The notes under the pieces are model-generated. The model ran no database searches and had not been told where the DNA came from. It worked only from the letters and a program-made list of their open reading frames with translations. 64,000 nt of DNA. Origin: Geomonas paludis (GTDB lineage: Bacteria > Desulfobacterota > Desulfuromonadia > Geobacterales > Geobacteraceae). A program made the position numbers and the translations under genes. Location: positions 124,001-188,000 of the forward strand of contig NZ_BLXY01000006.1 in the NCBI RefSeq assembly GCF_014193585.1. The letters run 5' to 3'. Shown piece by piece: positions 1-64,000 of this stretch (its first letter is position 1; every line of letters begins with the position of its first letter).

Positions 1-1446
1 TTTCGCGGAAAGCGCGGAGACGATGCAGTGGAACGGCGCGATGGGGATCGGGAAGATGATGCCGTTCTCGTCGTGATTCTGCTCGATGCAGGCGGCGACG
101 GTACGCCCGATGCCGATGCCGTAGCACCCCATGAAGATGATCTGCTCTTTGCCGTTGGCGTCGAGGAAGCTCGCGTTGAGCGCCTTGGAGTACTTGGTCC
201 CCAGCTTGAAGACGTGGCCGACTTCGATGCCGCGCCAGATCTCCAGCTTGCCGCTGTCGCAGCGCGGGCAGGGGTCGCCGATAACGACGTTCCTGATATC
301 GACGTACCCTTCCACCTGGAAGTCGCGGCCGATGTTGACGTTCTTGAGATGGGTGTCGGCGGCGTTGGCGCCGGTGACGAAGTTGTGCATCCCCTGCAGC
401 GAGAGGTCGGCAACGACCTTCACCTTGCCGGCCAGGCCGACCGGGCCTGCGTAGCCGGTGGGTGCGCCGGTCACCTTGAGGACGACGTCGTCTTCTGCCA
501 TCTCCAGCTCGGCGGCACCGAGGTGGTTCTTCAGCTTGATCTCGTTCAGGTCGTAGTCGCCGCGCAGCAGCGCCACGACCGGCTCGCCATCGGCGACCAC
601 GATCAGGGTCTTCACCACCTGGGTCGCGTTAACGCCGAGGAAGGCGGAGACGTCTTCGATGCTCTTCTGGCCCGGGGTGGCGACGTGCTCCATCGGGCGC
701 GGGTCGGCGTGCTCCACGGCGTCGCTCTTCCTGGTCTCGGCCTTTTCCATGTTGGCCGCGTACTCGCAGCAGGAGCAGGAGACGATGGCGTCCTCGCCGG
801 AGTCGGCGAGCACCATGAACTCGTGGGAGTAGTTGCCACCGATGGAGCCGGTGTCGGCCTCGACGGCACGGAACTTCAGGCCGCAGCGCTCGAAAATGCG
901 GCGGTAGGCCTTGTACATCTTCTCGTAGGAGACGTCGGCACCCGACTCGTTCACGTCGAAGGAGTACGCGTCCTTCATGATGAACTCGCGGCCGCGCATA
1001 AGTCCGAAGCGCGGGCGGATCTCGTCGCGGAATTTGCCCTGGATCTGGTACAGGTTAATCGGCATCTGGCGGTAGCTGCGGATCTCCTTGCGGATCAGGT
1101 CGGTGATGACTTCTTCGTGGGTCGGTCCCATGCAGAACTCGGCGTCCTTCCTGTCCTTGAAGCGCAGCAGTTCCTTGCCGTAGAATTCCCAGCGCCCCGA
1201 CTCCTTCCAGAGTTCGGCCGGCTGCACGGCGGGCATGAGGAGCTCGATGGCCCCTGCCCTGTTCATCTCCTCGCGGACGATCTGCTCCACCTTGCGGATG
1301 GAGCGCAGCCCCAGCGGCAGGTAGTTGTAGATGCCGGCGGCGAGTTTGCGGATCATGCCGGCGCGCAGCATGAGCTTGTGGGAGATGACCTCCGCGTCAG
1401 AGGGGGTTTCCTTGACGGTGGGGATGAAATACTGGGAATAACGCAT
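1..1446 (-). CDS. proS: Prolyl-tRNA synthetase (C-terminus cut by window edge)
   Basis: Class II aminoacyl-tRNA synthetase that charges tRNA-Pro with proline in the cytoplasm. Read on the minus strand from the ATG at 1446 ([13 protein letters not shown]), it gives 482 residues open to the left edge. Full-length bacterial ProS is about 570 residues, so the C-terminal anticodon-binding domain lies outside the window. The N-terminus has the family sequence [10 protein letters not shown]. Around 600-700 the stretch [14 protein letters not shown] followed by [13 protein letters not shown] is typical of the inserted YbaK-like editing domain, so this is the long, bacterial editing form. The gene follows ispG in the same direction, about 160 bases downstream of it. 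The long plus-strand frame over this region is a GC-rich shadow. Confidence 0.95.
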
Positions 1447-1506
1447 TCGTTCGACCTCTGAGTGAATTTAAAAGCAAAAAGCAAACCGGTAACAGGGAGA
1501 AAATCT

Positions 1507-1585
1507 GAGGAAATCTGAGACTACAAAAACGGAGAAAAACTTTTTTTAAGTCTCTAGCCTTTCTCAGACGTCCTCAGATTTCCTC
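1507..1585. repeat. 13-bp perfect inverted repeat between ispG and proS
   Basis: GAGGAAATCTGAG at 1507-1519 is matched by CTCAGATTTCCTC at 1573-1585, with a 53-base loop. The loop holds a seven-T run near 1541-1547. It lies in the 159-base gap between ispG and proS. The loop is too long for a classical terminator. It may be a dispersed palindromic element or an attenuator before proS; the sequence does not decide. Confidence 0.55.
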
Positions 1586-1605
1586 CTTGTGAATGGTTTC
1601 AGGTT

Positions 1606-2652
1606 TTAAGGTTTTAAAACTTCTTCTATCAGCGCATCTGCAAGCTTGTCCTGGGGGACTTTGCGCAGGATCTCGCCGTGCTTGAAAAGGAGCCCTTCTC
1701 CCCTGCCGCCGGCGATACCGAAATCGGCTTCGCGCGCCTCGCCGGGCCCGTTCACGGAACATCCCATGACGGCCACCGTGATGTTCTTGTCCAGGTGCGC
1801 CAGGCGACGCTCGACTTCCTCGGCGACGGGTATGAGATCGATCTGGCACCTGCCGCAGGTCGGGCAGGAGACAAAGTTGATGCCGCGCTGCCTGATCCCC
1901 AGCGACTTGAGGATGTCGTAGGCGACCCGCACCTCGTGCACCGGATCGCCGGTGAGGGAAACGCGCATGGTGTCGCCGATCCCCTGGTGCAGCAGGATGC
2001 CGAGGCCCACGGAGGACTTGATGGTGCCGGAGAAGATGGTGCCGGCCTCGGTGACGCCGATATGCAGCGGGTAATCGACGGCGTCGGAGAGGAGCCGGTA
2101 CGCCTCCAGGGTGCGCAACACGTCGGAAACCTTGATGGAAATCTTGATCTCCTGGTAGTTGAGCTCTTCCAGTATCCTCACGTGCCCCAGGGCGGATTCG
2201 ACCATGGCCTCGGGTGTGGGATGCCCGTACTTGACCAGGAGCTCCTTCTCCAACGATCCGCCGTTGACACCGATCCGGATCGGGATCTGACGCTCGGCGG
2301 CAGCCTTGACCACCTCGGCGACCTTCCAACGCTCGCCGATGTTGCCCGGGTTCAGGCGCAGACCATCGACGCCGGATTCCAACGCTTTCAGGGCCAGTTT
2401 GTAGTCGAAGTGGATATCGGCGATGAGCGGCATGGGGCTGCCCGCTTTGATGGCGGCCAGGGCCTGGGCGGCGTCCATGTCGGGGACGGCGCAGCGCACG
2501 ATCTCGCAGCCGGCTTCGGCAAGGCGGCCAATCTGGTCGAGGGTCGCAGCGACGTTTCTCGTGTCGGTGGAACACATGGACTGTACGGAGCAGGGAGCGC
2601 CGCCACCGATCGGCACGTTGCCTATCTTTATCTGCCGGGTGAGCTTTTTCAT
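1606..2652 (-). CDS. ispG: 4-hydroxy-3-methylbut-2-enyl diphosphate synthase (flavodoxin/ferredoxin)
   Basis: IspG (GcpE) converts 2-C-methyl-D-erythritol 2,4-cyclodiphosphate to HMBPP in the non-mevalonate isoprenoid pathway, using a [4Fe-4S] cluster and reduced ferredoxin or flavodoxin. The protein is 348 residues, the normal length of the short bacterial form. The N-terminal TIM barrel carries IADIHFDYKLA and RLNPGNIG. The C-terminal cluster domain has CPTCGRC (C263, C266) and MGCSVNGPGE (C298, E305), the known cluster ligands and catalytic Glu. The ATG at 2652 gives MKKLTRQIKIGNVPIGGG, which matches the family start; no strong ribosome binding site precedes it. proS follows in the same direction. 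Confidence 0.97.
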   Translation of the reverse strand: MKKLTRQIKIGNVPIGGGAPCSVQSMCSTDTRNVAATLDQIGRLAEAGCEIVRCAVPDMDAAQALAAIKAGSPMPLIADIHFDYKLALKALESGVDGLRLNPGNIGERWKVAEVVKAAAERQIPIRIGVNGGSLEKELLVKYGHPTPEAMVESALGHVRILEELNYQEIKISIKVSDVLRTLEAYRLLSDAVDYPLHIGVTEAGTIFSGTIKSSVGLGILLHQGIGDTMRVSLTGDPVHEVRVAYDILKSLGIRQRGINFVSCPTCGRCQIDLIPVAEEVERRLAHLDKNITVAVMGCSVNGPGEAREADFGIAGGRGEGLLFKHGEILRKVPQDKLADALIEEVLKP

Positions 2653-2811
2653 AGCGGGACATAGTAGCTAAATCTATGGGGAAAAGCAAGGAGGATCACC
2701 CCCCTACCGTCACTGCGGGCGGCAGGGGCGATTACCAAATTCCTGCGCCACTAATTAGCGAGAGGACTATACTGGGCCTATTGGAGGTAAAAGACACAGG
2801 AGGTAGCTGTC

Positions 2812-3465
2812 ATGAGTAAATTGGATCTGCTGAACCCAACCAACAGCACGGTCATCTTTATCGACTTCCAGCCTCAGATGACTTTCGGCGTTGCCAGTAT
2901 CGACCGGCAAACACTTTTCAACAACGTGATCCTGTTGGCGAAAGCCGCCAGGATCTTCCACGTCCCCACCATCCTCACCACCGTCGAAACCAAGAGCTTC
3001 TCGGGCAACATGTGGCCCCAGCTTTTGGACATTTTCCCGGACAACGACATCATCGAACGCAGCTCCATGAACTCCTGGGATGACCCGAAGTTCGTGGAAG
3101 CGGTGCAGGCCACCGGGCGCACCAAGCTGATCATGGCCGCGCTCTGGACCGAGGTTTGCCTGGCCTTCCCCGCACTTGAGGCCATGAAGGCTGGATTCGA
3201 GGTGTACGCGGTGGAGGACGCCTCCGGCGGCACCAGTGTGGCCGCGCACAACGCGGCCATGCGGCGCATCGAGCAGGCCGGAGCGGTGCCGATGACCTCG
3301 CTGCAGGTACTGCTGGAGTACCAGAGAACCTGGGCCCGCAAGGAGACCTATGACGAGGTGATCGGCGTGGTGAAGGAACATTGCGGTGCCTACGGACAGG
3401 GGGTCGAATACGCCTACACCATGGTGCACGGCGCGCCGGCCAGCCGCAGTTTGTTGAGGAAATAG
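2812..3465 (+). CDS. Isochorismatase-family (YcaC-like) hydrolase
   Basis: A 217-residue cysteine hydrolase of the isochorismatase-like superfamily, closest in layout to YcaC. These enzymes hydrolyse amide or vinyl-ether bonds; the substrate here is unknown. The start is fixed by AGGAGG at 2800-2805 ahead of the ATG. The nucleophile loop is ALWTEVCLAFPALEAMKAGF, with Cys116. Asp19 lies in VIFIDFQPQM, giving two members of the Asp-Lys-Cys triad. The C-terminal tail (EYQRTWARKETYDEVIGVV) is typical of the YcaC branch. The next gene in the same direction is an amidohydrolase, but a 430-base repeat-filled gap separates them, so co-transcription is uncertain. Confidence 0.88.
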   Translation: MSKLDLLNPTNSTVIFIDFQPQMTFGVASIDRQTLFNNVILLAKAARIFHVPTILTTVETKSFSGNMWPQLLDIFPDNDIIERSSMNSWDDPKFVEAVQATGRTKLIMAALWTEVCLAFPALEAMKAGFEVYAVEDASGGTSVAAHNAAMRRIEQAGAVPMTSLQVLLEYQRTWARKETYDEVIGVVKEHCGAYGQGVEYAYTMVHGAPASRSLLRK

Positions 3466-3477
3466 CGGCGGCAGACT

Positions 3478-3826
3478 CTACCCTCGCCCTCCGGGAGAGG
3501 GTGGTCGCAGGCCGGGTGAGGGAGATACTCCTCGTCTGTCGCTGCGTGACAACGCCCTCACCCCAACCCTCTCCCAGAGGGAGAGGGAGCATGGACAGTG
3601 GCAACGCCCTCACCCCACCCCTCTCCCAGAGAGAGAGGGGGTATGGACAGGGGCGACGCCCTCACCCCAACCCTCTCCCAGAGGGAGAGGGGGTATGGAC
3701 AATCGCAACGCCCTCACCCCAACCCTCTCCCAGAGGGAGAGGGGGGTATGGACAGTCGCAACGCCCTCACCCCAGCCCTCTCCCAAAGGGAGAGGGGGTA
3801 TGGACAGGGGCGACGCTGGCTGAATT
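3478..3826. repeat. Tandem array of a 52-53 bp unit containing the CCCTCTCCC palindrome
   Basis: Five head-to-tail copies with a period of 52-53 bp start near 3551, 3603, 3655, 3707 and 3760, and a partial copy ends near 3825. Each has CGCCCTCACCCCA, then a palindrome of the form CCCTCTCCCAGAGGGAGAGG, then a TATGGACA-type spacer. An inverted copy lies at 3480-3530. The palindrome is the dispersed element seen elsewhere in this window. Here it has been amplified in tandem. The array is open in the amidohydrolase frame but is not part of that protein, which starts at 3897. Confidence 0.9.
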
Positions 3827-3896
3827 TATAAAAGGGCTGTACTTCCGGCAGGCAGGGGCTCAGCTCTCTGCCTGCTTCTCTTTTGGGAGGCAAGGT

Positions 3897-5708
3897 ATGA
3901 AAGGACCGGACCTCATCATACATAACGGCAAGATCAGCACGCTGGACGCCCAAAGCCCGGAGGCTTCGGCCATCGCGATAAGCGACGGCAGGGTGGAGGC
4001 TCTCGGCGGCGAAGAGTTGACCGCGACAGCGGATGACCACACGCAGTTGATTGACGCGAAGGGGCGTCGGGTGATCCCGGGGCTGAACGACTCGCACATA
4101 CACGTGATCCGTGGAGGACTGAACTTCAACATGGAACTGCGCTGGGACGGCGTGCCCTCGCTCGCGCTGGCGCTGGAGATGCTCATGGAACAGGCGAAGC
4201 GGACCCCGCCGCCGCAATGGGTGCGGGTCATCGGCGGCTGGACCGAATTCCAGTTTGCAGAGCGACGCATGCCCACTCTCGATGAGCTGAACCTGGCGGC
4301 GCCAGATACGCCCGTCTTCATCCTGCACCTGTACGACCGCGCCCTGGTGAACCGCGCTGCGCTGCATGCGCTCGGATACGGCAAGGACACGCCCGATCCG
4401 CCGGGTGGGATGATCGAGCGGGACAGAAACGGCAACCCTACGGGACTGTTGATCGCGAAGCCGAACGCGATGCTGCTCTACGCAAGCCTCGCCAAGGGGC
4501 CCAAGCTCGACTTCGAGGACCAGGTGAACTCGACGCGCCACTTCCTCAGGGAGCTGAACCGGCTCGGTCTCACCAGCGCCATCGATGCCGGCGGCGGTTT
4601 CCAGAATTACCCGGACGACTACCGCGTTATCCAGGAGTTGGCCAAAATGGGAGAGTTGCCGCTGCGAATCGCCTACAACCTGTTCACGCAGCACCCGAAA
4701 GGGGAGCTGGCTGACTTCTCACAGTGGGTCACCATGACACAGCCGGGACAGGGGGACGATTTCCTGCGCATGAACGGCGCCGGAGAGATGCTGGTGTTCT
4801 CGGCCGCCGATTTCGAGGATTTCCTGGAGCCGCGCCCGGACCTCCCCGTAATGATGGAGGAGGAGCTTACGGCGGTGGTGCGGTTGCTGGCTGAGAAACG
4901 ATGGCCTTTCCGTCTGCACGCGACCTACAACGAATCGATCACGCGTTTCCTGGACGTGTTCGAGGCGGTGAACCGGGACATCCCGTTCAACGGGCTGCGC
5001 TGGTTCTTCGATCACGCCGAGACCATCACGGCGGAGAACCTGGAGCGGGTCAAGGAACTGGGGGGCGGCATCGCCATCCAGAACCGGATGGCCTTCCAGG
5101 GTGAATATTTCCTCGACCGGTACGGCGAGCGGGAAACCTCACATACCCCGCCGGTGCGCAGCATGATGGCCATGGACATCCCGGTGGGCGCCGGTACCGA
5201 CGCGACACGGGTGGCGAGCTACAATCCATGGCTGTCGCTGTATTGGCTGGTCAGTGGACGCACCATCGGCGGAACGCTGCTCTACCCGGAGGCGAACCAC
5301 CTGAGCCGTATGGAGGCGCTCAGGCTGTACACCGAGGGGAGCAGCTGGTTTTCCGGCGAGGAAGAAAAGAAAGGGAACCTCACCCCCGGGGCCTTGGCGG
5401 ACCTGGCGGTGCTCTCGGCTGACTACTTCGAGGTTCCTGAGAAGGAGATCAAGGGGATCGAATCGGTGCTGACGGTGGTCGGCGGAAAGGTAGTGTACGG
5501 CGGCGAGGAGTTCGGCAACCTGGTACCGCCGCTGCCGGTGAGCCCGGACTGGTCGCCGGTGGGAAGATTCGGCGGCTACCACCGCGGCGACGCGTCGGCT
5601 CCCCTTGCGGCGCACAAGCAGGCCGAACCGGCACACCGCCACACGCGCATCTGGCTACCAAGCCAGCGGCGTTTCTGGGACTTAGGGTGCGATTGTTTCG
5701 CGTGGTAG
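3897..5708 (+). CDS. Amidohydrolase family protein (YtcJ-like, amidohydrolase 3)
   Basis: A 603-residue metal-dependent hydrolase of the YtcJ/amidohydrolase-3 group, which hydrolyses amide or imide bonds; its substrate cannot be named. The chosen start is the ATG at 3897 with GGGAGG at 3885-3890. The frame is open further upstream only because it runs through the tandem repeats. Visible features: the metal-binding HxH in PGLNDSHIHV (H67, H69), RLHATYNE and FFDHAETI with further metal His residues, and GAGTDATR with the late catalytic Asp. GNLTPGALADLAVLS is the usual C-terminal amidohydrolase signature. The last 50 residues (rich in His, Arg and Trp) look unlike the family and may be species-specific. 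It converges with the YbhB gene, with four bases between the stops. Confidence 0.9.
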   Translation: MKGPDLIIHNGKISTLDAQSPEASAIAISDGRVEALGGEELTATADDHTQLIDAKGRRVIPGLNDSHIHVIRGGLNFNMELRWDGVPSLALALEMLMEQAKRTPPPQWVRVIGGWTEFQFAERRMPTLDELNLAAPDTPVFILHLYDRALVNRAALHALGYGKDTPDPPGGMIERDRNGNPTGLLIAKPNAMLLYASLAKGPKLDFEDQVNSTRHFLRELNRLGLTSAIDAGGGFQNYPDDYRVIQELAKMGELPLRIAYNLFTQHPKGELADFSQWVTMTQPGQGDDFLRMNGAGEMLVFSAADFEDFLEPRPDLPVMMEEELTAVVRLLAEKRWPFRLHATYNESITRFLDVFEAVNRDIPFNGLRWFFDHAETITAENLERVKELGGGIAIQNRMAFQGEYFLDRYGERETSHTPPVRSMMAMDIPVGAGTDATRVASYNPWLSLYWLVSGRTIGGTLLYPEANHLSRMEALRLYTEGSSWFSGEEEKKGNLTPGALADLAVLSADYFEVPEKEIKGIESVLTVVGGKVVYGGEEFGNLVPPLPVSPDWSPVGRFGGYHRGDASAPLAAHKQAEPAHRHTRIWLPSQRRFWDLGCDCFAW

Positions 5709-5712
5709 GTCC

Positions 5713-6261
5713 TCAGCGGTGCGCGTAAACGCCGAGGAGCTCGGTCTGCGCCAGGATCTTGCCGCGCATGGCGCGGTCGAGTTCCTTCCGGGTGCTGTTG
5801 GAGGGAAGGTTGAGGCGCTCTGAGAGTGCGTAGAGACGGAAATAATACCGGTGCTGCCCGGACGGCGGGCACGGCCCGCCGTAGCTTTTGCGCCGCCAAC
5901 TGTTCTCTCCCTGCTGCGCCCCGCGCGGGACCGTTCCCTGGCCAATCTGCGTGGTGGTCGGATCGATGTTCCAGAGCACCCAATGCGTCCAGGTCCCCCC
6001 TGGGGCATCGGGATCGTCCATGATCAGGGCGAGCGATCGAGCTTCCTTGGGTACTCCCGCGATGGCGAGCGGCGGACTGGCGTCGGATCCATCGCAGGTG
6101 AAGGTGGCGGGAATGCTGCCGGAGTTACTGAAGGCACTACTGGTCAGCTTCAACTGCGCCCTGGCCTCCTTAGCCCCCCTTGCCTCCGTCGCCTGCAACG
6201 TTACGGCACACGATAGAGCCAGCACGATGGCACACAATAACCTCTGCCTGAAACCGATCAT
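5713..6261 (-). CDS. YbhB/YbcL family (PEBP, Raf-kinase-inhibitor-like) protein, exported
   Basis: A 182-residue phosphatidylethanolamine-binding-protein fold of the bacterial YbhB/YbcL family. The biochemical role is unknown; members are often periplasmic. The start at 6261 is chosen because GGGAGG precedes it and because it gives a clear Sec signal peptide (LLCAIVLALSCAVTLQATEARG). The PEBP core shows FTCDGSDASPPLAIAG, LALIMDDPDAPGGTWTHWV and the basic NSWRRKSYGGPCPPSGQHRY ligand-pocket region. The family length is about 150-190 residues, so the gene is complete. It diverges from the methyltransferase gene at 6419. Confidence 0.92.
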   Translation of the reverse strand: MIGFRQRLLCAIVLALSCAVTLQATEARGAKEARAQLKLTSSAFSNSGSIPATFTCDGSDASPPLAIAGVPKEARSLALIMDDPDAPGGTWTHWVLWNIDPTTTQIGQGTVPRGAQQGENSWRRKSYGGPCPPSGQHRYYFRLYALSERLNLPSNSTRKELDRAMRGKILAQTELLGVYAHR

Positions 6262-6418
6262 GGCATACCTCCCGGTCTGTGAAAGCTTTGTCCTTCCCAC
6301 TCTTAGCCCAGTGACTCTTCGGCAACACCGCTGAGTGTAACTATTGAACGCTACTCTGCAAGGTCCCCCCACAATTCGGCGGTTGACATGGCCTTGTTTT
6401 CCCTTTAAGTATGAAGGC

Positions 6419-8077
6419 ATGAAAAATACCAGAAAACCAAAGCAATTCTCTGACAGTTCCAAACCCTTTCGCAAAGAAACATCCAAAGTACCCGCGGCGA
6501 AAAAGCCCGCTGCCAGGCCTGAGCGCCCTGCCACAGCCGACCCCATCAGCGGGAAGAGCGCACGCCCGGCTGCGCACAAGCCGCGCGATCAGCGCGATCA
6601 GCGCGACCAGCGCGAGCACGCACCCGCCAGGGGTATAAAGAGGACCGACGCAAAAGGATCCGAGAGGCAGGCGAAGGGTGGGAATGCACGCCCGGCCCGC
6701 GCCGCCGAAGAGCGCCACCCCGCGCTGCATAGCGGGCAGGTGCTGGAAGTCCAGATACAGACCAACAATGACGAAGCCTATGGGGTCGCCTACCACGAGG
6801 GGACCAGGATCCTCGTCGCCGGGGGACTGGCCGGCGAAACCCTGGTGGTCAAGATCACCTATGTCGGGCGCAGGGAATCCTTCGCCAACATCATAAAGAT
6901 CCTGAAAAGGTCGCCCGACCGCGTCCCCTCTCCCGCCTGCACTATGGGCAGGGCCTGCGACGGCTGCGGCCTGATGCAGATGCGCTACCCGGCCCAGCTC
7001 TCCTGGAAGAAGGGGCTGGTCACCAGGCAGATCCGGAAATACCCCTCGCTTGCCGACGCGGTCATCCACGACACCATGGCCTCGCCCAACGAGCTTGGCT
7101 ACCGCAATACCGCCAAGCTGGTGGTCGCGGGCAAGCACGGCGACCCGGTGATCGGCATCTATCGGCGCAACAGCCACGATGTCTTGGAGATCGCGGACTG
7201 CGCCCTGCACCACCCGCTGATCAACAAGGTGGTCAAGGCCGCCAAGGCGGGCATCAAGAAGGGGAAGGTACAGATCTACAACCCGAAGAGCGAGATGGGA
7301 CTGTTGCGTTACCTCGTGGTGCGGGTGGCCGAGCCGAGCAACCAGGTGATGGTGGTGTTCGTTACCACCGACCAGGGTTACAACGAGATGCACCATCTGG
7401 CCAAGTTCATCCAGCAGGCGGTGCCCGAAGTCGCCGTGGTGGCGCAAAATATCAACACCTCGACCGGCAACGTGATCTTCGGCCACAAGGACCGCTCCAT
7501 CACCAAGGCGCAGACCTTGAAGGCCTACATCGGGGACAAGAGTTTCAACCTGTCGCCGCATTCCTTCTTCCAGGTGAACAGCGGCGCGGCCCGCATCATC
7601 TACGAGAAGGTGCGCGAGTTTGCGCGTCTGACCGGCAAGGAGCGGGTGATCGACCTTTACTGCGGCATCGGCGGGATCTCGCTGTTCCTGGCCGACAAAG
7701 CCCGCGAAGTGGTGGGTATCGAAGTGGTAGATGCGGCCGTCGCCGACGCCACCGCCAACGCGGCCATGAACCGCGCCGAAAACTGCAGCTTCGAGGCCGG
7801 CGACGCCGTCCACCTCATCGACGAGATCGGCGAGGAAGGTGGCGCCGACCTGATCGTACTCAATCCGCCCCGGAAGGGTTGCGACGAGAAGGTGCTGAAG
7901 AGCGTGGCGGCCATCAAGCCGCAGCGTATCATCTACGTCTCCTGCTCACCCGAGACGCTGGCGCGCGACCTGGATATCCTGGCGCAGCTGGGTTACAAGA
8001 CGCTGGAAGTGCAGCCGGTGGACATGTTCCCGCAGACGGTGCACGTCGAGGACGTGGCACTGCTGGAAAAGGTCTAA
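6419..8077 (+). CDS. rlmD: TrmA/RlmD-type 23S rRNA (uracil-C5)-methyltransferase
   Basis: SAM-dependent 5-methyluridine methyltransferase of the TrmA/RlmC/RlmD family, probably modifying a uridine in 23S rRNA. The 552-residue protein starts at the ATG at 6419. Residues 1-100 are a lysine/arginine/alanine-rich tail with four RDQ-like repeats near residues 60-68. A TRAM domain follows (SGQVLEVQIQTNNDEAYGV). The iron-sulfur motif is CTMGRACDGCG. The catalytic part has VIDLYCGIGGISLFLAD (SAM site), LNPPRKGCDEKVL and IIYVSCSPETLARDL with the nucleophilic Cys. The exact target position cannot be read from sequence. Standard family members are about 430-470 residues, so the basic N-terminal tail is an extension. 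Confidence 0.9.
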   Translation: MKNTRKPKQFSDSSKPFRKETSKVPAAKKPAARPERPATADPISGKSARPAAHKPRDQRDQRDQREHAPARGIKRTDAKGSERQAKGGNARPARAAEERHPALHSGQVLEVQIQTNNDEAYGVAYHEGTRILVAGGLAGETLVVKITYVGRRESFANIIKILKRSPDRVPSPACTMGRACDGCGLMQMRYPAQLSWKKGLVTRQIRKYPSLADAVIHDTMASPNELGYRNTAKLVVAGKHGDPVIGIYRRNSHDVLEIADCALHHPLINKVVKAAKAGIKKGKVQIYNPKSEMGLLRYLVVRVAEPSNQVMVVFVTTDQGYNEMHHLAKFIQQAVPEVAVVAQNINTSTGNVIFGHKDRSITKAQTLKAYIGDKSFNLSPHSFFQVNSGAARIIYEKVREFARLTGKERVIDLYCGIGGISLFLADKAREVVGIEVVDAAVADATANAAMNRAENCSFEAGDAVHLIDEIGEEGGADLIVLNPPRKGCDEKVLKSVAAIKPQRIIYVSCSPETLARDLDILAQLGYKTLEVQPVDMFPQTVHVEDVALLEKV

Positions 8078-8088
8078 ACCCATAAAAT

Positions 8089-8161
8089 GAACAGGGATGA
8101 AGGGGATGCAGGGGATACAACCTCCGGACGTATATCCCCTTAATCCCCTTCATCCCTGTTT
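8089..8161. repeat. Palindromic element built on AACAGGGATGAAGGGGAT
   Basis: AACAGGGATGAAGGGGAT near 8090-8107 is matched in inverse by ATCCCCTTCATCCCTGTT near 8143-8160, with further pairing inward (AGGGGATA / TATCCCC). It sits between the methyltransferase and the nucleotidyltransferase genes. A half copy (TATCCCCTTCATCCCTGTT) occurs at about 38952-38970, which marks it as a dispersed repeat. Confidence 0.75.
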
Positions 8162-8209
8162 CTTTTGCTTTCTTCGCGGTTTCGCGGCTTGGCGTGAGAC
8201 GAGGATTCT

Positions 8210-9415
8210 ATGGATCGGCTGATCGCGGCGTTGAAAGACTTTTTCCCCAAGCACCTCCACTCCTCCATTTTCATGGTAGGCGGCATGGTGCGGGACGTGC
8301 TCTTAGGGGTCGAGTGCCAGGACGTGGACCTGGCCGCGGCCGTTCCCGTCTCTGAGCTCTCCGCGCTGGGCTTTCGGCTGGTCGAGTCCAAAAGCACCCC
8401 CAACATCTACTTCCGCTTCAAAGACCCCTTCGGCAAGGTCGAGATCACCTGGCTCCCCACGCTCGACGCCCTCCCCGACGACCTCTCCCGACGCGACTTC
8501 ACCGTTAACGCCATGGCCATGTCATTGGAGGGCCGCCTCTCCGATCCTCTCGGCGGTCAAGCCGACCTCCAGCGACGCACCCTGCGCTGCTGCAGTCCCA
8601 CCAGCCTGACCGACGACCCCTTGCGCATCCTGCGTGGCTTTCGTTTCGAGTGCGAGGGGTGGCGCCTGGATGCTGAGGCGGAAGCGATCCTGCAAGGCCG
8701 GGATTGGTCGGCGGAGTTGCAGCGGATACCGGTGGAGCGGTTTTCCCAGGAGATGCTGAAGGCGATCCCCAAGGAGGACCCGTCCCGCTTCTTCCGCCGC
8801 ATGGTACAGTTCGGGATCGGCACCAACTTCCTTCCCGAGATCTTCCGCATGGCGGAGATAACGGCTGGGCCGCCCCAGCACCACCCCGAGGGGGACCTGC
8901 TCACCCACTCGCTGCAGGTGCTGGAGCGGATGGCACAACTGACGCCGGATCCTACCGCCCGCTTCTGCGCCCTCTTCCATGACCTTGGCAAGCTGTACAC
9001 GCCGCCGGAGCTTCATCCCAAGCACCACGGGCACGACGCCCTGGGCGCCCAGCAGGTGCCGGCCTTCTGCAAGAGGCTCCGTCTGCCGGTCGCGCTGCAA
9101 CGCGCGCTGCAGGCGATCAACAGGCTGCACAACAACGCCAACCGCTGGGAGGAACTTCGGGATTCGACCAAGATCAGGCTGGCGCTTGATGCCATCAAGG
9201 GGGGAATTCAGGATTTCCTGCCGTTGCAGGTGGCGGCGGACTTTCACGCCTCCATGCCGGGGTGGGAGGTGGCGCTGGAGGTGGCGAGGATGAACGCGGC
9301 GCAGCTGGGAATTGATCCGGCGCTGCTGGACAATAAAGAGGTGCCGCCGGAAAAGTTGCAGCAGATTATCATGCAGCATAGGGTGGAGCAGTTAAAAAAA
9401 GGCGTCCAAGACTAA
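8210..9415 (+). CDS. CCA tRNA nucleotidyltransferase / poly(A) polymerase family with HD domain
   Basis: A 401-residue class II nucleotidyltransferase, likely adding CCA or part of it to tRNA 3' ends. The N-terminal catalytic domain has VGGMVRDVLLG (nucleotide-binding loop) and CQDVDLAA (metal-binding carboxylates), then RRDFTVNAMA and LTDDPLRILRGFRFE, all characteristic. The C-terminal half carries an HD phosphohydrolase motif (FCALFHDLGKLYTP), as in bacterial CCA enzymes with 2',3'-cyclic phosphodiesterase activity. The ATG at 8210 is preceded by GAGGA. HD-containing CCA enzymes and poly(A) polymerases are hard to separate from sequence alone, and this genome could divide CC and A addition between two enzymes. 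Confidence 0.88.
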   Translation: MDRLIAALKDFFPKHLHSSIFMVGGMVRDVLLGVECQDVDLAAAVPVSELSALGFRLVESKSTPNIYFRFKDPFGKVEITWLPTLDALPDDLSRRDFTVNAMAMSLEGRLSDPLGGQADLQRRTLRCCSPTSLTDDPLRILRGFRFECEGWRLDAEAEAILQGRDWSAELQRIPVERFSQEMLKAIPKEDPSRFFRRMVQFGIGTNFLPEIFRMAEITAGPPQHHPEGDLLTHSLQVLERMAQLTPDPTARFCALFHDLGKLYTPPELHPKHHGHDALGAQQVPAFCKRLRLPVALQRALQAINRLHNNANRWEELRDSTKIRLALDAIKGGIQDFLPLQVAADFHASMPGWEVALEVARMNAAQLGIDPALLDNKEVPPEKLQQIIMQHRVEQLKKGVQD

Positions 9416-9424
9416 AATCCATTC

Positions 9425-9572
9425 CAGTAACCGTCCCTCTCCCTGTCCCTCTCCCTCCGGGCGAGGGGACGTAGGCTGCTGCCTTTCCGCGATTCCCCCC
9501 ATTTTCAACTAGCCTCCAAGCCTAGCGCGTTCCCGCCCCCGGAGGGGGAGGGACAGGGAGGGGGCTTCCGTT
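9425..9572. repeat. Inverted pair of G/C-rich CCCTCTCCC-type repeats
   Basis: GTCCCTCTCCCTCCGGGCGAGGGG around 9444-9470 is answered by CCCCCGGAGGGGGAGGGACAG around 9536-9560. This is the same dispersed family as the 3.5-kb array, here in the convergent gap between the nucleotidyltransferase and the HD-GYP gene. No separate terminator was found. Confidence 0.65.
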
Positions 9573-9647
9573 CATCACCTTCCTCACCTCACCAGGCAAA
9601 AGGTTGAAAAGAACCGCCACCTCCTCGGCGGCAACCGAAGCTAATCC

Positions 9648-10871
9648 CTATTTCAATTTTGCAGCGTTGACGGCGCGGTCCAAGCCGAGTTTGGGAACGG
9701 AACTGTCGTAGATCATCTCGAACATGTGCTCGATCCGGAAGAAGGCTGCCAACACGGCGGGATCGAAGTGGGCGGCGGGGTTGATCCGGTCGTCTCCGTT
9801 TCTGAACACGTCCAGGGTTTCCTGGTGGGTCATGGCTCCCTTGTAACTGCGCCGGGAACGGAGGGCGTCGTAGACGTCGGCGACCTTCACGATGCGGCCC
9901 GAGAGCGGGATCCGCTCTCCCTTGAGCCGCTTGGGATAACCGGTGCCGTCCCAGTTCTCGTGATGGGAGATCGCAATCTCCCTCGCAATCCTCAGTCTGG
10001 GAGAGTCGCCTATGATCTCTGAGCCGTAGGCGGGATGCTGGCGCACCAGCTTCATTTCCCTTGGGGTCAGCCTCCCCTCCTTGAGCAGGATCTCGGTCGG
10101 AATGCGAATCTTGCCCACGTCGTGCATCTGCGCGGACATCGACATATCTTCCACGAACTCGGTGTTGTATCCCATGTTGGCGGCAAGCGCCCCCGCGTAA
10201 CGGTTGACACGCAGGATGTGATGCCCGGTATCGGGCTCCGCGGCTTCACATGCCCGGGCCAGGGCCTGGATGGCGTAGTGGAAAGCGTGCTCGGTCTCGC
10301 GCATGCCGTTGGAAACGGTGACCAGTGAACCTATCATGACCGCGGCACTTCTGAGGACGTCGGCGTCGTACTCGGTCACGTGCCCGGCATAGTTGAATGC
10401 TTCGATGACGCCGCGGACGTCGCCGCTGATGCGGCAGCTCACGAAATTGAGGATCGGCTCTCCCATGGCCGCTACCACCTGCGGGTGGAAGAAGGTTTGG
10501 AATTCCTCCACGGTGGCGCAACTATCGGTCCAGTTCAGTGCCACCGCTTCGCTGCCCCCCTCGACCATGAGCAGGTTGCTGGCGTAGGTGGAGCCGGGTT
10601 CGATGGTGATCTGGTCGGAGCGTTCCAGGAGTTCGCCGTGCCTTAAGTGAAAAACGCGACCGTTGCAGCAGACCGCACCGGGCCCTTCGTTGGCGATGAG
10701 GATGCCGCTCGGCCCGCGGCGACCGTTGCCGCCCAAGAGCTTCCCAAGCACCTCGCGGTACAGTTCGTCGCTGCTGAACTTGCGGCGGGTCAGATCCTTG
10801 AGGGTCTCGTCGGTCAACCCTATGAGATCCAGGGTCTGTCTGAGCGCCATGTGACACAGTTCCTGGGGCAT
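9648..10871 (-). CDS. HD-GYP domain protein (probable cyclic di-GMP phosphodiesterase)
   Basis: A 407-residue signalling protein. Residues 1-190 form a poorly conserved, probably GAF-like sensory region. Residues from about 200 form an HD-GYP domain, which hydrolyses cyclic di-GMP. The domain shows HHILRVNRYAGALA, the metal site SAQMHDVGKIRIP, HHENWDGTGYPKRLKGE (the HHExxDGxGYP signature) and VADVYDALRSRRSYKG. All key residues are present, so enzymatic activity is likely. No transmembrane segment is evident, so it should be cytoplasmic. It stands alone, flanked by repeats. Confidence 0.9.
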   Translation of the reverse strand: MPQELCHMALRQTLDLIGLTDETLKDLTRRKFSSDELYREVLGKLLGGNGRRGPSGILIANEGPGAVCCNGRVFHLRHGELLERSDQITIEPGSTYASNLLMVEGGSEAVALNWTDSCATVEEFQTFFHPQVVAAMGEPILNFVSCRISGDVRGVIEAFNYAGHVTEYDADVLRSAAVMIGSLVTVSNGMRETEHAFHYAIQALARACEAAEPDTGHHILRVNRYAGALAANMGYNTEFVEDMSMSAQMHDVGKIRIPTEILLKEGRLTPREMKLVRQHPAYGSEIIGDSPRLRIAREIAISHHENWDGTGYPKRLKGERIPLSGRIVKVADVYDALRSRRSYKGAMTHQETLDVFRNGDDRINPAAHFDPAVLAAFFRIEHMFEMIYDSSVPKLGLDRAVNAAKLK

Positions 10872-10950
10872 GCTCTCTTCCTTTATGGCCGAGTTAAGAG
10901 TGGCCTCTTCTTTATAACTGATGCCAAAGAAACTTCAACGGCTTTGTAAT

Positions 10951-11070
10951 TTAACGCAAAGACGCAAAGGCGCAAAAACTGCAACAGCATAAAATCAAGA
11001 CTGTTGACTAAGGCCCTGTTCTATCTGCTTTTGACGTGCCACTTTGCGGCTTTGCGCCTTTGCGTTAAGA
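10951..11070. repeat. Long inverted repeat of the TTAACGCAAAGACGCAAAGG type
   Basis: TTAACGCAAAGACGCAAAGG near 10951-10970 (continuing GCGCAAA) pairs with TTTGCGCCTTTGCGTTAAG near 11051-11069. The arms are about 27 bp and the loop about 65 bases. It lies between the korC terminator and the HD-GYP promoter region. It looks like a dispersed palindromic element, not a gene. Confidence 0.75.
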
Positions 11071-11098
11071 AACAGCCTTTAAAGGTTTAGCTTCTGAA

Positions 11099-11132
11099 TA
11101 AAAAAAGGCCCGGCTGTTGAGCCGGGCCTTTC
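11099..11132 (-). terminator. Intrinsic terminator of the kor operon
   Basis: On the minus strand AAGGCCCGGCT, a four-base loop and AGCCGGGCCTT are followed by seven T. It sits 24 bases past the korC stop codon and has the ideal form. Confidence 0.93.
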
Positions 11133-11155
11133 CTTTGTTACTGGTGTCAGGACAA

Positions 11156-11704
11156 TTAGGCGCGTGCTGCGATGGCTTTCTCGTAGCCCATCTGGAACGC
11201 CTTCTTGTTCAGCTCCATGAAGGCCTCCGGCACACGGGCCAGAACCGCCTTCTCGGCGCCTTCCTTGGTGACCACGCCGGTCAGTGCCACCATGGCGCCC
11301 AGCGCCACGATGTTGGCCACGATCTCACGGCCGACTTCGTTCTTGGCGGTGTTGATGATCGGGAAGGCAACGGTGTTGAAGTTCCCTTTGGGGACGTTCT
11401 TCACCAGGTCGGAGTCGATCAGCAGCACGCCCCCTTCCTTCAGGTCATGGGAGTACTTGTCGGCTGCTTCCTGGGTCAGCGCGAGCAGCGCGTCAACCAC
11501 GGTCGCCTTCGGGTAGTCGATCATGGTGTCGGAAACGATGACCTCCGACTTGGATGCGCCACCCCTTGCCTCGGGGCCGTAGCTCTGGGACTGAACTGCC
11601 TGCTTGCCGTCGTAGATGGAAGCGGCTTCTGCCATGATGACGCCGGCGAGGATGAGACCCTGCCCACCAGCCCCGGAAAATCTGATTTCATATCTCTGAG
11701 ACAT
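11156..11704 (-). CDS. korC: 2-oxoglutarate:ferredoxin oxidoreductase, gamma subunit
   Basis: Gamma subunit (182 residues) of the four-subunit 2-oxoacid:ferredoxin oxidoreductase that oxidatively decarboxylates 2-oxoglutarate to succinyl-CoA with ferredoxin as acceptor. The start at 11704 (MSQRYEIRFSGAGGQG) has GGAGG eight bases upstream; the frame is open further but only into korB. The glycine-rich SGAGGQGLILAG and SYGPEARGGASKSE are characteristic of the subunit. It is the last gene of korDABC and its start lies 19 bases before the korB stop region, so translation is probably coupled. Confidence 0.93.
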   Translation of the reverse strand: MSQRYEIRFSGAGGQGLILAGVIMAEAASIYDGKQAVQSQSYGPEARGGASKSEVIVSDTMIDYPKATVVDALLALTQEAADKYSHDLKEGGVLLIDSDLVKNVPKGNFNTVAFPIINTAKNEVGREIVANIVALGAMVALTGVVTKEGAEKAVLARVPEAFMELNKKAFQMGYEKAIAARA

Positions 11705-11723
11705 CTGAGGTTCTCCTCCTTTG

Positions 11724-12536
11724 TTATTTCTTGGCGCGCTCAATGACCTTCGCGTATTCGTCGGTGTAGTTCGGACGCTCTTCCTTGTACAGAACACCGG
11801 TGAGGATCTTGCCTTCGAGCTGTTCGGCAGTCATCTTCTCGGCGGCCTTGACCGGAACGGCGATGTCCTTCAGGCGGTTCATCATCTCGATGACCGACTT
11901 GAACTTGTTGCGGCGACCGTAGGTGGTCGGGCAGTCGTCCAGGATCTCGACGACGGAGAAGCCTTTGTGCTGGATGGCTTCCGCGATCAGCTTGTCGATC
12001 TGGGTTGCGTGGTAAGCGGTGCCACGTGCCACGAAGGTGGCGCCGGCGCCGATAGCCAGCTTGGCGACGTCGAATGCCGGGTCGGGGTTGCCGTACACGG
12101 TGGTGGACGCCTTGGCGCCGGTCGGGGTGCAGGGGGAGAACTGGCCGCCGGTCATGCCGTAGATGTTGTTGTTCATGATGATGTAGGTCATGTCGATGTT
12201 ACGACGGCAGGCGTGGATGAAGTGGTTGCCGCCGATCGCGGTACCGTCGCCGTCGCCGCCCACCAGGATGACGTTCATCTCCGGCTTGGCCATCTTGACG
12301 CCGGTTGCGAAAGCGGCGGCGCGGCCATGCGCGGTGTGCAGGGTGCAGAAGTCCATGTAGCCGGGGAGACGCGAAGCGCAGCCGATGCCGGAAACGATGG
12401 CGGTGTTGTCCTTCTGAAGACCAAGGGTGTCGATCGCGCGGATCAGGCCTTTCATGACAATGCCGTGACCGCAGCCCGGGCACCAGATGTGCGGCAGCTT
12501 GCCGGGACGGATGTACTTATCGTAATCAAAAGCCAT
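11724..12536 (-). CDS. korB: 2-oxoglutarate:ferredoxin oxidoreductase, beta subunit (TPP-binding)
   Basis: Thiamine-diphosphate-binding catalytic subunit, 270 residues. The start MAFDYDKYIRPG at 12536 has AAGGAGG upstream, inside the end of korA. Motifs: IWCPGCGHGIV (N-terminal CxxC), VGGDGDGTAIGGNHF (GDG...N signature for Mg-TPP) and NNNIYGMTGGQFSPCTPTG. The beta subunit gives 2-oxoacid specificity with KorA. The gene starts one base after the korA stop. Assignment to 2-oxoglutarate rather than another 2-oxoacid rests on the separate small ferredoxin subunit and on the TCA neighbours icd and mdh. Confidence 0.94.
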   Translation of the reverse strand: MAFDYDKYIRPGKLPHIWCPGCGHGIVMKGLIRAIDTLGLQKDNTAIVSGIGCASRLPGYMDFCTLHTAHGRAAAFATGVKMAKPEMNVILVGGDGDGTAIGGNHFIHACRRNIDMTYIIMNNNIYGMTGGQFSPCTPTGAKASTTVYGNPDPAFDVAKLAIGAGATFVARGTAYHATQIDKLIAEAIQHKGFSVVEILDDCPTTYGRRNKFKSVIEMMNRLKDIAVPVKAAEKMTAEQLEGKILTGVLYKEERPNYTDEYAKVIERAKK

Positions 12537-12537
12537 G

Positions 12538-13677
12538 TTACTTAACCTCCTTGATCTTTTCGAGGATCTGCCCCGGGTTGATCGGCTCGCCGTCAACGCG
12601 GAAGATGCCGTGGACCGCTGCCTTGCCTTCTGCGCAGCGCTTCACTTCACCGGTGCACATGCCGAGGTTCATCTCCGGAGTGATGAACGCCTTCACCTTG
12701 CCGGCGAGAGCGGCGATCTGCTTATCCGGGAACGGCCAGAAGGTCTTGATCCTGAACAGGCCGGCCTTGATCCCCTGCTTCCTGGCCTCGTTCACTGCGA
12801 AACGGGCGGAACGGGAGGTGGAGCCGAAGGCCACGATGGCTACTTCTGCGTCGGCAAGTTCGTACTCTTCGAACTGGACGATGTCGTCGACGTTGGCGTC
12901 GACCTTGCGCACCTGGCGCTCTTCCTCGGCCTGCACCCAGGCAGCCTTGGTGGTCGGGAAGCCGTCCTGGCCCTTGTTGAGACCGGTCACGTGGAAGCGG
13001 TAGCCGCTACCGAAAGCCGCCAGCGGCGGCACGTCGCCGAAGCTGGTGTCGTACGGCTTGTACTCGGCCGGTGCGACGGTCGGAGCGGTCCTGTTGATGA
13101 CTTCCAGCTCGCCCGGCTCCGGGAACACGATGCGCTCGCGCATGTGGGCCACGATCTCGTCCGGCATGACCATGACCGGGGTGCGGTATTTCTCGGCCAG
13201 GTTGAAGGCGCGCACGGTCTCTTCGAAGAGCTCCTGCACGGAGGCCGGGGTGAGGCAGATGGCCGGGTGGTCACCGTGGGTGCCCCACTTGGCGCACATG
13301 ACGTCGGACTGGGAAGGGCCGGTCGGCATACCGGTGGAGGGGCCGCCCCTCATGACGTTGACGATGACGCACGGGGTCTCGGCGATGCAGGCGTAGCCGA
13401 TCAGCTCCTGCTTGAGGGAAAGGCCCGGGCCGGAGGTCGCGGTCAGTACTTTGGCGCCGGTAAGCGAAGCGCCGATGACGGAAGCCATGGCACCGATCTC
13501 ATCTTCCATCTGAATGAATTTACCGCCGATCTTCGGAAGCTCGACAGACATAACCTCTGCCACCTCGGTAGAGGGTGTAATCGGATAACCGCCGAAGAAC
13601 GTGCACCCGGCGTAGAGTGCCCCCTGTGCGGCAGCTTCGTTCCCCTGAAGGAATGCAACTTTTTTAGCCACTTTCAT
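12538..13677 (-). CDS. korA: 2-oxoglutarate:ferredoxin oxidoreductase, alpha subunit
   Basis: Alpha subunit, 379 residues, carrying the pyrimidine-binding domain. The start at 13677 is fixed by TAGGAGGT just upstream. Motifs: FFGGYPITPSTEVAE near the N-terminus, QMEDEIGAMASVIGAS, and TATSGPGLSLKQELIG, all typical of 2-oxoacid:acceptor oxidoreductase alpha chains. With KorB it forms the catalytic core; KorD passes electrons to ferredoxin. It lies second in korDABC, 15 bases after korD. Confidence 0.94.
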   Translation of the reverse strand: MKVAKKVAFLQGNEAAAQGALYAGCTFFGGYPITPSTEVAEVMSVELPKIGGKFIQMEDEIGAMASVIGASLTGAKVLTATSGPGLSLKQELIGYACIAETPCVIVNVMRGGPSTGMPTGPSQSDVMCAKWGTHGDHPAICLTPASVQELFEETVRAFNLAEKYRTPVMVMPDEIVAHMRERIVFPEPGELEVINRTAPTVAPAEYKPYDTSFGDVPPLAAFGSGYRFHVTGLNKGQDGFPTTKAAWVQAEEERQVRKVDANVDDIVQFEEYELADAEVAIVAFGSTSRSARFAVNEARKQGIKAGLFRIKTFWPFPDKQIAALAGKVKAFITPEMNLGMCTGEVKRCAEGKAAVHGIFRVDGEPINPGQILEKIKEVK

Positions 13678-13692
13678 ACCTCCTAAGATTGT

Positions 13693-13884
13693 TTACGATA
13701 CTTTGATTGCAAAATCAGGGCATCTCAGCTCGCACTGCATGCACTTGATGCAGGCCTCAAGGTTCTTGACGCTTGCCACAAAGCCCTTCATTTCCAAGAC
13801 CTTGGTGGGGCAGAATTCCACACAGATGTGGCACCCCTTGCAGTACTTCTCGATGATCTCGATGTTCGCCGGTGTTTTCTCCAT
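13693..13884 (-). CDS. korD: 2-oxoglutarate:ferredoxin oxidoreductase, delta (ferredoxin-like) subunit
   Basis: A 63-residue 2[4Fe-4S] ferredoxin-type subunit. The start MEKTPANIEIIEKY at 13884 has AGGAG upstream. The two cluster motifs are CKGCHICVEFCP and CIKCMQCELRCP, a perfect pair of CxxCxxCxxxCP. It is the first gene of korDABC and moves electrons from the TPP centre towards free ferredoxin. Confidence 0.93.
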   Translation of the reverse strand: MEKTPANIEIIEKYCKGCHICVEFCPTKVLEMKGFVASVKNLEACIKCMQCELRCPDFAIKVS

Positions 13885-13934
13885 CAACGTAGCTCCTTTG
13901 ACAAATTGCCCTCGCAGGCTGTGCAAATTGTGGG

Positions 13935-13964
13935 GTTATAACACATAGTGTTTACAAAATGCAA
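13935..13964 (-). promoter_or_regulatory. Predicted sigma-70-type promoter of korDABC
   Basis: TTGCAT at 13964-13959, an 18-base spacer and TATAAC at 13940-13935 on the minus strand, about 50 bases before korD. The predicted start site is near 13928. Confidence 0.6.
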
Positions 13965-13997
13965 GTGCTCGGATTTTGGCCCAAACTGTCTGTTTTT

Positions 13998-14037
13998 GTA
14001 AAAAGGGGGTAGAGAGGGGAAACCTCCCTACCCCCTG
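13998..14037 (-). terminator. Intrinsic terminator after mdh
   Basis: On the minus strand a GGGGGTAGGGAGG / CCTCTCTACCCCC stem is followed by five T. It separates icd-mdh from korDABC. Confidence 0.85.
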
Positions 14038-14059
14038 GTAGTACCACGCAAGCTGCCTG

Positions 14060-15031
<972 letters not shown>

Positions 15032-15077
15032 TTAAATGTGATGTGTACGGTACAACGGAATTTACTGTTTACGCCTC

Positions 15078-17827
<2,750 letters not shown>

Positions 17828-18517
17828 TCAGTGCAGCGGGTGATCCTGTGCGTAGCGGCGGGCCTCGGCGAAGTCGTCGCGCCCGGCGTTCCTGGGAACG
17901 CGCAGCACCTGCCCCGGCCAGATGTGCTTGGGATCCCGGATCTGGTCCCGGTTGGCCCGGTAGATCAGGGGCCAGAGGTTGCGGTCGCCGTAAACCTCGG
18001 GGCGTGAGGCGATCAGCGGCAGCGATTCGCCACGGCGCACGGTCCAGGAGGCCACCTGAACCGGCTCCTTCGCCACCGGCCGGACCTTGCGCCGCTCCGC
18101 CTCGGCGGCTTCCCGCCGCGCCTTCTCGGCAGCCTGCGCCTTGACCAGGCGTTCTTCTTCCAGGCGGGCCAGGCGCTCCAGCTCGGCGCGTCGCTGCTCC
18201 TCGGCCAGTCGGGCCGCCTCGGCCAGCCGGCGCGCCTTCTCCTCGGCCACCTCCTGCGCGAGGAGGTCCCCCTTCAGGATGGTCATCTGGAAGTAGCGGT
18301 CCGCTTCCTCCTGCTCGCTCTCCATCAGGTAGGCGTCCCCCTTGAGAAACGCCTGCAGCACGCTCGCGTACTCGGCCGGGCGCAGCCGCTCCCCGCCTTC
18401 GAGCTTCAGCTGGTCCAGCTTGGCCGCGGCCTCATCGCGAAAACGCGGCGGCTGCGTTGCGCAGGCCGCCGCTGAGAGTAAAAGCAGCAGGATTATGAAA
18501 CGGGCAAAAAGCCTCAA
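17828..18517 (-). CDS. LysM-domain lipoprotein with long coiled coil
   Basis: A 229-residue envelope protein. The N-terminus is a lipoprotein signal (FIILLLLLSAAACATQ; lipobox SAAC), so it should be anchored in a membrane and face the periplasm. Residues 30-80 are TolA/TPR-like helix. Residues 80-150 are a Glu/Arg/Ala-rich coiled coil. Residues 160-215 form a LysM domain (WTVRRGESLPLIASRPEVYG, then LWPLIYRANRDQI and IWPGQVLRVPR), which binds peptidoglycan. It follows aspS by 12 bases and is probably co-transcribed. The precise function is unknown. Confidence 0.85.
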   Translation of the reverse strand: MRLFARFIILLLLLSAAACATQPPRFRDEAAAKLDQLKLEGGERLRPAEYASVLQAFLKGDAYLMESEQEEADRYFQMTILKGDLLAQEVAEEKARRLAEAARLAEEQRRAELERLARLEEERLVKAQAAEKARREAAEAERRKVRPVAKEPVQVASWTVRRGESLPLIASRPEVYGDRNLWPLIYRANRDQIRDPKHIWPGQVLRVPRNAGRDDFAEARRYAQDHPLH

Positions 18518-18529
18518 AGAGAGGACGCC

Positions 18530-20314
18530 CTACTGCTTCGCGGCGAGACGGATGCCCAGGTCGCGCAGCTGCAGCGTGTCGACGCCCGAGGGCGCCTCGG
18601 ACATCAGGCAGGCCCCTTTCTGGGTTTTCGGGAAGGCGATGACATCGCGGATGGAGTCGGAGCCGGTGATCAGCATCATCAGGCGGTCCAGGCCGAAGGC
18701 GATGCCGCCGTGCGGCGGGGTGCCGTACTCGAGGGCGTCGAGCAGGAAGCCGAACTTGCCGCGCGCGCTCTCCTCGGAAAGGCCGAGCATCTTGAACATC
18801 AGGGACTGCACCTCTTCCTGGTGGATCCTGATGGAGCCGCCGCCGATCTCGTTGCCGTTGAGCACCAGGTCGTAGGCCTTGGCGCGGCAGCGGCCGGGGT
18901 CGCTCTCCACGTACTGCAGGTCCTCGTCCATGGGGGCGGTGAAGGGGTGGTGCACGGCGGCCCAACGCTTCTCCTCCTCGTCCCACTCGAGCAGCGGGAA
19001 GTCGGTGATCCAGACGAAGCGGAACACGTTCGGGTCGGTGAGCCCCATCTTGGCGGCCAGGTGGTTCCTGAGCTTGCCGAGGGAGTCGTTGACCACTTTC
19101 GGCTTGTCGGCCACGAACAGGAGCAGGTCGCCTTCCTTCGCGTCGAACGCCTTGTCCATGGTGGCGATCTCTTCCGGGGTGAAGAACTTGGCGATGGGCG
19201 ACTGCCACCCTTCCGCGGTCATCTTCACGTAGGCGAGGCCCTTGGCGCCGTAGATCTTGGCGAACTCGGTAAGGTCGTCGATCTCCTTGCGGCTCATGGC
19301 GCCGGCGCCCTTGACGTTGATACCCTTGACGATGCCGCCGCCGTTGACCACGTCGGCGAAGACCTTGAAGCCGGAGTTCTTCACGATGTCGGAGAGTTCG
19401 ACCAGCTCGAGGCCGAAGCGCAGGTCCGGGTTGTCCACGCCGAAGCGGCGGATCGCCTCCTGGTAGGTCATCCGCTCGATGGGGAGCTCGACCTTGACGC
19501 CGCGCGCCTCGGTGAAGATGCGGGCCATGAGCCCTTCCATCACGGTGATGATGTCTTCGCGGTCGATGAAGGACATCTCGCAGTCGATCTGGGTGAACTC
19601 GGGCTGACGGTCGGCGCGCAGGTCCTCGTCGCGGAAGCAGCGCACGATCTGGAAGTAGCGGTCGAAACCGGAGACCATGAGGATCTGCTTGAACAGCTGC
19701 GGGGACTGCGGCAGGGCGTAGAACTCACCCTTGTTGATGCGCGACGGGACCAGGAAGTCGCGGGCACCTTCGGGGGTGGATTTGGTCAGGAACGGGGTCT
19801 CCAGCTCGAGGAAGCCGTTGTCGGTCAGGTAGGAGCGGGTGAGCTGGGCGACCTTGGAGCGCAGGATCAGGTTCTGCTGCAGCTGCCCGGTACGCAGGTC
19901 CAGGTAGCGGTACTTGAGACGGATGTTCTCGTTGACGTCGACGAAGCCGTCCAGGGTGAAGGGAAGCGCCTTGGAGGGGTTCAGGAGCTTGCACTCTTTT
20001 ACCAGCACCTCGACCTCGCCGGTCTTCATCTTCGGGTTCACGGTCCCTTCCGGACGCGCCGCCACGGTTCCTTTGATGGCGAGGACGAATTCGTTCCTGG
20101 CGGTCTCGGCCTTGGCATGCGCGTCGGCGTTTCTTTCCGGGTCGAAAACCACCTGGGCGACGCCGTCCCTGTCGCGCAGGTCAACGAAGATGAGACCGCC
20201 GTGGTCGCGCCGCTTGGCTACCCATCCCATCAGGACCACGTCCTGACCGATGTGCTCGGCCCGCAACTCGCCGCAATAACTGGTTCTCTTCCAATCGCCC
20301 AGAAAATCTATCAT
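18530..20314 (-). CDS. aspS: Aspartyl-tRNA synthetase
   Basis: Class IIb synthetase, 594 residues, the bacterial long form with an inserted GAD domain. The start at 20314 ([18 protein letters not shown]) has AAGGAGGG upstream; the frame is open further but without support. Motifs: [19 protein letters not shown] (OB-fold anticodon domain), [19 protein letters not shown] (motif 2) and [12 protein letters not shown] (motif 3). Whether it is discriminating or also charges tRNA-Asn cannot be judged without a view of asnS or gatCAB. The LysM lipoprotein gene follows closely. Confidence 0.96.
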
Positions 20315-20604
20315 GTAAACCCTCCTTGGTTTTATCTGCAGGGAAATAAATCGCGTAACTATAACCAAAAACAAATTTTGCTTCAACCAAAAAGCACCCC
20401 CACGCCAGCGTTGTCCGACCCAGATGTTGCATTGGCCCCAAAGCCCCCCTCCCCTCGCGGGAGGGGGTTAGGGTGGGGGTAGGTGCCACATCTGCGGTCA
20501 TGGCCAACGTCACCCACCCCCCTGCCCCCTCCCGCCTTCGCGGGACGCAGCGCTTCGGCGCGCAGGCCCGTCAAGGGAGGGGGAGAGTTGGAAACAGCGG
20601 AGGC
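20315..20604. repeat. Intergenic region with CCCTCTCCC-type repeats
   Basis: Between aspS and the regulator terminator. CCCCCCTCCCCTCGCGGGAG at 20444-20463 and an inverted partner near 20516-20583 (CCCCTGCCCCCTCCCGCCTT ... GGGAGGGGGAGAG) belong to the dispersed G/C-rich family. The inner part carries CGCTTCGGCGCGCAGGCCCG. No gene is seen. Confidence 0.65.
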
Positions 20605-20638
20605 AAAAAAGGCCCGGCAGAGTGCTCTACCGGGCCTT
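20605..20638 (-). terminator. Intrinsic terminator of the lactate operon regulator gene
   Basis: On the minus strand an AAGGCCCGG-type stem of 14 pairs with one mismatch (20609-20622 with 20625-20638) is followed by a run of six T. It lies about 20 bases past the stop of the GntR-type gene. Confidence 0.9.
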
Positions 20639-20659
20639 GGGCTCCCTTGCTTGGGGTAC

Positions 20660-21382
20660 TTATTCGGATCCGCGCATGGAGACGTAGGCGGAACAGCGCT
20701 TCTGAGCGAAGTCCAGGTGTTCCAACATGGCGTCGCGGGCGCCGTCGGGGTTGCGGTCGCGGATCATCTCGTAGACCTTCAGATGGTGACTGAACAACAG
20801 CCGCTGGTCCTCTTCGGTCAGGTAGACGGCGCGCCAGACGTCGCGCTGGAACTCCTGCATCGCCTCGAAGATGCTCTGCATCATGTGCGACCAGACCACA
20901 TTGTGGGTGGCGCGCGCCACCAGCATGTGGAAGTGGGCGTCGAAGTCCTCGGAGTGCTTGAGATCCTCGAGGTTCTTCCGCATCCCCTCGATGACGGCCT
21001 CGATACGCCGAATGTCCTCGGGGAGCGCGCGGGTCGCCGCGTACCACGCGGTCCACGACTCCATCCCCTTGCGCACCTCGATCACGTCGAGGGCGCGGTC
21101 GCCGTCGATGCGGATCAGTTCGGTAAGCGGCATAGCGGCCGAGTTCTCGACCAGGGAGCGTACCAGCGTCCCTCCCCCCTGGTACGTCTCGACCAGCCCC
21201 GACGAGGTGAGGATGTTGAGCGCTTCGCGCACCGAGGGACGGGAAACGCCGAACAGCTCGGCCAGTTCGCGCTCGGGGGGAAGCTTTTCGCCGGGGTTGA
21301 ATTCACCCGCCAAAATCGAGCTGCGGATCTGTTCCGCGATCTGCGTCGATACCTTTTTCGGTTTAATCGGCGTAAATTTCAT
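20660..21382 (-). CDS. FadR-subfamily GntR transcriptional regulator (LldR-like)
   Basis: A 240-residue DNA-binding regulator. Residues 5-75 are a GntR winged helix (IRSSILAGEFNPGEKLPPER, then LFGVSRPSVREALNILTSSG and GGGTLV). Residues 90-230 are an all-helical FCD ligand domain with metal-binding residues (DFDAHFHMLVARATHN, LLFSHHLKVYEMI). FCD regulators such as LldR, PdhR and GlcC respond to lactate, pyruvate or glycolate. It is the last gene after lldP-lrgAB-glcDF and most likely controls that operon and the divergent lut genes. A FadR-like palindrome at 27515 is the candidate site. Confidence 0.9.
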   Translation of the reverse strand: MKFTPIKPKKVSTQIAEQIRSSILAGEFNPGEKLPPERELAELFGVSRPSVREALNILTSSGLVETYQGGGTLVRSLVENSAAMPLTELIRIDGDRALDVIEVRKGMESWTAWYAATRALPEDIRRIEAVIEGMRKNLEDLKHSEDFDAHFHMLVARATHNVVWSHMMQSIFEAMQEFQRDVWRAVYLTEEDQRLLFSHHLKVYEMIRDRNPDGARDAMLEHLDFAQKRCSAYVSMRGSE

Positions 21383-21446
21383 GAGGCACCGATACTACAT
21401 TAGAGTGGCTAAGGCAACAAATTTTTAGGGTCTGGCCGCGCCGACC

Positions 21447-21461
21447 GCGTCAATTTGACGC
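21447..21461. promoter_or_regulatory. 15-bp perfect palindrome upstream of the GntR-type regulator
   Basis: GCGTCAATTTGACGC, seven-base arms around one base, 65 bases before the regulator start and 39 bases after the glcF stop. It contains TTGACG on the minus strand and could be a promoter element or an operator. It does not match the 27515 palindrome. Confidence 0.45.
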
Positions 21462-21500
21462 ACACGTAAACACTTTTTCGGCCTGCCGCACCGCTCCCGT

Positions 21501-22742
21501 TCAGGCATTGAGGCTCATCTGCAACAGCTCGGTCAGATGGATCACCTTGACCGGCGGGTTGGCCTCGGAGAGGGCCTTTTTCAGCTGCAACAGACAGCCG
21601 GGGTTGCTGGTGACCAGGTAGTCGGCGCCGGTCTTCTGGACGTTCTGCACCTTGCGCGAGAGCACCCGGTCCGACATCTCCGGCTTCTCGATGTTGTAGG
21701 TGCCGGCCGAGCCGCAGCAGGCGTCCGCCTCGGGGAGCTCGCGGAAGTCGATCCCGGGGATCAGGTTGATCAGGGCGCGGGGCTGGCTGCGGATGCCCTG
21801 GCAGTGGGCGATGTGGCACGGGTCGTGGTAGGTCACCTTGAGCGGCAGGGGCTTGAGCTTTTCCTTCAGCGCCCCAGCCTCGGTGGCCAGGATCTCGGAG
21901 ATGTCGCGCACCTTTGTGCTGAAGGCGGTGGCGGCGGCTTCGCCGTCCAGGTGATGGCCGTACTTCTTCAGTTCGGCGCCGCAGCCGCCGCAGTCGGTGA
22001 CCACGAAGTCGAGCTCGTGCGACTGGAACAGGTCGGTGTTGAAGCGCGCCGCATCCTGGAGCCCCTCGATGTCGTGTCCGAGCATGTTGGGGGCGCCGCA
22101 GCACTTCTGGTCCTTGGGGGTGACCACCTTGTAGCCCAGGGCGGAGAGGAGCTCGACGGTGGCGAGGCTCGCCTCGCTGAAGATGAGGCTCATGACGCAC
22201 CCCAGGAAGAAGCCGACCGTCCCCTTCTGCTCGCCGACCGCGGGGGTCACCTCGCTGATGGTCTGGCGCAGCGGTGCCTCGGGAAGCTTGGGCAGCAGCC
22301 CCTCCATCCTCCCCAAAGCCGCCGGGAACACCTTCAGTAGCCCCAGCGAGCGCACCACTTTCTGGAGGCCGGTGCGCTGGTAGAGCCTCAGCGGCGCCGT
22401 GGCCGCCTCCAGCCGGTCCGGATGAGGCACCAGCTTTCTCAGGATCAGGTCCTCCATGGTGGAGAGCCCCTGCTCCTGCTTTCTCTCGCAGCGGAACTCG
22501 GCCACCAGTTCCCCCGCGTTGACGCCGCAGGGGCAGGCCGAGGCGCAGGCCTGGCAATCAAGGCAGAGGGAGACGTATTCCAGGAACTTCTCGCTCTCCA
22601 CCAGCTCCCCCTCCTGGAACTTGCGCACCAGCGCCACGCGGCCACGCGGCGAGGCGGTTTCCAGGAAAGTTTCCTTGTAGGTCGGGCAGTGCGGCAGGCA
22701 CATGCCGCAACGCATGCAGTTGATCAGCTTGACGTAATCCAT
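21501..22742 (-). CDS. glcF: Glycolate/lactate oxidase iron-sulfur subunit (GlcF-like)
   Basis: A 413-residue electron-transfer subunit. The start MDYVKLINCMRCGMCLPHCP at 22742 has AAGAGG upstream. Two [4Fe-4S] motifs occur at the N-terminus (CMRCGMCLPHCP and CLDCQACASACPCG). The C-terminal half has two cysteine-rich CCG domains (GFFLGCVM with CCGAPNMLGHD and TDCGGCG; YHDPCHIAHCQG with CCGSAGTYN and TSNPGC). It takes electrons from the flavoprotein encoded just upstream and passes them to the quinone pool or a membrane carrier. Confidence 0.93.
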   Translation of the reverse strand: MDYVKLINCMRCGMCLPHCPTYKETFLETASPRGRVALVRKFQEGELVESEKFLEYVSLCLDCQACASACPCGVNAGELVAEFRCERKQEQGLSTMEDLILRKLVPHPDRLEAATAPLRLYQRTGLQKVVRSLGLLKVFPAALGRMEGLLPKLPEAPLRQTISEVTPAVGEQKGTVGFFLGCVMSLIFSEASLATVELLSALGYKVVTPKDQKCCGAPNMLGHDIEGLQDAARFNTDLFQSHELDFVVTDCGGCGAELKKYGHHLDGEAAATAFSTKVRDISEILATEAGALKEKLKPLPLKVTYHDPCHIAHCQGIRSQPRALINLIPGIDFRELPEADACCGSAGTYNIEKPEMSDRVLSRKVQNVQKTGADYLVTSNPGCLLQLKKALSEANPPVKVIHLTELLQMSLNA

Positions 22743-22788
22743 GATGGCCTCTTTGTTCTCTGACTGGTCTGACTGGTCTGACGTCAGA

Positions 22789-24162
22789 CTAGAAGATTTT
22801 CCCCGGGTTGAGGGTGCCCCTGGGATCGAAGGCGCCCTTGATGCCGCGCATGACGCGCAGGCCCGACTCACCCACCAGCTTGGGGAGGTACTTCTTCTTG
22901 GCAACGCCGACCCCGTGCTCGCCGGTGATGGTCCCCCCCATGGCGATGGTCGCCTCGAATATCTCGCCGAAGGCCTGGTGCGCCCTCCTGATCTCGTCGG
23001 GGTTACGCTCGTCGGTGAGACAGGTGGGGTGCAGGTTGCCGTCCCCGGCGTGACCGAAGGTCCCTATCAACAGGTCGTACTTCTTGGCCGTGTCCTGGAT
23101 CAGCTTCACCATGGGCGCGATGCAGCTTCTCGGCACGGTGGCGTCCTCGAGGATGGTGGTGGGGCGCACCCGGGCCAGGGCGGAGAGCGCCACGCGGCGG
23201 GCGGTGGCGAGCTTGAGCGCCTCCTCGGGACCGGCTGCGGTCTGGAAGAAGGAGCAGTGGTGCCGCTCGCAGATGGCACGGATGCCGGCTGCGTCCTCCT
23301 CGACCTGGGCGGGATGCCCGTCCACCTCGATGAGGAGCACGGCATCCACGTCCAGCGGCAGCCCCACGTGGGCGTAGTCCTCGACGCACTTGATGGTGGT
23401 GCGGTCCAAAAACTCCAGGGTCGCCGGGATGATACGCGCGGCGATGATGTGCGACACGGTGAGCGCCGCCTGCTCGAGCTGCGGGAAGTGCACCAGCATG
23501 GTCTTCTTCGCCTGCGGCTTCGGGATCAACTTGACGGTGACCTCCGAGAAAATGCCGAGGGTCCCTTCCGAGGAAACCAGGAGCTGGTTCAGGTTGTATC
23601 CCGCCACGTCCTTGACCACCTTGCCGCCGGTCTTGAGCACCTCGCCATCGGCAAGGATCGTCTTCAATCCCATGACGTAGTCGTCGGTGACGCCGTACTT
23701 GAGCCCCCGCAGGCCGCCGGAGTTCTCCGCCACGTTCCCCCCCATGGTGGAGATGTTCATGCTGCCGGGATCGGGAGGATAGAAGAGCCCCTTGGACTCC
23801 ACCTCGCGATGCAGGGTCGAGGTGATGACGCCGGTCTCGACCGTCGCGGTCAGGTTCTCCTCGTCGATTTCGACGATCCGGTTCATCCTGCTGGTCTGCA
23901 GCACCACGCCGGCATCGAAGGAGATGGAGCCGCCGGAGAGGTTGGTCCCCGAGCCGCGCGGGGTGACGCGCACGCCGGCCCCGTTGCACAGCGCCAGCAC
24001 CTTAGAGATCTCCTCGGAGGTGCCGGGAAGAACCACGGCTCCCGGCCGGCTTTGCAGTTCGGGAGTCGAGTCGTAGCCGTAGCAGGCAAGTGATTCAGGG
24101 TCGGAAAGGGTATGTTGCTCCCCCACTATCTCCGAGAGCGCTTTTATGAAACTCGTTTCCAT
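22789..24162 (-). CDS. glcD: FAD-linked 2-hydroxyacid (D-lactate/glycolate) dehydrogenase, GlcD-like
   Basis: A 457-residue flavoprotein of the FAD-binding type 4 family that oxidises D-lactate or glycolate. The FAD domain shows GAVVLPGTSEEISKVLALCN, TPRGSGTNLSGGSI, PPDPGSMNISTMGGNVAENS and VVKDVAGYNL. The C-terminal substrate domain has GTFGHAGDGNLHPT and TGEHGVGVAKKKYL, the usual catalytic and metal region. It pairs with the iron-sulfur subunit 46 bases downstream. The lactate permease upstream in the run favours D-lactate over glycolate, but the substrate cannot be fixed from sequence. Confidence 0.92.
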   Translation of the reverse strand: METSFIKALSEIVGEQHTLSDPESLACYGYDSTPELQSRPGAVVLPGTSEEISKVLALCNGAGVRVTPRGSGTNLSGGSISFDAGVVLQTSRMNRIVEIDEENLTATVETGVITSTLHREVESKGLFYPPDPGSMNISTMGGNVAENSGGLRGLKYGVTDDYVMGLKTILADGEVLKTGGKVVKDVAGYNLNQLLVSSEGTLGIFSEVTVKLIPKPQAKKTMLVHFPQLEQAALTVSHIIAARIIPATLEFLDRTTIKCVEDYAHVGLPLDVDAVLLIEVDGHPAQVEEDAAGIRAICERHHCSFFQTAAGPEEALKLATARRVALSALARVRPTTILEDATVPRSCIAPMVKLIQDTAKKYDLLIGTFGHAGDGNLHPTCLTDERNPDEIRRAHQAFGEIFEATIAMGGTITGEHGVGVAKKKYLPKLVGESGLRVMRGIKGAFDPRGTLNPGKIF

Positions 24163-24210
24163 GACGATGATTCCTTTCTTGGCAAAGTGATTGTCCGTGA
24201 CCCCGTGCCG

Positions 24211-24900
24211 CTACTGCAGGAACAGGGGCAGATAGTACGGTGCTACCAGTGCGGTGAAGACGGCGGCGATGGCCATGGCCACCCCACCCATCGCCCCAGC
24301 GGTCTCGCTCTCCAGCAGGGCCACCGCGGTCCCCTGCCCGTGCGACACGGTCCCCAGGGCCAGCCCGCGGGCGACCGGGCTCTGCACCCGGCACAGGGTA
24401 AGCAGCGCGGGCCCGGCGATGGAGCCGATCATCCCGGTGGCGACCACGAAGGCGGCGGTGAGGCTCGCCTCTCCCCCGTTCAGCCGGGAGATTTCGACTG
24501 CGATGGGCACGGTTACCGATTTGGGCCCCAACGAGAGGAGCACGCCGCGGTCCAGTTGCAGCACCCGGCCGACCACGAGCGCCGCGGCCATGGTGGTCAG
24601 GGAACCGGCGACGACGCCGGAGAGGACCGGGAGCGCATGTCGCGTGAGCACCTGACGGTTGTGATAGAGCGGCAGCGCCAGCGCCACCGTAGCCGGCCCG
24701 AGCAGAAAGGTCATGAAGTCCTTCGCGGGTCGGTAATCCTCCAGCGTGAGTCCGGTCGCCTGCAGCAGGGCGATGAGGGCCACCGTGCTCAGGAAGACCG
24801 GGTTCAAAAGCGGGCTCCGGTAGGTGAGAAAGAGCCAGCGGGTGGCCAGGTAGGCCCCCAGGGTGAGCAGCACGAAAACGATGAATAGTACCTGGCTCAC
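24211..24900 (-). CDS. lrgB: LrgB/CidB family membrane protein
   Basis: A 229-residue polytopic inner-membrane protein. The GTG start at 24900 overlaps the lrgA stop by four bases (GTGA), which indicates translational coupling. LLGPATVALALPLYHNR, SLGPKSVTVPIAVEIS and GTVSHGQGTAVAL are highly conserved in LrgB. LrgAB/CidAB were first described as holin-like regulators of murein hydrolases, and later work on B. subtilis PftAB and on streptococcal LrgAB shows pyruvate transport. Its place between a lactate permease and a lactate dehydrogenase fits pyruvate transport. Confidence 0.92.
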   Translation of the reverse strand: MSQVLFIVFVLLTLGAYLATRWLFLTYRSPLLNPVFLSTVALIALLQATGLTLEDYRPAKDFMTFLLGPATVALALPLYHNRQVLTRHALPVLSGVVAGSLTTMAAALVVGRVLQLDRGVLLSLGPKSVTVPIAVEISRLNGGEASLTAAFVVATGMIGSIAGPALLTLCRVQSPVARGLALGTVSHGQGTAVALLESETAGAMGGVAMAIAAVFTALVAPYYLPLFLQ

Positions 24901-25262
24901 CGCTCCCTCCTGCGCTGCAGCAGCTGCACCGACACCCCCGTCACGGCCGCGCCGGCGAGGGCACTCAGCAGCAGGATGGCCAGCAGCGCCAGACCGCTTT
25001 GCCGCATCAGGGAGCCGAACGACATGAGGCCGACCGAAATCGGGATGAAGAAAAAGGCAAAGTGCTTCAGGAGGAACCCGCTGGCAGCCTCGATGCAGGC
25101 AGGCTTCACCAGACCGCTCGCCAGCAGGGCGAACATGAGCAGCATCCCGGCCACGTTGCCGGGGAGGGAGAGATGCAGGGCGCCGACCACGAACACCCCC
25201 AGGCGGAACACCAGCCAAAGGAGTACGGTCTGCCAGATAATCTTGATGAGGTTTGTCGCCAT
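24897..25262 (-). CDS. lrgA: LrgA/CidA family membrane protein
   Basis: A 121-residue membrane protein with four predicted transmembrane helices, partner of LrgB. The start at 25262 (MATNLIKIIWQTVLLW) is preferred because GAAGGG lies upstream; an alternative start six codons earlier exists. The family signature LSLPGNVAGMLLMFALLASG and FFFIPISVGLMSF is clear. It overlaps lrgB. A strong GC hairpin lies between it and lldP. Confidence 0.9.
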   Translation of the reverse strand: MATNLIKIIWQTVLLWLVFRLGVFVVGALHLSLPGNVAGMLLMFALLASGLVKPACIEAASGFLLKHFAFFFIPISVGLMSFGSLMRQSGLALLAILLLSALAGAAVTGVSVQLLQRRRER

Positions 25263-25372
25263 GCTGTGGGCCCTTCGCACTTTTCAGGCGGTCCGTTTCG
25301 CTGCAGGAATCGAAGTGGGGGGACGCGGGTAAGGACCGTGGGGTTCCCGCCGCCGCAGGGCGGCAGGAGATC

Positions 25373-25397
25373 CCCCGGGAGGTGCTGCCTCCCGGGG
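25373..25397 (-). promoter_or_regulatory. Strong GC hairpin between lldP and lrgA
   Basis: CCCCGGGAGG, a five-base loop and CCTCCCGGGG form a perfect 10-bp stem starting 15 bases past the lldP stop. There is no T tract after it on the minus strand, so it is more likely an mRNA-processing or stabilising element or an attenuator than a terminator. A second GC hairpin (GCCGCCGCAGGGCGGC) follows it near 25349-25364. Confidence 0.6.
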
Positions 25398-25411
25398 AAT
25401 GCTGCCGTCTA

Positions 25412-27361
25412 TCAGGGGATCATCCAGGGGAAGACATAGGCCTGCAGCGCTACGATGACGCCCATGACGGTGGTAAGGAACAGGGCGTGCTTCAGGGTGA
25501 AGCGGAACAGGTTCCCCTCCTCGCCCACCAGGCCGGTGGCGGCGCAGGCGACGGCGATGGACTGCGGGGAGATCATCTTGCCCATGACGCCGCCGCTGGT
25601 GTTGGCGGCGCCGGTCAGGAGCGGGTTCATGCCCAGCTGCTCGGCGGTCACCTTCTGCAGGCCGCCGAAGAGGACGTTACTGGAGGTGTCGGAACCGGTC
25701 AGGAACACGCCCAGCATGCCCAGGAACGGCGAGAGGAACGGGAACATGGCGCCCGCCTTGGTGAAGGAGATGCCCATGCTGGTGGTCATGCCCGAGGCGT
25801 TCATGACGAAGGCAAGGCCGACTACGGAGGCGACGGTGACTGCGGGCCAGCGCATGTCGTACAGGGTCTTGCCCAGCACCTGGAAGAAGGAGCCGACGCC
25901 GACGCCGCAGATGAGAGCCGAGATGATGGCCGCGATCAGGATTGCGGTGCCTGCTGCCGACATGAAGTTGAAGGTGAACTTGGCGGCAACCTTGGCCGGA
26001 AGCTGGTCGGTGACGGCCTTGTCCAGCGCCTTGAACTGCGCCTTGTCCACGGTCTTGGCCTCGACCAGTTCCTTCTGGATCTTCTGCAGGTCCTTCTGCT
26101 TCTTGTCGACCGCGTCGTACGCGGCCAGCCGCTCGGCGGTGACCACCGCCTTGCCGACGGGAAGACTCTGCTCGACTGCCAGCACCTTGTCTTCGAGCGC
26201 CTGCAGTTCGGTCAGGCCGGCGGCCAGGGCTGCCTGCTTGGGGTCAGCCGGGGCGAGGAGCGCCGCCTGCTTGGCAGCTTCGGCTTTCACCGCCGCGACC
26301 TTCTTGATGCCGTCCTCCGGCTTGGACACCTTCTTTACGATGGCGTTGTCCAGACCGGCGATAGGAATCACCACCTTGCTCTTATCCAGGTAGGTCTTGA
26401 CGGAAGGGATGCCCCAGATCAGCACCATGATGGTGAGGACCAGGTAGGGAGCCCAGGCGCGGAACATCTCGGCGCCGGTGTAGTCATGGCTCTCCTTGCC
26501 GCTGAACTCGGGCTCGTGGTCGAAGGTCCAGACGGTGGGGGGCTGCCAGAACTTGAGCAGGATGACCAGGGCGGCCAGGGTCAGAAGGGAAGCGGTGACG
26601 TCGGGGAGGTAGGGACCGAGGTAGCTCGCGGTGCCCCACTGGGCCACGGCGAAGGTGACGCCGCAGACGATGATGGCAGGCAGCACCTCGATGGTCTTCT
26701 TCCACCCCGCCATGATCATGATGACGTAGAACGGGATGAAGACGGAGATGAAGGGGAGCTGGCGCCCGACCATGGTGGAGAGCTTCATGAGCCCGGCATC
26801 GTCGTACCCCATGACGCCAGCCAGTGCGACGACCGGGATGCCGATGGCGCCGAAGGCGACCGGAGCGGTGTTGGCAATGAGACAGACGCCCGCCGCGTAG
26901 AAGGGGCGGAAGCCCAGGCCGACCAGCGTGGCGCCGGCGATGGCGACCGGGGTGCCGAAGCCGGCGGCCCCTTCGATGAAGGCGCCGAAACAGAAGGCGA
27001 TCAGCAGGGCCTGCAGACGGCGGTCACCCGTGAGACCCGCCAACGAGGCGCGGATGACCTCGAACTGCCCCCCCTTGACCGTGATGTTGTAGAGGAGGAT
27101 GGTGGTCACCACGATATAGAAGACGGGGAAGAGACCGAAGGCGGCGCCGTGCAGGGTGGCGAGTCCGGCAAGTTTCGCCGGCATCTGCCATACGAAGATG
27201 GCGATGGCGATGGCGGAGGCGACCGCCAGCGGGCCGGCCTTGTGGGCCTTCATCTTGAAGACGGCCAGACAGACGAAGATGACGACGAGGGGGATGGCGG
27301 CAACCAGCGCGGACATCGCGAGGCTTCCCGCAACGGGGGTGTAGCTCTGAATCCATGGCAT
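25412..27361 (-). CDS. lldP: L-lactate permease family transporter with an extra coiled-coil insertion
   Basis: A lactate (and possibly glycolate) proton symporter of the LctP family. At 649 residues it is about 100 longer than E. coli LldP. The N-terminal half is standard (CFGAFIEGAAGFGTPVAIAG, GYDDAGLMKLSTMVGRQLPF), and so is the C-terminal half (FLTGSDTSSNVLFGGLQKV, MISPQSIAVACAATGLVGEE). Between residues about 345 and 460 (nt 25982-26329) sits a Lys/Ala/Glu-rich hydrophilic segment not found in the classic protein. ATG at 27361 with AAAGGAGAA upstream. It opens the minus-strand lactate run and has its own promoter with an overlapping operator. Confidence 0.93.
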   Translation of the reverse strand: MPWIQSYTPVAGSLAMSALVAAIPLVVIFVCLAVFKMKAHKAGPLAVASAIAIAIFVWQMPAKLAGLATLHGAAFGLFPVFYIVVTTILLYNITVKGGQFEVIRASLAGLTGDRRLQALLIAFCFGAFIEGAAGFGTPVAIAGATLVGLGFRPFYAAGVCLIANTAPVAFGAIGIPVVALAGVMGYDDAGLMKLSTMVGRQLPFISVFIPFYVIMIMAGWKKTIEVLPAIIVCGVTFAVAQWGTASYLGPYLPDVTASLLTLAALVILLKFWQPPTVWTFDHEPEFSGKESHDYTGAEMFRAWAPYLVLTIMVLIWGIPSVKTYLDKSKVVIPIAGLDNAIVKKVSKPEDGIKKVAAVKAEAAKQAALLAPADPKQAALAAGLTELQALEDKVLAVEQSLPVGKAVVTAERLAAYDAVDKKQKDLQKIQKELVEAKTVDKAQFKALDKAVTDQLPAKVAAKFTFNFMSAAGTAILIAAIISALICGVGVGSFFQVLGKTLYDMRWPAVTVASVVGLAFVMNASGMTTSMGISFTKAGAMFPFLSPFLGMLGVFLTGSDTSSNVLFGGLQKVTAEQLGMNPLLTGAANTSGGVMGKMISPQSIAVACAATGLVGEEGNLFRFTLKHALFLTTVMGVIVALQAYVFPWMIP

Positions 27362-27800
27362 GACTGTTGTTCTCCTTTGGTTCGTGATGCTGGTATGGGC
27401 GGCAATAAGATGGCTATCTCAATCGAAAATCGAATACGTTGGCAACGGCCCCTGCTAGCTGACGCCCACTGCCTGATATGCGGAGAACAGGGCAATCAAA
27501 CCAAGTTATACATTTTGGTAAGGCCAATTAACCACCTTTTCAGAACACTGTCAAGTTATTTTGCATACGCTATATAAATAGCTTTACTCATGCGGTTTTT
27601 TGGACTAGGATATTTTGGCCATATGGTAATATCTTTTTTATCATATACCTGGAGCCCGTTTCGCCGAACGAACGTATGACAGAAAAACCGAACAGGTTCC
27701 AAGTGATTTAAAACAGCTTTACCCTGATCAAACCAGTGGCTCTCATGAGGCGGCGGCGATTGACGCGGGTGATGCCAAAAGCGATGGAGGAAGAACAGCT
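27362..27800. other. 439-base divergent control region between lldP and lutC
   Basis: AT-rich relative to the neighbours. It holds the lldP promoter and operator (27515-27554). Towards lutC, TATATAAA near 27571-27578 and TTGGAC near 27600 with TATGGT 16 bases later are weak promoter candidates. No reading frame here looks coding. Confidence 0.6.
27515..27554 (-). promoter_or_regulatory. lldP promoter with overlapping FadR/LldR-like operator
   Basis: On the minus strand TTGACA (27554-27549), a 17-base spacer and TTAATT (27531-27526). Overlapping the end of the -10 and the start site is TTGGTAAGGCCAA (27515-27527), an inverted repeat with the TTGGT...CCAA form of FadR/LldR operators. A bound repressor would occlude the promoter. 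The FCD regulator at 20660 is the natural candidate. Confidence 0.72.
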
Positions 27801-28352
27801 ATGTACGAGCAATTTAAGGCCAGGGCAGTCGGGGTCGGGGCGGAAGTGCACCGGGTCGGCACCTGCAGTGACGCGGTCGAATTCATCCTCTCATTTTTAA
27901 AACAGGAGGGGATTGCCGAAACTCCGGGGAGCTACGCGGTCTGGGCCAAGGGTTCGTTCCTGGAGGCGGTAGACCGGGGAGCGCTGGCCGGGGTTCCGGG
28001 GCTGGGCTTCGAGGTGACCAGGGAGCGCGCGGCACAGGCCAAGGTGGGTATCAGCGACATGTCCTTCGCGGTCGCCGATACCGGTTCCCTGGTGCAGGAC
28101 CAGGCGGCGCCGGACCAGCGCCTGGCGTCAGCGCTGACCGGCATCCACATCGCGCTGGTGCCATCGGGCAACATCGTCGCCGACAAGACTGCCCTCTTCA
28201 CCCGCATCAATCCCAAAAGCAGCCGCTACATAGCCTTCATCACCGGCCCCAGCCGTACCGCCGACATCGAGCGGGTCCTGACCATCGGCGTCCACGGGCC
28301 GGAGCGGCTCATCATATTGTTTGTCGACGAGTTGGGAGGGGAGCAGAGATGA
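27801..28352 (+). CDS. lutC: LUD-domain protein LutC of the lactate utilisation complex
   Basis: A 183-residue LUD-domain protein, part of the LutABC (LldEFG) L-lactate dehydrogenase complex. It has DMSFAVADTGSLVQDQ, the conserved core that reads ISDMSFAVADTG in the family, and HIALVPSGNIVADKTALF. The ATG at 27801 is preceded by GGAGGAAG. Its stop overlaps the start of the next gene (ATGA), so the two are coupled. The N-terminal part is shorter than in B. subtilis LutC. Confidence 0.9.
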   Translation: MYEQFKARAVGVGAEVHRVGTCSDAVEFILSFLKQEGIAETPGSYAVWAKGSFLEAVDRGALAGVPGLGFEVTRERAAQAKVGISDMSFAVADTGSLVQDQAAPDQRLASALTGIHIALVPSGNIVADKTALFTRINPKSSRYIAFITGPSRTADIERVLTIGVHGPERLIILFVDELGGEQR

Positions 28353-30484
28353 AACAGGAATTCAAGGCAAGCATCAACCGGGCTTTGAACGACGCCAACC
28401 TCACCGGCGCGTTGGGCAAGTTTTCCGAAGCCTACAAGGTGAACCGCACCAAGGCGTACGAGGGGATCGATTTCGAGGAACTGCGCGGCCGTATCGCGGA
28501 GGCCAAGTCGGCGGCGGCCTGTCACCTGGACGAGGTGGCGGAGACCTTCCGGAAGAACGCCGAGGCACTGGGCGCCAAGGTGTTCCGCACCCGCGACCCT
28601 GAAGAGGTGAAACAGTACATCCTCAAGGTGGCGCGCGAAAACGGCGTCAAGAACGTGGTCAAGTCGAAGTCCATGGCCACCGAGGAGATTCACCTTAACC
28701 AGGCGCTGCTGCAGGACGGGATCTCGGTGGCGGAGACCGATCTCGGGGAATGGATCATCCAGCTCGCCGGCCAGACCCCGTCCCACATGGTGATGCCCGC
28801 CATCCACATGACCAAGGAAGAGGTCGCCGACATCTTCAGCAAGGAAGTGAACGAGCGGCTGGACACCGACATCCCGCGCCTGGTCAAGGTGGCCAGAAAC
28901 GAGCTGCGCCCGAAGTTCCTGGAAGCCGACATGGGCATCTCCGGCGGCAATATCGCCGTCGCCGAGACCGGCTCCATTGTACTGGTGACCAACGAGGGGA
29001 ACGCGCGCCTTGTGACCACCCTGCCCCGCATCCACGTGGCGCTGATCGGCGTCGAGAAACTGGTCGAGAAGTTCGAGACGGTGGTGCCCATCCTCGACGC
29101 GCTTCCCAGGAGCGCCACGGCGCAGCTTCTCACCAGCTACGTCTCCATCATCACGGGCCCTACCCGAAACGACGACGGCTCGGAGAAGGAGTTGCACATC
29201 ATCCTGATGGACAACCAGCGCACCGAGATGGCCAAGGATCCCAAGTTCAAGCAGGCCCTGCAGTGCATCCGCTGCGGCTCCTGCCTGAACGTCTGTCCCA
29301 TCTTTCGGCTGGTGGGGGGACACGTCTTCGGCAAGGTCTACACCGGCGGCATCGGCACCATCCTCACCGCCTGGTTCGACGAACTGAAAAAATCCGAGGA
29401 GATCCAGGGGCTGTGCATCCAGTGCGGCAACTGCACCCAGGTCTGCCCGGGCAAGCTGGACATCCCCGAGATGATCATGGAGATCCGGCGCAGGCTGGTG
29501 CTGGAAAAGGGGCAGCCCCTGGTGCAGAAGGCGATCTTCAGCGTGGTCAACAACAGGAAACTCTTCCACGGCATGCTGCGGGCCGCCTCGGTCGCAGGGA
29601 AACCTTTCACCTCCGGAAAGTTCATCCGCCACCTGCCGCTGTTCCTTTCCGAGCTGACCGACGGGCGCAGCCTCCCGGCCATCGCCGAAAAACCCTTCCG
29701 CGACCTCTACGCCGGGATCGAGCAGCCCAAGGGGAAGGAGAAGGCGGTCTTCTACGCCGGCTGCCTGATCGACTTCGCCTACCCGGAAACGGGCGTGGCG
29801 CTGGTGAAACTGCTCAACAAGGCCGGGATCGAGGTGATCTTCCCCGAGGAGCAGACCTGCTGCGGCGCACCCGCACTCTACAGCGGCGCCTACGAGGTAG
29901 CGGCACAAAACGCCGCAGACAACATCACGGCACTCCTCGAGCAGGATGCCCAGTACGTCGTTTCCGCCTGCCCCACCTGTACCGTCGCGCTCGCCCACGA
30001 CTTCGCCAAGACGCTCGAGGCGGTCGGGCGGACCGAGTGGCTGGACAAGGCGCGCCAGCTCGCCGAGAAGACCGTCGATCTCGCCACGCTGGTCAAGCGG
30101 CTGGTGGACCAGGGACGCCTGAGCTTCCAGGAAGGCGCCGACCTCGGCAAGATTACCTACCATGACTCCTGTCACCTGAAGCGGACGCTGAAGGTGTCGG
30201 AACAGCCGCGCGAACTGCTCCAGCAGGCGGGCTACCAGGTCGAAGAGATGTTCGAATGCGACATGTGCTGCGGCATGGGCGGCTCCTACTCGATGAAGCT
30301 GCCGGAGATCTCGGCGCCCATCCTGAAGAGGAAGCTGAAGAACATCAAGGATACGGGGGCGCCGCTGGTGGCGATGGACTGCCCGGGATGCGTGCTGCAG
30401 ATCAGCGGGGGCTTCGATCAGGACGGGGCGCCGGTGCGGGTGAAGCACACGGCGGAACTTTTGGCGGAACGGCTGAAAGATTGA
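28349..30484 (+). CDS. LutB-LutA fusion: LUD / 2[4Fe-4S] / CCG-domain lactate oxidation protein
   Basis: A 711-residue fusion of the LutB and LutA functions. Residues 1-290 are a LUD domain (KSKSMATEEIHLNQALL, EADMGISGGNIAVAETGSIV). Residues 305-375 hold two [4Fe-4S] motifs (CIRCGSCLNVCP and CIQCGNCTQVCPG). Residues 460-700 are two CCG domains (FYAGCLIDFAYPETG with TCCGAPALYSG; HDSCHLKRTL with CDMCCGMGGSY and MDCPGCVLQISGG). In B. subtilis LutA and LutB are separate proteins. The order of domains matches electron flow from substrate to quinone or ferredoxin. It overlaps lutC by four bases and is closed by a terminator. Confidence 0.93.
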   Translation: MKQEFKASINRALNDANLTGALGKFSEAYKVNRTKAYEGIDFEELRGRIAEAKSAAACHLDEVAETFRKNAEALGAKVFRTRDPEEVKQYILKVARENGVKNVVKSKSMATEEIHLNQALLQDGISVAETDLGEWIIQLAGQTPSHMVMPAIHMTKEEVADIFSKEVNERLDTDIPRLVKVARNELRPKFLEADMGISGGNIAVAETGSIVLVTNEGNARLVTTLPRIHVALIGVEKLVEKFETVVPILDALPRSATAQLLTSYVSIITGPTRNDDGSEKELHIILMDNQRTEMAKDPKFKQALQCIRCGSCLNVCPIFRLVGGHVFGKVYTGGIGTILTAWFDELKKSEEIQGLCIQCGNCTQVCPGKLDIPEMIMEIRRRLVLEKGQPLVQKAIFSVVNNRKLFHGMLRAASVAGKPFTSGKFIRHLPLFLSELTDGRSLPAIAEKPFRDLYAGIEQPKGKEKAVFYAGCLIDFAYPETGVALVKLLNKAGIEVIFPEEQTCCGAPALYSGAYEVAAQNAADNITALLEQDAQYVVSACPTCTVALAHDFAKTLEAVGRTEWLDKARQLAEKTVDLATLVKRLVDQGRLSFQEGADLGKITYHDSCHLKRTLKVSEQPRELLQQAGYQVEEMFECDMCCGMGGSYSMKLPEISAPILKRKLKNIKDTGAPLVAMDCPGCVLQISGGFDQDGAPVRVKHTAELLAERLKD

Positions 30485-30507
30485 GGTAAGGGCACAGCAG
30501 GAAAAGG

Positions 30508-30533
30508 AAAAGCCGCTCGGAAGAGCGGCTTTT
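30508..30533. terminator. Bidirectional intrinsic terminator after lutC-lutBA
   Basis: AAAAGCCGCTC, four-base loop and GAGCGGCTTTT, with T runs usable on both strands. It separates the lut transcript from the convergent small membrane protein gene. Confidence 0.9.
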
Positions 30534-30564
30534 CTCTTTGCAGCGGACTACTACCACATCCTTG

Positions 30565-30792
30565 TTACGCCTTCAGTTTGGCAGCCTCCGGCTTGGCGAA
30601 CAGCGCCTTCACCGCGCCGATGACGAGCATGGCTGCAGGAACCATCTGGCCCGCGACGATGACAGCGGCAAAGCCCATGAAAGCCCAGACAAGGATGCCA
30701 GGCTCATCCGCCTGCGCACCGTTAGCGGCAAAAGCCGACGTTGCCGATGCGACTGTTGCGATGATCGAGGTGATAGGTGCTTTCGCTCTCAT
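30565..30792 (-). CDS. Small exported single-pass membrane protein
   Basis: A 75-residue protein with AAAGGAGG ahead of its ATG at 30792. It has a signal peptide (SIIATVASATSAFAANGAQA), a short acidic linker and one hydrophobic helix (VWAFMGFAAVIVAGQMVPAA), ending in a lysine-rich tail. I do not recognise a named family, although small proteins of this layout recur in Geobacter genomes. Real-gene evidence is the strong ribosome binding site, the signal peptide and a shared terminator with the lut genes. The function is unknown. Confidence 0.75.
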   Translation of the reverse strand: MRAKAPITSIIATVASATSAFAANGAQADEPGILVWAFMGFAAVIVAGQMVPAAMLVIGAVKALFAKPEAAKLKA

Positions 30793-31204
30793 GACATCCT
30801 CCTTTTAGGATCGGTTGTTAGCCTGCTGGTTTCATGAAGAGCATCATCCGTGCCAGACGCGGAGCCGGCGCCCACCACGATCCAAGCCGCTGAAATCACA
30901 ACATTTTACAGAATCGCTGCAGCTATGGCGCAATCAAGGGACGGCGCCGATAGTATGTTTTTTTCATACACCTGAGCGCCGCACTTCCTGCCCAGCCCCC
31001 TGCCCTCTCAGGCAACCCACTGAAAAGACAAGGGTTATCTCCCATCGCAGAGGTGTATAACCGCCACATGCGGCCACTGTTCAAATGGGGACTGGCTCCG
31101 CCAGGTGCCTGTCCCCTTGGTGCTTATGGAAGACGGCTGAAGCAGAAAGGAGCGTTCCGCTAGAGGGACAGGCACCTGACGGAGCCTGTCCCTTCTGACG
31201 CGGT
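30793..31204. repeat. 412-base gap with a pair of 30-bp palindromic repeats
   Basis: Holds two oppositely oriented copies of the GGGGACTGGCTCCGCCAGGT type element, at 31087-31116 and 31164-31193. The rest (30793-31080) shows no gene; a run of T near 30958-30965 has no stem before it. Confidence 0.75.
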
Positions 31205-31813
31205 CTACTTGGCCTTGGTCATCTCCACCTCGATGTTGATCTTCACCTCGTCGCCGACCGCTACTCCTCCTGCTTCCATCATCTTGTTCCAGATCAGCCC
31301 GTAGTCCTTCCTGTTGATGGTGGTGCTGGCCGACGCGCCGCGCCGCAGGGTGCCCATCGGGTCCTTGATCTCGGGCGAAAGGCCTTCCACGTCGAGTACC
31401 ACCGGCCTGGTCACACCGTGCAGGGTGAGATTGCCCATCAGCTTGAAGTTCCCGCCGCTCCCCTTGGTTACCCCGGTGGACACGAAGGTCATGGTGGGGT
31501 ACTTGGCGACATCCAGGAAGTCGGGACTTTTCAGGTGAGCGTCGCGCTTGGCGACTCCGGTATCGATCGAGGTGGTATCGATGGTCGCGGTGACCGAAGA
31601 CCTGCTGAGGTCGCTGTCATCGATGTTGACCACGCCGGAGACCTTGCCGAACACCCCCTTGACGTTGGAGACCATCAAGTGGCGCACCTTGAATCCTATG
31701 CTGCTGTGGTCGGAGTCTATGTTCCAGGTGGCAGCAGAAGCAAGCACAGGTGCTGCAAAAAGAAATGCTGCCGTTACCAAACCGGCAACCCGGGCCGCTG
31801 TCAATCTGATCAT
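31205..31813 (-). CDS. YceI family periplasmic lipid-binding protein
   Basis: A 202-residue lipocalin-like beta-barrel protein of the YceI family, which binds amphiphilic or polyisoprenoid molecules in the periplasm. The start at 31813 has GGAGGAT upstream and gives a Sec signal peptide (LVTAAFLFAAPVLASAATW). Conserved parts: WNIDSDHSSIGFKVRHLMVS, KVSGVVNIDDSDLSRSSV, KSPDFLDVAKYPTMTF and INRKDYGLIWN. The physiological ligand is unknown. It stands alone. Confidence 0.93.
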   Translation of the reverse strand: MIRLTAARVAGLVTAAFLFAAPVLASAATWNIDSDHSSIGFKVRHLMVSNVKGVFGKVSGVVNIDDSDLSRSSVTATIDTTSIDTGVAKRDAHLKSPDFLDVAKYPTMTFVSTGVTKGSGGNFKLMGNLTLHGVTRPVVLDVEGLSPEIKDPMGTLRRGASASTTINRKDYGLIWNKMMEAGGVAVGDEVKINIEVEMTKAK

Positions 31814-32067
31814 GGTTATCCTCCTCTGTGTCACTTGGCCGAACCAAACGACGATATGAGTGTCGTGCAACACCCTAATAATACCATTAAGGTCCTGTTT
31901 GTCGACAATTAGAATAACGCTTGGCAGGGGGGAGCGCGGTGCAGCCACCGGGCTTCAACGGATGGAGAAGGTAGGAAAGACGTGTAGGAAAGTGTGATGC
32001 AGCCCTGTGGTCAGGCGGAATCGAGCCAGTGCACGCAAGGGCAGCTGCCCCCGATGGTAAACCCGGA

Positions 32068-32262
32068 TCAGGCGGTGGCGCCCCTGCGCTCAACGCCGAA
32101 ATATGGCTCGCGACACGGCGTGCGTACCGGGTCGACCCCGATGCGGACCCACCCCGACCTGCGCCTGAAGCTGGCGATGGCGCCGGACTGGATCAGTTGC
32201 TCCAGCATAAAGTCTTTGACGTAGTCGTACTTGTTGTCGTCGTAGCTCACCTGAATCAGCAT
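32068..32262 (-). CDS. Conserved small protein of Geobacter type (MLIQVSYDDNKYDYV)
   Basis: A 64-residue protein. GGAGGG at five bases before the ATG at 32262 fixes the start. The sequence runs MLIQVSYDDNKYDYVKDFM, then a helix, then FRRRSGWVRIGVDPVR, an alpha/beta pattern that I recognise as a small conserved protein of Geobacter genomes with no assigned function. The C-terminal ten residues are Arg/Gly-rich and variable. It has no operon partner. Confidence 0.7.
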   Translation of the reverse strand: MLIQVSYDDNKYDYVKDFMLEQLIQSGAIASFRRRSGWVRIGVDPVRTPCREPYFGVERRGATA

Positions 32263-32426
32263 TACGCCCTCCATGGCTAGAGATGCGCCCGGCAATCTCT
32301 ATCGAAACGATGCCCCTACCTGTTGCTGCCGGACACAAACTTTAGCACAAGTTAGTAAAAAAGTCTAAACTTCAACTATGAGAATTCCCGGCCCGTGCGA
32401 GACAGGCGGGCCTCCCCTGAAACAGT

Positions 32427-32456
32427 AACAGGGGAAAACCAAATGGCTTTCCCCTG
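32427..32456 (-). promoter_or_regulatory. Perfect 10-bp hairpin downstream of speA
   Basis: ACAGGGGAAA, a ten-base loop and TTTCCCCTGT, 44 bases past the speA stop. There is no T tract after the stem on the minus strand, so it may end or protect the polyamine transcript but is not a textbook terminator. Confidence 0.5.
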
Positions 32457-32500
32457 TACAGTATCGACAGCAAAAAATGGAACTTTAAAAAAAGTTGAAA

Positions 32501-34408
<1,908 letters not shown>

Positions 34409-34450
34409 GTTCAGTTCACCATGTTCAGCAAAGTGGGATGTTGACAGTCA

Positions 34451-35605
34451 TCACGACAGACGGTTCTTGAAATCTTCATAGCCGAAGCTGCGCACCACGC
34501 GCAATTCCCCGGTCTGCGGCTCGTAGGTACAGATGTGCGGCAGTTGGATGCCGTTGAACGTGGTCGTTTTGACCATGGTGTAGTGCGACATGTCCAGGAA
34601 AGCGAGCTTCTCGCCCGGCACCAGCTCGTGGTCGAAGGACCAGTCGCCGATGACGTCGCCGGCAAGGCACGACGGGCCGCCCAGGCGGTAGTCGTGCGCC
34701 TTCTCCCCCGGCAGGTACCCGTTCTGGATCTCGGGACGGTAGGGCATCTCCAGGATGTCGGGCATGTGGCAGGTGGCCGAGACGTCCAGGATGGCGATGT
34801 CCGCCTCGTTGTGCACCACGTCGAGCACCTCGGAGACCAGGATGCCGGTGCCGATGGCGATGGCCTCGCCCGGCTCCAGGTAGACCTCGAGGTCGTACTT
34901 CTCGCGGTAGTAGCGCACCAGCTCCACCAGGGCGTCGATGTCGTACCCCTCGCGGGTGATGTGGTGCCCGCCCCCCAGGTTCAGCCACTTCATCTGCGGC
35001 AGGAACTCACCGAAGTTCTCCTCGAAAACCTTGGAGGTCCGCTCCAGGGGATCGAAGAGCTGCTCGCACAGGGTGTGGAAATGCAGCCCTTCCACGCCGG
35101 CGAGCGACCTGCCCTCGAACTCGGAGCGCAGGATGCCCAGGCGCGACTTGGGGGCCGCCGGGTCGTAGATCGGGGTGTGCCCCTCGGAGTGCCCGGGGTT
35201 GACCCGCAGACCTACGGAGACGCGGCCGGCGTACTGCTCCCACATGGGGCGGAAGCGCTCCAGCTGGTGGAACGAGTTGAATACCAGGTGGTTGGAGGTG
35301 GTGAGGAGCTCCGCCACGTCGCTTTCCTTGAAGGCGGCGGAGAAGCTGTGCACCTCGCGGCCGAATTCCTCGCGCCCCAGGCGCGCTTCCCACGGCGAGC
35401 TGGCGCAGATGCCGTGCAGCGTCTGGGAAATGATCGGGAAGACGCTCCACATCGAAAACGCCTTCAGCGCCAAAAGGATCTTGGCGCCGCTGCGCTTTTG
35501 CACCTCGTCGAGTATGGCCAGGTTATGGCGCAGCCGCCCCAGGTCGACCACGAAGGCCGGCGCGGGAGCAAGCTGCGTCATTTCTTCTACGTGCAGTCTG
35601 GTCAC
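34451..35605 (-). CDS. nspC: Carboxynorspermidine / carboxyspermidine decarboxylase
   Basis: A 384-residue PLP enzyme of the alanine-racemase-like fold that decarboxylates carboxyspermidine (or carboxynorspermidine) to the polyamine. Motifs: APAFVVDLGRLRHNL, ILLALKAFSMWSVFP with the PLP Lys, GLRVNPGHSEGHTPIYDP, LHFHTLCEQLFDPLE, WLNLGGGHHITREGYD and GPSCLAGDVIGDW. The GTG at 35605 abuts the stop of the preceding gene; an ATG eight codons later is an alternative start. It works with the saccharopine-dehydrogenase-like enzyme upstream. Confidence 0.94.
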   Translation of the reverse strand: MTRLHVEEMTQLAPAPAFVVDLGRLRHNLAILDEVQKRSGAKILLALKAFSMWSVFPIISQTLHGICASSPWEARLGREEFGREVHSFSAAFKESDVAELLTTSNHLVFNSFHQLERFRPMWEQYAGRVSVGLRVNPGHSEGHTPIYDPAAPKSRLGILRSEFEGRSLAGVEGLHFHTLCEQLFDPLERTSKVFEENFGEFLPQMKWLNLGGGHHITREGYDIDALVELVRYYREKYDLEVYLEPGEAIAIGTGILVSEVLDVVHNEADIAILDVSATCHMPDILEMPYRPEIQNGYLPGEKAHDYRLGGPSCLAGDVIGDWSFDHELVPGEKLAFLDMSHYTMVKTTTFNGIQLPHICTYEPQTGELRVVRSFGYEDFKNRLS

Positions 35606-36802
35606 TTACAGTTCCGCCCAGTCGCCACCGTCGACTACCACGGTGGGGAGGCCCATCGGGCCCAGTTTCTCGACAAACGGTTCCGGATCGAACTGCTCCA
35701 TGTTGAACACGCCCTCGCCGCGCCACTTGCCGGTCAGCATCATGACGGCGCCGACCACGGCGGGGACGCCGGTGGTGTAGCTGATGGCCTGGCTCTTCAC
35801 TTCGCGGTAGCACGCCTCGTGGTCGCAGATGTTGTAGATGTAGACCTGCTTGCGCTTGCCGTCCTTGATGCCGCGGGCGATGACGCCGATGCAGGTGCGC
35901 CCCTTGGTGAGCGGACCGAGGCTGCCCGGATCCGGAAGCACCGCTTTCAAAAACTGCAGCGGCACGATCTTCTGGCCGTTGAATTCGACCTCGTCGATGC
36001 GGGTCATGCCGACGTTCTGCAGCACTTCGAGGTGCTTCAGGTAGTTGTCGGAGAAGGTCATCCAGAACTGCGCCTTCTTGATGGTCGGGATGTGCTTAAC
36101 CAGCGACTCCATCTCCTCGTGGTACATGCGGTAGATGTTCATCGGGCCGATGCCGTCCGGGAAGTCGAAGACGCGCTTGGTGGCCAGCGGCGCGGTCTCG
36201 ACCCAGTCGCCGTTCTCCCAGTGACGGCAGGGAGCGGTCACCTCGCGGATGTTGATCTCCGGGTTGAAGTTGGTGGCGAAGGGCTGGCCGTGGTTGCCCG
36301 CGTTGGCGTCGATGATGTCGATCTCGTGCACCTCGTCCAGGTAGTTCTTGGCCGCCAGTGCGGTGTAGACGTTGGTGACACCCGGGTCGAATCCGGAGCC
36401 CAGCAGGGCCATGAGCCCCTTCTCCTTGAAGCGGTCCTGGTAGGCCCACTGCCAGCTGTATTCGAATTTTGCGGTGTCGAGGGGCTCGTAATTGGCGGTA
36501 TCCAGGTAGTCCACGCCGGTCGCCAGGCAGGCGTCCATGATGGTCAGGTCCTGGTAGGGCAGCGCCACGTTGATGACCAGCTTGGGCTGCTCGCGCTTGA
36601 TCAACTCGATCAGTTCCGGCACGTTGTCGGCGTCGACCTGGGCGGTGGCGACCGGGAACTCTATCTGCTCCGCGATGGCGCGGCACTTGGATTCGGTGCG
36701 GGAAGCGAGGGTAATGGCGGTGATCACGCCGGTTGCCTGGGCGCACTTGTGCGTAACGACCCCACCTACGCCACCTGCCCCGATAATCAGTACTTTGCTC
36801 AT
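35606..36802 (-). CDS. Carboxynorspermidine/carboxyspermidine synthase (saccharopine dehydrogenase family)
   Basis: A 398-residue NADPH enzyme that condenses putrescine or diaminopropane with aspartate beta-semialdehyde to form carboxyspermidine or carboxynorspermidine. The Rossmann start is VLIIGAGGVGGVVTHKCAQ. Other conserved parts are LPYQDLTIMDACLATGVDYL, GFDPGVTNVYTALA and IGVIARGIKDGKRKQVYIYN. Family members were first annotated as LYS1-like saccharopine dehydrogenases. The adjacent nspC and speA make the polyamine role clear. ATG at 36802 with GAGGAGA upstream. Confidence 0.93.
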   Translation of the reverse strand: MSKVLIIGAGGVGGVVTHKCAQATGVITAITLASRTESKCRAIAEQIEFPVATAQVDADNVPELIELIKREQPKLVINVALPYQDLTIMDACLATGVDYLDTANYEPLDTAKFEYSWQWAYQDRFKEKGLMALLGSGFDPGVTNVYTALAAKNYLDEVHEIDIIDANAGNHGQPFATNFNPEINIREVTAPCRHWENGDWVETAPLATKRVFDFPDGIGPMNIYRMYHEEMESLVKHIPTIKKAQFWMTFSDNYLKHLEVLQNVGMTRIDEVEFNGQKIVPLQFLKAVLPDPGSLGPLTKGRTCIGVIARGIKDGKRKQVYIYNICDHEACYREVKSQAISYTTGVPAVVGAVMMLTGKWRGEGVFNMEQFDPEPFVEKLGPMGLPTVVVDGGDWAEL

Positions 36803-36820
36803 TTCACTTACTCTCCTCTT

Positions 36821-37366
36821 TCAATAGTAAAACGTTGGGGGTGTCACAACCCAGAGCAGCTTTGCCGCGCTCTTTCCTACATTTTTCACAGCATGTTTGC
36901 GGTCCGAGGAGAAGTAGAAGCACTCCCCCTTGTCGACCGTATAGAGTTTGTCGTCCAGGCGTAACTGCACCTTGCCGGAGATGACGAAGCCGAACTCCTC
37001 GCCCTCGTGGATGGGCTGTTCGTCCATCTCGCCGCCGGGGTCGAGCGTCACCAGCACCGGGTCCATCTCGCGGTTCTGGGCCCCCGGCACCAGGAGCTCC
37101 ACCTTGACGTTGTCGCCATCGTCCGTCGCCTGCACCCGGGCGTCTTTTCCGAAGACGATGTCCTGGTCCACTTCCTCGCTGAAGAACTCCTGCATGCTGA
37201 TGCCGAGTACGTCCACGATGTCCTTCAGCGTCGCGATCGACGGCGACGTGGCATCGTTCTCCAGCTGCGATATGAAGCCCTTGGTCAGATCGGCGCGGCT
37301 GGCCAGCTCCTCTTGAGTCAGCGAATTGGCCATCCTGAGCCTCTTCAACCTCTCACCGATTTTCAA
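36821..37366 (-). CDS. XRE-cupin transcriptional regulator of the polyamine operon
   Basis: A 181-residue regulator with an N-terminal helix-turn-helix (RLRMANSLTQEELASRADLT, then KGFISQLENDATSPSIATL) and a C-terminal cupin (HEGEEFGFVISGKVQLRLDD, then KGECFYFSSDRKHAVKN). This layout is that of PuuR-like proteins, which sense polyamines. It starts with TTG at 37366, four bases after GGAGG. It is the first gene of the run regulator-synthase-nspC-speA (18-base gap), and two copies of a 17-bp motif lie just upstream of it, so autoregulation is likely. Confidence 0.88.
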   Translation of the reverse strand: MKIGERLKRLRMANSLTQEELASRADLTKGFISQLENDATSPSIATLKDIVDVLGISMQEFFSEEVDQDIVFGKDARVQATDDGDNVKVELLVPGAQNREMDPVLVTLDPGGEMDEQPIHEGEEFGFVISGKVQLRLDDKLYTVDKGECFYFSSDRKHAVKNVGKSAAKLLWVVTPPTFYY

Positions 37367-37377
37367 GTGTCCTCCCC

Positions 37378-37462
37378 GGTTTAGTAACAGTAAACCTTTT
37401 GTATTTTGGCAATGTATTGCGTTGCCGGAATTTTGTCAACAAAAAGTTTAGTAATGGTATAC
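37378..37462. promoter_or_regulatory. Two operator-like repeats upstream of the XRE-cupin regulator
   Basis: GGTTTAGTAACAGTAAACC at 37378-37396 is an inverted repeat (six-base arms). GTTTAGTAATGGTATAC at 37446-37462 repeats it in the same orientation, 67 bases apart. Both sit in the leader and promoter zone of the polyamine operon and are good candidates for the regulator's binding sites. Confidence 0.7.
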
Positions 37463-37795
37463 TTCCTGTTTAACATTTAATATTCATTAATTTTATCCTT
37501 GCGGCAACTACCCGATTCGACGTCGGTTTACACGATAAAGCGGGGAGATCTATTGTATACGGATGCGTCTATCACACATGGGATAGAACCGGAAAACCGC
37601 CAGCAGTACCAGCCGCCGAAGCAGCCTCAACGTATACCGGTCCATGCTAACTAGCTGTTGAGCCGTTATTTTTTTTGTGCTACTACTCGTTGACCGGCAC
37701 GCTCTTTCCTGTGCCGACGCACCAGGGGACTGGCTCCGCAGGTGCCTGTCCCCCTATCACAGGTCCCTTTTCACACTCCAGTCAGAGGAAACAGC
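37463..37795. other. Non-coding region before folD, with one 29-bp palindromic repeat
   Basis: Divergent region between the polyamine operon and folD. It holds the GGGGACTGGCTCCGCAGGTG element at 37725-37753, which would be transcribed in the folD leader if its promoter lies upstream. A GTATAC at 37554-37559 is isolated. No gene is seen. Confidence 0.6.
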
Positions 37796-38668
37796 ATGAA
37801 TCTTTTAGACGGCAAGAAGTGCGCTGACAGCCTGATCGCGGGGATCGCGAAGCAGGTCGCGCGCCACGTGGACGCGGGGCTCAGGAAACCGCACATGACG
37901 GTGATCCTGGTCGGCAACCACGCACCCAGCGAGTCCTACGTCAAATCGAAGATCACCACCTGCTCGCTCTCGGGCTTCGACAGCAACCTGATCCGCCTTG
38001 CCGAGTCGGTAACCGAGAAGGAGCTCCTCGCGCTCATCGCCGAGATCAACGAGGACAACTCCACCGACGGCGTCATCGTGCAGCTGCCGCTTCCCAAGCA
38101 GATCAACGCACAGCGGGTGATCAACGCCATCTCTCCGGACAAGGACATCGACGGCTTCCATCCCACCAACTTCGGTCGCATGGCCCTGGGGCAGAAGGCC
38201 TTCCGCCCCGCCACCGCCTACGGCATCTGCAAGCTGCTGCAGTTCTACCAGGTGCCGGTTGCCGGCAAACACTGCGTGGTCATCGGGCGCTCCAACATCG
38301 TGGGCAAGCCGATCTCCATCATGCTCTCCAACGACTTCGACATCGGCAACGCCACCGTCACCCTCACCCACATCGAGACCCCGCGCGAGCTGCTGCTCGA
38401 CGAGACCCGCCGCGCCGACATCGTCATCGTCGCTGTCGGCATCCCCGGCTTCGTCACCCCGGACATGGTCAAGGACGGCGTCACCCTGATCGACGTCGGC
38501 ATCAACCGACTTGAAAACGGAAAAATCGTCGGCGACGTCGCCTTCGATGCCGTCGCTCCCAAGTGCGAGTGGATCACCCCCGTCCCCGGCGGCGTCGGCC
38601 GCATGACCGTGGCGGCGCTGATGATCAACACGCTCGCCGCCTACCAGAACAACTTCGAACTCGCCTAA
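37796..38668 (+). CDS. folD: Methylenetetrahydrofolate dehydrogenase / cyclohydrolase
   Basis: A 290-residue bifunctional enzyme interconverting 5,10-methylene-THF and 10-formyl-THF. The start [16 protein letters not shown] at 37796 has AGAGGAA upstream; the frame is open earlier but only through a repeat. Motifs: [19 protein letters not shown] with the cyclohydrolase Lys, [45 protein letters not shown] and [15 protein letters not shown]. The length and motifs are normal for the family. Confidence 0.97.
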
Positions 38669-38684
38669 CGGAGAAGCAGAACCC

Positions 38685-38726
38685 GTTCAACGTTCAACGT
38701 TCAACGTTCAACGTTCAACGCTCAAC
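38685..38726. repeat. Six tandem copies of the heptamer GTTCAAC
   Basis: Perfect 7-bp repeats at 38685-38719 (five copies) plus a variant GCTCAAC at 38720-38726, starting 17 bases after the folD stop. Such short arrays are prone to slippage and make good strain markers. Confidence 0.95.
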
Positions 38727-38732
38727 TCCGTG

Positions 38733-38845
38733 TCCGCCCTCTGGGAGAGGGTGGCCGAAGGCCGGGTGAGGGCACTGCCAACTGCTGCAATGTCACTTCG
38801 TGGCGCTGCCCTCACCCCAACCCTCTCCCGGAGGGAGAGGGAGTT
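38733..38845. repeat. Inverted pair of CCCTCTCCC-type palindromes
   Basis: CCGCCCTCTGGGAGAGGGTG at 38733-38752, then a copy in the other orientation, CCCTCACCCCAACCCTCTCC, at 38810-38829, followed by CGGAGGGAGAGGGAG. Same dispersed family as the 3.5-kb array. Confidence 0.85.
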
Positions 38846-38866
38846 TTAAAGCAAGGTACACATAAG

Positions 38867-38901
38867 AAAAGGGTCCCGGCATTTCCGCCAGGACCCTTTT
38901 T
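38867..38901. terminator. Bidirectional intrinsic terminator between folD and dcuB
   Basis: AAAAGGGTCC pairs with GGACCCTTTT, with an inner GGC/GCC. T runs occur on both sides. It should serve the convergent folD and dcuB transcripts. Confidence 0.9.
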
Positions 38902-38977
38902 GTTGTAACAACACTAAGCCTTCTGTTTTTTATCCTGCCGTTATCCCTTTTATCCCCTTCATCCCTGTTAATCCGCC

Positions 38978-40309
38978 TTAGAGAATGAACTGCGAGATGG
39001 TGTAGGCGACCACGGTGGAGACGCCGACGCCGATCAGGCCGGGGATCATGAAGCTGTGGTTCAGAAGATACTTGCCGATGCGGGTGGTGCCGGTACGGTC
39101 CATGTTGATGGCGGCCAGGTCGCTCGGGTAGAAGGCGAAGAAGAAGTAGGCGTAGCTTGCCGGCATGAGCCCGAGCAGCAGCGGGATGGGAAGACCCAGC
39201 GCCAAGCCCAGCGGCAGCGTGATGGCGAGGGTCGCGGCCTGGCTTTTCACGAAGGCTGAGATGCAGAAGGTGGCGATAGCGAAGGTCCAGGGAGCCATCT
39301 TGACCATGATGCCGATGTTGTCCACCAGGTACTTCTTGTTGGCGCTGATGAAGGTATCGCTCATCCAGGCGATGCCGAAGATGGATACGACTGCGATCAT
39401 GCCGGCAATGAAGACGCTCGAGTTGGCGATGTCCTTGGCCTTGACCTTGGCGGCGAAGAGGATGAAGGCGCCGTAGGCGAGCATGATGAACTGCACCACG
39501 GTGGTCATCGGGACCGGCTTCTTGTCGGCTGCCAGCGGGAGCAGCCACGGGCAGCTTGCCATCAGGATGATGGTGCCGACGCCGGCGAAGAAGAGCGCTA
39601 CGGAAAGCTTGGCTACGGTGGAGATCTTCTTGTCCAAGGTGGTGACGTCGGCATCGAGCCCTTTGCGGAATTCGGGATCCTGCAGGCGCCCCTGGAATTC
39701 GGGGTCCTTTTCGAGATCGAGACCGCGGTTGAAGCTCCAGGCTGCGGCGGCGAGCACGCCGATGACGCCGGCAGGCATGGTGACGGAGATGATGTCGATC
39801 AGGGTCACCGGGTGACCGGCCTTGGCGGCGAAGCCCAGGAAGAAGGTGACCGCGGCGGCCACCGGGCTCGCCGTAATCCCCATCTGCGAGGCGACGCTCG
39901 AAATCGCCATGGGGCGCTCAGGACGGATCTTGGTCTTGATGGCCACGTCCGAGATGACCGGCAGCAGCGCGTACACGGCGTGGCCGGTGCCGCAGCAGAC
40001 GGTCAGGAAGAAGGTACAGAGCGGCGCCAGGATGGTGACGTACTTGGGGTGGGCGCGCAAAAGCTTCTCGGTCAGCTGCACCAGGTAATCGAGGCCGCCC
40101 GCCACCTGCAGGGTTGCCGACGCCGTGACCACCGCCAGGATGATCAGCATTACGGCAATGGGGGGCTCGGAGGGGGCACTGCGGAAACCGAGCACCAGCA
40201 CCGAAACGCCGAGGCCGCCGATGAGGCCGAGCGCCACGCCGCCTTTGCGGATACCTATGAGGACCGCGCCGAGTACCAGTATGAATTGGATCCAGAACAT
40301 CGCTGCCAT
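38978..40309 (-). CDS. dcuB: Anaerobic C4-dicarboxylate (fumarate/succinate) exchanger of the DcuA/DcuB family
   Basis: A 443-residue inner-membrane carrier, the usual Dcu length. DcuB-type carriers exchange fumarate for succinate and let Geobacter use fumarate as electron acceptor. Conserved parts: ATLQVAGGLDYLVQLTEKLL, LCTFFLTVCCGTGHAVYALL, RPERPMAISSVASQMGITAS, SPVAAAV and FFAFYPSDLAAINMDRTGTT. The hydropathy shows about ten helices. It is transcribed from a sigma-54 promoter, downstream of a matching response regulator and kinase. Confidence 0.93.
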   Translation of the reverse strand: MAAMFWIQFILVLGAVLIGIRKGGVALGLIGGLGVSVLVLGFRSAPSEPPIAVMLIILAVVTASATLQVAGGLDYLVQLTEKLLRAHPKYVTILAPLCTFFLTVCCGTGHAVYALLPVISDVAIKTKIRPERPMAISSVASQMGITASPVAAAVTFFLGFAAKAGHPVTLIDIISVTMPAGVIGVLAAAAWSFNRGLDLEKDPEFQGRLQDPEFRKGLDADVTTLDKKISTVAKLSVALFFAGVGTIILMASCPWLLPLAADKKPVPMTTVVQFIMLAYGAFILFAAKVKAKDIANSSVFIAGMIAVVSIFGIAWMSDTFISANKKYLVDNIGIMVKMAPWTFAIATFCISAFVKSQAATLAITLPLGLALGLPIPLLLGLMPASYAYFFFAFYPSDLAAINMDRTGTTRIGKYLLNHSFMIPGLIGVGVSTVVAYTISQFIL

Positions 40310-40384
40310 GACAACCTCCTATGTTGCTCTTGGTTAGCTTTGGCGAGGACAGGCCGCCTCGCGTCGTTATCTAACCTTGCTAGA

Positions 40385-40399
40385 GCAGGCTTGATGCCA
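40385..40399 (-). promoter_or_regulatory. Sigma-54 promoter of dcuB
   Basis: On the minus strand TGGCAT-CAAGC-CTGC, with the invariant GG and GC at the exact -24/-12 spacing. The predicted start site is near 40374, giving a 64-base leader before dcuB. Confidence 0.8.
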
Positions 40400-40474
40400 G
40401 GATCCGCAATTTCGCATAAGACGTTGGAATTACATCAGAGAACGTCACCAAAGCCGCAACCGCAAATAAAAAAT

Positions 40475-40583
40475 GCCATAACCTTTGGCTATGGCATCGA
40501 ATCTCTACAGCAGCAAACACCCATGAAATCAGCGAGTTAGTGGCGGATATAACGCGAGGTTATCATTATAACCGAAGGTTATG
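40475..40583. promoter_or_regulatory. Enhancer-like inverted repeats upstream of dcuB
   Basis: Three symmetric elements share the half site GGTTAT or a relative. They are GCCATA-N9-TATGGC at 40475-40495, ATAAC-N5-GTTAT at 40549-40563 and GGTTAT-CATT-ATAACC at 40558-40573. A single half (GGTTATG) follows at 40578-40584. They lie about 80-185 bases upstream of the -24 element, the usual place for sites of a sigma-54 activator, here the DctD-like protein encoded next door. Confidence 0.65.
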
Positions 40584-40599
40584 CCTCTTCATGAGACGG

Positions 40600-40644
40600 A
40601 AAAACCACCTCCCCAGGAGGAGGGGGGAGGCAGGGAGGGGGTAA
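40600..40644. repeat. G-rich fragment of the CCCTCTCCC-type repeat
   Basis: CCACCTCCCCAGGAGGAGGGG near 40605-40625 followed by GGCAGGGAGGGGG. A degenerate copy of the dispersed family at the 3' end of the response regulator gene. Confidence 0.5.
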
Positions 40645-40648
40645 GCCT

Positions 40649-42064
40649 TCAGGAGTGCATCATCTTGAGCCGCTTGCTAAGCGCGGGCTGGGAAATGCCC
40701 AGCAGCCGCGCCGCCAGGGTCTGGTTGCCGTTGGCGCGCGCCAGCGCCTCCTGGACCAGGAATGCGGCTGCGTCGCTGAAGGTGGGAAGCTCGTCGAAGC
40801 CGCTGAACGGGTTCTGTCTCGGGGGGGCCGCGGTGGTGGGACCCGCCTCGGCCTGGGCCGACTCGACCGTCTTGACGAAGCTGTCCATGGAGAGCATCCG
40901 GTCGCGGTGCACGCTGACCGCGTCGAAGACCATCGCTTTCAGTTCCCTGACGTTGCCGGGGAAGCTGTAGGTGGAGAGGAACTGCGCCAGCCCCTTGGGG
41001 GGCGTCGGCTTCTTCTTGCCGAGCGCCTCGGCCGCCTCGGCCAGGAAGTGATCCAGGAGCAGCGGGATGTCGCCGCGCCGCTCCCTGAGAGCGGGAATCT
41101 GCACCCGGTGCGTACGCAGGCGGTAGTACAGGTCGCGGCGGAACTTCCCCTCCCCTTCCTTGGCGGAAAGGTTCTGGTGCGTCGCCACGATGATGCGCGC
41201 CTTGAGACGCTTGGGGAGGTCGCACCCCAGCGGATAGTACTCGCGCTCCTGCAGAAGCCGCAACAGCTTCACCTGTGACGGGATGCTCAGGTCGCCGATC
41301 TCGTCCAGGAAGAGCGTCCCGTCGCTTGCCTCCTCCACCATGCCGCGGCGCGCCTGGTCCGCGCCGGTATAGGCGCCGCGCACGTGCCCGAACAGGGTGT
41401 CGGCGAAGACGGTATCGTCCAAACCCGCCACGTTCACCGTGACCAGCTTGCCGCGGCAGCCGCTCAGCCGGTGCACGGCTTGGGCGATCAGCTCCTTCCC
41501 TACCCCGCTCTCCCCGGTGATCAAGAGCGGCTGCGGACTCTTGGCCACCGCCTCGATATACGCGAAGACGTCCAGCATGCTGCGGTCGCCGGTGACGATG
41601 GCGGAGAACGCCTCCGGGTGCGACAGCTCGCGCGAGATCAGGCGGCTGGACACCTCCTGGAACTCGCTTCTCATCTCCACCATGCGGATCGCCCGCAGCA
41701 CGCTGCCGACGATGCGCTCCTCCTCGTCGGTCTTGACGCAGTAGTCGAAGGCGCCCAGGCGCATGCAGCGCACCGCGGTCTCCAGCTGGTTCAGCCCGCT
41801 CAGGATGATCACCGCCGTGTCGGGGTAGCGTTCCGCGATCTGGGCCAGCACCTCCTCGCCGGAAAGGTGCGGCATGGTGAGGTCGAGCATGACCAGTCCG
41901 ATGCGCTTCTCTTCCAGTATCGAGAGCACCTGGCGGCTGTCGCTGCAGGTGGTGATATTGTTGATCCCCCCGGCGGTCTCCAGGGTGAGGGTCAGGGAAC
42001 CGAGCCAATCGGGTTCGTCATCGACCAATAGGACGCCGAAATCGGGGTAGAGGGTCTCGGTCAC
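40649..42064 (-). CDS. Sigma-54-dependent response regulator (DctD/NtrC type)
   Basis: A 471-residue transcription activator. Residues 8-125 are a receiver domain (VLLVDDEPDW; phospho-acceptor Asp61 in LVMLDLTMPHLSG). Residues 155-385 are an AAA+ sigma-54 interaction domain with Walker A (ITGESGVGKELIAQAV), GAYTGA (a variant of the GAFTGA sigma-54 contact), and the DEIGDLSIPSQVKLLR Walker B region. The last 40 residues are a Fis-type helix-turn-helix (NQTLAARLLGISQPALSKRL). The GTG start at 42064 overlaps the kinase stop (GTGA), so the pair is coupled. It lies directly upstream of dcuB. Confidence 0.93.
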   Translation of the reverse strand: MTETLYPDFGVLLVDDEPDWLGSLTLTLETAGGINNITTCSDSRQVLSILEEKRIGLVMLDLTMPHLSGEEVLAQIAERYPDTAVIILSGLNQLETAVRCMRLGAFDYCVKTDEEERIVGSVLRAIRMVEMRSEFQEVSSRLISRELSHPEAFSAIVTGDRSMLDVFAYIEAVAKSPQPLLITGESGVGKELIAQAVHRLSGCRGKLVTVNVAGLDDTVFADTLFGHVRGAYTGADQARRGMVEEASDGTLFLDEIGDLSIPSQVKLLRLLQEREYYPLGCDLPKRLKARIIVATHQNLSAKEGEGKFRRDLYYRLRTHRVQIPALRERRGDIPLLLDHFLAEAAEALGKKKPTPPKGLAQFLSTYSFPGNVRELKAMVFDAVSVHRDRMLSMDSFVKTVESAQAEAGPTTAAPPRQNPFSGFDELPTFSDAAAFLVQEALARANGNQTLAARLLGISQPALSKRLKMMHS

Positions 42065-43872
42065 GCGTCAACCTCCTTGTGATGGGCGGGCAGGGTCAGG
42101 GTAACCGTGGTGCCGCTGCCGTCGGATTGAAACTCCAGGGTGCCCCCATGCTCCTTGACGATGCCGGCGGAGACGGAAAGCCCGAGGCCGGTGCCGCCCT
42201 GGTCCTGCTTGGTGGTGAAAAAGGGGTCGGTCAGGCGGGAGAGATGCTCGGGGGCGATGCCGGTCCCCTCGTCGCGCAGCCTGAGCACCACCGAATCCCG
42301 AAAGACGTCGTGCCAGGTAACCAGCTCGATGCCCCGTTCCGGGTCGGGGAGCGCCTGGCAGGCGTTCAGGATCAGGTTGACCAGTACCTGTTCGATGCGC
42401 TGCCGGCTGCCGCGCACCCGGGGCAGCCCCTTGCGGTAGCCGACGCTGAAGTTGCGGGTCGCCTTGCGGATGGTCGGCTCCACCAGCCGCACCGCCGCCT
42501 GGGCCGCGGTGTTCAGGTCGATGACGTCATTGCCGCTGGTGGTGTCCTGGCGGGCGAAATCCTTCAGGTCGTCCACGATCCTCTTGATGCGCTTGCCGGC
42601 GTCCTGGATCTTCGCCAGCGACTTGGGCACCTCCTGGCGCATCCTGGAATACGGCAGCCCGCCGCAGGTGAAGTCGCCGTTTTCCTCGTAGTAGCGCTCC
42701 AGGATCTTGGTGGCGTCGGTGTGGAAGCGCTTCAGGATGGGCGCCTCCAGCAGGATGATTCCGGTCGGGTTGTTGATCTCGTGCGCCACGCCGGAGACCA
42801 GCACGCCCAGCGCCGCCATCTTGTCCGCCTGCACCAGTTGCTGCTGGTTCAGCCGCAGTTCCTCCTCGACCTGGCGCCGTTCCGCGATCTCCCGGGTCAG
42901 GTCCGCGGTTCTCAGGGCCACCTGCCGGTGCAGGGTACGCGACCAGAGGGCGAAGATACTCAATAGGAGGAAGAGCGGCACCACCACCACCGCGGCGTAC
43001 TTGACGATGGTCCACCAGTCGATGGGCGTGGTGTCCACCACCCCGAGCCACTTGTTGTGAATGGCGTCGTACTGCCCGGTCTTCTTGAGGATGGCGAGCC
43101 CTTCGTTGAAGCGCGACAGGAGCTCGACGTTCCCCTTGTCTACCGCGTAGCAGTAGCGCTGGGTGGCGACGTTGCGCACCACCGGCACCAGGTTGCTGAG
43201 CTTCAGCTCCCGGATCATGTACATGCCGGGGACGATGGCCACCACGGCGTATTCGACCTTGCCCGAGGCGACCAGCCGCAGGGCATCGGCAGGGGTGTCG
43301 GTCAGGGTGAGTCTCCCCCCCAGCCCCTGCTTGATCAGGTAGTCGTGCATGATGCCGCCGCGATGCACCGCGACCGTCTTCCCCTTGAGCTCTTCCAGGG
43401 AGTTGACCGAGGGGTTGTCCTTGCGGCCGAAGATGGCGTGGTTAACCACGGCATGAGGCACGGAGAAGTCGACCTCGCCGGCGCGCTCGGTGGAGTAGGA
43501 CATCCCCTGCAGCACGTCCACCCGCCCCGACTGGAGCGCGTCGCGCATCTGCGACCAGTTCCCCAGGCGGAACTCCACCTTCATCCCCATGACCTCGGCG
43601 ATGGCGCGGGTCAGGTCGACGTTGTAGCCGGCGGGCTGGCCGGAGCGATCGATGAACTCGTAGGGGGGATAGTCACGGTCGCCGCCGACCACGACGGTGC
43701 GGGGCTGGACGGCACCGGCCGCACCGGCTGCCAGTGGTGCAGAGGGAGCGGCAAGAAGACAGAGGGCGAACAGGGTGAAAAAGGCGAGGAGGAGGCGCCC
43801 CCTCCCCTGCCAGGGGAGGAGCTGCGCTGGTCCGGTGTGCATGCGGCTGGTCCGAAGCGGACGGCGTTCCAT
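42061..43872 (-). CDS. Sensor histidine kinase with periplasmic family-3 solute-binding domain
   Basis: A 603-residue membrane kinase. Residues 25-55 are a signal sequence. Residues 57-282 form a bacterial extracellular solute-binding (SBP family 3) domain (VVVGGDRDYPPYEFIDRSGQ, then RVDVLQGMSYSTERAGEVDF), which binds a small ligand directly. A transmembrane helix lies near 291-312, followed by a coiled coil. The phospho-acceptor His364 is in SGVAHEINNPTG and the ATPase has NLILNACQALPD and GGTGLGLSVSAGI. Its partner is the sigma-54 regulator it overlaps. The ligand could be a dicarboxylate or an amino acid. The start at 43872 lacks a good ribosome site and abuts the GTPase stop. Confidence 0.92.
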   Translation of the reverse strand: MERRPLRTSRMHTGPAQLLPWQGRGRLLLAFFTLFALCLLAAPSAPLAAGAAGAVQPRTVVVGGDRDYPPYEFIDRSGQPAGYNVDLTRAIAEVMGMKVEFRLGNWSQMRDALQSGRVDVLQGMSYSTERAGEVDFSVPHAVVNHAIFGRKDNPSVNSLEELKGKTVAVHRGGIMHDYLIKQGLGGRLTLTDTPADALRLVASGKVEYAVVAIVPGMYMIRELKLSNLVPVVRNVATQRYCYAVDKGNVELLSRFNEGLAILKKTGQYDAIHNKWLGVVDTTPIDWWTIVKYAAVVVVPLFLLLSIFALWSRTLHRQVALRTADLTREIAERRQVEEELRLNQQQLVQADKMAALGVLVSGVAHEINNPTGIILLEAPILKRFHTDATKILERYYEENGDFTCGGLPYSRMRQEVPKSLAKIQDAGKRIKRIVDDLKDFARQDTTSGNDVIDLNTAAQAAVRLVEPTIRKATRNFSVGYRKGLPRVRGSRQRIEQVLVNLILNACQALPDPERGIELVTWHDVFRDSVVLRLRDEGTGIAPEHLSRLTDPFFTTKQDQGGTGLGLSVSAGIVKEHGGTLEFQSDGSGTTVTLTLPAHHKEVDA

Positions 43873-43876
43873 GGTC

Positions 43877-44791
43877 TTAATCCGGCATTATCGGTGCCTG
43901 TTGGTGCTGCTCGCCTACCTCGATGCCCGCGAAACGGAGCAGTTCCGCCTCGACATCCTCCGGGGTCCCGGGCTCCTCGAAGCTGATGCGCCCCGCCTTG
44001 CCCGCGCGCAGCTCGCGCAGGAAGGTTTCGGCCGCGCGGTGCACGTCGACCACGCCGCCGCTCATGATGCAGCCGAGGCAGCGTCCCACCGCCTCGACCA
44101 CCTCGTACGGGGTCTCCGGAAGCTCGGCCAGCTTGTAGCGCTCCTTCAGGAGGTCCGGGTAGCGACGCATCATGTAGGCGGCGGCGAAGACCCCGACGTT
44201 GGTGTAGTCGAGCGCGTTGGCGCCGATGGCGCCGCTGGCGGCCAAGCGGTAGGCGCCCCCCTGGTCGTCCATGGCGGGCCACAGGAGACCGGGGGTGTCG
44301 AAGATGAGGATGCCGTTGTTGAGCGGGATCTGCTGCGGGCGCATGGTCACCGCCGGGCGGTCCCCCACCTTGGCGATGCTTCTCCCCGCCAGCGTGTTGA
44401 TCAGCGTCGACTTGCCCACGTTGGGGATGCCCACCACCATGGTTCGGATCGGGTAGCCGGGGTTGCCGCGCTGCGGCACCAGCTGCTTGCACAGCTTCAC
44501 CAGGCTCTTCACCTCTGGGATGTTCTTCGCCACCAGCGGCAGCGCGCGCACGCCCGAGTTCTTCTGGAAGTGCTGCACCCAGGCCCTGGTCGCGGCCGGG
44601 TCGGCTATATCGTTTTTGTTCAGCACCTTGATGCAGGGCTTGTTCCGGCGTACCTGCTCCAGCAGGTGATTGGAGCTGGAGTACGGGAGGCGTGCATCGA
44701 GCACCTCGATGATCAGGTCGATCTTGCGGACCAGTTCCGAGATCTGTTCGAGCGCCTTGCTCATGTGGCCGGGATACCATCTAATCGTCAT
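43877..44791 (-). CDS. Ribosome biogenesis GTPase YlqF/RbgA-like (circularly permuted)
   Basis: A 304-residue GTPase of the YlqF/YawG family, involved in late assembly of the 50S subunit. The G motifs are circularly permuted, as expected: G4 (VLNKNDIAD) comes first, then G1 (GIPNVGKSTLINTLAG), then G3 (IFDTPGLLWPAM). The N-terminal MTIRWYPGHMSKALEQI is the family signature. ATG at 44791 with GGAAGAG upstream. The kinase gene follows five bases after its stop, so read-through into the two-component genes is possible. Confidence 0.92.
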   Translation of the reverse strand: MTIRWYPGHMSKALEQISELVRKIDLIIEVLDARLPYSSSNHLLEQVRRNKPCIKVLNKNDIADPAATRAWVQHFQKNSGVRALPLVAKNIPEVKSLVKLCKQLVPQRGNPGYPIRTMVVGIPNVGKSTLINTLAGRSIAKVGDRPAVTMRPQQIPLNNGILIFDTPGLLWPAMDDQGGAYRLAASGAIGANALDYTNVGVFAAAYMMRRYPDLLKERYKLAELPETPYEVVEAVGRCLGCIMSGGVVDVHRAAETFLRELRAGKAGRISFEEPGTPEDVEAELLRFAGIEVGEQHQQAPIMPD

Positions 44792-44926
44792 CTACTCTTC
44801 CTTGATACTGCCAAAATCAGACACAAGGGGACACCATAGCACAGGTGCCGCTCAAAATGCCACACCGGTTCGGCTGCCGCCCCCTCTCATGTGTAGCGCA
44901 GGCCTCAAGCATTAATATTAACCCGA

Positions 44927-44955
44927 TTGACTCAGGTTGCCAGCGAGGCTAGCAT
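44927..44955 (+). promoter_or_regulatory. Predicted sigma-70 promoter of the ferritin-like gene
   Basis: TTGACT at 44927-44932, a 17-base spacer and TAGCAT at 44950-44955. The predicted start site is near 44962, 74 bases before the gene. Confidence 0.55.
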
Positions 44956-45035
44956 TGCAAATGTTAAAAATTACACACCTTTGGAAAGGAGCAGGTTTAC
45001 CGGCGGCGGGAAGGGCCGCGGCAGGAGAACGAGCG

Positions 45036-45590
45036 ATGAGAGAGCTACTGGCAGAAGCGATCAGGCTGGCGGTGAACATGGAGAGAAACAGCGAGCGGCT
45101 GTACCGCAGGGGCGCTATGGCTGCGACCGAACTGGTGCAAAGGAGCTTCTTTGAGCGGCTGGCCCAGGAAGAGTCGCGGCACATCGAAGCCCTGCTGCAG
45201 CAGCTGTCCCAGCACGAGACGGCGGAAACGGAGATCGCGGCGATGCCGGCGCGGATCCCTGCGGCGGTGGAACCGGCAACGCCTCCAGTCAACCACCTGC
45301 ACCAGGCGCTGCTCGACAAGCGTTTCAGCATCGACCTTTACGCCACCTTTTGCCGGTGCTTCAAGGAGCCCGCCCTGTGCCGGTTCTTCGATGCCACACT
45401 GGCAGCCGCCCGCAGGGAGTTCAAGCTGATCACCGCGGAATACCTCAAGGGGGGCCGAAGCGACGTTCCCGCCTATTCCCCTCCGCGGCGCAGCCACGTG
45501 CGGGGCGAACTCCCCCACCGCATCCCCAACCCCCATTCCCAGCTCTTCTTCGCCATGCAGGATTGCGGCAGGCAGTCCCGCATCGGCTGA
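45036..45590 (+). CDS. Ferritin-like (rubrerythrin-related) helical protein
   Basis: A 184-residue protein resembling the ferritin-like diiron four-helix bundle. The start at 45036 (MRELLAEAIRLAVNMERNSE) is chosen for AGGAG eight bases upstream; the frame is open to 44937. Glu and His residues spaced as in ExxH motifs occur (NMERNSERLYRR, AQEESRHIEALLQQL) in the first helix pair. A second helix pair follows (SIDLYATFCRCF, then FFDATLAAARREFKLITAEY), but with fewer metal ligands, so the diiron site may be incomplete. The tail after residue 150 is Pro/Arg-rich. It may bind iron or protect against peroxide; this is inference. Confidence 0.72.
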   Translation: MRELLAEAIRLAVNMERNSERLYRRGAMAATELVQRSFFERLAQEESRHIEALLQQLSQHETAETEIAAMPARIPAAVEPATPPVNHLHQALLDKRFSIDLYATFCRCFKEPALCRFFDATLAAARREFKLITAEYLKGGRSDVPAYSPPRRSHVRGELPHRIPNPHSQLFFAMQDCGRQSRIG

Positions 45591-46010
45591 TTGCCGAGGC
45601 TGCCTCTCAGCCGGCAAAGGGGGACAGGCACCTGCGGAGCCAGTCCCCTGACAGTCCCCTGACAGTCCCCTGACAGTCCCCTGACAGTCCCCTCTCAGGC
45701 TGCCTCGGGCGCAAGCTCGGGCAGCCTGTCTCGTTGCTGCCATCTGCTTCCCCTCCCCAATCGGGACCTCTGAACATCTCTGCTGCTGCGTCTGCCCAGG
45801 CAGCGCCTCCGGTTGCGGCGCCTTTAACCGGCGTGACGCGGCGGTAACCAAGCCCTCAACCGTTTCTTCGATTTCCTGCCAGGACAGGCATCGCCGCCGA
45901 TGAGCAAACATGGTAAAGTAAAACCTTTCGCGCCGGCAACCCGCGCCGCGGCCCGGGCTTTACCAGCCAGCCGCAGCTCGTGGCCACCACCATAAGACGG
46001 AGATGACACC
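45591..46010. repeat. 420-base gap with a palindrome and an 11-bp tandem array
   Basis: Contains the GGGGACAGGCACCTGCGGAG element at 45620-45648. This runs directly into five tandem copies of CAGTCCCCTGA (45641-45693, last copy truncated). The array is built from the right arm of the palindrome. From 45694 to 46010 no gene is seen; the promoter of the YyaL-like gene must lie here. Confidence 0.9.
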
Positions 46011-48236
46011 ATGTCCACTCTCGCCGATCACTACCAGCCGCTCCCGGGCACCGAAGGGATGCCTGCGCCTCCCATCGAACAGTACGAACAGCTCCGCCAG
46101 CGCCGCGGCTACGCGTACCGGCCGCGCACGCGGCACCTGCTCCCGGAGGGATGGGCCAGGTACACCAACCGCCTGTTCCTGGAGACCAGCCCGTACCTGC
46201 TGCAGCACGCCCACAACCCGGTGAACTGGTTCCCCTGGGGCGAGGAGGCCTTCGAGCTGGCACGACAGCTGGACCGGCCGGTGCTGATCAGCATAGGTTA
46301 TGCGACCTGCCACTGGTGCCACGTGATGGAGGAGCAGTCCTTCGAGGACGAGGCCATCGCGGAGTTCATGAACCGGCACTACATCGCCATCAAGGTGGAC
46401 CGCGAGGAGCGTCCGGACGTGGACTCTGTCTACATGACCGCGCTGCACGCCATGGGGCTCCAGGGGGGCTGGCCCCTCAACGTCTTCGTCGCGCCGGACC
46501 GGAAACCCTTCTACGGCGGCACCTACTTCCCCCCCAACGACCATCCAGGCGGGCTCGGCTTTCTGTCGCTGCTCATGCGCATCAGGGAAAGCTACGTCGC
46601 CGCACCGGACCGGATCAGCCGCGCCGGGGTACAACTGACCGAGGCGATCCGCACCATGCTGGCGCCGACCGAGGGCGAGGAGTCCTGGCGCGAGGTCTCC
46701 CTGGAGCAGGCGGTAAGGCTGTACCGCGACCGCTTCGACGACAGGAACGGAGGCCTCGTGGGCGCACCGAAATTCCCCAGTTCCCTGCCGCTCCCGCTGT
46801 TGCTGCGCCGCTACCAGATGAGCGGCGACCGGCAACTGCTCGCCATGGCCGAACTGACCCTGCAGCAGATGGCCGCCGGCGGCATCTACGACCAGGCCGG
46901 GGGCGGCTTCCACCGTTACGCCACCGACACGGCGTGGCAGATCCCGCACTTCGAGAAGATGCTCTACGACAACGCCCTGCTCGCGGTGACCTACCTGGAG
47001 GGCTTCCAGGCCACCGGGCGCACCGAGTTCGCCAGGGTGGCGCGCGAGATCCTGCGCTACCTGCAGCGCGACATGGAGCCCCCGGAAGGAGGATTCTTCA
47101 GCGCGACCGACGCAGACAGCCTGACCCCGGAGGGACACCGGGAGGAAGGGGTGTTTTTCACCTGGACCCCGGAGGAGTTGATCGATGCACTGGGCGAGGA
47201 CCGGGGCAACCTGGTAGCCCTTTGCTACGGCGTCACGCAAGGAGGGAACTTCGAGGGGCGCAGCATCCTGCACCGCGACCGAAGCCTCGCCGAGCTGGCG
47301 GTAGAGTTGAAACTCCCGGAACAGGAACTCGAGCTCATGCTGGCGGACTGCCGCGAGCTCCTGTACCGGGCCCGCGCCAAGAGGCCCCTTCCCTTGAGGG
47401 ACGAGAAGATCCTGGCATCGTGGAACGGCCTCGCCATCTCCGCTTTCGCCCGTGCCGGACTGGTGCTGGACAACCCGGAACTGGTCCAGGTGGCGGCAAA
47501 GGCGGCGGGATTCGTGCTGCAGCACATGATGCAGGAGGGGAGGCTGCGCCACAGCTACCAGGAGGGGAGCGCTCGGGGCGAAGGGTTCCTGGACGATTAC
47601 GCCTTCGTCATCGCCGGGCTGATCGACCTCTTCGAGGCGAGCCATGAACTGCGCTGGCTGGAGCGGTCGCTCGAGTTGTGTGCGGCAGCAGTGGAGCAGT
47701 TCGAGGATCGGGAACTGGGGGGATTCTTCATGACCGGGCCGCACCACGAGCGGCTCATCTCCCGGGAAAAGCCGGCCTATGACGGCGTGATACCGTCGGG
47801 CAATTCCGTCATGGTGATGAACCTGCTGCGCCTGAACACCCTGACCGGCGATGCCCGGCTGCTGGAGCAGGCCGATCGTGCCCTGTCCGCCTTCGCGACG
47901 CAGCTGGTAAAATCCCCCGCCGCCCTCTCCGACATGCTCCTGGCCGTCGATTATGAGCAGCAGACGCCGAAGGAGGTGGTTATCGTGGCGCCGGAAGGGA
48001 AGCCGGAACTGGCGGAGCCCTTCCTGGCTGCGTTCAGGCGGGTCTTCCTCCCGAACCGGGTGCTGGTGGTGGTATGTGAGGGAGAGGAGTTGCGGCAGGC
48101 GGCGAGGCTGATCCCGCTGGTGGAGGGGAAGGTATCGGAAGCTGACCGTGCGGTCGCGTACCTGTGCAGGAACAGGAGCTGCCAACGCCCGACCGGCGAT
48201 CGGGAAGAGTTCTACCGGCAGCTCAAGGAGGGCTAG
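46011..48236 (+). CDS. YyaL/DUF255 family protein with thioredoxin-like domain (SSP411 type)
   Basis: A 741-residue protein of the YyaL family (spermatogenesis-associated protein 20 in animals). Residues 45-210 are a thioredoxin-like domain with [18 protein letters not shown] (Cys100, Cys103), in the normal CHWCHVM form. The rest is an alpha/alpha six-barrel related to N-acylglucosamine 2-epimerases ([58 protein letters not shown]). The enzymatic role is unknown. ATG at 46011 follows a weak GGAGATG. It converges with the HIT gene, the stops overlapping by four bases. Confidence 0.9.
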
Positions 48237-48631
48237 CGCTCATCCCTTTTCCAGTAGGGGGCCTTGACCGGCATGATCCAGCGCACACCGCCGCGGGGGT
48301 CCTCGGTGTCGCCGGCATAGCGCGGGATCAGGTGAATGTGCAGGTGCGGCACGGTCTGCCCGGCCGCCGCGCCATCGTTGACCCCGATATTGAACGCATC
48401 CGGCGCGTGTTGCTGCAGGAGCAGCTCTCGCATCCTGGCCACCAGGTCAAACAGGGCGGCCTGCTCCTCGGTGGTGGTCTCGAAGAAGGAGGCGACGTGC
48501 CGCTTCGGGACCACGAGGGTGTGCCCCAGGGTGACCGGAAAGCCGTCGTGGAAGGCGAACGCCAGTTCGTTTTCCAAAAGGACCTGCGCAGGATCCATCC
48601 GGCAGAAGGGACAGGTGGCTTCGGTCATCAT
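48233..48631 (-). CDS. HIT family nucleotide hydrolase/transferase
   Basis: A 132-residue histidine-triad protein. The catalytic motif is [11 protein letters not shown] (HxHxHxx, nucleophilic middle His). An N-terminal zinc-binding CPFC and the conserved [13 protein letters not shown] place it in the HinT/Fhit-like group of NMP-hydrolases. The start is either of two adjacent ATG codons. Next upstream in the same direction is a small hypothetical gene that ends five bases before it, so the two probably share a transcript. Confidence 0.92.
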
Positions 48632-48636
48632 CGTCT

Positions 48637-49023
48637 CTATACGAATTCCACCTTGTCGGCCGCGGCGGTCACGACGAAAACCTTCTCGTTGTTGCTGTCC
48701 GGGTCGCAGGGAAAAACGATGAAGGTGGCGCGTGCCGGTGAGAAACCCTGGGTGTAGCCCACCAGGGTTTCGCCGTCTTTGAAGCAGATCCTGATCTTCT
48801 TGCCCAGCCCCACCCTTTCCACGTCCAGCTGCTCCTGGTATTCAGAGTTCCCCTGGAAGTTCTTGACGAAGAAGATGGCCTTCAAGTCGGCGACATTCAC
48901 TTCGTAGCGCTTTCCCGTTTCAGCTTCAGCCAGGTGAAAGAGCATCTTGTTGGCGGCGAGGTCCTCGGTGGTACCCTTGACAACCCTGCCGTCGGCATAA
49001 CGAACCACGATCTTTGCTATCAC
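48637..49023 (-). CDS. Hypothetical two-lobed small protein (conserved Geobacter type)
   Basis: A 128-residue soluble protein with no catalytic motif. The two halves look alike: KIVVRYADGRVVKGTTED and KIRICFKDGETLVGYTQG, each followed by beta strands (DLKAIFFVKNF and KVFVVTAAADKVEFV). The halves probably arose by duplication of a small beta-barrel. I recognise this layout from Geobacter genomes, where it has no assigned role. The ATG at 49023 has GGAGAGGTT upstream. It lies five bases before the HIT gene. Confidence 0.78.
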   Translation of the reverse strand: MIAKIVVRYADGRVVKGTTEDLAANKMLFHLAEAETGKRYEVNVADLKAIFFVKNFQGNSEYQEQLDVERVGLGKKIRICFKDGETLVGYTQGFSPARATFIVFPCDPDSNNEKVFVVTAAADKVEFV

Positions 49024-49126
49024 CGGTAACCTCTCCCTTAGTACATCAATGCGGTTGCGCGTTTAAATCCAAAGGCATTCACCTACTATCATAAAGTACG
49101 GATTATTTGAAGCACTTTTGGGCCGG

Positions 49127-49693
49127 TCACAGCCAGTGGCGCGGGTAGGAGCGGTGATAGACGACGTTGTTGGTGAAGCAGGCCACCACGAGCAGGATCA
49201 GCGCGCCGGTCAGTACCGGGAGCAGCACGAAGGAAGGCCCCACCGCCCCCTGCACACCGATCAGGGCGGTCGCGCCGCCGGGGGGATGGGTGGTGTGGGT
49301 CAGATTCATGAGGAAGATGGAAGTGCAGACGGCAAGGGCCATGGAAAGCGGCGTCGATCCCAATAAGGCGACTACGACCACCGCCACCACGGCGGAGACC
49401 ACGTGCCCGCCCACCAGGTTGCGCGGCTGCGCCAGCGGCGACTCGGTCGCCCCAAACAGGAGCACCGCCGAAGCGCCCAGGGAACCGATCAGCAGCGGAT
49501 GCCCGAGCAGGATGGTCAGTTCGCTGATGGCGAGGAGGCCGGCCATGGCGCTGACAAAGCTCCAGGCGGCATAGCGAAGCGTCATGGGACCGCGCGTGCC
49601 GCGCAAAGGGGCCCGGCAGCGGCGCGGCACCCGCGCCAGCCTCTTGCCGATGGCGACCTGCCTCCGCATCACCACGGAAAGGCGTCGTTTCAT
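49127..49693 (-). CDS. HPP family integral membrane protein
   Basis: A 188-residue inner-membrane protein of the HPP family, with four predicted helices. The name motif appears as LTHTTHPPGGATALIG. Other conserved parts are FGATESPLAQPRNLVGGH and the N-terminal basic stretch before helix 1. Some cyanobacterial members transport nitrite into chloroplasts or cells, but that role is not established for this branch; nrfA next door is suggestive only. The start at 49693 is chosen because CAGGAGG is upstream and the extra nine codons before it are unsupported. Confidence 0.88.
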   Translation of the reverse strand: MKRRLSVVMRRQVAIGKRLARVPRRCRAPLRGTRGPMTLRYAAWSFVSAMAGLLAISELTILLGHPLLIGSLGASAVLLFGATESPLAQPRNLVGGHVVSAVVAVVVVALLGSTPLSMALAVCTSIFLMNLTHTTHPPGGATALIGVQGAVGPSFVLLPVLTGALILLVVACFTNNVVYHRSYPRHWL

Positions 49694-50003
49694 AAACAAG
49701 TCACCTCCTGATAACAATTAAAAGCTTGTCTCCCCCTCCCTTGACGGGAGGGGGACGGGGGGTGGGTGAAGCCGCAGGAGCACGGCGATGGTGGCACCAT
49801 CCCCCACCCCCTAGCCCCCTCCCGCAAGGGGAGGGGGGACCCAGTCCCGGTGTTGCCGGGCGGAACGCTCCATTCCGCTTAGCCCCGCCTTACCCAAGCC
49901 CTAAGGGGACAGGCACCTGGCGGAGCCAGTCCCCTAGTCCGGCGCCCTCACCCGGCCTTCGGCCACCCTCTCCCAGAGGGAGAGGGGAGCCGGGCCACGG
50001 TTA
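49694..50003. repeat. Intergenic cluster of dispersed palindromes
   Basis: Copies of the CCCTCTCCC-type element near 49731-49760, 49799-49840 and 49940-49985, and the GGGGACAGGCACCTGGCGGA element at 49905-49934. No gene is supported between the HPP protein and nrfA. Confidence 0.8.
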
Positions 50004-50038
50004 GAAAAAAAGGGGCGGCACACCCAGGCGCCGCCCCT
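50004..50038 (-). terminator. Intrinsic terminator of nrfA
   Basis: On the minus strand AGGGGCGGC, a ten-base loop and GCCGCCCCT are followed by a run of seven T. It lies 11 bases past the nrfA stop. Confidence 0.9.
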
Positions 50039-50048
50039 CGATGGCAAG

Positions 50049-51500
50049 CTATTTACCCGCGAGTGGGTCCTTGATCTCGTGCTCGGCCTTGAACATCAGC
50101 TTCTTCACGCCGCGGTTGTTCAGGTACTTCGCCAGCTCCAGGTCCACCTTGGCGGGCACGTCCACCCCGGCCCTGGCCAACAGCTCACGCAACTGCCGCT
50201 CGGCCGCCGCCGCGTGGGACAAGGCGTCGCCCAACACGCGCTGCGCCTCGTCGGGGTTGTGGAAGCCGACCGAGTTCTCGGCCCCGATGAAGACCACGCG
50301 GTAGAAGGCCTCCTCGTAGTGGTCCTTGGCCTGGGCGTAGAGCGTTTCATCGAGCTTTTTGCCGAAGGCGCGCGCCTTGTGCGCCATCTCGAACAGCTTG
50401 GCGTCGGTGGCGGTGGCGTAGCCGGAGCGGATGAACTGCGACATGACCCGGTCCTGGATGGCGAAGATCTTCTCCCTCATCTGCTCGGGGGAGTCGTCAT
50501 GGCACTGCTTGCACGCCTTCAGGTCGTTCTTGAGCGGGCTCATGATGCGGTGGTCCGACACCTTCTGACCGGCGACGTCGCTAGCCGGCATGTGGCAATC
50601 GGCACAGGTGACGCCGGCCTGCCAGTGCACGCTGTTGTTGGAGAAGAGCTCGAACTCGGGGTGACGGATGAAGGCGAGCTTGAAGCCGGTGACGCTCTGG
50701 GTCCACTCGCCGCTCGGCTTGTTGCTCCTGAGTTTCTTGATGATGTTCTCGATGGTGATGCCGCCCCACTTGCTCCCGTCCCAGGGGAAGAAGACGTCGG
50801 TGGATTTCATGTCGGCATCCTTGGGGATACTGTAGGTGACGTGACACTGGGCGCAGGCGAGAGTCCTCAGATCCTGGCGGGTCAGCTTGGACTGGTCGAC
50901 GCCCAGCTTCTCCAGCCCTTTGCCCAGGGTGAAGCCGCGCGAGATCTTGAGAGACATGTCGCGGTTGTCATGACAGTCGATGCAGGCGACGCCGAGGGTC
51001 TGGTCGGCCTTGGGGATCTTGCCGCGGATTTCCTGGTAGGGCTGGGCGAAATAGTCCCTGCCCAGCTGTTTCTGCAGCGTGGGGGCGTAGGGGGTCTTGC
51101 AGGTCAGACAGGAACCGCCGGCCTTGTAGCGGCCGGGATCGACCTCGAGCTGGTCCTGCACCATGTAGAAGTGCCCGCGCGGCTCCTTGTACTCGGTCCC
51201 GAAGGCCCAGCCGTTGTAAAGGAGCGCGAGGAAGGGGTACTCGTCGATCTTGTCGGGGTTTTCCTCACCGACGTCCCACCCTTTCTTGTACCTGCTCTTC
51301 CCGGCCGGCGTCGGCTCGGAGGTTTGCTTCCAGAGCTGGTACTGCTTGGGGTAGAGCTTGCCCCACTCGGCCGGGTCCACGGTCCCGTCGGCAATGGCCG
51401 GGCGCACCTCGGACAGTTCGATCTTCTTCGGGGAGCAACCGGCTCCCGCCAGCGCCACTCCCGCCACCGCCATGGCGACACATCCTCGCAGCATCTTCAT
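50049..51500 (-). CDS. nrfA: Ammonia-forming cytochrome c nitrite reductase (NrfA, pentaheme)
   Basis: Periplasmic pentaheme enzyme that reduces nitrite to ammonium with six electrons. The 483-residue protein starts with ATG at 51500 (GGAG six bases upstream). Heme motifs: CLTCK (131-135, the special CXXCK of the catalytic heme), CIDCH (173-177), CAQCH (216-220), CADCH (299-303), CKQCH (330-334). Catalytic residues visible are K135, Y223 in CHVTY and H280 in FIRHPEF. The signal peptide ends in LAGAGCSPKK, a possible lipobox (C22). The calcium ligands of E. coli-type enzymes are replaced: Thr for Glu in CHVTY, and FIRH where KxQH is usual. No nrfH is adjacent. It has a sigma-54 promoter. Confidence 0.95.
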   Translation of the reverse strand: MKMLRGCVAMAVAGVALAGAGCSPKKIELSEVRPAIADGTVDPAEWGKLYPKQYQLWKQTSEPTPAGKSRYKKGWDVGEENPDKIDEYPFLALLYNGWAFGTEYKEPRGHFYMVQDQLEVDPGRYKAGGSCLTCKTPYAPTLQKQLGRDYFAQPYQEIRGKIPKADQTLGVACIDCHDNRDMSLKISRGFTLGKGLEKLGVDQSKLTRQDLRTLACAQCHVTYSIPKDADMKSTDVFFPWDGSKWGGITIENIIKKLRSNKPSGEWTQSVTGFKLAFIRHPEFELFSNNSVHWQAGVTCADCHMPASDVAGQKVSDHRIMSPLKNDLKACKQCHDDSPEQMREKIFAIQDRVMSQFIRSGYATATDAKLFEMAHKARAFGKKLDETLYAQAKDHYEEAFYRVVFIGAENSVGFHNPDEAQRVLGDALSHAAAAERQLRELLARAGVDVPAKVDLELAKYLNNRGVKKLMFKAEHEIKDPLAGK

Positions 51501-51522
51501 CACATTCTCCTCTGTTCTGGTT

Positions 51523-51542
51523 GGTAACGATGTGACATTACC
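51523..51542. promoter_or_regulatory. Fourth GGTAA/TTACC site near the nrfA start site
   Basis: GGTAA at 51523-51527 and TTACC at 51538-51542 with a 10-base spacer, just downstream of the nrfA -12 element and over the predicted start site. It may bind the same activator and limit expression. Confidence 0.45.
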
Positions 51543-51546
51543 TTGA

Positions 51547-51561
51547 GCAGGGAGCGTGCCA
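51547..51561 (-). promoter_or_regulatory. Sigma-54 promoter of nrfA
   Basis: On the minus strand TGGCAC-GCTCC-CTGC, a full match to the -24/-12 consensus with correct spacing. The predicted start site is near 51536, 36 bases before the nrfA ATG. Confidence 0.9.
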
Positions 51562-51635
51562 CGCCGGCGGCAGCCACAAAGCGTGAGAATTGCGTCGTTT
51601 CCAGGATACAGGCAGTGAGAAGTGTGTGGCCGGTG

Positions 51636-51662
51636 GGTAACGCGGCGTTACCTACCGGTAAC
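51636..51662. promoter_or_regulatory. Double palindromic enhancer for nrfA overlapping the activator's stop codon
   Basis: GGTAACG-CGG-CGTTACC (51636-51652) overlaps GTTACC-TACC-GGTAAC (51647-51662). The two share the central GTTACC. They are about 75-100 bases upstream of the nrfA -24 element. The stop codon of the sigma-54 activator gene (51652-51654) is inside the element. Confidence 0.8.
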
Positions 51663-53016
51663 GTTTCATCTTCTTCCAGAGGGTCTTGCGCGAGATGCCC
51701 AGCAGGCGGGCGGCCTCGGCGCGGCGATGGCCGGTTACCGCCAGTGCCTGCTCGATCAGCTCCGCCTCCCGGTCGTCGAGCTTGCTGGCAAGGACCGAGC
51801 CCTGGACGGGGTCGCGCAGCGCCTCCGCTTCCGGCGCGGCAAAGGCGCCGCAACGGAATTCGGGTGGAAGGTCGTCGAGCATGAGGATGTTGCCGGTGCA
51901 CAGCGCCGTGGCGCGTTCCATGGCGTTCTTGAGCTCCCTGACGTTGCCGGGATAGCGGTGGTTCAACAGGGCCTCCTTCGCCTCCCGGGAGGGCTTGAGC
52001 TCCGTGCGCCCCATTTCGGCGGCGAACCGGGACAGGAAGACGGTGGCCAGGGGCAGGATGTCCTCCAGACGCTCCCGCAGAGGAGGAAGCTCGATCGGGA
52101 TCACGTTCAGCCGGTAAAAGAGGTCCTCCCGGAACTGTCCCGCGGCGACGTCCTGGCGCAGGTCGCGGTTGGTGGCGGCGACGATGCGCACGTCGACCTG
52201 GATCTCGCGGCTGCCGCCGATCCGCTCCACGGTCTTTTCCTGCAACACGCGCAGCAGCTTCGCCTGGGCCGACAGCGGCAGCTCGCCGATCTCGTCCAGG
52301 AACAGGGTGCCGCGGTGGGCCTGCTCGAACTTCCCTTTACGCTCCTTGAGGGCGCCGGTAAAGGCCCCCTTCTCGAAGCCGAACAGTTCCGATTCCAGCA
52401 GGTTTTCCGGGAGGGCGGCGCAGTTGATCTTGATGAGGGGGGAGCCGCTGCGCCGGCTCTTGCCGTGCAGTTCGCGCGCCACCAGTTCCTTGCCGGTGCC
52501 GCTTTCACCGGTGATCAGGATGGTGGAGTCGAGGGGAGCGGTGGAGCGGATCATCTGGAAGACGGGCTGCATCGCGGGACTGCGGCCGATCATGCCGCCG
52601 CAGGAGTATTCACTCAGGAGCTGGTCGCGCAGCACGGAGTTCTCTTCCTTGAGATGTTCCCGCTCGGTGATGTCGCGGCTCACCATGAGGGTGCCGACGA
52701 AGCGGTCGTCCCCGTCCTTGATGGGATAGTAGCTGTTTTCGAAGATGCGTCCCTTGACCTCGAGAGGCCGGGTATGAAAGGCGAGCGTCCCGCTTCTGAG
52801 GCTGGCCAGGATGTCGGCGATGCGTGAGCGGGCCGGTGGCGAGTGGATGGCCAAGAGGTCGCGCCCCAGGTAGTTGGCGGCGTCGATGCCGCGGATCTGC
52901 TCGGCCGCCGCGTTGACGCAGACGATCCTGTTGGTGTGGTCGGCGAAGATGATCCCCTCGCCCATGCTGGTCAATATGGCGCGGTAGACCGCATTGCCGG
53001 GTTCACTCTCTGTCAT
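51652..53016 (-). CDS. PAS-domain sigma-54-dependent activator, likely regulator of nrfA
   Basis: A 454-residue enhancer-binding protein without a receiver domain. Residues 10-125 are a PAS sensor (ILTSMGEGIIFADHTNRIVC, FVGTLMVSRDITEREHLKEE). Residues 145-375 are the AAA+ domain with Walker A (ITGESGTGKELVAREL), GAFTGA (FEKGAFTGALKERKG) and Walker B (LFLDEIGELPLSAQAKLLR). The C-terminal helix-turn-helix is RRAEAARLLGISRKTLWKKM. The start at 53016 is preferred because the ORF beyond it contains a palindromic binding site; a GTG at 53025 is an alternative. Binding sites of the same type lie at its own promoter and before nrfA. Confidence 0.92.
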   Translation of the reverse strand: MTESEPGNAVYRAILTSMGEGIIFADHTNRIVCVNAAAEQIRGIDAANYLGRDLLAIHSPPARSRIADILASLRSGTLAFHTRPLEVKGRIFENSYYPIKDGDDRFVGTLMVSRDITEREHLKEENSVLRDQLLSEYSCGGMIGRSPAMQPVFQMIRSTAPLDSTILITGESGTGKELVARELHGKSRRSGSPLIKINCAALPENLLESELFGFEKGAFTGALKERKGKFEQAHRGTLFLDEIGELPLSAQAKLLRVLQEKTVERIGGSREIQVDVRIVAATNRDLRQDVAAGQFREDLFYRLNVIPIELPPLRERLEDILPLATVFLSRFAAEMGRTELKPSREAKEALLNHRYPGNVRELKNAMERATALCTGNILMLDDLPPEFRCGAFAAPEAEALRDPVQGSVLASKLDDREAELIEQALAVTGHRRAEAARLLGISRKTLWKKMKRYR

Positions 53017-53030
53017 TGTCGTCACGCCCC

Positions 53031-53048
53031 CGTTACCCATTGGTAACG
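53031..53048. promoter_or_regulatory. Palindromic site at the promoter of the sigma-54 activator gene
   Basis: CGTTACC-CATT-GGTAACG, nearly the same as the nrfA enhancer. It sits 15 bases before the activator start codon, so the protein probably represses or tunes its own synthesis. Confidence 0.75.
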
Positions 53049-53393
53049 TGATATTAGGCGTAGACCTGAGAAGCGCATTGACTGAGATCAAAAAATTTGA
53101 AAGCAGATGAGGGAATGGTGGGGTGTCCCCCCTCTCCTTGCGGGAGGGGCTCAGCGGGTAGGGAAGTTGTCACATCCCCTCGCCCACCGGGAGAGGGGAA
53201 GGGGTGAGGGCGTTGCCATGGAGCAAGGGGATCGCCAATTGTAGCGCCCTCACCCCGGCCCTCTCCCGGGGGGAGAGGGAGGGACGGTGGAATGATGGTA
53301 ATAGACCTGCCGTAGTAGGCTCGCTGGGACTATCGTTTTACTTGTTCACGGAGGCTGGCTGCTGTGAGCTGGCTTTGCCCCCCTCTGCATCAG
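53049..53393. repeat. Region with inverted CCCTCTCCC-type repeats upstream of the activator
   Basis: CCCCCTCTCCTTGCGGGAGGGG near 53128-53150, CCCACCGGGAGAGGGG near 53184-53200, CCCTCACCCCGGCCCTCTCC near 53250-53270. The non-repeat part (53290-53393) holds the end of a convergent-looking gap and nothing I can name. Confidence 0.75.
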
Positions 53394-54131
53394 CTACTGC
53401 TTGGGAGCGGGCGCCCGCTCTTTCATGACTACGTCACGGTCGGACATCTTGACGATCAACGAAGCGCAGTTCTGATTGTGATCCATGGACCTGTTGTTGA
53501 AGGATTCCAGTTCAAGCTTCAGCTTGTCGGTGGCTTCGTTGGCCGCTTTGACCACGAGGTTGTGTTCCTGGGTGCGCCGGTTGAACTCCTCCACCTGGGC
53601 ATCATCGGACATCACCAGTTTGCGCTGCATGTCGAGCAGCGCGGCGGCCTGCTTCTTTATCTCCATCATCATCTCGTTGTTCTGGATGATGTGCTCTTCC
53701 AGCATCTTGCGCAGATCCTTGATGTGATCCTCGGAGTACATGCAGGCGCGGTACTGCTCCTGGGTGCCGTACTCGATCTCCTTGGCGGCTGTCTTGCCCG
53801 GCTGCTGCGCCGGTTGCGCCTGCTGCCCGGTCCCGGGTGCAGGCTCCTGCTTGTCTCCCGGGGCAGCGTCCTGCCTGCTTGCAGATGGAGTCTCCGGCCT
53901 GGCCTCCTGCCTGCTTACCGGTACAGTCTCCGGCTTGACTTCCGGCTTGGCCTCCGGGGCAGCCACGGGTTTGGCCTCGGTCTTGACATCCTGGGCGGGA
54001 GTGGCTTCTTTGGTCGTCTGGTGCCACAGGGGAGTAACGGCATCCTTTGCGGCCGCAGGCTCTGCGGCAACAGCGGGCCCTGCCACGAAGGCAGTTAGAA
54101 GTGGCAGAAGGACAAACAGCGAGCGATACAT
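53394..54131 (-). CDS. Exported protein with Pro/Glu/Lys-rich linker and coiled coil
   Basis: A 245-residue envelope protein of unknown function. The start at 54131 has GGAGG six bases upstream. A signal peptide covers residues 1-23 (FVLLPLLTAFVAGPAVAAEP). Residues 40-115 are a low-complexity linker (repeats of EAKPEVKPE and SRQEARPET). Residues 125-235 form a long helix, probably a coiled coil (KMLEEHIIQNNEMMMEIKKQ, and on to MKERAPAPKQ). Two single Cys residues (YRACMYSED and QNCASLIVK) bracket the helix and could form a disulfide. No family is recognised. It follows the TPR gene in the same direction after a terminator. Confidence 0.75.
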   Translation of the reverse strand: MYRSLFVLLPLLTAFVAGPAVAAEPAAAKDAVTPLWHQTTKEATPAQDVKTEAKPVAAPEAKPEVKPETVPVSRQEARPETPSASRQDAAPGDKQEPAPGTGQQAQPAQQPGKTAAKEIEYGTQEQYRACMYSEDHIKDLRKMLEEHIIQNNEMMMEIKKQAAALLDMQRKLVMSDDAQVEEFNRRTQEHNLVVKAANEATDKLKLELESFNNRSMDHNQNCASLIVKMSDRDVVMKERAPAPKQ

Positions 54132-54157
54132 CACACACCTCCTTCAAACATCATCAC

Positions 54158-54184
54158 ATAAAAAAACCGGGCGGTGCACCCGGT
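54158..54184 (-). terminator. Intrinsic terminator of the TPR gene
   Basis: On the minus strand ACCGGG, a seven-base loop and CCCGGT are followed by six T. It is nine bases past the TPR stop. Confidence 0.8.
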
Positions 54185-54192
54185 ATCAGCGT

Positions 54193-55407
54193 TCAGCTTT
54201 GCGCACCCTGCGCCTGGGCCAGGAGATCGCGCGCATCGGCATCTTCGGGGTTGAGCATCACGGCCAGCTTCAACTGCTCCAGGGCCTCATCGAGTTTCCC
54301 CTGCTGCAGGCAGGCGTAGCCGTAGTCGCGGCGCAGGTTGGGCAGGGAGCTGTTCAGCTGCAGGGCGTTGGCGTAGTGGGTGAGCGCCTGCGGGTCGTTG
54401 TCGGCGGCCAGGAGGTTCGCCAGGGCGTAGTGGGCCTCCGCGATGGAAGGATTCACCTCGATCGCCTTCTGGTACAGCTCCCGGATCGTGCGCGGGTCGC
54501 CCCCCAGGGCCTGCTCCGCCGAGGCCAGCCCGTAGTAGGCCGGGGCGAGCCTGTCGTTGAGCTCGAGGGCGCCGCTGAAGCTCTTGCGGGCGGCAGCGAA
54601 GTCCTGCTTGAGCAGGTAAATGTAGCCCAGGTTGATCTTTACCAACGGCGCCTTGGGGTCCAGCTCCAGTGCCGTGCTGCAGTGTTCCAGCGCCTCGTCC
54701 AGGCGGTTGGCGCGCAACAGCGCCGCGCCGAAGTTGTTCTGGCAGCTGACGTGGGTGGGGACCAGCTTGACCGCCTTCTCGTAATGAGCGATCGCCTCGT
54801 CGTTGCGCCCAAGGTCCTGCAACAGGACCGCGTAGGTGTAGAGGGCGCCGAAGTGGAAAGGCGCCTGCTTGAGCGCCTCCACGAGCACGCTCTCGGCGTA
54901 GTCGTAGATGCGCAGGTCGTGCAGGGTATCCCCCAGCTTGTGCAGCAGGTGGGCGTTGTCCGGGGCAAGGCCGGTCGCTATCTCGAAGCAGACCGCGCTC
55001 TCGCGCGTGTACCCCTCCTGCTTGAGCAGGTCACCGAAGGAAACCACCAGGTCGGTCACCGCCGGGCGCTTGACCGTCACCACATCGTCCGCCAGCACGT
55101 TGGAGAGTTCGACCACGATGACGCGGGAGATGCTCTCACCGGTTTCGGCGATGCGCGCGCTCACATCCCGCAGCCCCTGCACCGCCTCCTCCAGTTTCCC
55201 GTTCCCCGCTTTAACAGCGGCGGCAAAGAAAAGGGCCAGGAAGTCGTTCTCGTCCCGTTCAGCCATGCCGGCGTAGGCAGCAAGAGCTTCCTCCATTTCG
55301 CCGCGCACCTGCATCGACAGCGCGTTGACGAAGGTGACCCCCTTGGCAGGTGTGGTGCCCCTGCTCTCCGCAGAGTCTTTGCCGAACATCTTGCCGAATA
55401 TGCCCAT
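54193..55407 (-). CDS. Tetratricopeptide repeat protein
   Basis: A 404-residue cytoplasmic TPR protein. The start at 55407 (MGIFGKMFGKDSAESRG) follows AAAGGAA; the frame beyond it is unsupported. From about residue 110 the sequence shows TPR pairs one after another: DNAHLLHKLGDTLHDLRIY, HFGALYTYAVLLQDLGRNDE, THVSCQNNFGAALLRANRLD, APLVKINLGYIYLLKQDF, RLAPAYYGLASAEQALGGD, SIAEAHYALANLLAADND and SLPNLRRDYGYACLQQGKLD. TPR proteins are assembly scaffolds; partners cannot be named. The N-terminal 100 residues may be a separate helical domain. Confidence 0.88.
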   Translation of the reverse strand: MGIFGKMFGKDSAESRGTTPAKGVTFVNALSMQVRGEMEEALAAYAGMAERDENDFLALFFAAAVKAGNGKLEEAVQGLRDVSARIAETGESISRVIVVELSNVLADDVVTVKRPAVTDLVVSFGDLLKQEGYTRESAVCFEIATGLAPDNAHLLHKLGDTLHDLRIYDYAESVLVEALKQAPFHFGALYTYAVLLQDLGRNDEAIAHYEKAVKLVPTHVSCQNNFGAALLRANRLDEALEHCSTALELDPKAPLVKINLGYIYLLKQDFAAARKSFSGALELNDRLAPAYYGLASAEQALGGDPRTIRELYQKAIEVNPSIAEAHYALANLLAADNDPQALTHYANALQLNSSLPNLRRDYGYACLQQGKLDEALEQLKLAVMLNPEDADARDLLAQAQGAQS

Positions 55408-55665
55408 GATCGTGTTCCTTTTGGCGCGCCCTGGTCGCAGGGCCCCGCCGGGGAGAATTGTCGCGCCGCAAAGGTATAGGATTCTGCAGTTTTTTGCAAG
55501 ACCGTATCTGCGCTGCCGCGGTGAGAGGATGTGCGGAAATAACTTACCTAAATTGTGACTTGTGACCATTGCCGGGTCCGGCATCTCAAGTAACATTAGA
55601 GCGCGTTAAACAACCCGACGTTGTTCGCATTTGGCGCCACTGCTGCGCGACTAAGGAGACAGCCC

Positions 55666-56298
55666 ATGCTACACAAAAACAGCATCACGGATCAGGTATG
55701 CAAATGGTGGTTGAGCCTGGCGGCGGCTGTGCTGCTCCTGGCATTGCCGCTACTACGGGACGCCGGTGCCGGAGTGGTCCAACTGCCCAAGACTGGGCAA
55801 AAGGCCTGTTACGATTCCGCCGGGACGGAGATCCCTTGTGCGGGGACCAGGCAGGACGGGGAACTGCAGATGGGACTGGCGCCCCCCTCGCCGCGTTTTA
55901 CCGACCACAACGACGGCACCGTCACCGACAATCTCACCGGACTGATCTGGCTCAAGCAGGCCAACTGTTTTGCCGCCAAACTCTGGATGGATGCGCTCAC
56001 CGTCGCGAAAGACCTCCACTCGGGGACGTGCGGCCTGTCCGACAACTCGGTCTCCGGGGACTGGCGCCTGCCCAACATCCTCGAGTTGGAGAGCCTGGTG
56101 GATCTCTCCAACATCAACCCGGCCCTTCCCACTGGGCACCCATTCAACAACGTTCAGAACAGCGGCTACTGGTCTTCATCCACCAATGCTTTCCACATGC
56201 TGCGGGCGCGCTACGTCTACATGCCCGACGGCGCCATCAACGGCAGCGACAAGGCCACCGCAACCCATTTCGTGTGGCCGGTGCGCGGAGGACGCTGA
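55666..56298 (+). CDS. DUF1566-domain exported protein
   Basis: A 210-residue secreted protein. The start at 55666 has AAGGAGA upstream. A signal/anchor sequence covers residues 12-36 (WWLSLAAAVLLLALPLLRDA). The rest is a DUF1566 (Lcl C-terminal) domain: LPKTGQKACYDSAGTEIPCA, SPRFTDHNDGTVTDNLTGLI, WLKQANCF, WRLPNILELESLVDLS and SGYWSSSTNAFHMLRARYVY. Paired Cys residues (C48/C59, CF/CG) suggest disulfides and an exported location. It leads a three-gene plus-strand cluster with the lipoprotein and the large repeat protein, the latter carrying a related domain. Confidence 0.88.
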   Translation: MLHKNSITDQVCKWWLSLAAAVLLLALPLLRDAGAGVVQLPKTGQKACYDSAGTEIPCAGTRQDGELQMGLAPPSPRFTDHNDGTVTDNLTGLIWLKQANCFAAKLWMDALTVAKDLHSGTCGLSDNSVSGDWRLPNILELESLVDLSNINPALPTGHPFNNVQNSGYWSSSTNAFHMLRARYVYMPDGAINGSDKATATHFVWPVRGGR

Positions 56299-56355
56299 AC
56301 AATTAATCGATAATCGGCCGTCCGGCGCGAGTCGACGGATGGCAGGAGGTGCCAG

Positions 56356-56940
56356 ATGCTCAGATACGGTTTGTTGGTGTGCTTGTTGTTGCTGACCCTC
56401 GGTTGCGGGGGCGGAGGTGGCAGTGCCGGGACCGGCAGCAGTGGCGGTAGCGGAGGCGGGACGGGTGGCGGCACAGGGGACAACGGCACCGGTACGATAG
56501 TCATACCTCCCCCCCAGGTGCAGCCCACCAGTGCGGTAGTGACCCTGTCGACGGTGGGAACCCTGCCACAGGGAAGCGCTATCGCCGGCGTGTCCGTCAC
56601 GCTGGGCCTGCCCGCCGGTGTCACGGTCGCAACCGACGCCAATGGCGCTGTGGCCGCCGGCGTGGTGACCGGCTCGGGACAGACCACTGGCCAGACCGCG
56701 GTAACGCTGACCACCCTCACCCCCGCCACCTCCACCACTGCGGGGTCGTTGCGGGTGGTGCTGGCCAGCAGCGCCCCGGCGGGGTTCACCACCGGCGAGT
56801 TCGCCAGGATCTATTGCGGCGTCAGCAGCGGAAGTTTTCCCAAGCCGTCAGACTTCTCAACTACCGACTTCCGGGCTGTCGACCTGCAGGGCGCCACCAT
56901 CACCGGCCTCTCCCCCATCTCCAGCGCGACCATCGAATAG
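56356..56940 (+). CDS. Lipoprotein with a cohesin-like domain
   Basis: A 194-residue envelope lipoprotein. CAGGAGG precedes its ATG. The signal ends in LLLLTLGCGGGGG, a clear lipobox with Cys17. A Gly/Ser/Thr linker covers residues 18-50. From residue 58 a beta-rich domain begins (AVVTLSTVGTLPQGSAIAGV, then VTVATDANGAVAAGVVTGSG, then GFTTGEFARIYCGVSSGSFP and ADLQ-like ending DFRAVDLQGATITGLS). The alternation of strands and the GEFA...F...D pattern resemble cohesin-type domains seen in Geobacter proteins. This is fold-level resemblance only. The next gene has a dockerin-like end. Confidence 0.7.
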   Translation: MLRYGLLVCLLLLTLGCGGGGGSAGTGSSGGSGGGTGGGTGDNGTGTIVIPPPQVQPTSAVVTLSTVGTLPQGSAIAGVSVTLGLPAGVTVATDANGAVAAGVVTGSGQTTGQTAVTLTTLTPATSTTAGSLRVVLASSAPAGFTTGEFARIYCGVSSGSFPKPSDFSTTDFRAVDLQGATITGLSPISSATIE

Positions 56941-56980
56941 ACGCCGGGTCCTCGGGTGTGAAACGATCCAGGAGGTCGTC

Positions 56981-59821
56981 ATGTGGTTTACCAAAGCACT
57001 TTCAGCAGTTTTATTACTGGCACTAACGGCACCCGCGGCCCAAGCCGCCACCATTCAGCTTCCCCGGACCGGCCAGACCCTTTGCTGGGACGTCGCCGGC
57101 GCCGTGATCGACTGCACCGGCACCGGGATGGACGGGGAGACGCAGATCGGCCACGAGTGGCCGTCGCCGCGCTTTACCGACAACGGCAACGGCACCTTGA
57201 CCGACACCATGACCGGCCTGGTCTGGCTCCAGAACGCCAACTGTTTTGGCAGCGTCACCTGGCAACAGGCGCTGGACACGGCCAATTCCTTCGCCAGCGG
57301 CTCGTGCGGCCTCAGCGACGGCTCGGTGGCGGGAGAGTGGCGGCTCCCCAACCGCAAGGAACTGTTGAGCATCAGCAGCCAGAACGTGGCCGACGGCGGG
57401 GCCTGGTTGAACAGCCAGGGGTTCGTGAACGGCCAGCACACCTACTACTGGACCTCGGACACCGACCTCAACTACGCCGGGGCCTACAAGTGGATCGTCC
57501 ATCCCGTCGGTGCGGCCTATCCGGAAAGCTGGAACACCCCGCCCGTCCCCGGCCGGATGGTCATGCTGGTACGCAACCCGGCCCAGGTCACCCTGAGCGC
57601 CGCCGTAGCCGACGGCAGCGGCAGCATCACCTCCGCCAACCCGCTCACCGTCGCCTACGGCTCGGCGGCCGCGTTCACCGTTGCGCCCGACCCCGGTTAC
57701 CTGCTGGCGGGGAGCGTCGGCGGGACCTGCCCACCGGGCTCCTTCAACGGCAACGTCTATAACCTCGGTGTCGCTACCGCGGATTGCACCGTGAACTTCT
57801 CGTTCACTCCGCAGACCTACACCATCGCGACCACCACGACCGGCAGCGGCACCCTCAGCTGCACGCCGGCGGCCAGCGCAAGCTTCGGCACCCCCGTATC
57901 CTGCACGGCGACCGCGACAGCCGGAAACCATGTCGCCACGGCCACCGTGGACGGCCTCAACCAGGCGACGGCAGGCGGGACCAGCTATACCTACTCCTTC
58001 GGCCCGTTGGACGCCGACCACACCATTGCGGTGGCGTTCGACATCAACAACTACCAGCTCACCTTCACCGTCGACGGCAACGGCAGCATCACCGGGAGCA
58101 GCAATCAGAACGTCGACCATGGGGGGACCGCAGCGGCGGTCACCGCCGTCCCCGGCACCGGCTCGCACTTCGTGAACTGGACCGGAAACAACGGTTTCGT
58201 CACCACGACGGCCAACCCCCTGACCGTGACCGACGTGGCGGCGGGTCTTGTGGTTACCGCTCACTTCGCCCTGGACACCTACCTGGTAACGCCGGCGAGC
58301 CCAGTCAACGGCAGGATCATCCCGTCATCGCCCCAGACCGTCGCCTACCAGGGGGCCACCACGTTCACCCTGGTCCCCGACACCGGCTACCAGGTAGCCT
58401 CGGCAGCGGGATGCGGCGGCACCCTGAACGGCACCACCTACACGACCGGGGCCATAACCGGCAACTGCTCGATCAGCGCTTCCTTCACGCCGATCAGGTA
58501 CACCATCGCCACCACCAGCGGCAGCGGGGGGAGCATCACCTGCACCCCGGCTGCCACCGCCGACTACAACGGGACGGTTTCCTGCACCGCGCTGGCTGAC
58601 AGCAGCTATCACATCGCCAACGTCACGGTGGACACGGTGAACCAGCCGGCCGCCGCCGGGACCTCCTCGTTCAGCTACCAGTTCGCAGCCATCAACGCCA
58701 ACCACGACCTCCGAGCCGGGTTCGCCATCAACAGCTACACCGTGAGCTACACCGCTGGCGACCACGGCACGCTCACCGAGGCAGCAACGCAGAGCGTCGA
58801 CCATGGCGGCAGCACCGCCGCAGTCAGCGCCGTCCCGGCGACCGGCTACCACTTCCTGGGGTGGACCGGGAGCAACGGTTTCACCTCCTCCGCCAATCCC
58901 CTGGTGCTGACCGGTGTGACCGGGAACATGGCGCTAAGCGCCGCCTTCGCCATCAACAGCTACACCGTGAGCTACACCGCTGGCGACCACGGCACGCTCA
59001 CCGGGACGGCAGCGCAGAGCGTCGACCATGGCGGCAGCACCGCCGCAGTCAGCGCCGTCGCGGCGACCGGCTACCACTTCCTGGGGTGGACCGGGAGCAA
59101 CGGTTTCACCTCCTCCGCCAACCCCCTGGTGCTTGCCGGCGTGACCGGGAACGTGGCGGTAAGCGCCACCTTCGGCATCGACACGCACCAGGTCACCCCG
59201 GCAGCAGCCGTTCACGGGGTGATCACCCCGGCGACGGTGCAGACCGTAGAGTACGGGACCGTGGCCAGCTTCACCCTGTCGCCTGATACCGGCTACCGCA
59301 TCGCCTCCGTCAGCGGTTGCGCAGGGATGCTCACCGGTGCGACCTACGCCACCGCCCCGGTTACCGCGGACTGCACCGTCGCCGTCAGCTTCAACGCCAT
59401 TTTCTACCCCTTGACCGCCACCAGCGCCGATGACAAGGGGACCATCACTTGCCCGGCCGAGACCATCCACGGCGGGAGCGCCACCTGCACCATGACGGCC
59501 AAGGCAGGCTTCCACCTGGCCACCCTCTCCGACAACGGCAGCGACTGCCTGGGCCAGGTCGCCGACGGCAGCTATGTGCTGAAGGACGTGACCGCGGCGC
59601 ACACGGTCGCGGCCAGCTTCGCCACCAACAGCTACACGCTGCCCGAGGTGCAGGCGGCCTACCGGTCCATGCTGGGACAGGCGCAGCTGTCCGACGGCGA
59701 CAAGGGGTTCTTCGATGTCGCACCGCTTGGGGCTGACGGACGGCCTGTTCCCGACGGCGTCATCGACGTCGCCGACCTGATCATCATGCTGCGGCAGATG
59801 GTGGGAGCGGTGAACTGGTAG
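56981..59821 (+). CDS. Large secreted repeat protein: DUF1566, InlB-type repeats, dockerin-like tail
   Basis: A 946-residue secreted protein. Signal peptide 1-22 (AVLLLALTAPAAQAATI). Residues 25-205 are a DUF1566 domain (SPRFTDNGNGTLTDTMTGLV, WRLPNRKELLSISS, YYWTSDTDLNYAGAYKW). Residues 210-880 are a chain of about ten divergent InlB B-repeat (flagellar-type bacterial repeat) domains with GYHFLGWTGSNGF-like cores and pairs of Cys (GCGGTLNGTTYTTG ... NCSISASF). Two adjacent repeats are nearly identical over 225 bp. The last 50 residues read SDGDKGFFDVAPLGADGRP then DGVIDVADLIIMLRQMVGA, an EF-hand-like dockerin. AGGAGG lies upstream. Likely an extracellular adhesin or matrix protein. Confidence 0.88.
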   Translation: MWFTKALSAVLLLALTAPAAQAATIQLPRTGQTLCWDVAGAVIDCTGTGMDGETQIGHEWPSPRFTDNGNGTLTDTMTGLVWLQNANCFGSVTWQQALDTANSFASGSCGLSDGSVAGEWRLPNRKELLSISSQNVADGGAWLNSQGFVNGQHTYYWTSDTDLNYAGAYKWIVHPVGAAYPESWNTPPVPGRMVMLVRNPAQVTLSAAVADGSGSITSANPLTVAYGSAAAFTVAPDPGYLLAGSVGGTCPPGSFNGNVYNLGVATADCTVNFSFTPQTYTIATTTTGSGTLSCTPAASASFGTPVSCTATATAGNHVATATVDGLNQATAGGTSYTYSFGPLDADHTIAVAFDINNYQLTFTVDGNGSITGSSNQNVDHGGTAAAVTAVPGTGSHFVNWTGNNGFVTTTANPLTVTDVAAGLVVTAHFALDTYLVTPASPVNGRIIPSSPQTVAYQGATTFTLVPDTGYQVASAAGCGGTLNGTTYTTGAITGNCSISASFTPIRYTIATTSGSGGSITCTPAATADYNGTVSCTALADSSYHIANVTVDTVNQPAAAGTSSFSYQFAAINANHDLRAGFAINSYTVSYTAGDHGTLTEAATQSVDHGGSTAAVSAVPATGYHFLGWTGSNGFTSSANPLVLTGVTGNMALSAAFAINSYTVSYTAGDHGTLTGTAAQSVDHGGSTAAVSAVAATGYHFLGWTGSNGFTSSANPLVLAGVTGNVAVSATFGIDTHQVTPAAAVHGVITPATVQTVEYGTVASFTLSPDTGYRIASVSGCAGMLTGATYATAPVTADCTVAVSFNAIFYPLTATSADDKGTITCPAETIHGGSATCTMTAKAGFHLATLSDNGSDCLGQVADGSYVLKDVTAAHTVAASFATNSYTLPEVQAAYRSMLGQAQLSDGDKGFFDVAPLGADGRPVPDGVIDVADLIIMLRQMVGAVNW
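58726..59175 (+). repeat. Two nearly identical 225-bp (75-codon) direct repeats within the large surface protein
   Basis: Copy 1 at 58726-58950 and copy 2 at 58951-59175, each starting CATCAACAGCTACACCGTGA in the first and with the same words in the second, with few differences (for example GAGGCAGCAACG against GGGACGGCAGCG). They encode the same InlB-type domain. The low divergence points to recent duplication. Confidence 0.9.
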
Positions 59822-59836
59822 CAGCCCCAAAGGCAA

Positions 59837-59878
59837 AAAAGCCCCGGTGACGTCAGGTCGCCGGGGCTTTTGTTTTTT
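59837..59878 (+). terminator. Intrinsic terminator of the surface cluster
   Basis: AAAAGCCCCGG pairs with CCGGGGCTTTT over a 13-base loop and is followed by a T-rich tract. It lies 16 bases past the stop of the large repeat protein. Confidence 0.92.
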
Positions 59879-60040
59879 CAAGTGCGGACTCCGCAGCGAC
59901 TCCATGCGGGGGATGTTTTTTACTTGCGACCGTGGTACGGCCTTGGTATAACGCCGACATTAAAACAAATCAAAGAACAGGCGCTGGCCGGGAACAACAT
60001 GCTGGCAGCGCAACTACCTATGCGGCACAGGAGAAGGTGC

Positions 60041-61264
60041 ATGATCAGCATCGAGGAAGCACAACGCATAATTCTCGGTCGTATCGATCCGTTGCAGGCG
60101 GAAAAGGTCACCTGTTTCCAGGGACTGAACCGGGTCACCACCGAGGACCACATCGCCCCGTGGGACATTCCTCCGGCCGACAACTCGGCCATGGACGGCT
60201 TTGCCTTCAACCATGCCGGGCTCGTCGACGGCACCCTCAGAGTGACCGGATTCCTGCCCGCGGGAGAGGTGCGCGAGACGCCGGTGCCGCCGGGTGAGGC
60301 GATCAAAATCATGACTGGCGCCCCCCTCCCCCCCGGGTGCGACTCCGTCGTCCCCATCGAGGACGTGGAGGACCAGGGAGAGCTGATCCGGCTGCGCGGT
60401 CCGGTCAAGGCGGGCAGCCACGTGCGCCAGCGCGGTGAGGACATCAGCCGCGGCCAGGTCGTGATCAGGGCGGGTTCCCTGCTGCGCCCGCAGGAGATCG
60501 GCATGCTCTCGGCCATGGGGAACACCGCGGTGCCGGTCCACCGCAGCGCGCGCGTCGCCATACTCTCCACCGGCGACGAGCTCCTGGAACCCGGCTCCAT
60601 GCCGGTGCCGGGGAAGGTCATCAACAGCAACAGCTACAGCCTCGCCGCCCAGGTACTCGATGCAGGGGGGGAGCCGCGGCTCCTGGGCATCGCCGCCGAC
60701 AACCTCGAGGCGACCTGCGAGAAGATCCAGCAGGGCCTTGAGTGCGACCTGCTGGTGATAAGCGGGGGCGTTTCGGTGGGGGACCGGGATTACGTGAAGG
60801 CAGCCATCGAGCAGCTCGGGGGCGAGGTCGGTTTTTGGAAGGTCGACATGAAGCCGGGCAAGCCGCTCGCCTTCGCCATGCTGAACGGGACGCCGATCTT
60901 CGCCCTGCCGGGGAACCCGGTCGCCGCCATGGTCTCCTTCGAACTTTTCGTGCGCCCCTGCATCCTGAAGGCCATGGGTCACCGCGGGGTTTTCCGCCCC
61001 CGGGTGCAGGCGACCCTGCAGGAGGCCATCGCCAACAAGGGGGGGCGCCCGCACCTCGTGCGCGGCATCGTCTCCCGAAACGGAGAGCGCTACCAGGTTT
61101 CCAGCACCGGCAACCAGAGTTCGGGGCGCCTATCCTCGCTGGTCCTTGGCAACGCCCTGATGAAGCTGGCGCCGGAGACGGCCTACCCAGCCGGGTCGGA
61201 GATCGAGGTGATCCTCCTGGACCGCGGCTTCGAGATGGAAGAGATGCGCGATGCCGCTCTTTGA
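60041..61264 (+). CDS. moeA: Molybdopterin molybdenumtransferase
   Basis: A 407-residue enzyme that inserts molybdate into adenylylated molybdopterin, the last step of molybdenum cofactor synthesis. The start at 60041 (MISIEEAQRIILGRID) has AGGAGAAGG upstream; the frame is open further but without support. Conserved parts: PPADNSAMDGFAFNHAG, GEAIKIMTGAPLPPGCDSVV, VAILSTGDELLEPG, ISGGVSVGDRDYVKAAIE and FALPGNPVAAMVSFELFVRP. Length is normal. No other moa/mob genes are in the window. Confidence 0.95.
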   Translation: MISIEEAQRIILGRIDPLQAEKVTCFQGLNRVTTEDHIAPWDIPPADNSAMDGFAFNHAGLVDGTLRVTGFLPAGEVRETPVPPGEAIKIMTGAPLPPGCDSVVPIEDVEDQGELIRLRGPVKAGSHVRQRGEDISRGQVVIRAGSLLRPQEIGMLSAMGNTAVPVHRSARVAILSTGDELLEPGSMPVPGKVINSNSYSLAAQVLDAGGEPRLLGIAADNLEATCEKIQQGLECDLLVISGGVSVGDRDYVKAAIEQLGGEVGFWKVDMKPGKPLAFAMLNGTPIFALPGNPVAAMVSFELFVRPCILKAMGHRGVFRPRVQATLQEAIANKGGRPHLVRGIVSRNGERYQVSSTGNQSSGRLSSLVLGNALMKLAPETAYPAGSEIEVILLDRGFEMEEMRDAAL

Positions 61265-61366
61265 TCGACCGTAACCGGCCAGCGCTAAGAAAAGGGGAAG
61301 AAAAGGGGACAGGCTACTTTTTCATCTCCCCTTTTCTGTGTCCCCGGAAAAAGCGGAAAAAAGCGG

Positions 61367-61400
61367 AACCCCGGCGGCTAAGACCGTCGGGGTTCTTTTT
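61367..61400 (+). terminator. Intrinsic terminator after moeA
   Basis: AACCCCGGCGG pairs with CCGTCGGGGTT (one wobble), followed by five T. It lies about 100 bases past the moeA stop; the interval carries a fragment of the GGGGACAGG element near 61303. Confidence 0.85.
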
Positions 61401-61456
61401 GTTCGGAGGGGAGGCTTTGATCATGGTCGGCACTCATGCCTTCACATGGTCGGCAC

Positions 61457-61795
61457 TCACGCCTTCTTGACGTACTCCGACTTCAGCTGCATGGCGCCGA
61501 TGCCGTCGATCTTGCAGTCGATGTCGTGGTCGCCGTCGACGAGACGGATGTTCCTGACCTTGGTGCCGACCTTGACCACCAGCGAGGAGCCCTTGATCTT
61601 CAGGTCCTTGATCACGGTGACCGAATCGCCGTCCTGGAGCTGGTTGCCGAAAGCGTCATGCACGACATTCTCGGCGGGAGTTTCCTCCGGCGCCGCCTGG
61701 GGCCACTCGTTGCCGCACTCGGGGCAGACATAGAGGGCGCCGTCTTCGTAGGTATATTCGGAACTGCAGGAGGGACATTTGGGGAGGGTTGTCAT
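61457..61795 (-). CDS. PhnA/YjdM family zinc-ribbon protein
   Basis: A 112-residue protein of the YjdM (formerly PhnA) family. The start at 61795 has AAGGAT upstream. The N-terminal zinc ribbon has [13 protein letters not shown] and [11 protein letters not shown] (four Cys). The C-terminal domain ([38 protein letters not shown], then [19 protein letters not shown]) is the family's beta-rich part. The role is unresolved; it is not a proven phosphonoacetate hydrolase. It stands alone; two 21-base near-copies (ATGGTCGGCACTCA) follow its stop. Confidence 0.93.
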
Positions 61796-61944
61796 GTTGA
61801 TCCTTTGTCTGTGAGATAGGCGCGGAAGCAGAACGCCGCGTCGCACCAGAATTAACCTCATTGGCCATCTCGTTGTCAAGGAAAGAGTAGCGCTGCCCAC
61901 TTGCTGCCAGCCCATGTGATGCCTCTGAACTGAAGCTAAGGGAC
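61796..61944. other. Leader of the PhnA-like gene; nothing else seen
   Basis: No gene, repeat or stem-loop of note apart from the promoter region needed for the minus-strand gene. Its start is followed by AAAGGAT. Confidence 0.4.
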
Positions 61945-62144
61945 GTGACGGAAGAAGTGTTCGAGATCCTTCGCTGGAAGGAAGTACCGCTCAAATTGGG
62001 AAAGAAAAAACAGAGAAAGAGCATGAGGCACTGTACAACGTGTTGTACTTTGGCTACCGCCCCGAGGACAACCCGCAGAATCCCCCGGAGACGTCACCTG
62101 CGCCCAAGGCAGAACAGGTCTCTCGCGGCATGACTGACCGGTGA
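61945..62144 (+). pseudogene. Possible small gene interrupted by a -1 shift at an A6 run (uncertain)
   Basis: A reading frame from GTG at 61945 ([19 protein letters not shown]) runs into AAAGAAAAAACAG near 62005. In the -1 frame beyond the A-run a plausible protein continues (EKEHEALYNVLYFGYRPEDN) to a stop at 62144. Neither piece is a recognised family. It could be a decayed gene, a gene using slippage on six A, or chance. The minus strand here is only read-through from the tRNA region. Confidence 0.25.
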
Positions 62145-62162
62145 CGGATGACGACGCCGGGC

Positions 62163-62191
62163 AAAAAAAAAGGAATCCCGAAGGATTCCTT
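62163..62191 (-). terminator. Terminator after tRNA-Gly
   Basis: On the minus strand AAGGAATCC, a four-base loop and GGATTCCTT are followed by eight or more T. It lies 11 bases past the tRNA 3' end. Confidence 0.9.
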
Positions 62192-62201
62192 GTTGTAAGT
62201 A

Positions 62202-62276
<75 letters not shown>

Positions 62277-62426
62277 TCAGCAGAGATCCGTTTTATAGCA
62301 AAACCCTCCGCACCCGTCAACCCAAAAATCTGCTTCAGCTGCTAAATTTTTCTCCGGCGTGAAAAAACCGCGCTGGGTCGGCGTCTTCCGCGGATCTGCT
62401 CTGCGGGCGGCTTCGCGTCCTACCCG

Positions 62427-62804
62427 TCACTTGCCGGTGAGCAGCTTCCGGATCATTTCGTAGATCTCCTTGGGGACGAAGGGCTTCATCAGGATCCCCT
62501 TTGCTCCGGCGTCGAGAGCGGCCTGCGTGTCGCAGTCGAAATCGGAAGCGCTGGCCACCAGCACCCGGGCGTTGGGGTCCAGGGCCAGCAGGTCCCTGGT
62601 CGCTTCGATGCCGTTTGTGTCCGGCATGTAGATGTCCATGATCACGATATGCGGGCGCAGGGCGCGGTACCGCTCCAGCGCCTCGGCACCGTCGCCGGCC
62701 TCGCCGACCACCGTGAAACCGATCTTTTCCAGCAGGGCGCGCAGCACCTGGCGGAAAAATATCTCGTCGTCGACGATGAGTATCCTGACGTCCTTCAAAG
62801 CCAT
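62427..62804 (-). CDS. Single-domain response regulator (CheY-like)
   Basis: A 125-residue receiver with no output domain. It has the acidic pocket ILIVDDEIFF (D12, D13), the phospho-acceptor D57 in IVIMDIYMPDTNG, Ser in VLVASASDFD in place of the usual Thr-type position, and the conserved Lys in ILMKPFVPKE. The start at 62804 has AGGTATG upstream. Single-domain receivers act on motility or in phosphorelays; no kinase is adjacent. The gap 62277-62426 separates it from tRNA-Gly. Confidence 0.93.
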   Translation of the reverse strand: MALKDVRILIVDDEIFFRQVLRALLEKIGFTVVGEAGDGAEALERYRALRPHIVIMDIYMPDTNGIEATRDLLALDPNARVLVASASDFDCDTQAALDAGAKGILMKPFVPKEIYEMIRKLLTGK

Positions 62805-62871
62805 GCATACCTCCGCACGCTGATTTCAGCCGCTGTTTAGCTTCCTCTTATACTTTCTTTACGGTTAAAAG

Positions 62872-63438
62872 TCAAAAATGCTGTCTGATTTTTTTCGCTT
62901 CTGCCAGACGGTACAGTGCCGCCAGTGCATGACTGCTGTAATAGTGACAGACGCGCTCGAAACCGAAAGGAGACAACTGCCTGTCCAGTTCGTCATGGTT
63001 GTAACTCTTGGCGTTGCCGTCGCAACTGTAATAGTGCTGCAGCACCGACCCACAGGCCATATCGTCCTGCCTGCTGTTCACCTCGATCAGGAACAGGCCG
63101 CCCGGGCGCAGGTTCGCCACCACGTTATCGAGGTACTGCTTTTTCCGGTTGCGCGTGGCCAGAATGTTGAAGACGAAGGTGCACAGCACCAGGTCCACGG
63201 CCAGCCCCGCCTGGGCCAGTTCCCCGACTGTCAACAATCCCGCCAGCCGCCCCGCCTGGGGATGGGCGGCGAGCGCCTTGACCTGTTCCGGCACATCGGC
63301 CGCATAGACCTCGAAGCCCTGTTCGGTGAGATAGAGGGCGTTGCGCAAAAGGCCCGCCCCGTAGTCGAGCACCCTGTGCACCTTGGCGAGCCTGAAGTAG
63401 CGCGCGTAGCGGATTACGCTGGTGGCTGGTATGAGCAT
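62872..63438 (-). CDS. Class I SAM-dependent methyltransferase
   Basis: A 188-residue Rossmann-fold methyltransferase of unknown substrate. The SAM-binding motif is VHRVLDYGAGLLRNALYLT (variant of VLDxGxGxG), followed by GFEVYAADVPEQVKALA and the later NLRPGGLFLIEVNSRQDDM. The N-terminal helix MLIPATSVIRYARYFRLAK matches small-molecule methyltransferases. The start at 63438 has no strong ribosome site (CCGACATGCTC). No partner gene is adjacent; it diverges from the riboswitch at 63636. Confidence 0.85.
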   Translation of the reverse strand: MLIPATSVIRYARYFRLAKVHRVLDYGAGLLRNALYLTEQGFEVYAADVPEQVKALAAHPQAGRLAGLLTVGELAQAGLAVDLVLCTFVFNILATRNRKKQYLDNVVANLRPGGLFLIEVNSRQDDMACGSVLQHYYSCDGNAKSYNHDELDRQLSPFGFERVCHYYSSHALAALYRLAEAKKIRQHF

Positions 63439-63635
63439 GTCGGTCTCCCGCCTTGCCGCTGCTGTCGCAGTCTGCCAGGCATGCGGCCGGATGTGGAGGT
63501 TGGCAACCGGTCAATTGTATAGCAATCCGGCAAAAGATTAACCGACTCCAATACAAATTTCGGCGTCGGCGCCGTTTACGTTTTTTTGTAAAAATGGGTT
63601 GACAGCAGGCGGGGGCGTTATTATTATCATGCCCT
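63439..63635. other. Divergent intergenic region upstream of the riboswitch
   Basis: Must hold the promoter of the riboswitch transcript. TTGACA at 63599-63604 with a 17-base spacer and TATTAT-like sequence (TTATTATCAT near 63620-63629) is a plausible sigma-70 promoter. No gene is seen. Confidence 0.6.
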
Positions 63636-63742
63636 GTAAAGGGGAGTAGCTATCGGCCGGAGAAATGGCCGACCTTCGGTTCGTCAAGACGGTGGCAACA
63701 CCCGGACCCGAGGTTAATTCTTTTAACGGCAAGACCTTTACC
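63636..63742 (+). ncRNA. yybP-ykoY (manganese) riboswitch
   Basis: The RNA carries the signature elements of the yybP-ykoY class. GTAAAGGGGAGTAGC (63636-63650) opens the aptamer, a hairpin follows (TCGGCCG...CGGCCGA), then TTCGTCAAGACGG, GGCAACACCCGG and the closing GGCAAGACCTTTACC (63728-63742). GTAAAGG pairs with CCTTTAC to form P1. This class binds Mn2+ and usually raises expression of exporters when metal is high. Confidence 0.9.
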
Positions 63743-63781
63743 TGTAGCGAGCAGTCGCCCCGGGTAAAGGTCTTTTTTTTT
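63733..63781 (+). terminator. Expression-platform terminator of the riboswitch
   Basis: GACCTTTACC (63733-63742) pairs with GGTAAAGGTC (63763-63772) and is followed by nine T. Its left arm is also the right strand of P1, so the terminator and the ligand-bound aptamer are mutually exclusive. Metal binding should prevent termination. Confidence 0.88.
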
Positions 63782-63853
63782 ACCGTCACAGGCGCCGTCG
63801 TGCTGTGACGGCGCCCTTTGCAAACGGGCAAGTACCCGAAAGGAGAGGAGAAT

Positions 63854-64000
63854 ATGGAACAGAAACAATACATGACCCAGGTGAAGAGAAAATCGCCGAG
63901 AAAGAAAAAGGAGACCAGGGAGCCGGTACTGAAGAACGTGGTGTCGCTCAGGGTGAGCGACCAGGAGAAGCGTCTGCTGGAGCGTCTCACCAAGGCGACC
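63854..64000 (+). CDS. Small basic protein after the Mn2+ riboswitch (cut by window edge)
   Basis: The first 49 residues of a protein starting at 63854, with AGGAGAGGAG just upstream. The N-terminus is very basic (KRKSPRKKKETREP). It is followed by NVVSLRVSDQEKRLLERLTK, which looks like the strand and first helix of a ribbon-helix-helix DNA-binding fold. It has no hydrophobic segment, so it does not start like a manganese exporter (MntP, TerC or P-type ATPase). It may be a regulator in the same transcript as one. The rest is outside the window. Confidence 0.7.
   Translation, partial: MEQKQYMTQVKRKSPRKKKETREPVLKNVVSLRVSDQEKRLLERLTKAT

Follow-up and report, generated by a model that had tools for sequence, protein, structure and literature searches.

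The window, a stretch of 64,000 nucleotides that is one part of the Geomonas paludis assembly (5.1 Mb, 30 contigs), carries three genes on the + strand in the order P0003, P0001, P0002, with intergenic gaps of 57 and 40 nt. By eye, each is preceded by a Shine-Dalgarno-like sequence, and the triad is flanked by a TPR-like gene on the opposite strand and by a moeA-like gene on the other side. All three proteins have signal-peptide-like starts, that of P0002 being seen by eye. The genes, the relevant parts of their products and the site that follows them are:

55666..56298, + strand: P0003, a secreted protein with an Lcl_C (DUF1566) domain, encoded at the head of the likely operon
56356..56940, + strand: P0001, a lipoprotein of 194 aa with a single C-terminal cohesin-fold domain (predicted)
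56404..56406, + strand: predicted lipidated cysteine C17 of P0001 (TLGC-GGGG), read from the sequence
56521..56937, + strand: cohesin-fold domain, P0001 residues 56–194, from structure prediction and fold comparison
56981..59821, + strand: P0002, a secreted Lcl_C/InlB-repeat protein of 946 aa with a dockerin module at its end (predicted)
57191..57508, + strand: Lcl_C domain, P0002 residues 71–176 (Pfam Lcl_C, E = 4.6e-17)
59615..59818, + strand: C-terminal dockerin module, P0002 residues 879–946, from the predicted fold
59714..59776, + strand: second EF-hand-type loop of the module, DVAPLGADGRPVPDGVIDVAD, with a 9-residue insert, the loop that retains acidic residues
59837..59871, + strand: intrinsic-terminator-like site 3' of the three-gene unit, a 15-pair stem followed by GTTTTTTC

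The terminator-like site is a consensus match of a kind found 3 times in the region against 2.7 expected, and the stem at 59837–59871 is by far the longest of them. The lipoprotein, the tailed protein, the lipobox and the signal peptides all lie where the earlier note on this DNA placed them. That note also suggested P0003 (Pfam Lcl_C, E = 5.3e-25) as a third component of a cohesin–dockerin assembly: it is indeed a conserved neighbour, holding the same position in 5 of 5 orthologous loci (L019–L023), but it has no dockerin tail. The triad is kept in five other genomes of the genus, with identities of 71–93% for P0001, 77–88% for P0003, 69–92% for the N-terminal half of P0002 and 78–89% for its tail; in G002, the sixth genome with the triad when G. 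paludis is counted, it is split across two contigs.

Predicted folds of the lipoprotein and of the tail

The N-terminus of P0001, MLRYGLLVCLLLLTLGC-GGGGG, reads by eye as the signal peptide and lipobox cysteine of a bacterial lipoprotein, the lipobox-like TLGC being followed by a Gly-rich linker. The residue at −3 of a lipobox is usually L, V or I, and the threonine of P0001 is slightly off. Among 50 homologues paired with a tailed gene, 47 have a lipobox by pattern and the remaining three look lipoprotein-like by eye.

The last 139 residues of P0001 are predicted to adopt a cohesin fold (pLDDT 93.5). Cohesins are nine-stranded beta-sandwiches, and the predicted structure is a beta-sandwich of the cohesin type, as the earlier note had proposed for a domain from residue 58; the domain is present, and we take its start as residue 56. 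Compared with the PDB in VIA-align, cohesin entries make up 49 of the 50 listed and occupy ranks 1 to 49, though VIA-align re-scores Foldseek candidates only and the ranking covers just the folds among them. Sequence comparison gave no such answer. P0001 has no Pfam match to Cohesin (PF00963) among the window proteins at E up to 1; with its relatives the profile reached a best E of 0.0064 in 1 of 15 and matched 0 of 20 in another set. A PDB profile search, with an antibody as its top match, and hhalign against local cohesins were likewise negative or weak. The cohesin assignment of P0001 is decided by fold comparison, the sequence-only proof having failed. P0001 is outside the Pfam Cohesin family as now defined, its resemblance resting on fold and gene partner, which points to an unannotated cohesin-like subfamily. 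Homologues at E ≤ 0.01 were found in 41 of 58 genomes, our own included.

P0002 carries one Lcl_C (DUF1566) domain, then InlB-type repeats (Pfam Flg_new_2, E = 1.4e-51, in 9 stretches), and ends in a module predicted as the compact three-helix fold of dockerins (pLDDT 89), with helices at module residues 9–19, 27–33 and 52–62. All 20 of the structural entries listed for it are dockerin-bearing, and profile–profile comparison with local dockerins gave E = 2.6e-9. Predicted separately, the two domains thus match the cohesin and dockerin folds that the earlier note had put forward. Its tail span, nt 59690–59818, covers the second half of the module with its loop; the module is longer, the first helix starting near nt 59639.

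The tail is degenerate: its first calcium loop lacks acidic residues and the second has the 9-residue insert, so that calcium dependence is less sure for P0002 than for a standard dockerin. Dockerin_1 (PF00404) does not match the P0002 tail in Pfam, while among tail relatives (E up to 1) it matches 7 of 22 and 5 of 14, with a best E of 7.7e-7. Across 50 paired tails the second loop is found by pattern in 49 and a strict first loop in 19; once aligned, the first and last D of the second loop are present in 50 of 50, and this loop and the last helix are clearly constrained, with D, P and D in 50 of 50. The profile check that the earlier note had suggested with PF00963 and PF00404 came out negative: when the window proteins were scanned directly against Pfam and NCBIfam, no Cohesin and no Dockerin_1 match was listed, even with E allowed up to 1; routine annotation therefore misses the P0001–P0002 pair.

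Gene linkage in related genomes

The tail search gave 188 matches, of which the best 150 are listed, so the co-location counts below are lower bounds; the 126 lipoprotein matches include weak ones and a few with in-frame stop codons. For at least 56 of these 126, one of the listed tails lies no more than 5 kb away, where independent placement of the two in the 58 genomes would give 1.3; all 56 are on the same strand and at least 47 within 1 kb. The two also co-occur in relatives, a point that the earlier note had proposed to check: among the matches listed, 40 of the 58 genomes have both, 12 neither, 1 the lipoprotein only and 5 the tail only. The commonest order, in 50 pairs among the matches listed, has the tailed gene upstream and the lipoprotein next; of the 47 pairs that have an assigned start, 43 show a gap of no more than 150 nt. 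In every one of the 50 fetched pairs the tail lies 0–4 residues from the C-terminus. The reverse order, with the lipoprotein first, occurs in six among the matches listed: the window, the triads of four genus relatives and one locus of G005.

The 150 listed tails comprise those 50 with a lipoprotein ≤2 kb downstream, the 6 of window type and 94 others. We examined 80 of the 94 (2 with almost no downstream sequence) using a cohesin profile built from the 50 pairs; a gene matching it lies directly downstream in 22, with a lipoprotein signal also present in 21 of them, and no adjoining partner was detected for the other 58. Separation of the genes in relatives had been named in advance as a point against the pair. 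Linkage far exceeds chance, but 70 of the 126 lipoprotein matches have no tail within 5 kb among the matches listed, and the 58 tails just mentioned have no partner detected beside them.

Searching GTDB genomes by the lipoprotein alone, with a 5-row alignment as query, gave an upstream tail gene at 13 of 14 loci, two Nitrospirota genomes and one Holophagaceae genome among them; L090 is the unpaired locus, and L081 is paired on reading although the pattern missed it. At one locus (L077, 983–7438, Nitrospirae MAG GWC2_56_14) stand two tandem copies of a window-like triad, each with an Lcl_C protein, a dockerin-tailed protein and a cohesin lipoprotein, which suggests transfer between phyla. In a phylum-wide sample of 118 genomes, our own included, tails occur in 5, and the 4 genomes with lipoproteins all belong to these; the fifth tail is a weak partial match from outside the order.

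Outside the tail, the tailed proteins differ from one another: the 17 scanned carry Lcl_C, InlB repeats, MBG, Kelch, Cu-oxidase or Ig-type domains, or no family, so that tail and lipoprotein are the constant elements. Similarity of lipoproteins and similarity of tails are uncorrelated within a genome (r −0.01, null 0.17, p 0.97, 60 within-genome comparisons), while over all pairs, with within-genome shuffles, r is 0.30 against a null of 0.19 (p 0.008). We therefore reject private partner matching within a genome and make no claim of partner co-evolution. The negative result argues against strictly private partners and is compatible with shared lipoprotein–tail binding inside one cell.

The genome of G. 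paludis itself encodes three tails, and two of its lipoproteins are cohesins at profile level; about 40 nt downstream of the third tail gene comes a further small lipoprotein, whose end is only weakly cohesin-like. A PF00963 search of this genome gave 2 matches, in different genes. A secretin (G000:C7:65247-67850, L136:5248-7851; Pfam Secretin 1.9e-42, with TPRs and a T2SSE/MshEN ATPase gene nearby) ends in a Pfam Cohesin domain at E = 7.4e-9, and by eye such secretin–cohesin look-alikes are present at 11 of 18 cohesin loci read, our own included, a twelfth being a fragment. A secreted protein of 440 aa (G000:C11:56513-57832, L135:6514-7833) joins, in one chain, an N-terminal part that resembles a cohesin, falling slightly short of the Pfam cut-off when the protein is scanned (E = 1.5e-4), to an EF-hand/dockerin-like C-terminal part, and a DUF5122/MBG protein of 1716 aa (G000:C2:996809-1001956, L192:2810-7957) has at its C-terminus a dockerin of the classical two-loop type that belongs to the same tail family. 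Several genus relatives have a tail gene of similar length followed by a lipoprotein of about 495 aa without a cohesin-profile match.

Longer arrangements occur as four-gene chains at L121, L122 and L123, in three genomes: a large protein ending in a dockerin, a cohesin-plus-dockerin protein, a DVAPL-tail protein of about 900 aa and a lipoprotein of about 389 aa. At L126 the last three of these genes are seen before the contig ends. In all 4 chains the second gene encodes a cohesin that passes the Pfam cut-off, in L122 together with Dockerin_1 (2.4e-5). The third gene does so in 3 of the 4 chains, with no cohesin listed for the chain of G009; in L122 its cohesin is absent from the protein Pfam scan and appears at 38.6 bits in the genome search. 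In shorter chains (L124, L125) a cohesin-plus-tail protein is joined to a lipoprotein. The chains at L121, L122, L123 and L126 look like a cohesin–dockerin relay ending in a cohesin lipoprotein. A role as anchors of multihaem cytochromes was rejected, since the CxxCH motif occurs in 0 of 16 proteins checked.

A probable lipoprotein-anchored display system

We consider it likely that P0001 and P0002 are a non-cellulosomal cohesin–dockerin pair that tethers a large secreted protein to the cell envelope. The computational evidence consists of the two fold predictions, the position of the tail at the C-terminus and the signals typical of lipoproteins, along with gene linkage and co-occurrence, which are strong. 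P0001 would be exported, lipidated on Cys17 and most likely located in the outer membrane, where its one cohesin-fold domain would form a membrane-bound socket at the end of the flexible Gly-rich linker. P0002 would be exported too, its C-terminal dockerin module acting as the plug for the P0001 cohesin; its long second loop would probably hold one calcium ion. The Lcl_C and InlB-repeat body would then project outward from the cell, where it may have an adhesive or matrix role. Related genomes appear to reuse the module: secreted proteins of different kinds end in a dockerin, and a cohesin lipoprotein is often encoded alongside. This recurrence suggests that attachment of proteins to the cell by such pairs is a general device.

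The dockerin might instead be an export or sorting tag, the lipoprotein serving as a periplasmic receptor or chaperone that feeds a secretion machine, and the tailed proteins being released, not anchored. Known sorting tags likewise lie at the extreme C-terminus, where all 50 fetched tails are, and the cohesin-ending secretin of this genome (E = 7.4e-9), with its look-alikes at 11 of 18 loci, fits as well. We nevertheless hold this unlikely: Pfam cohesins also occur in genomes without a listed tail match (G020, G021 and G025, for example), so secretin-type cohesin and tail are not strictly tied, and for a cohesin fixed to a lipid the simpler reading is that it serves as an anchor. Decay of the P0002 tail into a non-binding dockerin, the pair being kept by linkage only, would account for the acidic residues lost from its first loop and for the absence of a Pfam match and of private matching within genomes; the clear constraint on the second loop and the last helix, with D, P and D in all 50 paired tails, and the retention of the triad in five other genomes of the genus make it quite improbable. 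We give least credence to the P0001 domain being no cohesin but an unspecific beta-sandwich of Ig-like type with another ligand, glycans or the InlB repeats for example. Sequence profiles provide no confident link from this domain to cohesins, but cohesins fill ranks 1 to 49 of its structure matches, and the dockerin is what its gene partners have in common while the remainder of the partner varies.

For the wider system, the best reading is a lipoprotein-anchored, non-cellulosomal cohesin–dockerin display in Geomonas and relatives. A further extension, which we offer as speculative and rather doubtful, is a Geomonas-type dockerin-tag route, in which DVAPL-tailed proteins would be caught by envelope cohesins, possibly first by the secretin cohesin during export, and held outside by cohesin lipoproteins, at some loci through multi-storey adaptor chains without a cellulosome.

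Non-cellulosomal cohesins and dockerins are already known, pairs outside cellulosomes included, so the contrast drawn in the earlier note between cellulosomes and metal reducers was too sharp. From the type I pairs of cellulosomes (PDB 1ohz, 2ccl) the present system differs in having one cohesin-fold domain per lipoprotein where read, a lipid as anchor, and a tail with a long inserted loop whose first loop is often lost. The 17 tailed proteins scanned contain no catalytic glycoside hydrolase domain; Glucodextran_B, which we take to be an accessory domain, does occur. Neither a multi-cohesin scaffoldin nor dockerin-bearing cellulases were seen among these 17 and the lipoproteins read. Compared with the non-cellulosomal cohesins of Clostridium perfringens (2jh2, 2vo8, 2w1n) and Archaeoglobus fulgidus (2xdh), the cohesin is here the payload of a small lipoprotein adjoining the gene of a dockerin-tailed protein, and some genomes have several such pairs. 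Closer in setting are ANME archaea and their sulfate-reducing partners, whose cohesin/dockerin proteins, in excerpts of two accounts (PMC9012536, PMC10553843), are proposed to serve adhesion and extracellular assembly and share with the window pair a non-cellulosomal use in anaerobes. According to these excerpts they were found by standard domain annotation, whereas the window pair is missed by Pfam, and they are described as variable, with no fixed lipoprotein-plus-tail gene pair among them (PMC9012536, PMC10553843). A text search of PMC11557425 found no mention of Geobacter, Desulfo, proteobacteria or lipoprotein. In literature searches on cohesin/dockerin in Geobacter, Geobacteraceae or Desulfuromonad, no title or opening of an abstract dealt with the pair; subscription papers lie mostly outside these searches, and a prior description is possible. 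A search on cohesin domain and GspD found nothing.

The partners are small and adjacent, so that binding, calcium need and surface display are directly testable, and, if the reading is true, they may offer new cohesin–dockerin pairs for engineering. The findings point to modular non-covalent display of large proteins by Gram-negative Geomonas-type bacteria, which, if true, would explain how many of their large repeat proteins are retained on the cell.
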